Below are positions 1 through 37,523 of a DNA stretch of 37,523 nucleotides, one piece after another (position 1 is the first letter of the stretch; each line of letters begins with the position of its first letter). Origin of the DNA: Chloroflexota bacterium (lineage in GTDB: Bacteria > Chloroflexota > Anaerolineae > DTLA01). The stretch covers positions 1 to 37,523 of the forward strand of contig JADBJK010000026.1 in assembly GCA_014874485.1 (NCBI GenBank). The letters are read 5' to 3'. Under the pieces are notes generated by a model that worked only from the letters and a program-made list of their open reading frames with translations, was not told the DNA's origin and made no database searches. Both the position numbers and the translations under genes were made by a program.

Positions 1-186
1 GCCGTAGTATGTCGGGCATTGATATTTCCTGCATAGCGCCTCCCATGCGACAGTCTCACAACGAGGGCGCATTTTAGCAGGCCCACCAATATAAATGCAA
101 TTGCCCTGATGGCCTCTCGCCCTGCGGGTGCGTTTCCGCTTTGCGGCGAGAATGACCGGATGTCGTTAGGTTGTCGCGCAGAATCT

Positions 187-272
187 ACCTCACCTATCCC
201 CACCCCGGCCCTCCCCTTTCCTCTCCGCGGGCGGAGAGGAAAGGGGAGGGTGTGGGAGGGGTTAGGTGAGGT
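187..272. repeat. Long inverted repeat (hairpin) in intergenic DNA
   Basis: The outer arms ACCTCACCTA (187-196) and TAGGTGAGGT (263-272) are exact reverse complements. The inner arms at 209-228 and 231-250 pair perfectly over 20 bases, leaving only two unpaired bases (229-230) at the tip. One strand is pyrimidine-rich, the other purine-rich. The design matches short non-coding palindromic elements scattered between genes in many high-GC genomes. It could also act as a terminator for a gene to the left, but there is no T tract. Confidence 0.75.
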
Positions 273-328
273 GGATGCCGCTCGCGCCGCCCCGCCCCCC
301 GCGCCGAATTCTTCGCTGGCACGGTTTG

Positions 329-337
329 TGCTATAAT
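329..337 (+). promoter_or_regulatory. Extended -10 promoter (TGC-TATAAT)
   Basis: A perfect TATAAT at 332-337 is preceded by TGC, giving an extended -10 element, 28 bases before the ATG at 366. No good -35 box lies 16-18 bases upstream, as is usual for extended -10 promoters. The region between holds a strong ribosome site (GGGGAGGAGGA). Confidence 0.6.
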
Positions 338-365
338 CCCCGCAAACGAGGGGAGGAGGACCGCC

Positions 366-848
366 ATGGAACTGAAAATCGTCGCCATTGAGAAGCCGGA
401 CGACATGAATTTCATCCTCGGCCAGTCCCACTTCATCAAGACCGTGGAGGACATCCACGAGGCGCTGGTAACGGCCGTCCCCGGCATCAAGTTCGGCGTG
501 GCCTTCTGCGAATCATCCGGCCCGGCCCTGGTGCGCGCCAGCGGCACCGACCCCGATCTGGTGGAACTGGCCAAGAAGAACGCGCTGGCCCTGTCCGCCG
601 GACACGCCTTCATCATCATGCTGGGCAACGTGTACCCCATCAACGTCCTGAACCGCATCAAGGACGTGCCCGAGGTGTGCCGCATCTTCTGCGCCACGGC
701 CAACCCCGTGCAGGTCATCATCGCCGAGACCGAGCAGGGGCGCGGCATCCTGGGCGTGATTGACGGCGTGAAGACCAAGGGCGTGGAGACCGACGAGGAC
801 ATCAAGAAGCGCAAGGACTTCCTGCGCATGATCGGCTACAAACTGTGA
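366..848 (+). CDS. Adenosine-specific kinase family protein
   Basis: The 160-residue product matches the adenosine-specific kinase family (PF04008, formerly DUF355) along its whole length, a small soluble family characterised in a hyperthermophilic archaeon as phosphorylating adenosine to AMP. Recognisable blocks are the N-terminal NFILGQSHFIKTVEDIHEAL, the FGVAFCESSG segment, the GHAFIIMLGNVYPINVLN segment and the RGILGVIDG segment near the C-terminus. The length is normal for the family. The ATG lies 7-8 bases behind a strong GGAGGA site and downstream of an extended -10 promoter. The next gene starts 13 bases after the stop, so this is probably the first gene of a three-gene transcript. 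The family assignment is firm; the substrate in this organism is inferred. Confidence 0.9.
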   Translation: MELKIVAIEKPDDMNFILGQSHFIKTVEDIHEALVTAVPGIKFGVAFCESSGPALVRASGTDPDLVELAKKNALALSAGHAFIIMLGNVYPINVLNRIKDVPEVCRIFCATANPVQVIIAETEQGRGILGVIDGVKTKGVETDEDIKKRKDFLRMIGYKL

Positions 849-861
849 GGCCCGACCTGCC

Positions 862-2088
862 ATGAGGACCGCTGCCCTGCGGCGGGCGATTGCCGCTCTG
901 GTGTGCCTGGGCGTTACGCTGGGCACTGTCGGGACCGCCCACGCCAGTTGGCCATACCCGACCGCGCACCACACGCTGGCGTGGGGCGAGACGCTGGCCG
1001 ACGTGGCCGCGCGTTTCGGCGTAACGGTGGACGCGCTGGCCGCCGCCAACGGCATCACCGACCTGTACAGCGTATCGCCGGGCCGCGCGCTCACCCTGCC
1101 CTCGCCGGAGACCACGGCAGAGCCCCACAGCGTGTACGTCGTGCAGCCTGGCGATACGCTGTTCGGCATCGCCACACGCTTCGGGACGACGGTGGACGCG
1201 CTGGCCGCCGCCAACGGCATCGCCGACCCGTCCAGCATCCAGGCGGGGCAATCCCTGACCATTCCGGGCGGCAACCCCCCAATGGTGAGCGCCGGGCCGA
1301 TTCGGGGCCTGGACATCTGGCCGTCGCCCGTGCCCCAAGGGCAGGTGCTGGTCATCGCCGCCCGCGCGGACGAGGGCGCTTTCCTGGACGGCTGGCTGAA
1401 TGCCCAGCGCCTGGCCTTCTCCCGCGATGGCGACGTGGCGTTCGCGCTGGTGCCCGTGGGCTTCGCCGACCCGCCTGGGGCGCGGCAACTCGTCGTGTGG
1501 GCGCGGACATCGCCCGGAGACGCCGTCCGCATGGCGCTCACGGTGCAGGTGCGCGAGGGCACGTTTGAGAGCAGCCTGGTAACCATCCCGCCCGACCGCG
1601 TGTACCTGCTTGACCCCGCGCTCATAGAGCAGGACCGCCTGCAACTGGAGCGGGCCTTCGGCACGCGCACCGTGCGCAAACTCTGGGCGGGCGAGTTCCT
1701 GCAGCCGATTCAGGGGACGCTGACCACCTCGTTCGGCGCGTACCGCGAGTACAACGACGGGCGGCGCGAGTCCAGGCACGGCGGCATAGACCTCTCCGCC
1801 CCCACCGGCACGCCCGTCCTGGCGGCCAACGCGGGGCGCGTGGTCTTCGCCGGCCCGCTCCAGGTGTACGGCAACGGCATCGTCATTGACCACGGCCTGG
1901 GCCTGGCCAGCGCCTACTTCCACCTGCACACCATCGGCGTGCAAGTCGGCCAGATGGTGCAGAAGGGCGACGTCATCGGCACGGTGGGCAACACGGGCCT
2001 CTCCACCGGCGCGCACCTGCACTGGGAGATGCGCCTGGGCAATGTGCCGGTGGATCCGACGCAGTGGATGTCGCACGCGATCCCGTAG
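862..2088 (+). CDS. Secreted LysM-domain M23 metallopeptidase (murein hydrolase)
   Basis: This 408-residue protein probably cleaves peptidoglycan cross-links outside the membrane. Residues 1-29 form a signal peptide ending near AHA. Two LysM peptidoglycan-binding domains follow at about 36-79 and 90-135, each with the GETLADVAARFG/GDTLFGIATRFG pattern. After a spacer of about 140 residues, the C-terminal third is a LytM/M23 domain. Zinc ligands are visible as H306 and D310 in HGGID, and H387 in HLHWEM, with H385 as the likely catalytic partner; YFHLH at 352-356 supplies another conserved His. The two LysM repeats share a nearly identical stretch of DNA (around 1024-1059 and 1189-1224), suggesting recent duplication or gene conversion. 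The start is 13 bases after the previous stop. Confidence 0.92.
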   Translation: MRTAALRRAIAALVCLGVTLGTVGTAHASWPYPTAHHTLAWGETLADVAARFGVTVDALAAANGITDLYSVSPGRALTLPSPETTAEPHSVYVVQPGDTLFGIATRFGTTVDALAAANGIADPSSIQAGQSLTIPGGNPPMVSAGPIRGLDIWPSPVPQGQVLVIAARADEGAFLDGWLNAQRLAFSRDGDVAFALVPVGFADPPGARQLVVWARTSPGDAVRMALTVQVREGTFESSLVTIPPDRVYLLDPALIEQDRLQLERAFGTRTVRKLWAGEFLQPIQGTLTTSFGAYREYNDGRRESRHGGIDLSAPTGTPVLAANAGRVVFAGPLQVYGNGIVIDHGLGLASAYFHLHTIGVQVGQMVQKGDVIGTVGNTGLSTGAHLHWEMRLGNVPVDPTQWMSHAIP

Positions 2089-2110
2089 CGCAGCCGCACG
2101 CAAGATTCCC

Positions 2111-3478
2111 ATGAAACGCTCCTGGCGCGCACTCCTCGTCAACCCGTGGATTTACGACTTCGCGGCGTACAACCTGTGGAGCGAGCCGACGGGCCTGCTG
2201 GAAATCGGCGCGTACCTGCTGGGCCTGGGCTACGAGGTGTCGCTGCTAGATTGCCTGGACCGCCGACACCCGGACCTCGCCGTGTACCGAATCCGCGAGG
2301 ATTCCTTCGGTTGCGGGCATTTCCTGAAGACTCCCGTCCCGAAGCCCGATTGCGTGCGCCATGTCCCGCGCCGCTTTGGGCGCTACGGCCTGCCCCTGGA
2401 GACCGTCCAGCGCCAACTGTCCACCACGCCAAGGCCCGACATCGTTCTGGTTACGTCCGGCATGACCTACTGGTACCCGGGCGTTCACTTCGCCATCGCG
2501 CTGCTGCGACAGACATTCCCGCGCGCTCCTGTCGTCCTGGGCGGCATCTACGCCACGCTGTGCGCCGAGCACGCACAGCAGCATTCGGGCGCGGATTTCG
2601 TGCTCCCCGGCGACTGGAAGGCCACGCTGCCCGCGCTGCTGCACGACCTGGGCCTGTACCCACCCGACGCGCCTGACCCCGTGCACGTGCCGCGCTATCC
2701 GGCCCACGGCCTTCGGCGCAACCAGGGCTTCGCCGCCATCGCCACGTCCCGCGGGTGCCCCTACCGCTGCACCTACTGCGCGTCGCGCCTGCTGAACCCG
2801 GGTGGCTACGTCCCGCGCCCTGTGAACGACGTGGTGGCGGAGATTGCCCACATCGCACAGGACTTGGGCATCCCCGACATCGCCTTCTACGACGACGCGC
2901 TGCTGGTGCATTCGGCGGAGCACCTGGAGCGCATCCTGGACAGGGTGGCGGAGCGAGGCATCCGCTGTCGGTTCCACACGCCCAACGGCATCCACGCGCG
3001 GGGGATGACCGAGGCGCTGGCGTACAAGATGAGGCGCGCGGGGTTTCAGACCATCCGCATCGGCCTGGAGACCATCTCCGATGCCACGCTGCAGGCCACA
3101 GGGGCCAAGACCAGCGCCGAGGAGTTCGCCCAGGCCGTCGCGTGCCTCAAGCGGGCTGGGTTCACGGGCGGGCAGGTCGGCGCGTACATCCTGGCGGGGC
3201 TAATCGGGCAGACGCCGCGCGAGGTGCTGGACACCATCGCCTTCGTGCATTCGCTGGGGATAACGGCGCACGTGTCGCGGTTCGCGCCAATACAGGGCAC
3301 GGTGGAGTGGGAGCGGTGGGTGCGCGCGGGCCTCATCGCCGCGGATGCCGACCCGCTGCTGCAGAACCACGTGCTGCCGTTCCCGCCCGGCGCCCCGCTG
3401 ACCGAGGCCGAGTACCAGGCGGCGGTGCTGGCAGCGCGACAGGGGAACGCGAGGGTGAGGAAAGCAGCGACGGGGTGA
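2111..3478 (+). CDS. B12-binding-domain radical SAM protein
   Basis: The 455-residue product has an N-terminal cobalamin-binding-like Rossmann domain (residues 1 to about 190, beginning RALLVNPWIYDFAAYN and including a VVLGGIYATL segment) and a radical SAM core. The [4Fe-4S] cluster motif is C216-x3-C220-x2-C223 (CPYRCTYC). Later segments DIAFYDDALLV, RCRFHTPNGIHA and TIRIGLETIS are typical of the Elp3/MiaB-type radical SAM barrel of this group. I chose the ATG at 2111, 22 bases after the M23 gene, because upstream residues in the same frame only shadow that gene. This subfamily includes methyltransferases and ring-modifying enzymes, but nothing here identifies the substrate. The frame ends with a basic RKAATG tail. 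Confidence 0.88.
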   Translation: MKRSWRALLVNPWIYDFAAYNLWSEPTGLLEIGAYLLGLGYEVSLLDCLDRRHPDLAVYRIREDSFGCGHFLKTPVPKPDCVRHVPRRFGRYGLPLETVQRQLSTTPRPDIVLVTSGMTYWYPGVHFAIALLRQTFPRAPVVLGGIYATLCAEHAQQHSGADFVLPGDWKATLPALLHDLGLYPPDAPDPVHVPRYPAHGLRRNQGFAAIATSRGCPYRCTYCASRLLNPGGYVPRPVNDVVAEIAHIAQDLGIPDIAFYDDALLVHSAEHLERILDRVAERGIRCRFHTPNGIHARGMTEALAYKMRRAGFQTIRIGLETISDATLQATGAKTSAEEFAQAVACLKRAGFTGGQVGAYILAGLIGQTPREVLDTIAFVHSLGITAHVSRFAPIQGTVEWERWVRAGLIAADADPLLQNHVLPFPPGAPLTEAEYQAAVLAARQGNARVRKAATG

Positions 3479-3489
3479 GGATCGTTCGG

Positions 3490-3717
3490 CTAGGGGTTCG
3501 CCGTCAGCAGAACCCGCTCCGCCGCTTCGGGCAACTCAATGGGCACGAACATCGCCGCCGGATAGAGGTAACCATCGGGCTCGGACTTATCCTCGTCAAT
3601 GATCCGAACCATATCATGCGCCTCTGCGTCGGGATCAGGCAGCCTGCGGTAAACCTTGCCCACGATCAGGCTCGCAGGATAACCCGCGTTGTTGATACAG
3701 AGCACGAATTTGGTCAT
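3490..3717 (-). CDS. Conserved small hypothetical protein, 75 aa
   Basis: The product begins MTKFVLCINNAGYPASLIVG and continues with KVYRRLPDPDAE, an acidic stretch, YLYPAAMFVPIELP and a short helical tail. I recognise this layout as a small conserved protein seen in several bacterial groups, annotated only as hypothetical; a beta-rich, SH3-like fold would fit. I use the ATG at 3717 because family members start there and the upstream extension looks random; an AGAGG site lies about 8 bases upstream. It is separated from the lipoprotein gene by 199 bases and may be monocistronic. Function unknown. Confidence 0.75.
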   Translation of the reverse strand: MTKFVLCINNAGYPASLIVGKVYRRLPDPDAEAHDMVRIIDEDKSEPDGYLYPAAMFVPIELPEAAERVLLTANP

Positions 3718-3916
3718 CCGAGCAACCTCTTGATCTTGAACTCCTTTCGCCCGGTGTCCTAACACGCACCCCTTCGGACACACCGCGTCGCCCATCGCCA
3801 CGCTGGGCCACGCTCACTTCCTTCTCCCCGTCGCTCCACCTCGGACCACAAGTATACCCCAACCCATGGCGGGGTCAATTGTGGGCATTGGGCTACGCGC
3901 CTGCAACGGGAGGGAA

Positions 3917-4618
3917 TCAATACATCGCCCACGTCATGTCGGCGAAGAACAGCGCGAAGGCGACCTCCCGATCCCACAGCAGCGTTCCCCGCTCGCAGTC
4001 CTGGGCGATGCCCTCAAACCCGCGGATGGGACACGGCTCCGACGCATCGGCGCTCACGCACCAGCCCAGGCGTTCGCGCACGCTCCCCACCTCGCGCCAG
4101 AGTTTTCCGAACGGGCCGGTCGGTTCGGCCACCGGCAGCCCCACTGCCCGCGTGGGCGTGGGCAGCGGCGCGGGAGTGGCCTCGCCCGCAACGTAGGTGT
4201 CGGCGTACACCTCCAGTCGTGGCTCGCCGGAGTAGTACAGCACATACAGCACGCGCAGGTCGCCCCGCCAGATCATCAAGCCCGACTGGAACGAGCACTC
4301 CTGCCCTGGAAACGCCACCTGCGGCCCCACCGCGCACCCCACCGAGTCCTTGACCAGATTCCACACATCGCCCAGGCCCCACTGGGGGGTTGACTGGCAC
4401 TGCACGGGCGAGGGCGTGAAGCCGGGCATCGGCGTCATCAGAGGGCTGCGGGTGTAGAAGGGCGTAGGCGTCGGCGGGACGCGGGTAGGGGTTGCCGTCG
4501 GCCTGGGGGTAGGCGTGGGCGATGGCGTGGGTGTCGGCTTCGCCCCGCATGCCGACGCAATGACGACCAACGCGAGAGCGAGCAGGATTGTGGTGGCAGC
4601 AGCGGTGCGCGTTCTCAA
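3917..4618 (-). CDS. Lipoprotein with P/T-rich linker and two W-x-G-type repeats
   Basis: I start this 233-residue protein at TTG 4618, 4 bases after the glycosyltransferase stop, because a perfect GGGAGG site lies just upstream and a signal peptide follows immediately. The lipobox is IASAC with C24 as the lipidated residue. Residues about 27-60 are a Pro/Thr repeat linker common in Chloroflexota surface proteins. The rest contains two copies of a repeat: a tryptophan near LVKDSVGCAVGP leading to FQSGLMIWRGD, and WREVGSVRERLGWC leading to CERGTLLWDRE. These resemble LGFP-like cell-surface repeats, but I cannot assign a family with certainty. The frame stays open far into the glycosyltransferase gene (to 5212), which is incidental. 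Probably co-transcribed with the glycosyltransferase; role unknown. Confidence 0.82.
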   Translation of the reverse strand: MRTRTAAATTILLALALVVIASACGAKPTPTPSPTPTPRPTATPTRVPPTPTPFYTRSPLMTPMPGFTPSPVQCQSTPQWGLGDVWNLVKDSVGCAVGPQVAFPGQECSFQSGLMIWRGDLRVLYVLYYSGEPRLEVYADTYVAGEATPAPLPTPTRAVGLPVAEPTGPFGKLWREVGSVRERLGWCVSADASEPCPIRGFEGIAQDCERGTLLWDREVAFALFFADMTWAMY

Positions 4619-4622
4619 GTCT

Positions 4623-5717
4623 CTACCTCCCCACAGCGAATTCGTAGGCGCGCAGCGTCTCCTCAGCAGTCCGCGCCCAGGAGAACCGCCGCGCCTGGGC
4701 CAGCGCCTTCTCCGCAAGGGCGGCGCGCGTTGGGCCGTCGGTGAGCACGGCCAGGAGACCCTCGGCCATGCCCGTCGTGTCGTCGGGGTCGTACAACAGC
4801 CCGCCGTCGCCCACGATTTCGGGGAGCGAAGCGGCGCGGCTGGCGATGACGGGCGTCCCGCAGGCCATGGCCTCCAGCGGCGGCAGGCCGAACCCCTCGT
4901 ACCGCGACGGGAACAGGAGCGCGTCGGCCCCGGCGTAGAGCGCGGGCTTGTCGGCCTCGTCCACCCAGTTGGCGAAGACCGTCCGGTCGGCGACGCCGGC
5001 TTCGCGGGCCAGGCGGCGCGGGTCGGGCGTGAACGGCGTGTCGCGCGGGGGCAGGCGGCCCGCCACCACCAGCGCCACGTCGGGCACGCGGGCGGCGACG
5101 CGGGCAAACGCGCCGAACACCGCACCCAAGTTCTTGCGCACGTCAAACCCGCCGAAGTACAGCACGTACCGCGGCGGCAGGCCGAGCCGACGGTGGACGG
5201 CCTCCACCGCATCGGGCGGCTGGGGGCGATACGCCTCGTCCGCCGCCAGGTACACCGTCCGCACCCGGTCGGGGTCCAGCCGCAGGTGCTGCAGAATGTC
5301 GCGGCGCGAGGCTTCCGAGTCGGTCAACACGACGGCAGCGCGCCGCGCCGAGACCGCCACCAGCCGCATGTACATCCGCACCCGCCAATCGCCGCGATAC
5401 TCGGGGAGCACCAGCGGGATGAGGTCGTGGATGGTAACCACAACTGGGGCGGCGCACCACATCGGCCCGCCCCAGTAGGGCACGTGCGCCACGTCCGCGC
5501 GCAACCGTCGCACAGCGCGGGAAAACTCCCGCTGCTCAAAGGCCACCTTGTACAGGTTCTCGCCGAGCAACCGGCCCGGCGCGCCCCGCGAAGGCGGCAC
5601 GGGCACGAACTCCCAGTCCGGCGCGCAGGCACGCAGCGCCGGGAGCAGGTGCAGGGTGTATTGCCCGCTGCCCGTCGCGGGTTGGTCGGCGAACCATGCG
5701 TTGAGCGCGACTTTCAT
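4623..5717 (-). CDS. Glycosyltransferase family 4 (GT-B fold)
   Basis: The 364-residue product is a retaining GT4-type glycosyltransferase. The N-terminal domain starts MKVALNAWFADQPATGSGQY, with the GSGQYT loop typical of mannosyl- and rhamnosyltransferases in this group. The C-terminal nucleotide-sugar domain has YVLYFGGFDVRKNL, then the donor-binding block EGFGLPPLEAMACGTPVI, and SLPEIVGDGGLLYDPDD. The ATG at 5717 fits the family start; an upstream extension in frame looks random. The 147 bases to galE contain short degenerate GGCCAATGGCC-like repeats but no gene. The position between galE and a lipoprotein suggests a role in surface polysaccharide or glycolipid synthesis; donor and acceptor are unknown. 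Confidence 0.9.
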   Translation of the reverse strand: MKVALNAWFADQPATGSGQYTLHLLPALRACAPDWEFVPVPPSRGAPGRLLGENLYKVAFEQREFSRAVRRLRADVAHVPYWGGPMWCAAPVVVTIHDLIPLVLPEYRGDWRVRMYMRLVAVSARRAAVVLTDSEASRRDILQHLRLDPDRVRTVYLAADEAYRPQPPDAVEAVHRRLGLPPRYVLYFGGFDVRKNLGAVFGAFARVAARVPDVALVVAGRLPPRDTPFTPDPRRLAREAGVADRTVFANWVDEADKPALYAGADALLFPSRYEGFGLPPLEAMACGTPVIASRAASLPEIVGDGGLLYDPDDTTGMAEGLLAVLTDGPTRAALAEKALAQARRFSWARTAEETLRAYEFAVGR

Positions 5718-5864
5718 CCTATCCCACTCTCGTGATGCGCACGGGCAAAGAATGCTATCAGGCTTGGCCATTCGCCCATAGCCTTTAGCCAGAGGCTAAC
5801 GGCCAAAGGCCAATGGCCAATCGCCAAGGGCGATGGGCTTCCCGCTGCCCTCGCCGCGAAACAT

Positions 5865-6842
5865 TCAGTCCCGATACCCGTCTGGATGGCGGCGGTGCCA
5901 CTCCCACGCCGTCTGGATGATGGTCTCCAAATCCGGGTAGCGCGGCGTCCACCCCAGTTCGCGTGCGATTTTGTCCGACGCCGCCACCAGTTCGGGCGGG
6001 TCGCCCGGCCTGCGAGGGCCGACGACCGCCGGTATCGGGTGGCCGGCAACGCGCCGCGCCGCCTCAATCACCTCGCGCACGGTGAACCCCCGCCCGTTGC
6101 CCAGGTTGTACACGCAACTGCCCCGTTCCAGCGCGCGCAGCGCCAGGATGTGGGCCTGGGCCAGGTCCACGACGTGGATGTAATCGCGCACGCAGGTGCC
6201 GTCGCGGGTGGGGTAGTCGTCGCCGTAGATTTGCACGTGGTCGCGCTTGCCCAGCGCCACCTGTAGCACGATGGGAATCAGATGCGTTTCGGGGCGGTGG
6301 TCCTCGCCGCGGGTCTCGGTGGCACCGGCGGCGTTGAAGTAGCGCAGCGCAGCATACCGCAGGCCGCAGGTCGCGTCCAGCCACGCCAGCACCCGCTCCA
6401 GGATGTGCTTTGTCTCACCGTAGGGGCTTCCGGGCACGATAGGCTCGTCTTCGGCAATAGGGATGCGTCGCGGTGTCGCGAAAAGGTTGGCCGTGGACGA
6501 CAGGATGAGTTTCAGCGTGCCGTGGGCCACCATCGCCTCAAACAGGGTCAGCCCGCCGCCCACGTTGTTGCGGAAGTAGCGGAGCGGGTCGGCCACCGAT
6601 TCGCCCACCAGGCTGTTAGCGGCGAAGTGCATCACGGCGTCCGGCTTGTGGGCGGCGAAGACGCGGTCCAGGAACACCCGGTCGCGCAGGTCGCCCTGCT
6701 CAAAGGCGGCTTCTCGCGGCACAGCGGCGCGATGCCCCAGCGTCAGACTGTCCACTACGACGACGTCTTCGCCCGCCTTCAGCAGTTCCTCGGCAACGAC
6801 GCTGCCGATGTAGCCGGCGCCGCCGGTAACCAGGATTTTCAC
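5865..6842 (-). CDS. galE: UDP-glucose 4-epimerase (GalE-type SDR)
   Basis: This 325-residue extended short-chain dehydrogenase interconverts UDP-glucose and UDP-galactose (or the N-acetyl forms), using bound NAD. The GGAGYIGS nucleotide motif lies at residues 7-14, [12 protein letters not shown] at about 71-82, the catalytic Ser/Thr region [11 protein letters not shown] at 114-124, and Y141-x3-K145 (YGETK). The fold then runs through [25 protein letters not shown] and [14 protein letters not shown], all standard for GalE. The length is normal. The Ser region reads SSTANLFAT instead of the more usual SSAAVYG, a small deviation. It starts 40 bases after the phospholipase-like gene and likely shares its promoter. 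Confidence 0.93.
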
Positions 6843-6882
6843 GCCGCGACCTCCATCTCAACGGACGACCAGCCGGTCGCCT

Positions 6883-7677
6883 CTACACGTAGGGCTGCGG
6901 ATCGTCCGGGTCTAGGGTTGGAAGCGGGAACTCCCCCACGCGGCCCGCCAGGTAGGCGGCGACCAGCGCGCCACCTCGGTCCGCGGCCTCATTATGGAAT
7001 CGTTCCAGCGTCCCCTCGGGAACCGTGCGCCGCACCTGCGCCATATAGTCCGGCGAACGGAGCAGCGCCACGAACTCGTCCACCGACAGCCGGTAGCGCG
7101 ATGCGAAATGTCCGAACGTGGGCGACGAGTCGGGAGAGTCCAACTCGCGCAGAAGCAACTGCCGCCAGGCTTCCACGTCGGCATCCGAGATGAACGGGAA
7201 CGGGCTTGCGCACCGGGCCGATTCCAGGACGCGGCGAGTATCGCGGGGCACCACGGCGCGGTCTCGCTGGTCCATCTCGGACCGAAGCAGGTCGTGGCGC
7301 AAAAGGCCCTCGTTCTCGTCGCACCCATCCTGCCGCCGAAAGTAGGGCCAGAAGATTCGCAGCAGCCAGATTTCGTCGGCCAGGAGGTGGGCCAGGTAGC
7401 CCGCGACCACGAGCCGAGCGCATCGTCCCGCGCCGTTCAAGTCCGCCAGGTGCGGGTAGGCACTCAGGAGCGCCCGGATGCCCGAGTCCCCGCGGCTCGG
7501 CGGCAGGCCCAGGAAGTGCGTGGCGGCGCGGGGTACGCCCGTCAGCACGCGCACGTCGGCCAGCGTGCTGCCCAGCAAGAAGGCGGCCCGCGCAGACGCG
7601 TCGCTGTCTGGAATCAGTTCGGGACGCGCGTTCAGGATATGGTGCGCGATGACCAGATGCGTAACCGGTGTTGGCAA
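6883..7677 (-). CDS. Zinc-dependent phospholipase C-like protein
   Basis: The 264-residue product begins LPTPVTHLVIAHHIL, followed by AAFLLGSTLADVRVLTGVPRAATHFLG and YLAHLLADEIWL. This His/Asp-rich helical layout is that of the zinc-dependent phospholipase C / S1-P1-like family (PF00882 type): H7 and H12 near the N-terminus, D in the STLADV segment, H in ATHF and H/D in LAHLLADE are plausible zinc ligands. Many bacterial members lack a signal peptide, as here, and their substrates are unknown. I use the TTG at 7677 because AAAGGAG stands 5 bases upstream and a canonical promoter lies just behind it; the upstream in-frame extension would overlap that promoter. First gene of the galE/glycosyltransferase run. 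Confidence 0.8.
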   Translation of the reverse strand: MPTPVTHLVIAHHILNARPELIPDSDASARAAFLLGSTLADVRVLTGVPRAATHFLGLPPSRGDSGIRALLSAYPHLADLNGAGRCARLVVAGYLAHLLADEIWLLRIFWPYFRRQDGCDENEGLLRHDLLRSEMDQRDRAVVPRDTRRVLESARCASPFPFISDADVEAWRQLLLRELDSPDSSPTFGHFASRYRLSVDEFVALLRSPDYMAQVRRTVPEGTLERFHNEAADRGGALVAAYLAGRVGEFPLPTLDPDDPQPYV

Positions 7678-7702
7678 TTCCGCTCCTTTTGGCCCGTGCG
7701 CT

Positions 7703-7731
7703 ATTGTACTCCACATGGGCTGTTTTTCCAA
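7703..7731 (-). promoter_or_regulatory. Sigma-70-type promoter for the phospholipase-like/galE operon
   Basis: Reading the minus strand, TTGGAA (7726-7731) is followed after exactly 17 bases by TACAAT (7703-7708). Transcription would begin near 7695, leaving a leader of about 18 bases that contains AAAGGAG before the TTG start at 7677. The fit of promoter, leader and ribosome site supports the TTG start. Confidence 0.75.
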
Positions 7732-8241
7732 CTCTCCGCCAGAATGCGGGGGCGCACGCTGGCCGCGGTTGCCACCGCAGAGAACACGGAGATCGCAGAG
7801 GTTTATCTTGAACTCTCTGCGCCCTCTGTGCTCTCTGCGGTCAATCCAATAGGGCGGCTTCCCATAGCCGCCAACGGCAGGCGACAGGCACGGACACCTG
7901 CCCTACCGACCGCGGCACGCGGTGGCGATCCCACGTCCGCGCCAGGGCTGTGTCAGTCATCTGTCAGTCGCATGGGGTAAAATGACAACAACAAGAGATA
8001 GACCCGCCGGCCATGCCGCCGCAGCCGCGACGCCCAGCGCGGACACGCCACACGCGGCCGCTGGCCCCATCGGCAACTCACTTCTGCACCGAGCGGCGCG
8101 GCTGGGCGCACGGCTGGAACGCGCGGGGACGGAGATTCCGGGCTGCGTTCACAACTCCGCTCCGGCCTAGCCATCGCCGCAACCACGCGCACGCCCGCGA
8201 ACCCCGTCCTCGCCGGGACACAACCAGTAAGGAGGATGAGA
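7732..8241. other. Intergenic region before the LRR gene
   Basis: This 510-base region contains the hairpin repeat at 7774-7841. Further right, two direct copies of TGTCAGTC (7951-7958 and 7962-7969) stand in front of a -10-like TAAAAT (7978-7983); no good -35 box is present, so the promoter of the LRR gene is uncertain, and the repeats could be an operator. A short frame starting at 8013 overlaps the LRR start and looks random. The ribosome site AAGGAGG at 8229-8235 serves the LRR gene. Confidence 0.6.
7774..7841. repeat. Imperfect inverted repeat, ACCGCAGAGA family
   Basis: The left arm starting ACCGCAGAGAACACGGAG at 7774 pairs with the right arm ending CTCTGTGCTCTCTGCGGT at 7841 over about 27 bases with four mismatches, enclosing a short AT-rich loop (7801-7812). 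It is non-coding. From general knowledge, closely similar ACCGCAGAG...CTCTGCGGT palindromes occur scattered through unrelated bacterial genomes as short repeats without their own transposase. Confidence 0.75.
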
Positions 8242-10266
8242 ATGAAGGCCAAGACTCTCACCCGATTGCTTGTTGTCCTTATGCTGGCCAGCACGCTGCT
8301 GCTGGACGGCGCAAGCGTCCGCTCGGATCCCATGCAGTCAGGTTCTGCCATCGTGTTCCAGGCCAGCCAGTTGGATGAGGTTGCCGTGGCGGCTGTGAAC
8401 TGCGACGACGAACGGCGTAGCGGAATCCCGTCGAGCCAGTGCTACGCCCTGATCAACTTCTACAACAACGCCGGAGGGCCAGGCTGGAAGAATCAACGCA
8501 ATTGGCTGACGGACCCCATGCCCTGCGTCTGGTGGGGTGTTAATTGCGAGTGCAATCCGGAAGCAGAGCCGCCATACTGTCAAGTTAAGTGCCTAGATCT
8601 GTGGGATAATAACGTAACTGCGATTCCTCCCGCCGTTACTGCCCTGACCTACTTGCAGCACCTTCACTTAAGCCACAATGGCATCGGAGGGGCGGTGCCG
8701 GGTTACCTGGGCAGCCTGCAGAATCTCACTCTACTAAGCCTCGGCGACAACAACTTCACCTCGGTCGAACCGGGGGTTGGCGGTCTATCCCACCTGCAGT
8801 TCCTGGACCTTGTAGACAACCATCTTAGTTCGCTCCCGGAGTCTCTGAGCGGCTTGAAGTCGCTGGAAACGCTGCTGCTTTGGGGCAACTCGTTCACCTC
8901 CATGCCATCCGCCATTGCGGGGATGTCCAACCTGCGGCAACTTTTGATGGAGGACAACCAGCTGACGGGCGAACTCCCTGCCTGGATCGGCAACCTGGCC
9001 AACTTGGAAGAACTGGGTTTGGCGATCAACCATATCACCTCAGTTCCACCTGAAATCGGCAAACTGGACAACCTCCAACTGCTCCTACTGCAGAGAAATG
9101 ACATTACCGCGCTTCCCCCCGAGATCGGCGACCTGGCCAAATTGGAGCATCTGTCCCTTTGGGAAAACCGACTCGGGGCGATTCCGCCCGAGATCGGGAA
9201 CCTGACGAACCTCAAGGAACTTGACATGTCCTCAAACCACGTACTTGCGGGCACTATCCCATCCAGCCTGGGCAACCTTCGGAGTTTGGAGTACTTGTAC
9301 TTGCAGGAGAACGCGCTGCAAGGGCAGATTCCTCCATCGTTGGGTAATCTCGCGGAACTGAAGTGTCTCAATCTGGGATCTAATCAGTTGACCGGCCCCA
9401 TCCCCACAAGCCTTGGACAGTTGGCCAATCTGGAATTCCTCCACCTCTACGATAACCAGTTGACAGGGAGTATCCCTAGCACGCTGGGCTGGCTCAGCAA
9501 GTTGAAGGTGCTAAACCTGGCGAACAATCGGCTGACAGGCCCCCTGCCGGCCCAACTCGGCTACCTGCCCAACCTGAGAAAACTCATCGTGAGCGGGAAC
9601 AGGGGCCTGTACGGGCCTCTCCCGATTGGGTTGCTCCGGTCTTCGGAACCGCGCTACATCAGTTTCTACGGCACGCAGATATGCGAGCCAACGGACGCGG
9701 AGTTCCAAAACCTGCTATGGAGCGACAGGATGGCCGGCTGGACCATCCTCTCCTCCGGCTTGGCGTGTGAGGCTCCGCCTACCTTGGCGCCGGTAGGGCC
9801 CGCCGGTGGCACACTGTCCTCTGCTGCAGACGGCACCACCTACACCTTCGCACCCGGGACATTCGGCCCGTCCGCCGAAGTCGCCATCGCCTCGGCGGGC
9901 GTCGTTACGGTTACACACGCGCCCAAAGCAGCCGGCGCGGCGCCGTCCACCGGCAACCTGGTGGGCATCCGCCACTTCTACGACGTCTACGCCCGCGACG
10001 CCACCGGCCAGTACGTGCAGCCGGTCAAACCGTACACGATTACCATCCAATACGGCCCCCTGGACATTGCGGCCGGCCACGCGATAGAGAGCACGCTCGC
10101 GCTCTACCGATGGAACGGCACATCGTGGGTCAAGGAGCCGACGAGCCGCGTGAACGTCATCTCGGACACCATCACGGCAAACCCCAGCCGCTTCTCCACC
10201 TGGGCTGTGCTGGGCGAAAAGGCTCCGGCGAGGAGGCGGCTGCCCATGGTGATGAAGGGCGAGTGA
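8242..10266 (+). CDS. Secreted leucine-rich-repeat protein with plant-type N-cap and ZU5-like C-terminal domain
   Basis: The 674-residue product is exported and probably binds ligands or mediates contacts at the cell surface. Residues 1-29 form a signal peptide. An N-cap (about 54-116) with six or more Cys, including PCVWWGVNC, resembles the cap of plant LRR receptors. Fifteen LRR units follow (about 117-465), switching from 23-residue units (SLPESLSGLKS) to 24-residue plant-type units (NQLTGPIPTSLGQLAN). Next come GGTLSSAADGTTYTF (ZU5-like) and a beta-rich region ending RRRLPMVMKGE. I chose the ATG at 8242, not 8236, because GGAGG ends at 8235. Codon use in the LRR part is less GC-rich than in neighbouring genes, suggesting transfer. 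It stands alone between minus-strand genes. Confidence 0.88.
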   Translation: MKAKTLTRLLVVLMLASTLLLDGASVRSDPMQSGSAIVFQASQLDEVAVAAVNCDDERRSGIPSSQCYALINFYNNAGGPGWKNQRNWLTDPMPCVWWGVNCECNPEAEPPYCQVKCLDLWDNNVTAIPPAVTALTYLQHLHLSHNGIGGAVPGYLGSLQNLTLLSLGDNNFTSVEPGVGGLSHLQFLDLVDNHLSSLPESLSGLKSLETLLLWGNSFTSMPSAIAGMSNLRQLLMEDNQLTGELPAWIGNLANLEELGLAINHITSVPPEIGKLDNLQLLLLQRNDITALPPEIGDLAKLEHLSLWENRLGAIPPEIGNLTNLKELDMSSNHVLAGTIPSSLGNLRSLEYLYLQENALQGQIPPSLGNLAELKCLNLGSNQLTGPIPTSLGQLANLEFLHLYDNQLTGSIPSTLGWLSKLKVLNLANNRLTGPLPAQLGYLPNLRKLIVSGNRGLYGPLPIGLLRSSEPRYISFYGTQICEPTDAEFQNLLWSDRMAGWTILSSGLACEAPPTLAPVGPAGGTLSSAADGTTYTFAPGTFGPSAEVAIASAGVVTVTHAPKAAGAAPSTGNLVGIRHFYDVYARDATGQYVQPVKPYTITIQYGPLDIAAGHAIESTLALYRWNGTSWVKEPTSRVNVISDTITANPSRFSTWAVLGEKAPARRRLPMVMKGE

Positions 10267-10280
10267 AAGCGTGAACGAGG

Positions 10281-10295
10281 GGACTTCGGAAGTCC
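10281..10295. terminator. Small hairpin between convergent genes
   Basis: GGACTTCGGAAGTCC forms a 6-bp stem with a CGG loop in the 42-base gap between the convergent LRR and helicase genes. There is no T tract on either side, so a role as a bidirectional terminator is only suggested by position. Confidence 0.3.
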
Positions 10296-10308
10296 GCGCA
10301 AAGGCTGC

Positions 10309-12843
10309 TTACGCCCGCAGCCGGAGCATCTCCTGCACCAGCAGGAGCGTCTGCGCCTTCGTCTGGGCTTCGGGGTCCTCCACCGGCCCCACGCACGAGG
10401 GGCAGCCGTCCGCACACGGGCAGGCGACGATGAGTTCCTCCGCCGCTTGGAGCAGGTGCCAGTGCAGTTCGTAGAGCCGTTCGGCGAAGCCAACGCCACC
10501 GGGGATGTCATCGTACAGGTAGATGGTGGGCATGCGCGTTCCGGGCGCCCGCACCGACGCGCTCACGCCCAAGTCCTGGGGCGAGGCCATGAGGAACAGC
10601 GGGGCCAGGTGAACCAGGACGTGCGCCAGGCCGTGCAGGCCGCTCTCCGCCGCCTTGGACGTCTCAATCCGCGTGTGGCACGTGTGGCACACGGTGATGA
10701 GGTTGCCCAGGTCGTTGGCCTGGCGGTAGCGCTCGTTCTCGCCGGGCACGTAGCCGAACTCGCGGAACGGCACGAGGTGGTGCACGTCGTGCTGGCGGCC
10801 GGGCCTCTCCGGAGCGCCGCACAGGCGACACCGGTAGCCGTCGCGCTGGCGGGCGAGTTCGCGCTGGGCCTCCCAGTTGGGGCCATAGTCGGCGATGGGT
10901 TCCAAATCCCACGCACCCGCCGCCCGCAGGGTGGCTGCCACGGCATCGGGCACCGTCAGCCAGTAGGCTGTGGTCTCCATGCTCTGCTCGGGCAGGTTCA
11001 CGTCGCCCCAGCCCAGCGTCTCGTGGGTGTACATCTTGACCTTGCGGAAGCCGGTAACGCGGCGTGTAACCTGCACGTCGCCCCATGCGCGGCCCCCGGG
11101 CGCGTCCTCCTGGGCGACGCGCAGGACGGCCACGTCGCTGGCGCTCATGGCCTCGGTGTAGTAGTCCACCTGTACCGGCTGCACCACAGCCCGCCCCTCG
11201 TCCCAGCCGACGCTCTCCACCAGGTACTGCCGTCCTTCGTGCATGTAGATGGCCCCCGGATACAGGAACTTGGGCGCGGACGCCCGATCCACCACGCCGA
11301 TGGCGCGGGGCCGGCCCTCGTCGTCCGCCGACTCCACCGTGAAGGCGTCGGCGTCGGCCACGCGCAGCGACAGCCCGTCCGCCGGATACGCTTCGCTCAT
11401 CCAGTACCACGTGCCTGCGGCGTGGCGGAGCACCCCTTCCTGCTCCAGGCGTGCCAGGATTTCCGGCGTGGCCTCGGCAGCGCCCAGATTCTCGCCGTCG
11501 CGGAAGGGCAGTTCAAACGCGGCGCAGCGGACGTGGCTCTCCAGGATGCGCGGGTTGTCGGGGTGAATCAGCGCGTGCTCTGGCGAGCGCCCGAAGAAGT
11601 AGTCGGGGTGGCGCACGATGTACTGATCCAGCGGGTCGGCGCTGGCGACGAGCACGGCCACCGACGCGCCCCTGCGCCGTCCGGCGCGGCCCGCCTGCTG
11701 CCAGGTGCTGGCGATGGTGCCCGGATAGCCCGCCATGACGCAGGCGTCCAGGTTGCCGATGTCAATGCCCAGTTCCAGCGCGTTGGTGGAGACGACCGCC
11801 CGCGCCGAACCGTCCCGCAGCGCCTTCTCAATCTGCCGCCGCTCGGTGGGGAGATACCCGCCGCGGTAGCCGTGGACGGCGTCGGGGTTGAGGTCGCGCT
11901 TGCGGAGCGTGTCCCGCAGGTACGTGAGCAGCACCTCCGCCGACTGGCGCGAGCGCGCGAAGACGATGGTCTGCACGTCCGCCTCCACCGCCCGCGCGGC
12001 GAGAGACAGCGCCTCCAACAGCGCGCCGCGCCGCAAGCCCGTCTGCGCGTCCAGCAGCGGCGGGTTGTAGAAGACCAGGTGCTTCTCCCCCTTCGGCGAG
12101 CCGTCCTCGTCAATGAGGGCGATGTCCTCCTCCACCAGTCGCGTCGCCAGTTCCAGCGGGTTGCCGATGGTCGCCGAACAGCAGATGAACTCCGGCGCTG
12201 CACCGTAGAACGCGCACACCCGCTTCAGCCGCCGCAGGACGTTCGCCACATGGCTGCCAGACACGCCGCGGTAGGTGTGAACCTCGTCCAGCACGACGAA
12301 GCGCAGGTTCTGGAAGAACCCCATCCAGTTGGTGTGATGGGGGAGAATGCCCTGGTGGAGCATGTCGGGGTTGGTGATGACGACGCGCGCCGTGCGGCGG
12401 ATGCTGCTGCGCGCGCTCGTGGGCGTATCGCCGTCGTACACGGCAGGGCCGACGGCTGCCGACAGCCGCGACGCCAGGTCGTTCAGTTCGGCCAGTTGGT
12501 CCTGCGACAGGGCTTTGGTCGGGAACAGGTACAGCGCACGGGCGCGGGGGTCCCGCAGCAAAGCGTCCAGCACCGGCAGGTTGTAGCACAGCGTCTTGCC
12601 CGAAGCGGTGGGCGTAACGACGGCGACGTGGCGGCCCTGTTTCACCGCCTGCCAGGCAAGCGCCTGGTGGCTGTACAGGCTGCGGATGCCCTTCGCTTGC
12701 AGCGCGGCGGCCAACTCCGGGTGGCACTCGGGCGGGAGCGGCGCAAGGCGCGCGGCGCACGGCTCCTGCCGCTGCCACGCCGTGATGTTCCGCGCGAAGT
12801 GCGGCGCGCGCTCCAGTTCCTCCAGCAGCGCCACGATGCTCAT
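10309..12843 (-). CDS. MrfA/YprA-like DEAD/DEAH helicase with DUF1998 and an embedded HNH motif
   Basis: This 844-residue superfamily 2 helicase probably works in DNA repair. Helicase motifs are TPTASGKTL (I), FPTKALSQDQ (Ia), VVLDEVHTYRG (II), CSATIGNP (III), VSTNALELGIDIGNLDACV and QQAGRAGRR (VI). The C-terminal part has DUF1998 marks: GLHGLAHVLVHLAPLFLM, YLYDDIPGGVGFAERL and a zinc knuckle CPCADGCPSC. This domain order is that of MrfA, a mitomycin-repair helicase of Bacillus. Unusually, residues about 665-725 (near 10670-10850) form an HNH-like block: RDGYRCRLCG, DVHHLVPF, then NLITVCHTCHTRIE. The start ATG follows GAGGGG, which overlaps the stop of the preceding gene. Helicase assignment is firm; nuclease activity of the HNH block is inferred. 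Confidence 0.9.
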   Translation of the reverse strand: MSIVALLEELERAPHFARNITAWQRQEPCAARLAPLPPECHPELAAALQAKGIRSLYSHQALAWQAVKQGRHVAVVTPTASGKTLCYNLPVLDALLRDPRARALYLFPTKALSQDQLAELNDLASRLSAAVGPAVYDGDTPTSARSSIRRTARVVITNPDMLHQGILPHHTNWMGFFQNLRFVVLDEVHTYRGVSGSHVANVLRRLKRVCAFYGAAPEFICCSATIGNPLELATRLVEEDIALIDEDGSPKGEKHLVFYNPPLLDAQTGLRRGALLEALSLAARAVEADVQTIVFARSRQSAEVLLTYLRDTLRKRDLNPDAVHGYRGGYLPTERRQIEKALRDGSARAVVSTNALELGIDIGNLDACVMAGYPGTIASTWQQAGRAGRRRGASVAVLVASADPLDQYIVRHPDYFFGRSPEHALIHPDNPRILESHVRCAAFELPFRDGENLGAAEATPEILARLEQEGVLRHAAGTWYWMSEAYPADGLSLRVADADAFTVESADDEGRPRAIGVVDRASAPKFLYPGAIYMHEGRQYLVESVGWDEGRAVVQPVQVDYYTEAMSASDVAVLRVAQEDAPGGRAWGDVQVTRRVTGFRKVKMYTHETLGWGDVNLPEQSMETTAYWLTVPDAVAATLRAAGAWDLEPIADYGPNWEAQRELARQRDGYRCRLCGAPERPGRQHDVHHLVPFREFGYVPGENERYRQANDLGNLITVCHTCHTRIETSKAAESGLHGLAHVLVHLAPLFLMASPQDLGVSASVRAPGTRMPTIYLYDDIPGGVGFAERLYELHWHLLQAAEELIVACPCADGCPSCVGPVEDPEAQTKAQTLLLVQEMLRLRA

Positions 12844-12852
12844 GGATTCCCC

Positions 12853-13578
12853 TCACTTCCGGGGCGTCATCTTCCCCACGACGAGGTTGAGCAGGAACGC
12901 CCGCTCGGAGCCGTCGTCAAACTGCACCTTGACCGTGCCGCCCGACGAGTCCTCGCGCACGTCCACCACGCGGCCCGCGCCGAACCGCTCGTGCTCCACC
13001 CGCATCCCCACGGCGAACGGGTTGTCCACCTTGCCCTGGGGTGCGGTGGCCGCGGGTTCGTCCCGCCGCATGTACTGGCGGTCTTCCCACAGTTGGGCAT
13101 ACAGCGTCAGGTCATCGTGCGAGCGCACGCGGGGCGCGAGGCGGTCGCACACCTGCCGGGCCTTCGCCAGGCGCTGCGTCAGGTCGGCCTTGACCCGCTG
13201 GGGACGGTCGCTCTGGGCCAGCAACCGGGCCGAGCGGCTCAACGCCGTGCGAATCTCCTCCAGCACCTTGCGGGGTTCGCCCTCGTACAGGTCTATGGTG
13301 ATGAGGTAGACGCCCGCCTGCTGGCACAGCGACTCGCGGATGGCGTCGCGGTGGGCCTCCTCGGCCAGTTCCTGCTCCGAGACGGGAGCCTTCCGCTTTC
13401 CCGTGCTGCCCACGAAGCGGAAGGCCACGCCCGCGTCCGGATAGTACCGATCCAGTTTCAGGCGGCGACCCGTCTCCGGGTTCACCAGCCATTCAGGCGT
13501 AACGTTCTCCTGGCCCTGGAACCCCTCAAAGATGCGTTCCAGGATTTCGCGCCAGGCGTTGGATGGATTGGGAAACAA
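12853..13578 (-). CDS. Nuclease-fold-like protein with UvrD/PcrA-type C-terminal tail
   Basis: The 241-residue product has two parts. Residues about 31-100 (RLKLDRYYPDAGVAFRFVG, then HRDAIRESLCQQAGVYLITI) follow the strand-helix pattern of Vsr-like PD-(D/E)xK nucleases, with D43 in the first acidic position; the usual second acidic residue is replaced by R54, so activity is doubtful. Residues about 187-235 (FAVGMRVEHERFGAGRVV, then VKVQFDDGSERAFLL) match the Tudor-like tail by which UvrD and PcrA bind RNA polymerase. No helicase motifs are present. The TTG at 13578 is chosen because GGGAGG stands 7 bases upstream and a canonical promoter lies behind it. It is 9 bases from the helicase start, so the two form an operon. 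Confidence 0.72.
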   Translation of the reverse strand: MFPNPSNAWREILERIFEGFQGQENVTPEWLVNPETGRRLKLDRYYPDAGVAFRFVGSTGKRKAPVSEQELAEEAHRDAIRESLCQQAGVYLITIDLYEGEPRKVLEEIRTALSRSARLLAQSDRPQRVKADLTQRLAKARQVCDRLAPRVRSHDDLTLYAQLWEDRQYMRRDEPAATAPQGKVDNPFAVGMRVEHERFGAGRVVDVREDSSGGTVKVQFDDGSERAFLLNLVVGKMTPRK

Positions 13579-13632
13579 CGATGAACCTCCCGGGCGAGAT
13601 TGAGGGCCGGCGCTGCACCTGCGGCCAGCCGA

Positions 13633-13661
13633 AGTATAGTACATTTGTTTCACGTCGGCAA
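13633..13661 (-). promoter_or_regulatory. Sigma-70-type promoter for the nuclease-like/helicase operon
   Basis: On the minus strand TTGCCG (13656-13661), 17 bases, then TATACT (13633-13638). The start codon at 13578 lies about 50 bases downstream of the expected transcription start. Confidence 0.7.
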
Positions 13662-13733
13662 GCGAGCCGCGCTTCGGACACGGCGTCCGAGATTTGTTGG
13701 CGGCCCTGTCGTTCTGAGCGGCGAAGGGCGAGC

Positions 13734-13797
13734 AACCGCGAATCCACGCGAACGGGCACGAAAACCAATCCGCGCAGATTCGCACCCATTCGCGGTT
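13734..13797. repeat. Inverted repeat, AACCGCGAAT family
   Basis: AACCGCGAAT (13734-13743) and ATTCGCGGTT (13788-13797) are exact inverted repeats around a CGCGAA/TTCGC-rich core. A related copy lies at 34881-34941 and a shorter degenerate one near 30949-30983, so this is a dispersed intergenic repeat family in this genome. Confidence 0.65.
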
Positions 13798-13867
13798 TCT
13801 TCCGAGATGCTTCGCGCCGCAAACCGCGGATCCGAATTGAAGAGCGGAACGTACTTCCCGCGTGGGC

Positions 13868-13896
13868 TTGACGTTTACAATAAGGGAGAGTATACT
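13868..13896 (+). promoter_or_regulatory. Sigma-70-type promoter for the polysaccharide gene cluster
   Basis: TTGACG (13868-13873), 17 bases, TATACT (13891-13896). The same two hexamers with the same spacing precede the tRNA cluster at 21045. The expected leader is about 30 bases and contains GGAGGAGAG before the ATG at 13934. Confidence 0.82.
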
Positions 13897-13933
13897 AGGC
13901 GCACTTTATTGCGTTCGCCTGGAGGAGAGAGCG

Positions 13934-15112
13934 ATGTCCACGCCTGCGGTGCTTGGGGGTACTCCTCTTTTTGAGTCGCCGTTGCCCTTCATGAGACCGA
14001 CGCTGCCCGAGTTCTCCGAAGTCGCAGGCGAAATCGGGGAAATCTTCCAGACCGGCATGGTAACCAAGGGCAAGTACCTGGCCGCCTTTGAGCAGGCCGT
14101 CGCCCAGCACGTGGGGACCCGGCACGCCGTTGGCGTCTCCAGTTGCACCACCGGCCTGACCCTCACCTACAAGGCCGCCGAGTTGACCGGCGAGGTCGTG
14201 GTCCCCAGTTTCACCTTCATGGCCACGGTGCACCCCCTCGTGTGGTGCGGGCTCACGCCGGTTTTCGCCGACGTGGACCCCGACACGTGGAACCTGGACC
14301 CGGACTCCGCGGCGGCGGCCATCACCCCGGCCACGTCGGCCATCGTCGCCACCCACGTGTTCGGCAATCCCGCCGACGTGGAGCGGCTGGAATCGGTGGC
14401 GCGGCGCGCGGGCGTGAAACTCCTGTTTGACGCCGCCCACGGGTTCGGCGCGCTGTACCGCGGGAAGCCGGTGGGCAGCCACGGCGAGGCCGAGGTCTTC
14501 AGTTCCAGCCCCACGAAATTGCTTGTAACCGGCGAAGGGGGCATCGTCGCCACCAACAACGCGGAAATCGCGCGGCGCGTGGAAGTGGGCCGCGAGTACG
14601 GCAACCCAGGCAACTACGACACCGAGTTCCCCGGCCTCAACGCCCGCATGCAGGAGTTCAGCGCCATTCTCGGCCTGCATTCGCTGCGGATGCTGGAAGA
14701 CAACGCCAAACGCCGAAATCACCTCGTGGACATCTACCGCCAGGGGTTGCAGGGCGTGGAAGGCATCTACTTCCAGAAGATAGACCCGCGCGACCGGTGC
14801 TCGTACAAGGACTTCTCCATCCGCGTCGTGGAATCCGAATTCGGCCTGTCGCGCGACATGCTGGTCCAGGCGTTGCGGGCCGAAGGCGTGGACACCCGCA
14901 ACTACTACGACCCGCCGGTTCACCTGCACACGGCGTATCGGCACGTGGGCGAGCGTTATCGCGGTCGGCTGCCTGTAACGGAGCGCCTTGCCAAGGAATG
15001 CGTGAGCCTGCCCATCTTCTCGCACATGGAACCCGATGCAGTGCAGCGCATCTGCGAGGCCATCCGTCGTATCCAGCGCCATAGCGCCGCCATACGCAAA
15101 GCACTGAGTTAG
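13934..15112 (+). CDS. DegT/DnrJ/EryC1-family PLP-dependent sugar aminotransferase
   Basis: The 392-residue product belongs to the DegT/DnrJ/EryC1/StrS fold-type I enzymes, which aminate keto-sugar nucleotides (or dehydrate sugars) for surface polysaccharides. The PLP-binding Lys is K195 in SSSPTKLLVTGEGG. Other family marks are GVSSCTTGLTL (about 67-77), VVVPSFTFMATVHPLVWCG, DAAHGFGALYRG and the C-terminal region with NYYDPPVH, plus LPIFSHMEPDAV. The start at 13934 follows GGAGGAGAG; an upstream extension in frame is rejected because it overlaps the promoter. It precedes the CapD-like dehydratase by 15 bases, and a dehydratase supplying a 4-keto sugar to this aminotransferase is a reasonable pathway. 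Confidence 0.92.
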   Translation: MSTPAVLGGTPLFESPLPFMRPTLPEFSEVAGEIGEIFQTGMVTKGKYLAAFEQAVAQHVGTRHAVGVSSCTTGLTLTYKAAELTGEVVVPSFTFMATVHPLVWCGLTPVFADVDPDTWNLDPDSAAAAITPATSAIVATHVFGNPADVERLESVARRAGVKLLFDAAHGFGALYRGKPVGSHGEAEVFSSSPTKLLVTGEGGIVATNNAEIARRVEVGREYGNPGNYDTEFPGLNARMQEFSAILGLHSLRMLEDNAKRRNHLVDIYRQGLQGVEGIYFQKIDPRDRCSYKDFSIRVVESEFGLSRDMLVQALRAEGVDTRNYYDPPVHLHTAYRHVGERYRGRLPVTERLAKECVSLPIFSHMEPDAVQRICEAIRRIQRHSAAIRKALS

Positions 15113-15127
15113 GACGTTTGTAGAGAG

Positions 15128-17002
15128 ATGTGGCTCAGGAATCGGTATCTGCTTGTCGCTGACCTGGTCTTGCTGCTGTTGGCGCTTCTCCTGAGTTATT
15201 TCCTGCGCTTTGACACGTTCACCGCGTGGAGTTACTTCCAGCGCTGGTGGCCAGTCGTGCCCGTCCTGCTCATCCTGTACCCGGTGGTATTCCACCTGTT
15301 CGGCCTGTACCGGCGCATGTGGCAGTACGCGGGCAGCCACGAGGCCCTGGCTATCATAGCGGCGGCGAGCATCGCATCGGCGGCGCTGGCCATCCTCATC
15401 TACGGCGTCATGCGCCCCTTGAAGATCATCTCCGGTTTCTCCCGCCCCATGCTCATCATTGACTGGTTGCTGAACATCCTCCTCCTCGGGGGCGTTCGGT
15501 TCTCGTCCAAGATCGCCTGGGACATTGCGACCGGCCGCAAGAGCAAGATCGGCCAGGGCGGCGTGCCGCGTCGCATCCTGGTCATCGGCGCAGGCGACGC
15601 GGGTGCGATGATCGTCCGCGAGATGCACAACAACCCCGAAATCAACATGCTGCCGGTGGGGTTCGTGGACGACGACGAGCGGAAAATCGGCAACTACATC
15701 CACGGCGTCAAGGTCTACGGTTCGCGCAAGGATATCCCCGAACTGGCGCGGCGGCTCCACGTGGACGAGGCGCTCATCGCCATGCCCACAGCGCCCGGCA
15801 AATCCATCCGCGAAATCGTCGGCATCTGCGAGAGCGCGGGCATCCGATTCCGCACCTTGCCCGGCCTGTTTGAACTCCTCAACGGCAAGGTGTGGCTCAG
15901 CCAAATCCGCGAGGTGCAATTGGAAGACCTGCTGCGCCGCGAACCGACCAGCGTCAACCTGGAGGAAATTGCCGGCTTCATCTCCGGGGCCACCATCCTG
16001 GTAACCGGCGCGGGCGGGTCCATCGGGTCCGAACTGTGCCGCCAGATCGCGCGGTTCCGCCCCGGCCACCTCATCCTGCTGGGCCACGGCGAGAACAGCA
16101 TCTACAACATTGAGCAGGAACTGTGCCGCAAGTTCCCGTCGCTGCCACGGGACGTGATTATCGCCGACATCCGCGACGCGAACAAGATTCACGCGATCCT
16201 GCAACGCTACCGCCCGCAGATCGTGTTCCACTCGGCAGCGCACAAGCACGTGCCGCTGATGGAACACAACGTGGACGAGGCGATCACCAACAACGTGCTG
16301 GGCACGCGAAACGTTGTCCAGGCCGCGCTGACCGCCGACGTGGAGCGGTTCGTGCTCATCTCCACGGACAAGGCCGTGCGCCCCACCAGCATCATGGGCG
16401 CGACCAAACGCATCGCCGAGATGATCGTGCAAGAAGCCGCGATGCGAAGTGGGCGCGCGTTCGTCGCCGTTCGCTTCGGCAACGTGCTGGGCAGTCGCGG
16501 CAGCGTGGTCCCGCTGTTCAAGGAGCAGATCGCCGCCGGTGGCCCCATCACCATCACCCACCCAGAGATGACCCGCTTCTTCATGACCATCCCCGAGGCC
16601 GTCCAACTCGTCATCCAGGCGGCTTCGCTGGCCACGCCGGGCCAAATCTACGCCCTGGACATGGGCGAACCGATCCGCATCGTGGATTTGGCCAAGGACC
16701 TGGTGGAACTGTCGGGGCTGAAACTGGGCCGCGACATTGAAATCGTGTACACGGGCCTGCGCCCGGGCGAGAAACTCCATGAGGAACTGTTCACCCGCGA
16801 CGAGCAGCGCACAGCCACCGTGTACGAGAAAATCTTCATCGCCCAGTCCGTGCCGGTGGACGGCGACCGCCTGTACCGGATGATTGACCTCCTGGCCGAG
16901 TACGCCGCGCAGATGGACGAGGCGGCCATCCGCAGGACGCTGCGCGAACTGGTGCCCGACTTCCAGGAAGCCGAAGTGCCCCTGCTGGAAGGCGGGTCGT
17001 AG
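15128..17002 (+). CDS. CapD/WbpM-type membrane nucleotide-sugar 4,6-dehydratase
   Basis: This 624-residue enzyme probably converts a UDP-HexNAc to its 4-keto-6-deoxy form at the membrane. Residues 1-125 contain four predicted membrane helices (LLLLALLLSYFL onwards). A CoA-binding-like Rossmann domain follows (ILVIGAGDAGAMIV, about 150-163), then the catalytic SDR domain with ILVTGAGGSIGSELCRQI (290-307), FHSAAHKHVPLME (368-379) and S412-T-D-K. In place of the usual Tyr the active site reads SIMGATK with M423 and K427, the Ser-Met-Lys arrangement known for WbpM-like enzymes. Length and domain order are typical. It starts 15 bases after the aminotransferase with AGAGAG as ribosome site and ends 11 bases before the next gene. 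Confidence 0.93.
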   Translation: MWLRNRYLLVADLVLLLLALLLSYFLRFDTFTAWSYFQRWWPVVPVLLILYPVVFHLFGLYRRMWQYAGSHEALAIIAAASIASAALAILIYGVMRPLKIISGFSRPMLIIDWLLNILLLGGVRFSSKIAWDIATGRKSKIGQGGVPRRILVIGAGDAGAMIVREMHNNPEINMLPVGFVDDDERKIGNYIHGVKVYGSRKDIPELARRLHVDEALIAMPTAPGKSIREIVGICESAGIRFRTLPGLFELLNGKVWLSQIREVQLEDLLRREPTSVNLEEIAGFISGATILVTGAGGSIGSELCRQIARFRPGHLILLGHGENSIYNIEQELCRKFPSLPRDVIIADIRDANKIHAILQRYRPQIVFHSAAHKHVPLMEHNVDEAITNNVLGTRNVVQAALTADVERFVLISTDKAVRPTSIMGATKRIAEMIVQEAAMRSGRAFVAVRFGNVLGSRGSVVPLFKEQIAAGGPITITHPEMTRFFMTIPEAVQLVIQAASLATPGQIYALDMGEPIRIVDLAKDLVELSGLKLGRDIEIVYTGLRPGEKLHEELFTRDEQRTATVYEKIFIAQSVPVDGDRLYRMIDLLAEYAAQMDEAAIRRTLRELVPDFQEAEVPLLEGGS

Positions 17003-17013
17003 AACCGTCGGCG

Positions 17014-18411
17014 GTGGACACGGCCCGCGACTTCCGAAACCTGCTCGCCATCTTCATCCTCGGCCTGGCTCTGTCCGCCGTCTGCCTCGCCTTCACGCCG
17101 CTGTGGCAAGTCCCAGACGAGCCGCAGCACTACCAGTTGGCCCGCCTGGTGGCCGACCTGGGTCGCTGGCCCACGCTGTCGGACGTGTGGGGCGCGCGGC
17201 AGTTGGAGCGGGACGTGTACGCTTCCCTCGTGCGGCACCGCTTCTGGGAGATTCGCGCGCATCGGACTCCGCCGCCCTCGCTCTGGGCCGACACAGCGCC
17301 CGACGTGCTCCTGCCCCCCATCGCCGCGTCGCCGGGCTACTACATGCTGGCCGCGGGTGCGCTCCGCCTGGTCGGCAGCGCGGGAGTGGACGCCCAGTTG
17401 CGCGTTCTGCGCGGCCTGTCGGTGTTGCTGGGCCTGGCGGAACTCCTGCTCGTGTTCGGGCTGGCCCGCGCCGTGTTCCCCCGCGAACCTCACCTGCAAG
17501 CGGCGACGCTCTGCTTCGTGGCGTTCCTGCCCATGCGCGCCTACATGACCGCCGGAGCCAATAGCGACACGCTGGCGGCGCTGCTGGGCGGGGCCGCGCT
17601 CTGTGCCATGGCCGCCTGGGTTGACAGGGCGCTGACGCCGGCGCGGGGGCTGGCCCTCGGCCTGCTCGTGGCCGCCAGCCTGCTGACCAAGCGCACGACG
17701 CTGTTCCTGGTGCCAACGGGGGCGCTGTTCCTGCTCCTCAACCGACGGGCATCGGCCACCGCGGGCCAACGGCGCGCAGCGTGGGCGCTCGGCGCGGGCA
17801 TCGCAGCCCTGGGCGCAGGCGCGCTCGTGGCTGCGTGGGCGCTCGCCCGTCCGCCCCTCGCCGCGACGGGCCAGGCGTGGCCCTATCCAGGCGCTTCGCC
17901 CGACGGATTGCTCGGCATCCGCGCCGAATGGCTCGCGCACGTGTTCTCGGCGGAAGCCTGGACGCCCACTGCGTTGGTTGGGTACGCGCGGGCGCTGGGC
18001 ATCGCCTTCGCCAGTTTCTGGGGGGCGTTCGGGTGGCTCACGGTGCGGCTGGGCATCGGGTGGTACGCGGCGCTGGCGGGCCTCACGGGTACGGCGCTGG
18101 CGGGGCTGGTTCGCGCACTCCACCGCGCGCGCCAGCGGCTACCGCGTGCGCAGGCGCTCGTGGCGGGCGCAGCGCTGCTGGCCGTGCTCCAGATTGTGGG
18201 AGCCGCCATCGCCCAGGGCATTCCCCAGCAGGGGCGGTACTTGCTCCCCGCCATCGGCCCCATTGCCTGCTGCCTTGTGGCAGGATGGGCCTACTGGCTG
18301 CCCGCGTCCGCAAGGCGCAGGTTGCCCTTGCTCGTAGGCGGGGCGCTGCTGTTGCTCAACGCCGTCGCCTGGGGCATCTACATCTGGCCTGCGTTCCACG
18401 GGCCTGCATGA
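17014..18411 (+). CDS. Polytopic membrane protein, DUF2142/GT-C-like
   Basis: The 465-residue product has about ten to twelve hydrophobic segments. After the first helix comes PLWQVPDEPQHYQLAR, the acidic loop motif typical of DUF2142 proteins and GT-C glycosyltransferases that use lipid-linked sugars. A second loop, PPIAASPGYYMLAAG, and TLCFVAFLPMRAYMTAGANSDT also fit that group. It starts with GTG 11 bases after the dehydratase gene, so it likely belongs to the same transcript and acts in glycan transfer or polymer synthesis. Its last 34 bases overlap the end of the convergent maf gene. The family placement is by motif and topology; the substrate is unknown. Confidence 0.78.
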   Translation: MDTARDFRNLLAIFILGLALSAVCLAFTPLWQVPDEPQHYQLARLVADLGRWPTLSDVWGARQLERDVYASLVRHRFWEIRAHRTPPPSLWADTAPDVLLPPIAASPGYYMLAAGALRLVGSAGVDAQLRVLRGLSVLLGLAELLLVFGLARAVFPREPHLQAATLCFVAFLPMRAYMTAGANSDTLAALLGGAALCAMAAWVDRALTPARGLALGLLVAASLLTKRTTLFLVPTGALFLLLNRRASATAGQRRAAWALGAGIAALGAGALVAAWALARPPLAATGQAWPYPGASPDGLLGIRAEWLAHVFSAEAWTPTALVGYARALGIAFASFWGAFGWLTVRLGIGWYAALAGLTGTALAGLVRALHRARQRLPRAQALVAGAALLAVLQIVGAAIAQGIPQQGRYLLPAIGPIACCLVAGWAYWLPASARRRLPLLVGGALLLLNAVAWGIYIWPAFHGPA

Positions 18412-19082
18412 GAACGCGGCCTGCGTCCAGGCCAATACTGGGGATACACGGCGCACGGGTAGCCCGTCTCGGCGCGGCACAGCGCGGGCACGTCCACATC
18501 CAGCGGCGCGCCCGCCTGCAGAAAGGCCCGCGCCAGATGGCACAGCGGCAAGCCCATCACGTTGGCATAGCACCCCTCAATCTGCGCCACGGGGCGAAAG
18601 GCGCGGTTCTGGATGGCATACGCGCCTGCCTTGTCCATGGGGTCGCCGCTGTCCACATAGACCGCGATTTCGGCTTCGCTGTAGTCGCGCATGACGACGC
18701 GGCTCTCGGCGCATTCGGTGATCTCCGCGCCCGACGGCAGGATGAGGGTAACGCCGCTCAGCACATCGTGCGCCCGCCCGCGCAGCCGCCGCAGCATCGC
18801 CACGGCCTCGTCCCTGTCGGCGGGCTTGCCCAGAATCTCGCCGTTCAGCACCACGATGGTATCCGCGCCGACCACCAGCGCGTCGGGGTGGCGGGCCGCT
18901 ACCGCGCGGGCCTTGCGCTGGCTCAGGGCGCGCACGGCTTCCGCGGGCGTCTGATCGCCTGCGATGTCCTCGTCGGCATCGGACGAATCCGCCACGAAAT
19001 CCAGCCCCAGCAGGCGGAAGAAATCCCTGCGGCGGGGGCTTTTGGACGCCAGGACGATTCTCACAGGTTTCTCGCTACCCAT
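18378..19082 (-). CDS. maf: Maf-like nucleoside triphosphate pyrophosphatase
   Basis: The 234-residue product hydrolyses non-canonical or modified nucleoside triphosphates to monophosphates. Family marks are VLASKSPRRRDFFRLLGLDF (residues about 10-28), VVGADTIVVLNGEILGKPAD with the catalytic acid region, and DKAGAYAIQNRAFRPVAQIEGCYANVMGLPL. The ATG at 19082 overlaps the end of the preceding gene by 8 bases (ATGGGTAG), so translation is probably coupled. The C-terminal 40 residues after GAPLDVDVP extend beyond the usual Maf end and are partly encoded where the gene runs into the convergent membrane-protein gene; they may be non-functional. Confidence 0.93.
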   Translation of the reverse strand: MGSEKPVRIVLASKSPRRRDFFRLLGLDFVADSSDADEDIAGDQTPAEAVRALSQRKARAVAARHPDALVVGADTIVVLNGEILGKPADRDEAVAMLRRLRGRAHDVLSGVTLILPSGAEITECAESRVVMRDYSEAEIAVYVDSGDPMDKAGAYAIQNRAFRPVAQIEGCYANVMGLPLCHLARAFLQAGAPLDVDVPALCRAETGYPCAVYPQYWPGRRPRSHAGPWNAGQM

Positions 19083-20964
19083 CTGCGCCGCCCCGCGCCC
19101 AGTCCAGGCCCAACTCGGCCAGCCGCGCCGCCGTGGGACGGCCCGCGTCGTCCCAGCCCATCATGCCGTAGTACAGCGCCAGCGCGCGCTCAAACTCATC
19201 GGGTTTCAGCGCCACGCCCGCCAGCGGCCCGTCGGCGAACGCCTCGTAGAATCGGCGCGGCAGGCGGTCGTCGTCGGCCACGAAGCCGCACCGCAGGTTG
19301 AACAGGCGCGCCATCTGCTGGCCCCGCTCCGACGCCTTCATCAGTTCCCACAGGCTCACGTTCCAGCCCGTGATGTCGCGCACCAAATCCACCACCTGGT
19401 TCGGCGAATAGGGCATGAACTGGCACAGGCCCAGGCTGTTATAGAGGTGGTTCCACGTGGACACGTAGTAGAACGCGCGGACCTTGCGCTCGCTCAAGTC
19501 GTTGACAGGCATGGGCGACAGGATGCCCAGCGGCCCAAACCGCTCGCGGAAGGAGCGCCCCGCCTTCACCAGCCCGTCGTCGTGCATGTTGTGCATGTGG
19601 TCCGCGCCCGTCGGCGAGACGGCATAGCCGATGCCAAGGCCGTGCTTGAAGCGCGGCTCGTGCATGGGAATCTCCTGCCCCTTGACCGCCATCACGAACC
19701 GCTCGGCCCCGCGCCCGATGAGTTTCGCCGCCCGCGCGGTCCCTTCCGCCAGGATGTCGCCAAGTCCGCGCCGCTCGCCGATGGCCTCCACCATCGCCAG
19801 CATGGCCTCGGCGTTGCCGAAGCGCAGGTCCAGCCCATCGGTGTCGGCCCGCGTGAGGACGCCGTTCTCGTAGCACTCCATGGCGAAGGCGATGGCCATG
19901 CCCGTGCCGATGGTGTCCAGGCCCAGGGCGGCGCACCGCTCGTTGGCCAGCGCCACGGCGGCCAAGTCGCCGACCCCGCAGCACGACCCCAGCGCCGCGA
20001 CCGACTCGTACTCTGGGCCGCCGTACACGGGATGCAGCACGCGCGCCCCGTGCACGCCTCCCACAACCCGCTTGCAGCGCACAATGCACGCCCAGCACGA
20101 GCCTCGGTTCACCAGAATCTCGTCGCGCATGGTCTCGCCCGCGATGCGGATGGCATGCTCAAAGTGTCCCTGCCGGAAGTTGCGGGTGGGCAGGCCACCG
20201 CTGGCGTTCAGGTACTGCACGCCGCCTGCGGTGCCCGTGTCGCGGAAGCCCGCGTTGAGTTTCTCGTCGTTGGCAGCCAGCCAGCGGGCGAGCGCCCGCA
20301 CGCCGTCGGGGTTGGCCAGGGGCACGGGCTTCGTCCCGCGCACGGCGATGGCACGCAGCCGCTTGGCCCCCATGACCGCGCCCATGCCCGTGCGCCCGTA
20401 GAAATGCGTCAGGTCGTTGACGATGCAGGCCAGCCGCACCTGCCGCTCGCCCGCAGGGCCAATCTGCGCCACGCGAATCCCGTGGTCGCCCAACTCGCGG
20501 CGGATGGCGTCCTGCGCCTCGGCGGTGGGCAACCCCCACAGGTGCTCGGCCGAACGGATTTCGGCCTGCCCGTCGCGGATGTACAGGTACGCGGGTTTCT
20601 CCGACACGCCCTCAACGATCACGGCGTCAAACCCCGCGCGCTTGAGTTCCGCGCCCCAGAACCCGCCCGCCTCGGCATCGCCGTACCCGCCCGTGAGTGG
20701 CGAGCGTGCGCCCACGCTGTTGCGCCCCGCGCCCGCCACCGGCGCGCCGGTGATGATGCCCGCCGCGAAGATGAGCCGATTGTCCGGCCCCAGGGGGTCG
20801 GCGTCGGCGGGCACTTCGCGCAGCAACGTGTGGGCGATGAGGTTGCGGCCGCCCAGGTAGGCGCGGTAGAACTCCTCGCCGGGGTGCTCCTCGCGAATCT
20901 CCCCGGTGGTCAGGTTGACCCGCAGGATGCGGTTGTGGTAGCCGAACCGCTCTGCCTCTGCCAT
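19075..20964 (-). CDS. aor: Tungsten-type aldehyde:ferredoxin oxidoreductase
   Basis: The 629-residue product oxidises aldehydes to acids with ferredoxin, or reduces acids, in the cytoplasm of anaerobes. The bis-pterin tungsten fold is shown by AGRNSVGARSPLTGGYGDAE, then GRTGMGAVMGAKRLRAIAV and GIGYAVSPTGADHMH. The [4Fe-4S] ligands are C290, C293, C297 (CWACIVRC) and C514 (LGLCQF), closely matching the known archaeal enzyme. The start at 20964 follows AAGGAGG; the in-frame upstream extension runs through a repeat and is rejected. No ferredoxin or tungsten-cofactor gene is adjacent, and the downstream partner is maf, an unusual pairing. Substrate not predictable: AOR, FOR and GAPOR subtypes share these motifs. 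Confidence 0.93.
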   Translation of the reverse strand: MAEAERFGYHNRILRVNLTTGEIREEHPGEEFYRAYLGGRNLIAHTLLREVPADADPLGPDNRLIFAAGIITGAPVAGAGRNSVGARSPLTGGYGDAEAGGFWGAELKRAGFDAVIVEGVSEKPAYLYIRDGQAEIRSAEHLWGLPTAEAQDAIRRELGDHGIRVAQIGPAGERQVRLACIVNDLTHFYGRTGMGAVMGAKRLRAIAVRGTKPVPLANPDGVRALARWLAANDEKLNAGFRDTGTAGGVQYLNASGGLPTRNFRQGHFEHAIRIAGETMRDEILVNRGSCWACIVRCKRVVGGVHGARVLHPVYGGPEYESVAALGSCCGVGDLAAVALANERCAALGLDTIGTGMAIAFAMECYENGVLTRADTDGLDLRFGNAEAMLAMVEAIGERRGLGDILAEGTARAAKLIGRGAERFVMAVKGQEIPMHEPRFKHGLGIGYAVSPTGADHMHNMHDDGLVKAGRSFRERFGPLGILSPMPVNDLSERKVRAFYYVSTWNHLYNSLGLCQFMPYSPNQVVDLVRDITGWNVSLWELMKASERGQQMARLFNLRCGFVADDDRLPRRFYEAFADGPLAGVALKPDEFERALALYYGMMGWDDAGRPTAARLAELGLDWARGGADG

Positions 20965-20980
20965 CGTGTTACCTCCTTCT

Positions 20981-21035
20981 GTCATTGCGAGCGAAGCGAA
21001 GCCATCCCAGACACCGCCTCGCGGCTTGGAATGAC
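20981..21035. repeat. Short repeat, GTCATTGCGAG...AATGAC
   Basis: The first 22 bases (20981-21002) are identical to 31058-31079, and the element ends in AATGAC, the reverse complement of its GTCATT start. It sits just upstream of the ribosome site of the aor gene. It appears to be a shorter member of the family described at 31055-31201. Confidence 0.7.
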
Positions 21036-21044
21036 CGTCGGACT

Positions 21045-21073
21045 TTGACGTCCGGCCCAAAACGGGCTATACT
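21045..21073 (+). promoter_or_regulatory. Sigma-70-type promoter for the tRNA cluster
   Basis: TTGACG (21045-21050), 17 bases, TATACT (21068-21073). Transcription should begin near 21080, about 15 bases before the first tRNA. Hexamers and spacing are identical to the promoter at 13868. Confidence 0.85.
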
Positions 21074-21094
21074 TATGCGCGCCATGTACCAATG

Positions 21095-21171
21095 CGGGGT
21101 GTAGCGCAGTTGGCTAGCGCGCAGCGTTTGGGACGCTGAAGTCGGAGGTTCAAGTCCTCTCACCCCGACCA
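21095..21171 (+). tRNA. tRNA-Pro (anticodon TGG)
   Basis: The acceptor arm CGGGGTG (21095-21101) pairs with CACCCCG (21161-21167), followed by A and encoded CCA. The D arm is AGCGCAG...; the anticodon stem CAGCG/CGCTG holds the loop TTTGGGA with TGG; the T arm contains GGTTCAAGT. It is 77 bases long with CCA. Confidence 0.96.
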
Positions 21172-21195
21172 CGCGGCGGGCGCATCGTCGCACGA

Positions 21196-21267
21196 GCGGG
21201 AGTAGCTCAGGGGTAGAGCACCTGCCTTCCAAGCAGGCTGTCGCGAGTTCAAATCTCGTCTCCCGCT
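21196..21267 (+). tRNA. tRNA-Gly (anticodon TCC)
   Basis: The acceptor arm GCGGGAG (21196-21202) pairs with CTCCCGC (21260-21266), with T as discriminator. The loop CTTCCAA in stem CTGC.../...GCAG gives anticodon TCC, and the T arm contains GAGTTCAAATCTC. Unlike its two neighbours it has no encoded CCA. Confidence 0.95.
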
Positions 21268-21281
21268 CCTCTGCGTCTCTT

Positions 21282-21356
21282 GGGCCCATAGCTCAGCGGC
21301 AGAGCGGCCGGCTCATAACCGGTTGGTCGCTGGTTCGAATCCGGCTGGGCCCACCA
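21282..21356 (+). tRNA. tRNA with CAT anticodon (elongator Met or lysidine-modified Ile2)
   Basis: The acceptor arm GGGCCCA (21282-21288) pairs with TGGGCCC (21346-21352), followed by A and encoded CCA. The anticodon loop is CTCATAA in a CCGG stem. It is not the initiator type. GGCTCATAACC and the following TTGGTCGCTGGTTC resemble known tRNA-Ile(CAU) genes, whose C34 is modified by TilS, at least as well as elongator tRNA-Met, so the identity is open. Confidence 0.93.
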
Positions 21357-21358
21357 GC

Positions 21359-21397
21359 GTAGGCGTGCAGTCCCCAACATGCGGGGACTGCGCCTAC
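21359..21397. terminator. Strong hairpin between tRNA cluster and convergent gene
   Basis: The arm at 21359-21375 pairs with 21383-21397 over 15 base pairs with one 2-base bulge and a 7-base loop. It begins three bases after the last tRNA and covers the stop codon of the convergent gene, so one structure could end both transcripts. No T tract follows on either strand. Confidence 0.6.
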
Positions 21398-22902
21398 ATC
21401 CGCGACGCAACAATCCCCTCTACCTCGTCCGCCAGCGTCTTGCCCTTCGCTAGCAGCGCAGCGGCTTCGGCCTTCAAGGCCACGGCTACATCCGGATTCT
21501 TGATGTCCTTGACGTTGATTTCCACGTTGAGCAGCGCGCCGCGCAGCGCAGCCAGCGCCATGTACCCCGCAACGCCGCTGTCGCAGATGCAGGATGCGTT
21601 GCCCTTGGCGGCCACCTGCTTCGTCAGTTCCAGCACCTCCACGCTAGCCCTGGCGACCTGCATCGGGACTTCGGCGGCCCCCACCAGCGCGGCCTGGATG
21701 GCCTCGCGGCGGCGCGCCTTCTCCTCATCCGTCGCCTTGGGCAGCGCGAACGCCCGCACGACGGCGTCGTAGGCTTCGCTGTCGCGCCGCACGGCTTCGG
21801 CAAGGCTGGCCCGCAGGGCCTCCGCACGCGAGAGAATCTCCTGCATCTCCGGCGCGACCGCTTCGTAACCCGCCTTGCCCACCGTCAGCCCGGCGTGCAT
21901 CTGCACCAGCGCCGCGCCCAGCGCGCCTGCCAGGGCCGCCACGCTGCCCCCGCCGGGCGTGGGGGTCGGGGCCGCCACCGCGTCCAGCATTGCCGTCGGC
22001 GTGATGTCCTCGTCCTCCTCCGCCAGGCGGTTCTCCAGAATCTGCTCGTCGGAGAAGCGGTGCAGGCTCAAGTACCACTTGGCCGCGTCCAGCAGGGCCT
22101 CGGCGGGCGTGAGGCCCACGATCTCGCTCTCCACGACGGCCACGCCGTAGCGGCTCGCCTCCGAGCGGATAGCCTCCACCACGCGGTGCAGCGGGGTCTG
22201 CCGGTAGTCGGTCATGTTCATGGTAACCTGCACGAGGCTGCCCGCCGGCACGCCCAGGGCCTTGCAATGGCGGAACCCGCCGCTGGAATGCCGCACCGCC
22301 TTGGCGATGGCCTTGGCGATCTTCAAATCCCCCGTGCCCAGGTTGACGTTGAAGGCGATGAGGAACGGGCGCGCGCCGATGGCTGTAGCGCCCGCCGGAC
22401 CCATCTCGGCCGGGCCGAAATCGGGCGCGCGGTCGGGGTTGGTGCGAATCTCCTCGCGCAGGCCCTCGTACTCGCCACGGCGCACGTCGGCCAGGTTCTG
22501 GCGGTCGGGGCGGGTGGCCGCCTCGTAGAGATACACCGGAATGCCCAGTTCGCGGCCAACCCGCTCGCCCAAGCGCCGCGCGATGGCGACGCAGTCGTCC
22601 ATAGTTACGCCGCGCACCGGCACGAAGGGCACCACATCGGTCGCGCCCATGCGCGGGTGCGCGCCCTTGTGCTTGCGCATGTCAATCAGCGAAGCCGCCG
22701 CGGCGATGCCCTCAAACGCCGCCCGTTCTACGGCCTCCGGCGACCCCACCAGCGTTACCACCGAGCGGTTGTGGTCGGGGTCCGACTCCACATCCAGCAC
22801 GCGCACGCCCGGCACCTGGCGCATGCGGTCCACAATCTGCTGCACGATTTGGGGGTCGCGCCCTTCGCTGAAGTTGGGCACGCATTCCACGATCCTTTTC
22901 AC
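21394..22902 (-). CDS. ftcD: Bifunctional glutamate formiminotransferase / formimino-THF cyclodeaminase
   Basis: The 502-residue product transfers the formimino group from formiminoglutamate to tetrahydrofolate and then releases ammonia to give methenyl-THF, linking histidine (or purine) breakdown to one-carbon metabolism. Residues 1 to about 300 are the formiminotransferase (ECVPNFSEGRDPQIV, HKGAHPRMGATDVVPFVPV, GIPVYLYEAA, ARPFLIAFNVNLGT). Residues about 308-500 are the cyclodeaminase (TPTPGGGSVAALAGALGAAL, then CDSGVAGYMALAALRGALLN). In many bacteria these are separate proteins; here they are fused as in animals. The GTG at 22902 follows AAGGAGG; the longer in-frame extension to 23046 is rejected. 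No hut genes are adjacent. Confidence 0.93.
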   Translation of the reverse strand: MKRIVECVPNFSEGRDPQIVQQIVDRMRQVPGVRVLDVESDPDHNRSVVTLVGSPEAVERAAFEGIAAAASLIDMRKHKGAHPRMGATDVVPFVPVRGVTMDDCVAIARRLGERVGRELGIPVYLYEAATRPDRQNLADVRRGEYEGLREEIRTNPDRAPDFGPAEMGPAGATAIGARPFLIAFNVNLGTGDLKIAKAIAKAVRHSSGGFRHCKALGVPAGSLVQVTMNMTDYRQTPLHRVVEAIRSEASRYGVAVVESEIVGLTPAEALLDAAKWYLSLHRFSDEQILENRLAEEDEDITPTAMLDAVAAPTPTPGGGSVAALAGALGAALVQMHAGLTVGKAGYEAVAPEMQEILSRAEALRASLAEAVRRDSEAYDAVVRAFALPKATDEEKARRREAIQAALVGAAEVPMQVARASVEVLELTKQVAAKGNASCICDSGVAGYMALAALRGALLNVEINVKDIKNPDVAVALKAEAAALLAKGKTLADEVEGIVASRM

Positions 22903-23070
22903 GGGGCCTCCTTGTGTTCGCACCAGTTTGGCACGCGGGTGATCTCCCTGGCGAATATCGCTTCGCCACGCATCCTGTTTGTCGCACCGCGGAGTTCTAC
23001 TCTCTGGCTCTCGGCGCTCGCTGCGGTGGAACTGAGCCGGCGACACCCAAGAGGGAGACCAACGACACGT
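22903..23070 (-). other. Long 5' leader of the ftcD-type transcript
   Basis: Given the promoter at 23077-23105, the transcript would carry about 168 untranslated bases before GTG 22902. The leader has several potential stems (for example GGCGAAGCGATATTCGCC, which pairs GGCGAA with TTCGCC) but I find no match to the folate (THF) or ZTP riboswitch cores. The alternative is that transcription starts closer to the gene from a promoter I cannot see. Confidence 0.4.
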
Positions 23071-23076
23071 GGCCTC

Positions 23077-23105
23077 ATTCTATATGCCCGCGCGGCATGC
23101 GTCAA
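23077..23105 (-). promoter_or_regulatory. Sigma-70-type promoter, leftward (ftcD direction)
   Basis: On the minus strand TTGACG (23100-23105), 17 bases, TAGAAT (23077-23082). Its -35 box directly abuts the -35 box of the rightward promoter at 23106. Confidence 0.68.
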
Positions 23106-23134
23106 TTGTCCGACTCCGACGTTTGTGATAGAAT
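23106..23134 (+). promoter_or_regulatory. Sigma-70-type promoter, rightward (antiporter-like operon)
   Basis: TTGTCC (23106-23111), 17 bases, TAGAAT (23129-23134), about 54 bases before the ATG at 23188. The -35 match is weaker than that of the leftward promoter it touches. Confidence 0.55.
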
Positions 23135-23187
23135 GCCGTCGCCCCGGCATCCCGGGGCCATCTTCGCGGCGGGCTTGACAAGGCGCT

Positions 23188-24783
23188 ATGAACCTGCTCA
23201 CTCCGTGGACACCCATCATCTGGCTGGCGCTGGCTGCCCTGGTCTCGCAGCACGTGGGCCAGCGCCTGGCACCCTGGGCGCGGACCGCAGTGGCGGCCGC
23301 AGGCGTGGCTGGCGCGGCGGCCCTCGCCATTGCGCTCCGCGTCGCGCCCACCACCGCACCCGTGGAGTTTCCATGGCCGTTAGCGCTGGGGCGCGGCCCC
23401 TCGCTCGCCGCCGATGCCGAGATGTTCCCATTTGCTGCGCTGATTATCCTCATGCTGGCGGGCGCGGTGGCGGTGGACGCGTCGGCGTGGGCGCGCTGGC
23501 CACGCACATTTGCCCTTGCCGCCGCGTCCCTCCTGTCCATCTACGCCGAGAACCTCCTGGCGCTGGCCCTGGCCTGGACCGCGCTGGAAGCCCTCCTCAT
23601 GGCGCGGGGCACAGGGATTGCGCCAGAGGACGAGGAGACATCCCTCGGCGGGGTCAGCGCCTTCTGGGGCATCGCGGGGCTGGTGGGAATTCTCTGGGCG
23701 TGGCACGAGACGCAGGGGGCCAGCCTCCGCGCCTACGAACTCGCAAATTGGACATCCCGCGCGCGCATGCTCCTCATGGGCGCGGCGCTGATTCGCATGG
23801 GTGCGTTCCCCTGGGTGTCGCGGCGGCTGTTCGGCGGGACATCGGGCGGTTCGCCGACGGATGCCGCGTCGCTGTCGCCGATCATCGCTGGGCTTGCCCT
23901 GGCGCAGCGGATCGCTGCCCTGGGCGCGCCGACGCACCCAACCGTTGTCCTCTGGCTTGGCGCGGCGGGGGCGCTTGTCTGCGGCCTTTGCGCCTGGCTC
24001 ACCCCCAATCCCGGGCACCGCGTCGCGTGGGCGCTGGGGGCCCCGCTTGGAATCGTGCTCGTGATGTGGGCCGAGGGGATCGCGCCCGCGCCGCTCCCCT
24101 TTGCTGCTGCGGCCGCATCCCTGGCGCTGGGGTTCGGCCTGTGGACGGTCAGGAGGCCAGCCCCCGACCAGCCCATGCCCCGCTGGCGATATGCCCTGTC
24201 CATGGGCGTGGCGCTGGCTCCCGTGGCGGTCGCGGGCTTGGGGCCGCTTTCGCCTGCGATGCCCTGCATCCTGCACCTGTGGCAGGCGCTGTTGAACCAG
24301 TCCAGGCTGGTCGTGCTGGTGATGGCGTTGGCGGGGCAGATGTTCGCGATGGCGGCTTTGCTGCGGCCTGGCGTCGCGCCTGCAGCGGCGCGTGGCTGGC
24401 TCCGCACGGGGGTGTTCGCCACCTGGGGGCTGGCGGCGCTGGCGCTGGCTTTGTGGCCGCGGGGGCTGCTCCTCCTCGCAGGCTACGCGCCCGCTTGGGC
24501 CCGCGATGCCCTGTCGCCTGGGGCTTGGGCCGCGCTCCTGCTTCCTCTTCTCGGCGCGATGGCCCTGCCCGAATTGCAGGACCTTGAGGACACGTGGCGG
24601 GAATACGCCACCCGTGGCGCGCGGATTCTCGGCCTGGGGTGGCTGCGCTCGGGACTGATGGGGTTTGGCAACGCCGTGGCCGCCGCCGTTCGCGGGCTGG
24701 AAACGCTGCTCCACGGCGACGACTACGTCCTTTGGGCCATCGTCTTGCTCCTGGGCTTGATCCTTACGCTGGGATTCCGATAG
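23188..24783 (+). CDS. Complex I/Mrp antiporter-like membrane subunit, divergent
   Basis: The 531-residue product has about fourteen hydrophobic segments and aligns by eye to the NuoL/M/N and MrpA/D antiporter fold. W130-x3-E134 in LALAWTALEALLMA corresponds to the conserved TM5 Glu region. ALIRMGAFPWVSRRL (about 200-214) corresponds to the TM7 block AxxKAxxxPFHxWLPxAH, but the key Lys is R203 and the His/Asp residues are missing. The next helix, SLSPIIAGLALAQRIAAL, lacks its Lys. The protein ends in an amphipathic stretch and a final helix (YVLWAIVLLLGLILTL). Proton translocation is therefore doubtful. First gene of a three-gene operon; the next starts 9 bases on. Closest relatives cannot be named without a search. 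Confidence 0.72.
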   Translation: MNLLTPWTPIIWLALAALVSQHVGQRLAPWARTAVAAAGVAGAAALAIALRVAPTTAPVEFPWPLALGRGPSLAADAEMFPFAALIILMLAGAVAVDASAWARWPRTFALAAASLLSIYAENLLALALAWTALEALLMARGTGIAPEDEETSLGGVSAFWGIAGLVGILWAWHETQGASLRAYELANWTSRARMLLMGAALIRMGAFPWVSRRLFGGTSGGSPTDAASLSPIIAGLALAQRIAALGAPTHPTVVLWLGAAGALVCGLCAWLTPNPGHRVAWALGAPLGIVLVMWAEGIAPAPLPFAAAAASLALGFGLWTVRRPAPDQPMPRWRYALSMGVALAPVAVAGLGPLSPAMPCILHLWQALLNQSRLVVLVMALAGQMFAMAALLRPGVAPAAARGWLRTGVFATWGLAALALALWPRGLLLLAGYAPAWARDALSPGAWAALLLPLLGAMALPELQDLEDTWREYATRGARILGLGWLRSGLMGFGNAVAAAVRGLETLLHGDDYVLWAIVLLLGLILTLGFR

Positions 24784-24792
24784 GGGGCGATT

Positions 24793-25383
24793 GTGGGCAC
24801 ATTCCAACCTAACCCGCTGCTGGGGTTTGGCATCCTGATCGGAGGCATCGCGCTGGCGGCGCTGGCCGCGGACGCGCGCCTGGCGCTGGTCGCCCTCGTC
24901 GCCCAGTACGTGGGCGCGGCGTTCATGATGGCGGCTGCGAACACCGCCATCGCCTGGCTTCACCTGGCGGTGGGCGGGCTGGCCACGCTCATCTTGTACC
25001 TGGGCATTCGCGCACGCCCCGCCGACGGCACAGAGCGCGCGGCCATCCTGCGCCTGCCGTTCCGCATCGTCGCCCTGGTGTTGAGCCTCACGCCCGCGGG
25101 CGTCCTGGCCGTGCGATGGCCGCTTCCCTATGCCAGCGACCTGGCCTCGCTGGCGTGCTACGCGCTGGCGGCGGGATTCACCGCGCAGATGGGGCTGTTC
25201 CGCGAACCCGCACGGACTGGCATGGCCGCGCTCACGTTGCTCCTCGCGGCATCGGTGTTCGCGCAGGCCGCAGGGGGCAGCCTGTTCCTCATGGGGCTTT
25301 TACTCGCCGCGCACCTGCTCACGGGCCTTGCGGCGGGGCACTTGCACTCCACCCGCACCGCCGCGCAGGAGGGGGCCGAATGA
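24793..25383 (+). CDS. Six- to seven-helix membrane protein of the antiporter-like operon
   Basis: The 196-residue product starts at GTG 24793 behind a GGGGGC site and is almost wholly hydrophobic. TAIAWLHLAVGGLATLILYLGIR, with a His in the middle of a helix, recalls the small MrpB/NuoJ- or HyfE-like subunits that accompany antiporter-type proteins, but the similarity is loose. It lies 9 bases after the preceding gene and overlaps the next by 4 bases (ATGA), so all three are translated together. I would not give a firmer function. Confidence 0.65.
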   Translation: MGTFQPNPLLGFGILIGGIALAALAADARLALVALVAQYVGAAFMMAAANTAIAWLHLAVGGLATLILYLGIRARPADGTERAAILRLPFRIVALVLSLTPAGVLAVRWPLPYASDLASLACYALAAGFTAQMGLFREPARTGMAALTLLLAASVFAQAAGGSLFLMGLLLAAHLLTGLAAGHLHSTRTAAQEGAE

Positions 25384-26735
25384 CGCCATCCACAGCCTAC
25401 CTGCTGCTGGGGCCACTGGCGCTGTTCGTGGCGCTGTTCCTGCTGGGCGGGACGCGGCGCTGGGGAGCGGTGGTCGCGGCGGCTGGCCTTGCGGCGGAGG
25501 CATTCGCCTGCCTGAGCCTGCCCGCGGATGCTGGGGTGATGATTCTGGAACACACGGTGGTTCTGGGCGGCGCGGCGCGCATGGCGCTGGCGTGGGCGGC
25601 TGGCGCTTCGGCGCTGCTGGCACTGGTGGCGGCGTTTCTGCCCGCGCATGCGCCGTCTGCCGTGTTTCTCCTGCCTGCGGTGTCCGTGGCAGGCGTCGCG
25701 CTGGCGCTGGAAACTGGCCTGCCGTCGCTGGCGGCGATGGGGCTTGCGCTGCTCCTGGCGGCGTGGCTGTTCCACGGGCGAGGCGCAGAGGCAGGCCGCG
25801 GCGCATCGCGTGTTCTGCCCATCGCGGCCGTGGGCCTGGGCGCGTTCACGGTGGCCGATGTCCTGCTGACCCGCGCGCTGACCGCCGAGATGGAACAGAC
25901 GCCCCCGTGGGCCACGATAGGCGTGCTCGCCGTGGTGGGCGTTGTGGCGTTCCTCGGCCTGTTCCCCTTTGCCGCCGCCCACCGAGGAATGGCCGACGCT
26001 GGCCAGCCACTCGCGGCGGGCTGGGCCAGCGGCATCTTGGGGCCGCTAGTCCTGCTCAACCTGGCACGGGCGGTGGGAGCGCACCCCGAACTCCTGACCG
26101 CTGCGCCTGCCCATTCGCTGGCGCTGGCCGTGGCGTTGGCGGGCGCGCTCCTGGGAGGCGTGTTCGCCGCCGCGTCGGATCGGCCCCAGCGCACACTGGC
26201 CTACACGGCGCTCGTGGGCATGTCCGTCCTGTTCCTGCGCATGGTCGCCGCCGACGGGCGCGTACCCGCGGCGTACTGGCTTGGCGTCGCGGGCTATTCT
26301 GTGGCCGTCGTGCTGGCCGCCATCGCCCTTGCGGTCGTGGAGCGCGACGGCCTGCCGCTGCGCCTTGCCGACTGGACGGGAGCCGCCGTCGCGGACGCCG
26401 CCGCCGTCGCGCTCCTCATGGTTGCGGTGCTGGGGTTGTGCGGCGTGCCCACGGGCGTGGGGTTCTGGGCCTACGGCGGGCAGGTGAACGCCATGCCGTC
26501 CATGCCCGCGTGGGCCGAGCGGGGGCTGATTGCCGCGCCGCTTCTGGCGGGCATCGGCTGGTGGCGGGTGCTCTGGACTGCAACCCGCACGCCGAAGGAG
26601 GCCCGCGTGGGTTCGGGGCGAGTGGCAAGCGCAGGTCTGTGGTTGCTCGCAGCGGCGGCGCTTGCCACCTTCATCTGGCCCTCTCCTCTTCTCCATGCCG
26701 TCAATGCCTTCGCGGCGGCCGTTGGCAGCCTTTGA
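25380..26735 (+). CDS. Second complex I/Mrp antiporter-like membrane subunit, divergent
   Basis: The 451-residue product has about thirteen hydrophobic segments. VVAFLGLFPFAAAHRGMADA matches the position of the AxKxPxxPxHxWLPxAH block of NuoL/M, with FPF and a His kept but the key Lys absent. Further on, DRPQRTLAYTALVGMSVLFLRM matches DIKRLLAYSSIxHMGxxLL of the same family, which makes the relationship clear. C-terminal helices end at a short tail. The start ATG overlaps the preceding stop (ATGA). Loss of the proton-path Lys in both large subunits suggests a structural or changed role. No hydrophilic hydrogenase or dehydrogenase subunit is encoded nearby. Confidence 0.7.
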   Translation: MTPSTAYLLLGPLALFVALFLLGGTRRWGAVVAAAGLAAEAFACLSLPADAGVMILEHTVVLGGAARMALAWAAGASALLALVAAFLPAHAPSAVFLLPAVSVAGVALALETGLPSLAAMGLALLLAAWLFHGRGAEAGRGASRVLPIAAVGLGAFTVADVLLTRALTAEMEQTPPWATIGVLAVVGVVAFLGLFPFAAAHRGMADAGQPLAAGWASGILGPLVLLNLARAVGAHPELLTAAPAHSLALAVALAGALLGGVFAAASDRPQRTLAYTALVGMSVLFLRMVAADGRVPAAYWLGVAGYSVAVVLAAIALAVVERDGLPLRLADWTGAAVADAAAVALLMVAVLGLCGVPTGVGFWAYGGQVNAMPSMPAWAERGLIAAPLLAGIGWWRVLWTATRTPKEARVGSGRVASAGLWLLAAAALATFIWPSPLLHAVNAFAAAVGSL

Positions 26736-26786
26736 TAGAGAACAGGCCCAACTTGATAGTTTTTGACAGACTTTCTGTGCTAGAGT
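26732..26786 (+). promoter_or_regulatory. Possible regulatory region before the mevalonate operon
   Basis: Three copies of TTGAYAG stand at 26732, 26754 and 26763 in an AT-rich patch, and TGC-TAGAGT (26778-26786) could be an extended -10. The TTGACA at 26763 is only 12 bases from that -10, so no standard promoter can be named. The repeats could be an operator. Confidence 0.35.
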
Positions 26787-26850
26787 GTGCGCGTGCGGGA
26801 AGGCGGCAACGTCATGTTCCGCCTTCTTCGCGCGTTTTGGAGGAGGGCGT

Positions 26851-28167
26851 TTGGCCGAACGACACCGCACCTCGGAGATCAGCGGCTTCTACACCCTGGA
26901 CATGGCACAGAGGCGGCGTCTGGTGCAGGAATGGGCACACCTTTCCGACGAGGAGGCCGCCGCGCTGGAAGCCAGCCTGCCGCTGGAACACGCCGACAAG
27001 ATGATAGAGAACGTGGTGGGGCGGTGCGCCCTGCCGCTGGGCATCGCCACGCATTTCCTGGTGAACGGCGTGGACTACCTGGTGCCGATGGCGATTGAGG
27101 AGCCGTCGGTGGTGGCAGGCGTGAGTTTCGCCGCCAAACTCTTCCGCCAGGGGGGTGGGTTCCAGGCCCAGGCCCTGGGGCGCGAGATGATCGGCCAGAT
27201 TCAGGTGCTGGACATCGCGGATTTGGACGAGGCCGAACGCGCCGTGCGCCAAGCCGAGCCGCGCATCCTGCGCCACGCCGACTTCCTGCAATCGGGGCTG
27301 GTCGCCAGGGGCGGCGGGGCCAGGGGATTGGAGATTCGCCGCTTCTCGGAGTCCCCTGTGGGGCCGATGCTGGTGGTGCACCTGCTCTTTGACACGGTGG
27401 ACGCCATGGGCGCCAACGCCATCAACACGCTGGCCGAGGGCCTCGCGCCGATGATAGAGGAGATCACGGGCGGGCGCGTGAACCTGCGCATCCTGTCCAA
27501 CCTCACCGACCGCCGCATGGCGCAGGCCGAGGGGCGAATCCCCGTCCAGGCGCTGGCGCGGTACGGCATGAGCGGCGAAGAAGTGGCGCAGCGCATCCTG
27601 GAAGCCGCGGCCCTGGCCGAGGTAGACCCCTACCGTGCCGCCACGCACAACAAGGGCATCATGAACGGCGTGGACGCGGTGGCCCTGGCGACAGGCAACG
27701 ACTGGCGGGCGCTGGAAGCGGGGGCGCATGCCTACGCCGCCCGCAGCGGCCGCTACACGTCGCTGAGTCGCTGGTGGCGCACGGAGACGGGAGACCTGGC
27801 GGGGTCGCTGGAGATGCCCCTTGCCGTGGGCATCGTGGGCGGCGCGACGCGGTCGCATCCAACCGCGCGTGTGGCGCTGAAGATTCTGGGCGTGCAGACG
27901 GCGTCGCAACTGGCCGAGGTTATGGCGGCGGTGGGCCTGGCGCAGAACTTCGCGGCGCTGCGGGCGCTGGCCACGGAAGGCATCCAGCGGGGGCACATGG
28001 CCCTACACGCGCGGCAGATCGCCATTGCCGCGGGCGCGCAGCCCGATGAGGTTGACATCATCGCCGACCGCATGGTCGCCGAGAACAACATCCGCCCCCA
28101 GCGGGCGGAGGAGATTTTGCGAGCACTTCGGACACAATCGGAGTCTTCGGAGAACGCAGATTCATGA
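26851..28167 (+). CDS. mvaA: Hydroxymethylglutaryl-CoA reductase, class II (degradative-type family)
   Basis: The 438-residue enzyme interconverts HMG-CoA and mevalonate with NAD(P)H. Class II marks are E53-N-V-V-G ([21 protein letters not shown] region), [11 protein letters not shown]266-N-K268-G, D284 in [19 protein letters not shown] and H382 in [10 protein letters not shown]53, K268, D284 and H382 correspond to the four catalytic residues of the Pseudomonas mevalonii enzyme. I start at TTG 26851, directly behind GGAGGAGGG; an upstream ATG in frame lacks a ribosome site. The stop overlaps the next gene (ATGA). With the HMG-CoA synthase and thiolase genes downstream, the direction is surely biosynthetic. 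Confidence 0.93.
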
Positions 28168-29210
28168 AACCGATTAGAGATGTAGGCATCATCGGATACG
28201 GGGCATACGTGCCGCGCTACCGCCTGCCAGCGAGCGAAATCGTCCGCGTCTGGAAGGGCGGCGACGGCGATACGCCCATCACGGAGAAGGCGGTGCCTGG
28301 CCCCGACGAGGACGCGGCCACCATCGCCATTGAAGCCGCGCGCAACGCCTTGAGCCGCGCGGGAATCCCGCCCGCGAGAATCGGCGCGGTCTGGGTGGGC
28401 AGCGAGTCCCACCCCTACGCGGTCAAACCGACATCCACCATCGTCGCCGAGGCCATCGGCGCCACGCCCGAAACTCAGGCGGGCGACTGGGAGTTCGCGT
28501 GCAAGGCTGGCACCGAAGCCATGCAGGCAGCCTTCGGGTTCGTGGCGTCGGGCATGGCGGCGTATGCGCTCATCGTGGGCGCCGACACCGCCCAGGGCCG
28601 CCCTGGCGATGAGTTGGAGTACACCGCCAGCGCAGGCGGCGCGGCCTACATCATCGGGCTGGCCGACGAGAGCCTCGCCCGCCTGGAAGGCTCGTACTCG
28701 TACGTAACCGACACGCCCGACTTCTTCCGCAGGCCCGGCCAGGAGTACCCAACGCACGGCAGCCGCTTCACCGGCGACCCGGCCTACTTCCGCCACGTCC
28801 TGGCGGCCGCGCGCGGGCTGATGGAGCAACTGGGCACCAAGCCGTCGGACTACCGCATGGCCGTGTTCCACCAGCCCAACGTCAAGTTCCCCGAGCGGGC
28901 TGCGAAGACGCTGGGCTTCACCGACGAGCAGATTCGCACGGGCCTGCTGGCCGACGTCATCGGCAACACCTACGCCGGTTCATCGCTGCTAGGGCTGACG
29001 GCGATGCTGGACGTGGCCCAGCCCGGCGACCGCCTGCTGCTGGTCTCGTTCGGGTCGGGCGCGGGCAGCGACGCCATGTCGTTCGTCGTTACCGACAAGA
29101 TCGCCGAGCGCCGAGACCGCGCGCCGTTCACGCAGGACTACATTCGGCGGCGCAAGGTCATTGACTACGGCCTATACGTGCGCTATCGCGGAAAACTCAA
29201 GATGCACTAG
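28164..29210 (+). CDS. Hydroxymethylglutaryl-CoA synthase, archaeal type
   Basis: The 348-residue thiolase-fold enzyme condenses acetyl-CoA with acetoacetyl-CoA to HMG-CoA. It begins [15 protein letters not shown], has the nucleophile C113 in [31 protein letters not shown], and H236 in FHQPNVKFP, which together mark the archaeal HMGCS group rather than the eukaryotic/Gram-positive MvaS type. Length is normal for archaeal members. The ATG overlaps the reductase stop (ATGA). Thiolase and DUF35 genes follow; in methanogens these three proteins form one complex that passes acetoacetyl-CoA directly to the synthase. Confidence 0.92.
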
Positions 29211-29220
29211 CGAGGTTCGG

Positions 29221-30378
29221 GTGAGAGACGTTAGCATCATCGGCATTGGACAAACAGAAGTCGGAGAGCACTGGGGCAAATCGCTGCGCCACCTGGCGGG
29301 CGACGCCGTCCTGGCCGCCATGCGCGACGCGGGCGTAGAACGCGCCGACGCCCTGTACGTGGGCAACATGCTGTCGGGCGAACTCAACGGGCAGGAGCAC
29401 CTGGGCGCGCTCATCGCCGATTTCGTCGGACTTCGGGGCATAGAAGCCGTGAAGGTGGAGGCGGCCTGCGGTTCCGGCGCGGCAGCGGTGCGGATGGGGT
29501 ACCTGGCCGTGGCGAGCGGCCTGCTGGACGTGGTCATCGTCGTCGGCGTGGAGAAGATGACCGACCAGAAAGGCCCTGTTACCACCGCCAGCCTGGCCAT
29601 GGCCGCCGACGCCGAATACGAGGTCGTCAACGGCGTCTCGTTCGTGTCGCTGAATGCGCTCCTGATGCAGCGCTACATGCACGAGTACGGCGTGCGCCAC
29701 GAGGACTTCGCGGGGTTCCCCATCAACGCGCACAAGAACGCGGCCACGAACCCCTACGCCATGTTCCGCAAGCCGATCTCGCTGGAGACGTTCAAGCGGG
29801 CGCGGATGGTGGCCGCCCCCATCAACCTGATGGATTCGTCGCCGGTGGCCGATGGAGCGGCGGCGGTGGTGCTGGCCCCGTCGGACGTGGCGCGGAAGTT
29901 CCAGCCGCTGTCCGTGCGCATCATCGGCTCGGCCAACGCCACCGACGCCCTGGCCGTCCACGACCGGCGCGACCCGCTGTTCCTGAGCGCAGCGGCCCTG
30001 TCGGCCCAGAAGGCGTACCGCCAGGCGGGCATCGGCCCCAACGACGTGGACTTCTTTGAACTGCACGACGCTTTCAGCATCACGGCGGCGCTCTCGCTGG
30101 AGGCGGCGGGGTTCGCCGAGCGCGGGCGCGGCGTGTACCTGGCCAAGGACGGCGAGATCACCCTGGGAGGCCGCATCCCGATCTGCACCTTCGGCGGGCT
30201 GAAGGCACGCGGGCATCCGGTGGGCGCTACTGGCGTGTACCAGGTCGTGGAAGCAGTTCTGCAACTGCGCCACCAGGCAGGCCCCAACCAGGTCAAGAAC
30301 GCGCGAATCGGAATGACGCAAAACATCGGCGGCAGCGGTGCCACCGTCATCACCCACATTCTGGCTGCCGAAGGGTAG
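29221..30378 (+). CDS. Acetyl-CoA C-acetyltransferase, archaeal/SCP2-like thiolase
   Basis: The 385-residue thiolase makes acetoacetyl-CoA from two acetyl-CoA, supplying the HMG-CoA synthase encoded just upstream. The nucleophile is C83 in VEAACGSGAAAV. ELHDAFSI and LKARGHPVGATG supply the active-site histidines. Where classical thiolases have CIGGGQG with a second Cys, this one reads QNIGGSGA, as in archaeal thiolases. GTG 29221 is chosen because VRDVSIIGIGQTEVG is the normal family start and GAGG lies five bases upstream. The gap to the synthase gene is 10 bases and to the DUF35 gene 24 bases. Confidence 0.92.
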   Translation: MRDVSIIGIGQTEVGEHWGKSLRHLAGDAVLAAMRDAGVERADALYVGNMLSGELNGQEHLGALIADFVGLRGIEAVKVEAACGSGAAAVRMGYLAVASGLLDVVIVVGVEKMTDQKGPVTTASLAMAADAEYEVVNGVSFVSLNALLMQRYMHEYGVRHEDFAGFPINAHKNAATNPYAMFRKPISLETFKRARMVAAPINLMDSSPVADGAAAVVLAPSDVARKFQPLSVRIIGSANATDALAVHDRRDPLFLSAAALSAQKAYRQAGIGPNDVDFFELHDAFSITAALSLEAAGFAERGRGVYLAKDGEITLGGRIPICTFGGLKARGHPVGATGVYQVVEAVLQLRHQAGPNQVKNARIGMTQNIGGSGATVITHILAAEG

Positions 30379-30402
30379 CCGATTTTCCGGAGGTACAAAC
30401 CT

Positions 30403-30813
30403 ATGGCTATTCCTCAGAACTGGAGATTGCAAAATCAGCGGTATCGCCTGACCGGCGAGGTGTGCAACACGTGCGGCGCAAAACTCTTCCCCCCGCGCGA
30501 TGTGTGCCCCGAGTGCGCCAAGCCCGCCTACGAGCCGTTCCAGTTCGCGGGCAAGGGCGAGGTGTACTCGTTCACCGTGCTGTCGGAGGCCCTGGCGGGA
30601 TACGAAGCCTACGAGCCCTATCCGGTGGCGCTGGTGAAACTGCAAGAGGGCCCGCTGGTAACGGCGCAGTTGACCGACGTGGACCCGCAGGACGTGCACA
30701 TCGGCATGCCCGTGGAGATGGTAACCCGCAAGTTGACCGAAGAGGGCGAGGACGGCCTCATCGTGTACGGGTACAAGTTCCGGCCCGTGCTGAAGCCTGC
30801 CGTCAACGGCTAG
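30403..30813 (+). CDS. DUF35 Zn-ribbon/OB-fold protein of the thiolase-HMGCS complex
   Basis: The 136-residue product has an N-terminal zinc ribbon with C21-x2-C24 and C35-x2-C38 (EVCNTCG and DVCPEC), then an OB-fold (KGEVYSFTVLSEALAGYEAYEPYPVALVKL, here split over strands; GMPVEMVTRKL). In archaea the DUF35 partner bridges thiolase and HMG-CoA synthase and forms the shared CoA-binding site. Its place directly after those two genes supports the same role here. The start ATG follows CGGAGG. A strong hairpin lies 43 bases after the stop. Confidence 0.92.
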   Translation: MAIPQNWRLQNQRYRLTGEVCNTCGAKLFPPRDVCPECAKPAYEPFQFAGKGEVYSFTVLSEALAGYEAYEPYPVALVKLQEGPLVTAQLTDVDPQDVHIGMPVEMVTRKLTEEGEDGLIVYGYKFRPVLKPAVNG

Positions 30814-30855
30814 TGCGGCTCAGACTCGCCCATTGTTGAGGGTACATGCACCGTA

Positions 30856-30894
30856 TTCACGTGCGACGCGCCTCGCAGGTGCGCCGCACGTGAA
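30856..30894. terminator. Hairpin downstream of the mevalonate operon
   Basis: TTCACGTGCG (30856-30865) pairs perfectly with CGCACGTGAA (30885-30894); an inner GCGC/GCGC stem (30868-30871 with 30881-30884) extends it after a 2-base bulge. There is no T tract, so it may stabilise the 3' end or aid factor-dependent termination. Confidence 0.45.
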
Positions 30895-31054
30895 CCGCAT
30901 CATTGCAAGGGCGTTTGACGCCCGACGCCATCTCGGAAAGGCAAGGAGTCGCGAATCCCCCGCGAAGGTTCCATCCGCGAATAACCTGCATCTGCACGAA
31001 GGGATATTGCCGTAGGGCGGCTATCCCTGTACTTCACCGCAGCGCAAACTGCCT

Positions 31055-31201
31055 GTTGTCATTGCGAGCGAAGCGAAGCAATCCCGCGCCCAATGTGTCA
31101 TGCTGAGCGAAGCGAAGCATCTCGGCTGGCGGGATTCTTCGCGGCTTCGGGACAATTCATGAATTGTCCCTACGGGCGCTCCGCGCCCTCGCAATGACAA
31201 C
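31055..31201. mobile_element. MITE-like 147-bp element with 14-bp terminal inverted repeats
   Basis: GTTGTCATTGCGAG (31055-31068) and CTCGCAATGACAAC (31188-31201) are exact reverse complements. Inside are a second, related motif TGCTGAGCGAAGCGAAGCAT (31101-31120) and a 22-base perfect palindrome (31149-31170). The first 22 bases of the GTCATT motif recur exactly at 20981. There is no coding capacity, so mobility, if any, would depend on a transposase elsewhere. It could be one nested repeat or two repeats that inserted into each other. Confidence 0.6.
31149..31170. repeat. 22-bp perfect palindrome inside the MITE-like element
   Basis: The palindrome is centred on TTCATGAA, flanked by ACAA/TTGT and GGG/CCC. 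It is AT-rich in the centre, unlike its surroundings, and could be a protein-binding site or the tip of a cruciform. Confidence 0.6.
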
Positions 31202-31259
31202 CCCTCAAGAATCCTTGCGGCAGAGTGCAAGCCGCCGCGCCCTCCTCCAGGACCGAGCC

Positions 31260-31796
31260 TCACAGGTGCTCGCGCGCGATTGCGTCGGGCAGCGCATCGC
31301 GGGTCGCAGGCGTCGCCTCATACACCTTGAGGTCGCACCCCGCCAACCGCTCCATGAGGGCGGCGAGAAAACCCTGCCGCACCAGGACGATGGCCAGCGG
31401 CACTTTTCCCGCCTTCAGTTCGGGGAGCACGGGGGCCAGCCCGCGGTTCTCCAGGAGTTCCATCGGCCCGATTTCGTCCACCACCAGGACGTCGGGGCGC
31501 TGCCGGATGGCGTCCATCAGCGCGGCGAGCATCCACTCCATCGCCCCCGGCTCAAACCGCCAGATGCCGCACCGCAGGCCCGGCTGCGAGAGGTCGCGGT
31601 CGGCCAGCGGGCGGCGCTCCCCCGTGCCCAGCCGCAGGCCGTCTATGCCGATCTTGCGGCCGCTCTCGTCCAAGCGGGCCGGGCAGAGCAGGCCGTCGCA
31701 CCGCAGGCCGCGCTCCTTCGCCAGCGCCACCACGCGGGCGGCCACGGTGCTCTTGCCGCTCCCGATCTGCCCCGTCAGCAGCAGGATCGTCGTCAC
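31260..31796 (-). CDS. THEP1-like nucleoside-triphosphatase
   Basis: The 178-residue P-loop protein has a Walker A motif GQIGSGKST (residues 9-17), Walker B VLVVDEIGPMELL and a downstream VLVRQGF segment. This pattern fits the THEP1/NTPase family (PF03266 or the related DUF2478), whose members hydrolyse NTPs in vitro and whose cellular role is unclear. The stop at 31260 is followed by no further gene on this strand, so it is the last gene of the operon. Its ATG overlaps the cupin stop (ATGA at 31793-31796). Confidence 0.82.
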   Translation of the reverse strand: MTTILLLTGQIGSGKSTVAARVVALAKERGLRCDGLLCPARLDESGRKIGIDGLRLGTGERRPLADRDLSQPGLRCGIWRFEPGAMEWMLAALMDAIRQRPDVLVVDEIGPMELLENRGLAPVLPELKAGKVPLAIVLVRQGFLAALMERLAGCDLKVYEATPATRDALPDAIAREHL

Positions 31797-32146
31797 TTGG
31801 CCCCTGGGCGCACGTGCGGGATGACGCAGATGAAGCGCAGCACGTCGTCGCCGTCGTTCACGAATTGGTGCATCTCGCCGCCCGGCACGAACACCACGTA
31901 GCCCTGCTCAAAGGGCAGGTCGCCCTGCTCTGTCTTCACGTGCCCCCTGCCCGCCAGGATGAACACCTCATGCTCAAACCAATGGGCGTGGAACGGCGAC
32001 GCCCCGCCCGGCGGCACGTCAAACACGCGCATGGCGAAATTGGGCGCGCCGTCGGCCTCGCCGATGACCCAGCGCACGACAACGCCCGGAGCCTCGGATA
32101 CCGGCTCCGCGGGGGTCGCAGTGTACGGTTGCACCTTGATACTCAT
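31793..32146 (-). CDS. Small single-domain cupin
   Basis: The 117-residue product is a beta-barrel cupin. Metal ligands are visible in HAHWFEHEVFILAGRGHV (H-x-H and E/H positions) and in PGGEMHQFVN. The start ATG at 32146 follows AAGGGAGA and overlaps the stop of the preceding gene (ATGA). Small cupins of this kind may be enzymes, sensors or sugar isomerases; nothing in the sequence decides. The tight coupling to the flavoprotein upstream and NTPase downstream suggests a common process. Confidence 0.85.
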   Translation of the reverse strand: MSIKVQPYTATPAEPVSEAPGVVVRWVIGEADGAPNFAMRVFDVPPGGASPFHAHWFEHEVFILAGRGHVKTEQGDLPFEQGYVVFVPGGEMHQFVNDGDDVLRFICVIPHVRPGAK

Positions 32147-33273
32147 CGGGTCTCCCTTCTTCCCTCCCGGGACACAAGATAGCCTGCCACCAGTCCGGGC
32201 AGGCGGCGGCTGATGCCCACGTAGTCGGACCGCTCGGCCAGCACGTCGGTCATCCACTGCGTGCCGCGCCCGTCCTGCGTGGCGATGGAATATGCCAGCC
32301 ACGGGAAGCGGTAGAACAGCCCGGCGATTTCCCTGGCCCGCTGGAGCGAGCGCCCCATCTCGCGGGCGATGCGGCGCGTGTATTCGGCAGCCGACAGGTT
32401 GCGCCGCGCCACGTCGGCAGCGACCTGCCCGCTGCGGATGGCGTAGCGAATCCCCTCGCCGAGAAGCGGGTCCACCAAGCCCGCCGCGTCGCCCAGCAAC
32501 AGGATGCGCCCCCGTCCCAGCGCCCTGCGGCCCGCGAACACCGGCAGCGGGTGCCCGCGCCAGCGGATGCCCTCGGCCGCGATGCCCAGCCGGGCCATCT
32601 CGGCTTCCAGCGCACCCCGCAGCGGACGGCGGCCCCGTCGGAAGTCCACGATGCCCACCGACAGAGACCCGCGCCGCGGGAACACCCACATGTACCCACC
32701 GGGGAGCGCGCCGAACTGGAACAGGGCCGTGCCGCGCCAGTCGCCCGTGGCCCGCTCCATCGGCACGTCGGCCTGGAGCGTAGGCACGTGGGCGCGATGC
32801 GACGCCAGGCCGAGCGCGCGCGCCAGCACCCCCGTGCTCCCCTCGGCGATGAGCAGGTAGTGTCCCGCGAGCGTTGCGCCGTCTGCCGTGCGGACGCGGA
32901 CGGCGTCGCCGTCGGCCAGGGCCTCGGCCACCGCCGTGCGGTCCCGGACCTCGGCCCGCGCGTGGGCCAGGATGTGCGCGTCAAACTCGCGGCGGCGCAC
33001 CATCACCACCGGCGCGTCGGGCAGGGCCACGGGCCGCTCCTCGCCCAGCCAGGCGTAGCGCACAAGCGTAACGGCGTCCTCAATGACCGGCTCAAACCCG
33101 AACGGGAACCGCGCCAGCGCCGAACGCGGCACCGCGCCCCCGCACGGTTTGTCGCGGGGCAGGGCTTCGCGCTCCAGCACGACGGCGCGCAGGCCCATCT
33201 CCCCCAGGAAGTAGGCCGCGCTCGCGCCCGCAGGCCCCGCGCCGATGATGATCGCATCCCAGAGTTCCGTCAT
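32143..33273 (-). CDS. Geranylgeranyl reductase family FAD-dependent oxidoreductase
   Basis: The 376-residue flavoprotein probably reduces double bonds in prenyl chains of lipids or quinones. Family marks are DAIIIGAGPAGASAAYFLGE (FAD-binding, residues about 6-25), KPCGGAVP, the substrate-site motif GGYMWVFPR (GYxWxFP type) and LLLGDAAGLVDPLLGEGIRYA. The length agrees with bacterial and archaeal members. The ATG at 33273 overlaps the HAD stop (ATGA), so the extension upstream in frame is rejected. Its closeness to the mevalonate operon on the facing strand makes an isoprenoid substrate likely, but other halogenase-like or hydroxylase-like flavoproteins share the FAD motifs. Confidence 0.85.
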   Translation of the reverse strand: MTELWDAIIIGAGPAGASAAYFLGEMGLRAVVLEREALPRDKPCGGAVPRSALARFPFGFEPVIEDAVTLVRYAWLGEERPVALPDAPVVMVRRREFDAHILAHARAEVRDRTAVAEALADGDAVRVRTADGATLAGHYLLIAEGSTGVLARALGLASHRAHVPTLQADVPMERATGDWRGTALFQFGALPGGYMWVFPRRGSLSVGIVDFRRGRRPLRGALEAEMARLGIAAEGIRWRGHPLPVFAGRRALGRGRILLLGDAAGLVDPLLGEGIRYAIRSGQVAADVARRNLSAAEYTRRIAREMGRSLQRAREIAGLFYRFPWLAYSIATQDGRGTQWMTDVLAERSDYVGISRRLPGLVAGYLVSREGRRETR

Positions 33274-33923
33274 AGGCCCCGAAGGTACCCGCGAGACACC
33301 AGGTAGGGCACAATCGGCGTCAAGTCGGGCTGTTCCAGGACCAGCGACGCGGCCTGGCGGACGCTGTCGTGGTTGGGGCACACGGCGATGCTGACGCCGA
33401 CGCGCCGGAACATGTCGGCATCCGAGCGGGTGTCGCCGACCGCCAGCGCATCCGACGGCGCGACGCCGTACTCCGCCAGGAGCGACTCCACAATCGCGCC
33501 CTTGCCCCCTTCGGGGACGCCGACGCGGGTCTCGCCGTTGATGACGCCGTCGGTCGCGTACACGTAGTTGCAGAACACGCGGTCAAAGCCGAGTTCCTCG
33601 GCGACCATCTCGGCGTGAATCTGGATGCCGGTGCTCACCAGGGCCAGGCGGACGCCGTGGCGTTTCAGCGCCCGCACCGTTTCCACCGCACCGGGCAGGT
33701 ACGGGTTCTCGCGGAAGAACGCCTGAATCGCGGCGACGGGCGTGCCTTTCCACAGGGCGGCGTCCAGACGCAGCCACTCCGCATAGGGAATCTTCCCCGC
33801 GAAGCCGTCGGAGAAGAACGCCTCGCTGGCCGCCAGCGTGCCCAGCCGCGAGTGGAGATACACGTAGGGGTCGCGGGCCTCTTTCAGCGTGCCGTCCAGG
33901 TCAAAGATGGCCAGTCGCAGCAT
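33270..33923 (-). CDS. HAD-superfamily phosphatase (phosphoserine-phosphatase-like)
   Basis: The 217-residue product has HAD motif I FDLDGT (D8, D10), motif II VSTG in RLALVSTGIQ, the motif III Lys in GGKGAIV, and motif IV GDTRSDADMF. The cap is inserted after motif I, as in the phosphoserine phosphatase group, but the substrate is not predictable; a phosphorylated sugar, lipid head group or prenyl phosphate is equally possible. It starts 22 bases after the CooC-like gene and ends with an ATGA overlap into the flavoprotein gene. Confidence 0.85.
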   Translation of the reverse strand: MLRLAIFDLDGTLKEARDPYVYLHSRLGTLAASEAFFSDGFAGKIPYAEWLRLDAALWKGTPVAAIQAFFRENPYLPGAVETVRALKRHGVRLALVSTGIQIHAEMVAEELGFDRVFCNYVYATDGVINGETRVGVPEGGKGAIVESLLAEYGVAPSDALAVGDTRSDADMFRRVGVSIAVCPNHDSVRQAASLVLEQPDLTPIVPYLVSRGYLRGL

Positions 33924-33945
33924 GAGCGCCCTCGCAGGACCGCCT

Positions 33946-34746
33946 CTATCCCTCCGAATGTCCGACGGCGGCCTTCACCCGCAGGATGTCGGCCTGAGAA
34001 GCCGCGATCTCCGCCACCGCCTTGCGGATGGGTGAATCCGGCGGCAACTGCGCCAGCGGCCTGCCGATGGCGTCGTACTCGGCCACCAGCGGGTCGCGCG
34101 GGAGCACGCCGACGAGTTCCAGCCCCGTCTCTGCCACAGCCTTCTGGAGTTCGGCGGGGAGCGGGTCGGGAGCCATGTTCAGCACCAGCACCATGCGGTG
34201 CACGGTGGTCTCCAGTTCGTGCACCAGTTCCTTCATGCGCTTGGCCGCCGTAAGCCCGCGCACGCTGGGGTCGCTCACGATGAACAGCAGGTCCACGTCG
34301 CGGGTGGTGCGGCGGCTCAGGTGCTCCATGCCGGCCTCGTTGTCAATGAAGACGTAGTCGTAACCACCGGCGATGCGGTCCACGATGATGCGGAGCATGT
34401 TGTTGGCGGCGCAGTAGCACCCGGGGCCTTCGGGCCGCCCCATGGCGAGGAGGTCCACTCCGTCCGCCTCCACCAGGCACTGGTTCACCTGGTAGTCCAG
34501 GTAGTCCTGCTTGCTCATGCCCGGCGGGAAGGAGCCCGCCTTGACCTGGTCCAGGGCGTCCTCGCGGATGTCGCCCACGGTGCCGTCCAGCGGCAGGCCC
34601 AGCGCCTGGTTCAGGTTGGAACTGGGGTCGGCGTCAATGGCCAGGATGGAACCCCACTTCTCGTCTATGGCCTGTTGAATCAGCAGGGCGGTGAGGGTGG
34701 TCTTGCCCGTGCCGCCTTTGCCCGCAACCGCAATGGTAATGGTCAT
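33946..34746 (-). CDS. CooC-like P-loop ATPase (nickel/CODH maturation family)
   Basis: The 266-residue MinD/ParA-type ATPase has the deviant Walker A GKGGTGKTT (residues 9-17), switch region LAIDADPSSNLNQALG and VFIDNEAGMEHLSRRT. C110-x-C112 in GPGCYCAANN matches the metal-binding CxC of CooC, which loads nickel into carbon monoxide dehydrogenase, or of the related AcsF. I start at ATG 34746 behind GGGGGAG, not at the in-frame TTG 34758. No CODH gene is in the window, so its client is either elsewhere or different. It lies first in the operon, under the strong promoter at 34779-34807. Confidence 0.88.
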   Translation of the reverse strand: MTITIAVAGKGGTGKTTLTALLIQQAIDEKWGSILAIDADPSSNLNQALGLPLDGTVGDIREDALDQVKAGSFPPGMSKQDYLDYQVNQCLVEADGVDLLAMGRPEGPGCYCAANNMLRIIVDRIAGGYDYVFIDNEAGMEHLSRRTTRDVDLLFIVSDPSVRGLTAAKRMKELVHELETTVHRMVLVLNMAPDPLPAELQKAVAETGLELVGVLPRDPLVAEYDAIGRPLAQLPPDSPIRKAVAEIAASQADILRVKAAVGHSEG

Positions 34747-34778
34747 CGTCTCCCCCAAAGAGGTGTGTTCTAGGGCCG

Positions 34779-34807
34779 ATTTTACTCGGATGCGGTCGGG
34801 GTGTCAA
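34779..34807 (-). promoter_or_regulatory. Sigma-70-type promoter for the CooC-like operon
   Basis: On the minus strand a perfect TTGACA (34802-34807), 17 bases, TAAAAT (34779-34784). Transcription should begin near 34772, leaving a leader of about 25 bases with GGGGGAG before the ATG at 34746. This is the best promoter match in the window. Confidence 0.85.
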
Positions 34808-34880
34808 TGATTTGTATCACATCGCGGGGCGTGCGGGCGAGGCAACCCGTTGTTGGGCTTCGCTCATCCTCTCGGACTGG

Positions 34881-34941
34881 AACCGCGAACGGGGCGAGTC
34901 TGCGCGAGGAGTCGTTCGCGCGGATTCGCGGTGGTTCGCGA
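34881..34941. repeat. Second copy of the AACCGCGAA repeat family
   Basis: AACCGCGAA (34881-34889) and ATTCGCGGT (34924-34932), followed by GGTTCGCGATTTCT, resemble the element at 13734-13797, with a shorter and more degenerate core. It is non-coding. Confidence 0.55.
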
Positions 34942-35049
34942 TTTCTCTCCTGCACATGGATCGCCCAATGGTTTGCCGCTCAGCCGCGTCGCCGAAGGCG
35001 GCGTCCGCTGTAGCAGCGGGTTAGCGGCCGCAATAGATATGTGTTACCT

Positions 35050-37482
35050 CTAATGAGTACTTATGCGAATCTGCTCCAGCATTGCCTTTGCTCTACGATA
35101 ATATCGGGACTCCTGGAATGAGACGTCAGTAGCAATTTCCAGAGCCCATCGCGGATCCCAGCCATTCTCGCGGTATCTCTCTGCCAGGAGTAGGAAATTC
35201 CGGCTTTGGTTAATATCTCTCAGTTCTTTTAATCTGTGCTCTGCGTGCACAGCCTTTTCATGTTCTCTTAAGTCCCGATACACACTGTGTAGATTCTCGA
35301 GTAACTCAAAGTCAATATCTTCTGGGTTATCATAATCTATCAGCATTGCCCCTTTTTCCAATGCCTCAACAGCTTCAGATAACCTTTCAAGCTCCTTCAT
35401 CGCTTCATATGTTCTGAGATGCTCCCGTTTGTCGCTTAGATACTCCGTTGCAGTAACTTGAATTGGAAAGTAATACTGCAAAATCTCACCCACCTGTTGC
35501 CAATCAGCTTCTTCGTTCTTGGGGCTAATCCGTTGCGACGCTTGAATAAGGCGATTCTTGTAGGCCTCGCGATCTTGGCCAACATCATGCGAACTCAATA
35601 CTTCACGTATCTTCTGATCCAGCAGAATCGCATTCCCAAAAAGTCCCAAACTGGTGAGCAGATCAAAAGCGACAAAAAGCCAATTCATAGCCAAATCTGG
35701 CCTGCCTTGATCGTGATACCACACCAGGGCTATGAGCTCACTAGCGCGAAAGAAGATGGTTTTCTCCGCCACTTCCAGCAAATTGCTGTCTTTTCTGAAA
35801 CGTTCGGCATAAGGTCGGGCTGCCGCCAAGAGTTTGTTCAAATAGGCAATTACGTCTCGTTGAGTTAAGCCCCCTTGTGCTTCTCTAGAGCCCAAGATCG
35901 TCTCACACATCTTGGTTAATGTCTGTAAAAGCCAGAACTGATCTTTCTCTCGCTCATAGTATTCAATGGCAGTTTGCAGTTCCTGAACAGCAGTTCTGCA
36001 GTCCCCTCTTAGGCGGGTTATATCGGCTTTGATCACACGCGCGCTCATTTCCTGAGCTGCGAACTTGGCTTTCCCTTTCGTGCGATTAATAATCCAGTTG
36101 CAGCTCTCTTCTGCGCGGTTCAGTAATCTATCTCGTGATTCGTCATCCACATTAGGCCTGGCTGCTTTCCGCTTCGTAAGTTCAGCGATGTTCCAACGAA
36201 TGCTAAGTAACCTCTCGAAAGCGTCCTCAGGAGCGATGAACACATCCCCATCTATGTGAGGTTCATACACTTTGAGCGCTTTTTCCATAACCCCTAGCGC
36301 ATTCTCTTGAGCACCGCGAATCTGTTCCAGATTAAGGTATTGGCGTCCCAATCTGAATGCTACCTCGCCTGCGATCAAATCAGGAATACCAAGACGCGCA
36401 TCTGAACACCAAGACAGTGCATTCTGATAATTATATACCGCGACAAATGCGCTAGAACGCTCTGCAGCTTGGGCAACGATCAAATGGGAATACAAACGGT
36501 CTAGATGAAAGCCCAGTGCCCCTGTAACGCTGTTGCCTTTCATAAGCAAGTCATACCACTTGGTTGTACCCACATCTTGACACAAGGTATATTGCATGAC
36601 TCCGCGTTGAAAAAGGACCTCTGCGCATCCTTGCTTATGCCCCAGTCGGTCATAAACTGTATCTGCTGCAAGAAAATACTCGGTCGCCTGGCTCATAGTG
36701 TCGCGGGTCAATTTGAGGTACAAATCATCAAATCGCCGCTTGACCTCGTCGAAATCTACTTCCGAAGCGGATTTTCCCAGCAAATCCTCAATCCAATCGT
36801 TGAAGCCCCAAACTACGTCCGACAATGAGCTATGCCTTTCCGTTGAAAACAAGTCACATTTCACGAATTCAATACATAGCTTGGTCAGAGAATCGTATAC
36901 ACTTAGTCTGGAATCCCACTTCCCACGCTCGAGTGTGGGGCGATATTGATCCACGGCACATCCAATATCCACAGCTAAGAGAAGATATCTGTAATACAGA
37001 AAAACTGCTTCCCAGAAGAGAAGTTCACCTTCTGCCGCTCTTCCGCCAGGAGGTACATCTTGCGGTCTGGCCTTGGGACGAGAACGGAACTCCTTCAACA
37101 AAGTTAGAGCACACCCAAGAAACTGGCGTAGGCGTTCAAGTTGATTGCGGTCAACGTCGTCGAAAGGAACTCCATGGTCTAGCACATTCCATGGGGAGAT
37201 GGGTCTCTTCAGGCAACCATCCCAAACAGCAGTGACTGACGAGTAGAGAGCACGAAGGCGTATCAGATCATCAGCACTTTCATCAACACCTATGCTCAAG
37301 AGATCCTCTAGCAACGCGCTGTCAGAACTGAATTGCAATGGTGGAAGCAGCTTCCCAGTGTCATTGATCGCCCTATACTGTACCAGGTATCGCCGCCTGA
37401 TGTGTACCACCCGCAGTCGCCCGATCTGTACCACCCGTGATCGCCCGATGTGTACCACCCGCAGTCGCCCGATGTGTACCAC
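35050..37482 (-). CDS. Large helical-repeat (TPR-like) protein of unknown function, atypical composition
   Basis: I do not recognise a family. Apart from its first 35 residues the predicted product of up to 810 residues is a run of amphipathic helices with TPR-like spacing (for example AEVLFQRGVMQYTL, AVQELQTAIEYYEREKD, LERLSEAVEALEKGA, EHEKAVHAEHRLKEL); it has no signal peptide, membrane segment or catalytic motif that I can see. Sample lines of this gene are about 47% GC against about 68% in the neighbouring operon, so it was probably acquired. GTG 37482 opens the frame (a TAG lies 30 bases upstream), but residues 1-32 are translated tandem repeat DNA and the true start may be further in. 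Any partners upstream lie outside the window. Confidence 0.7.
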   Translation of the reverse strand: MVHIGRLRVVHIGRSRVVQIGRLRVVHIRRRYLVQYRAINDTGKLLPPLQFSSDSALLEDLLSIGVDESADDLIRLRALYSSVTAVWDGCLKRPISPWNVLDHGVPFDDVDRNQLERLRQFLGCALTLLKEFRSRPKARPQDVPPGGRAAEGELLFWEAVFLYYRYLLLAVDIGCAVDQYRPTLERGKWDSRLSVYDSLTKLCIEFVKCDLFSTERHSSLSDVVWGFNDWIEDLLGKSASEVDFDEVKRRFDDLYLKLTRDTMSQATEYFLAADTVYDRLGHKQGCAEVLFQRGVMQYTLCQDVGTTKWYDLLMKGNSVTGALGFHLDRLYSHLIVAQAAERSSAFVAVYNYQNALSWCSDARLGIPDLIAGEVAFRLGRQYLNLEQIRGAQENALGVMEKALKVYEPHIDGDVFIAPEDAFERLLSIRWNIAELTKRKAARPNVDDESRDRLLNRAEESCNWIINRTKGKAKFAAQEMSARVIKADITRLRGDCRTAVQELQTAIEYYEREKDQFWLLQTLTKMCETILGSREAQGGLTQRDVIAYLNKLLAAARPYAERFRKDSNLLEVAEKTIFFRASELIALVWYHDQGRPDLAMNWLFVAFDLLTSLGLFGNAILLDQKIREVLSSHDVGQDREAYKNRLIQASQRISPKNEEADWQQVGEILQYYFPIQVTATEYLSDKREHLRTYEAMKELERLSEAVEALEKGAMLIDYDNPEDIDFELLENLHSVYRDLREHEKAVHAEHRLKELRDINQSRNFLLLAERYRENGWDPRWALEIATDVSFQESRYYRRAKAMLEQIRISTH

Positions 37483-37483
37483 C
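37396..37483. repeat. 24-bp tandem repeat, 3.7 copies
   Basis: Units begin at 37396, 37420, 37444 and 37468 (the last partial), sharing a GATSTGTACCACCCG core; the first and third differ at one base, the second at a few. Read on the minus strand they encode VVHIGRLR, VVHIGRSR, VVQIGRLR and VVHIRRRY in the frame of the solenoid gene. There are no spacers between units, so this is not a CRISPR array. Confidence 0.85.
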
Positions 37484-37523
37484 GGAGTGGCGCGATGGCG
37501 AGCTCGTGGCTACACTCCTCCGA

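Follow-up and report, generated by a model that had tools for sequence, protein, structure and literature searches.

The window analysed here, a 37,523-nucleotide stretch of DNA from a Chloroflexota bacterium, encodes a protein of 241 amino acids that appears to be a so far undescribed accessory factor in transcription or DNA repair. It joins a Vsr-like nuclease fold, whose catalytic residues have been lost, to a C-terminal Tudor module of the type found on the helicases PcrA and UvrD (Table 1). On balance, we lean toward the view that it is a stand-alone, non-cleaving nucleic-acid-binding factor docked on the β subunit of RNA polymerase (RNAP) and/or on UvrB, where it would be expected to compete with PcrA. 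The preliminary description of this locus held that no described system of such a form was known, and in the open-licence literature we likewise found no description of a dead Vsr-like domain combined with a PcrA-type tail.

Table 1. Positions in the window of the 241-amino-acid protein, its parts and its neighbouring elements.
Feature	Position	Strand	Basis or remark
241-amino-acid protein: inactive Vsr-like core, helical middle and PcrA/UvrD-type Tudor tail	12853..13578	-	ORF, TTG start
Vsr/EDxHD-like pseudonuclease core, residues 5-121 (K41, D43, R54, R77, R81)	13216..13566	-	Foldseek, intact-site relatives, residue counts
Two long helices (127-147, 154-173), residues 122-173, with conserved DR (D166, R167)	13060..13215	-	Model, residue counts
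PcrA/UvrD-type Tudor tail, residues 188-239 (H196, F199, R226, F228 at RNAP-contact positions)	12862..13017	-	Pfam, structure, residue counts
Shine-Dalgarno box GGGAGG	13586..13591	-	7 bases 5' of TTG; sequence and conservation in the genus
Sigma-70-like promoter TTGCCG-17-TATACT	13633..13661	-	Kept in three genomes of the genus; DNA farther upstream not kept
YprA/MrfA-type DEXH helicase with HNH insert and MZB zinc domain	10309..12843	-	Downstream; neighbour in one genus only

The TTG start codon, the GGAGG-type box 7 bases ahead of it and a promoter of the type TTGnCG-17-TATnCT were kept in both other genomes of the genus. Within the genus, the dN/dS ratio of the whole gene was 0.13 for a pair at 95% identity and 0.19 for a pair at 81%, the latter made up of 0.15 in the core, 0.13 in the tail and 0.43 in the helical middle. 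We therefore conclude that this is a real, constrained gene; the 241-residue reading frame, D43, R54 and the GVYLITI strand all lay where the preliminary description had placed them. The DR pair of the helical middle was conserved in nearly all full-length homologues (D166 in 66/68, R167 in 68/68). The promoter spacer, GTGAAACAAATGT (window 13636-13653, minus strand), was identical in the three genomes despite diverged flanks and is operator-like. A regulon built on this spacer was considered and rejected, as a genome-wide search allowing up to 3 mismatches recovered this site alone and the full box was absent upstream of relatives outside the genus. A second promoter-like site, TTGACG-17-TATACT (window 13868-13896, plus strand), faces the other way, so that the intergenic region is divergent, and it probably drives a DegT-type aminotransferase and polysaccharide genes at about 13862-17002. 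The window also encodes a tandem leucine-rich-repeat protein of 676 amino acids (8236-10266, plus strand; PF13855, PF12799), which is unusual next to glycan-synthesis genes.

A model of the core (121 residues, pLDDT 92.5) was compared with known structures using Foldseek. In the PDB it matched AbaSI (4par) and E. coli Vsr (1vsr) at probabilities of 0.98 and 0.95, though with E values of only 0.007 and 0.04, and it matched viral restriction and homing endonucleases with E values down to 4e-8 at a probability of 1.00. Eight sequence relatives of the core, found on viral contigs (L171-L176) and in two Anaerolineae proteins, had an intact E-x-D...E...H...K site with the motif E-L/I-D ... F-E-x-[QD]-G-x-x-H ... 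D-x-x-K, and were 28 to 31% identical to the core. Among the 68 full-length homologues, position 41, which is E in the active relatives, was K in 64, and position 54, also E in the active relatives, was never acidic (R in 64, H in 2, Q in 1, and K in 1). Position 81, K in the active relatives, was R in all 68, the catalytic His of the Vsr/EDxHD nucleases was not at its aligned place in this Anaerolineae family, and D43 was retained in 65 members and replaced by N in three. W9, E11, P28, W30, N33, P34, R38, L40, L42, G57, R77, R81, C85, and L92 were invariant or nearly so. Both the predicted structure and the homologues thus agree with the earlier proposal of a Vsr-like core in which an acid is replaced by R54.

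Judged by the E-x-D, E, H, and K residues on which Vsr/EDxHD catalysis depends, the nuclease site is lost family-wide while many core residues are invariant, which argues that the core has been retained for a role other than cutting. That the protein is an active nuclease brought to RNA polymerase and relying on unusual catalytic residues is exceedingly improbable: the protein does have a nuclease fold, and D43 is kept in 65 of the 68, but that residue is N in the other three, E41 and E54 are charge-reversed, no member has the second acid or the Lys, and the His is out of place. We rejected this reading on these active-site residues. The fold, the lost acids and the conserved basic residues instead suggest non-cleaving nucleic-acid binding by the core. 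There is a precedent in FASTKD4, where a Vsr-like cavity formed with the RAP domain is basic, has no nuclease activity and works by binding RNA (PMC11879112), although FASTKD4 is a mitochondrial protein with no Tudor tail and an unrelated domain context.

In fold and sequence, the core was also like the EDxHD/Vsr homing endonucleases and a phage outgroup bearing CapR/DUF723 (PMC12350094; I-Bth0305I, Vsr, AbaSI). Unlike these, the 241-amino-acid protein has no second acid, His or Lys and no CapR/DUF723 DNA-binding repeats, and it is chromosomal rather than intron-borne. The core probably descended from phage-type Vsr/EDxHD (homing-type) endonucleases, or shares a common ancestry with them; it lost the metal-binding active site and retained the fold, with a more basic pocket, and the protein carries the C-terminal PcrA/UvrD Tudor module. 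On one of the viral contigs (L173, positions 2554-4224), a single ORF combined a CapR repeat, an intact Vsr-like core and an SbcD-like phosphoesterase, which looks like the fusion of a homing-type nuclease to the beginning of a phage recombination gene.

The tail was recognized by the Pfam profile PcrA_UvrD_tudor (PF21196) at residues 190 to 222, with E = 1.8e-4 and 21.8 bits in hmmscan, below the curated cutoff of 23.9, and with 24.3 bits, just above that cutoff, in a six-frame search. The same profile matched 10 of 11 family members (best E = 4e-7), and a profile of the family itself found UvrD chains in the PDB at E = 6e-5. In the AlphaFold model (pLDDT 88.6), the best PDB match of the tail was 7egs_B, the UvrD tail on an RNAP lobe (E = 5e-4, TM score 0.87 of target, probability 1.00), and the solved PcrA/UvrD tails 7egs_B, 9dqs, and 5dma all matched at a probability of 1.00 with TM scores of 0.80 to 0.87 of target. 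The structural comparison proposed in the preliminary description thus recovered both the Vsr fold and the PcrA C-terminal fold. The RNAP-interaction domain of Mfd and CarD likewise has a Tudor-like fold and binds RNAP β. However, its profile (PF02559, CarD_TRCF_RID) matched only one of 11 members, with E = 0.27, and Mfd binds the β1 region of RNAP, which is distinct from the PcrA site; identity with that domain was rejected.

In Geobacillus stearothermophilus PcrA, H681, W684, K712, and L714 are each needed for RNAP binding, which is severely reduced by their mutation (Sanders et al., PMC5397179). The aligned residues of the 241-amino-acid protein are H196, F199, R226, and F228, so that the four RNAP-contact positions of the PcrA/UvrD Tudor domain (5DMA, 7EGS) show one identity and three conservative replacements (W to F, K to R, and L to F). 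Across the 68 full-length homologues, position 196 was H in all, position 199 was F or Y in 65 and L in three, and positions 226 and 228 were R or K and F or L, respectively, in all. R226 lies six residues past F220 without a gap, and the F-to-K spacing in the organism's own PcrA is identical. The carrier of this tail has no SF1 helicase domains, in contrast to PcrA and UvrD, and in this genome the PF21196 module is found only on PcrA and on the 241-amino-acid protein. Since the organism's own PcrA still has its tail, the protein is not a detached PcrA tail, and we rejected that origin. The same Tudor tail on a non-helicase protein is known from DinX, a Y-family polymerase of Mycobacterium tuberculosis for which a link to transcription-coupled repair has been proposed (PMC6511836); the main domain of DinX is an active DNA polymerase, whereas that of the present protein is a dead nuclease.

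The PcrA tail grips a helicase interaction motif, [VIL]-D-x-x-T-G-E-[VIL]-[VILT], on RpoB and on UvrB (Urrutia-Irazabal et al., PMC8318588). The organism's own RpoB (IVDPETGEVV) and UvrB (VDPITGEVL) both contain a strict match to this motif. From these matches and the conserved contact residues, we infer with good reason that the tail docks on RNAP β and/or UvrB. By analogy with PcrA, the tail surface would not be specific for RNAP, since the same surface of PcrA binds UvrB and the organism's own UvrB carries the motif. The protein could accordingly be imagined as a nucleotide excision repair factor, with the tail acting mainly through UvrB and the core recognizing damaged or nicked DNA. This is quite unlikely in our view; the strict motif in UvrB is consistent with it, and Vsr recognizes mismatched duplex, but RpoB has the motif too and nothing favors UvrB over RpoB.

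It is also unlikely that the protein is a PcrA competitor whose main task is to block the helicase interaction motif of RpoB or of UvrB and thereby limit PcrA/UvrD, with the core as a scaffold or regulatory part. The contact residues correspond to those of the PcrA tail, the module is limited to PcrA and this protein in the genome, RNAP and free UvrB compete for the tail of PcrA, and blocking the association of PcrA with RNAP in vivo leads to more R-loops (PMC8318588), all of which would fit such a role. However, the core is as constrained as the tail (dN/dS of 0.15 versus 0.13) and has many invariant residues, which makes a passive scaffold unlikely.

In the reading we favor, that of a docked, non-cleaving factor, the tail would grip the helicase interaction motif on RNAP β, or the same motif on UvrB, and the pseudonuclease core would bind DNA or RNA by the polymerase or lesion without cutting it. 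Such a factor would have a role in transcription or in repair, and competition with PcrA for the common site would be expected, although cooperation with PcrA is also conceivable. More tentatively, and with somewhat less confidence, we suggest that a homing-endonuclease fold without catalysis was domesticated and tethered by a PcrA-type tail to RNAP β and UvrB, giving a new kind of bacterial factor in transcription and repair. There it could sense or hold an R-loop, nascent RNA or the DNA of a lesion, and control the access of PcrA. If so, the protein would be a lineage-specific RNAP/UvrB-docking factor made from a nuclease fold of selfish elements, and the helicase interaction motif would be a hub for non-helicase proteins as well as for PcrA. 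The family would then offer a direct test case for dead Vsr-like domains, present also in Druantia helicases and mitochondrial FASTK proteins, that act by binding rather than cutting.

The protein family is stand-alone, chromosomal and lineage-restricted within Chloroflexota. With a profile built from 11 members, the protein turned up in about 100 of the 396 Anaerolineae genomes searched, in some 15 GTDB-level families, with one full-length copy in each, while the search within the phylum gave no full-length homologues in the other sampled Chloroflexota classes. Most of the other profile matches covered just the tail and lay at the C terminus of ORFs of 730 to 900 amino acids, as expected for PcrA/UvrD. 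A search of genome contigs with the single protein matched only a metagenome-assembled genome of the same genus (JARYMK010000171, Anaerolineae), and its matches in PADLOC and PHROGs were no more than weak. Cargo of a mobile element was rejected as an explanation, given that there was no phage match, no full-length plasmid match and no neighboring gene cluster common to more than four of the 15 families; the neighborhoods of the homologues gave no functional clue.

The preliminary description had paired the protein with the adjacent YprA/MrfA-type helicase and proposed an RNAP-docked adapter that delivers this helicase to stalled transcription. At the locus itself the pairing was borne out: the stop codon of the gene lies 9 bases ahead of the helicase ATG at 12843, and the two genes adjoin under one conserved promoter in all three genomes of the genus. 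Outside it, this helicase was found near the homologues at none of 65 loci from 14 other families (up to about 8 kb on each side), so that adjacency, which was to be looked for as a conserved pair, was restricted to a single genus. Furthermore, the helicase was present in 157 of 199 genomes without association with the protein (48/56 carriers and 109/143 non-carriers; Fisher p = 0.18), eight genomes had the protein and no helicase at E ≤ 1e-100, some genera had the protein without it, and the helicase sequence lacks the helicase interaction motif. The docking half of the adapter proposal is therefore well supported by the tail, whereas helicase delivery is very unlikely, and on neighborhoods, co-occurrence and the missing motif we rejected it as the general function of the family. 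The helicase is probably a local operon partner in one genus rather than a general partner or part of the core function.

Within that genus a link between the two proteins is possible, because YprA-family helicases often travel with Vsr domains; in ARMADA and Druantia such domains, active or dead, are frequently fused to the helicase (PMC12458937). A helicase of this type adjoins the gene here, as in the YprA/MrfA systems (MrfAB, ARMADA, Druantia), but the inactive Vsr-like domain resides in its own protein, which bears a Tudor tail, and the two genes do not stay together across the family. The HNH domain of the helicase (window 10666-10830, minus strand; residues 672-726) lies directly before the MZB zinc domain. 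At 50 to 60% identity, relatives covering the whole helicase were widespread in Anaerolineae, and a paralogue in the same genome (G000:C50) aligned only over residues 8 to 642.
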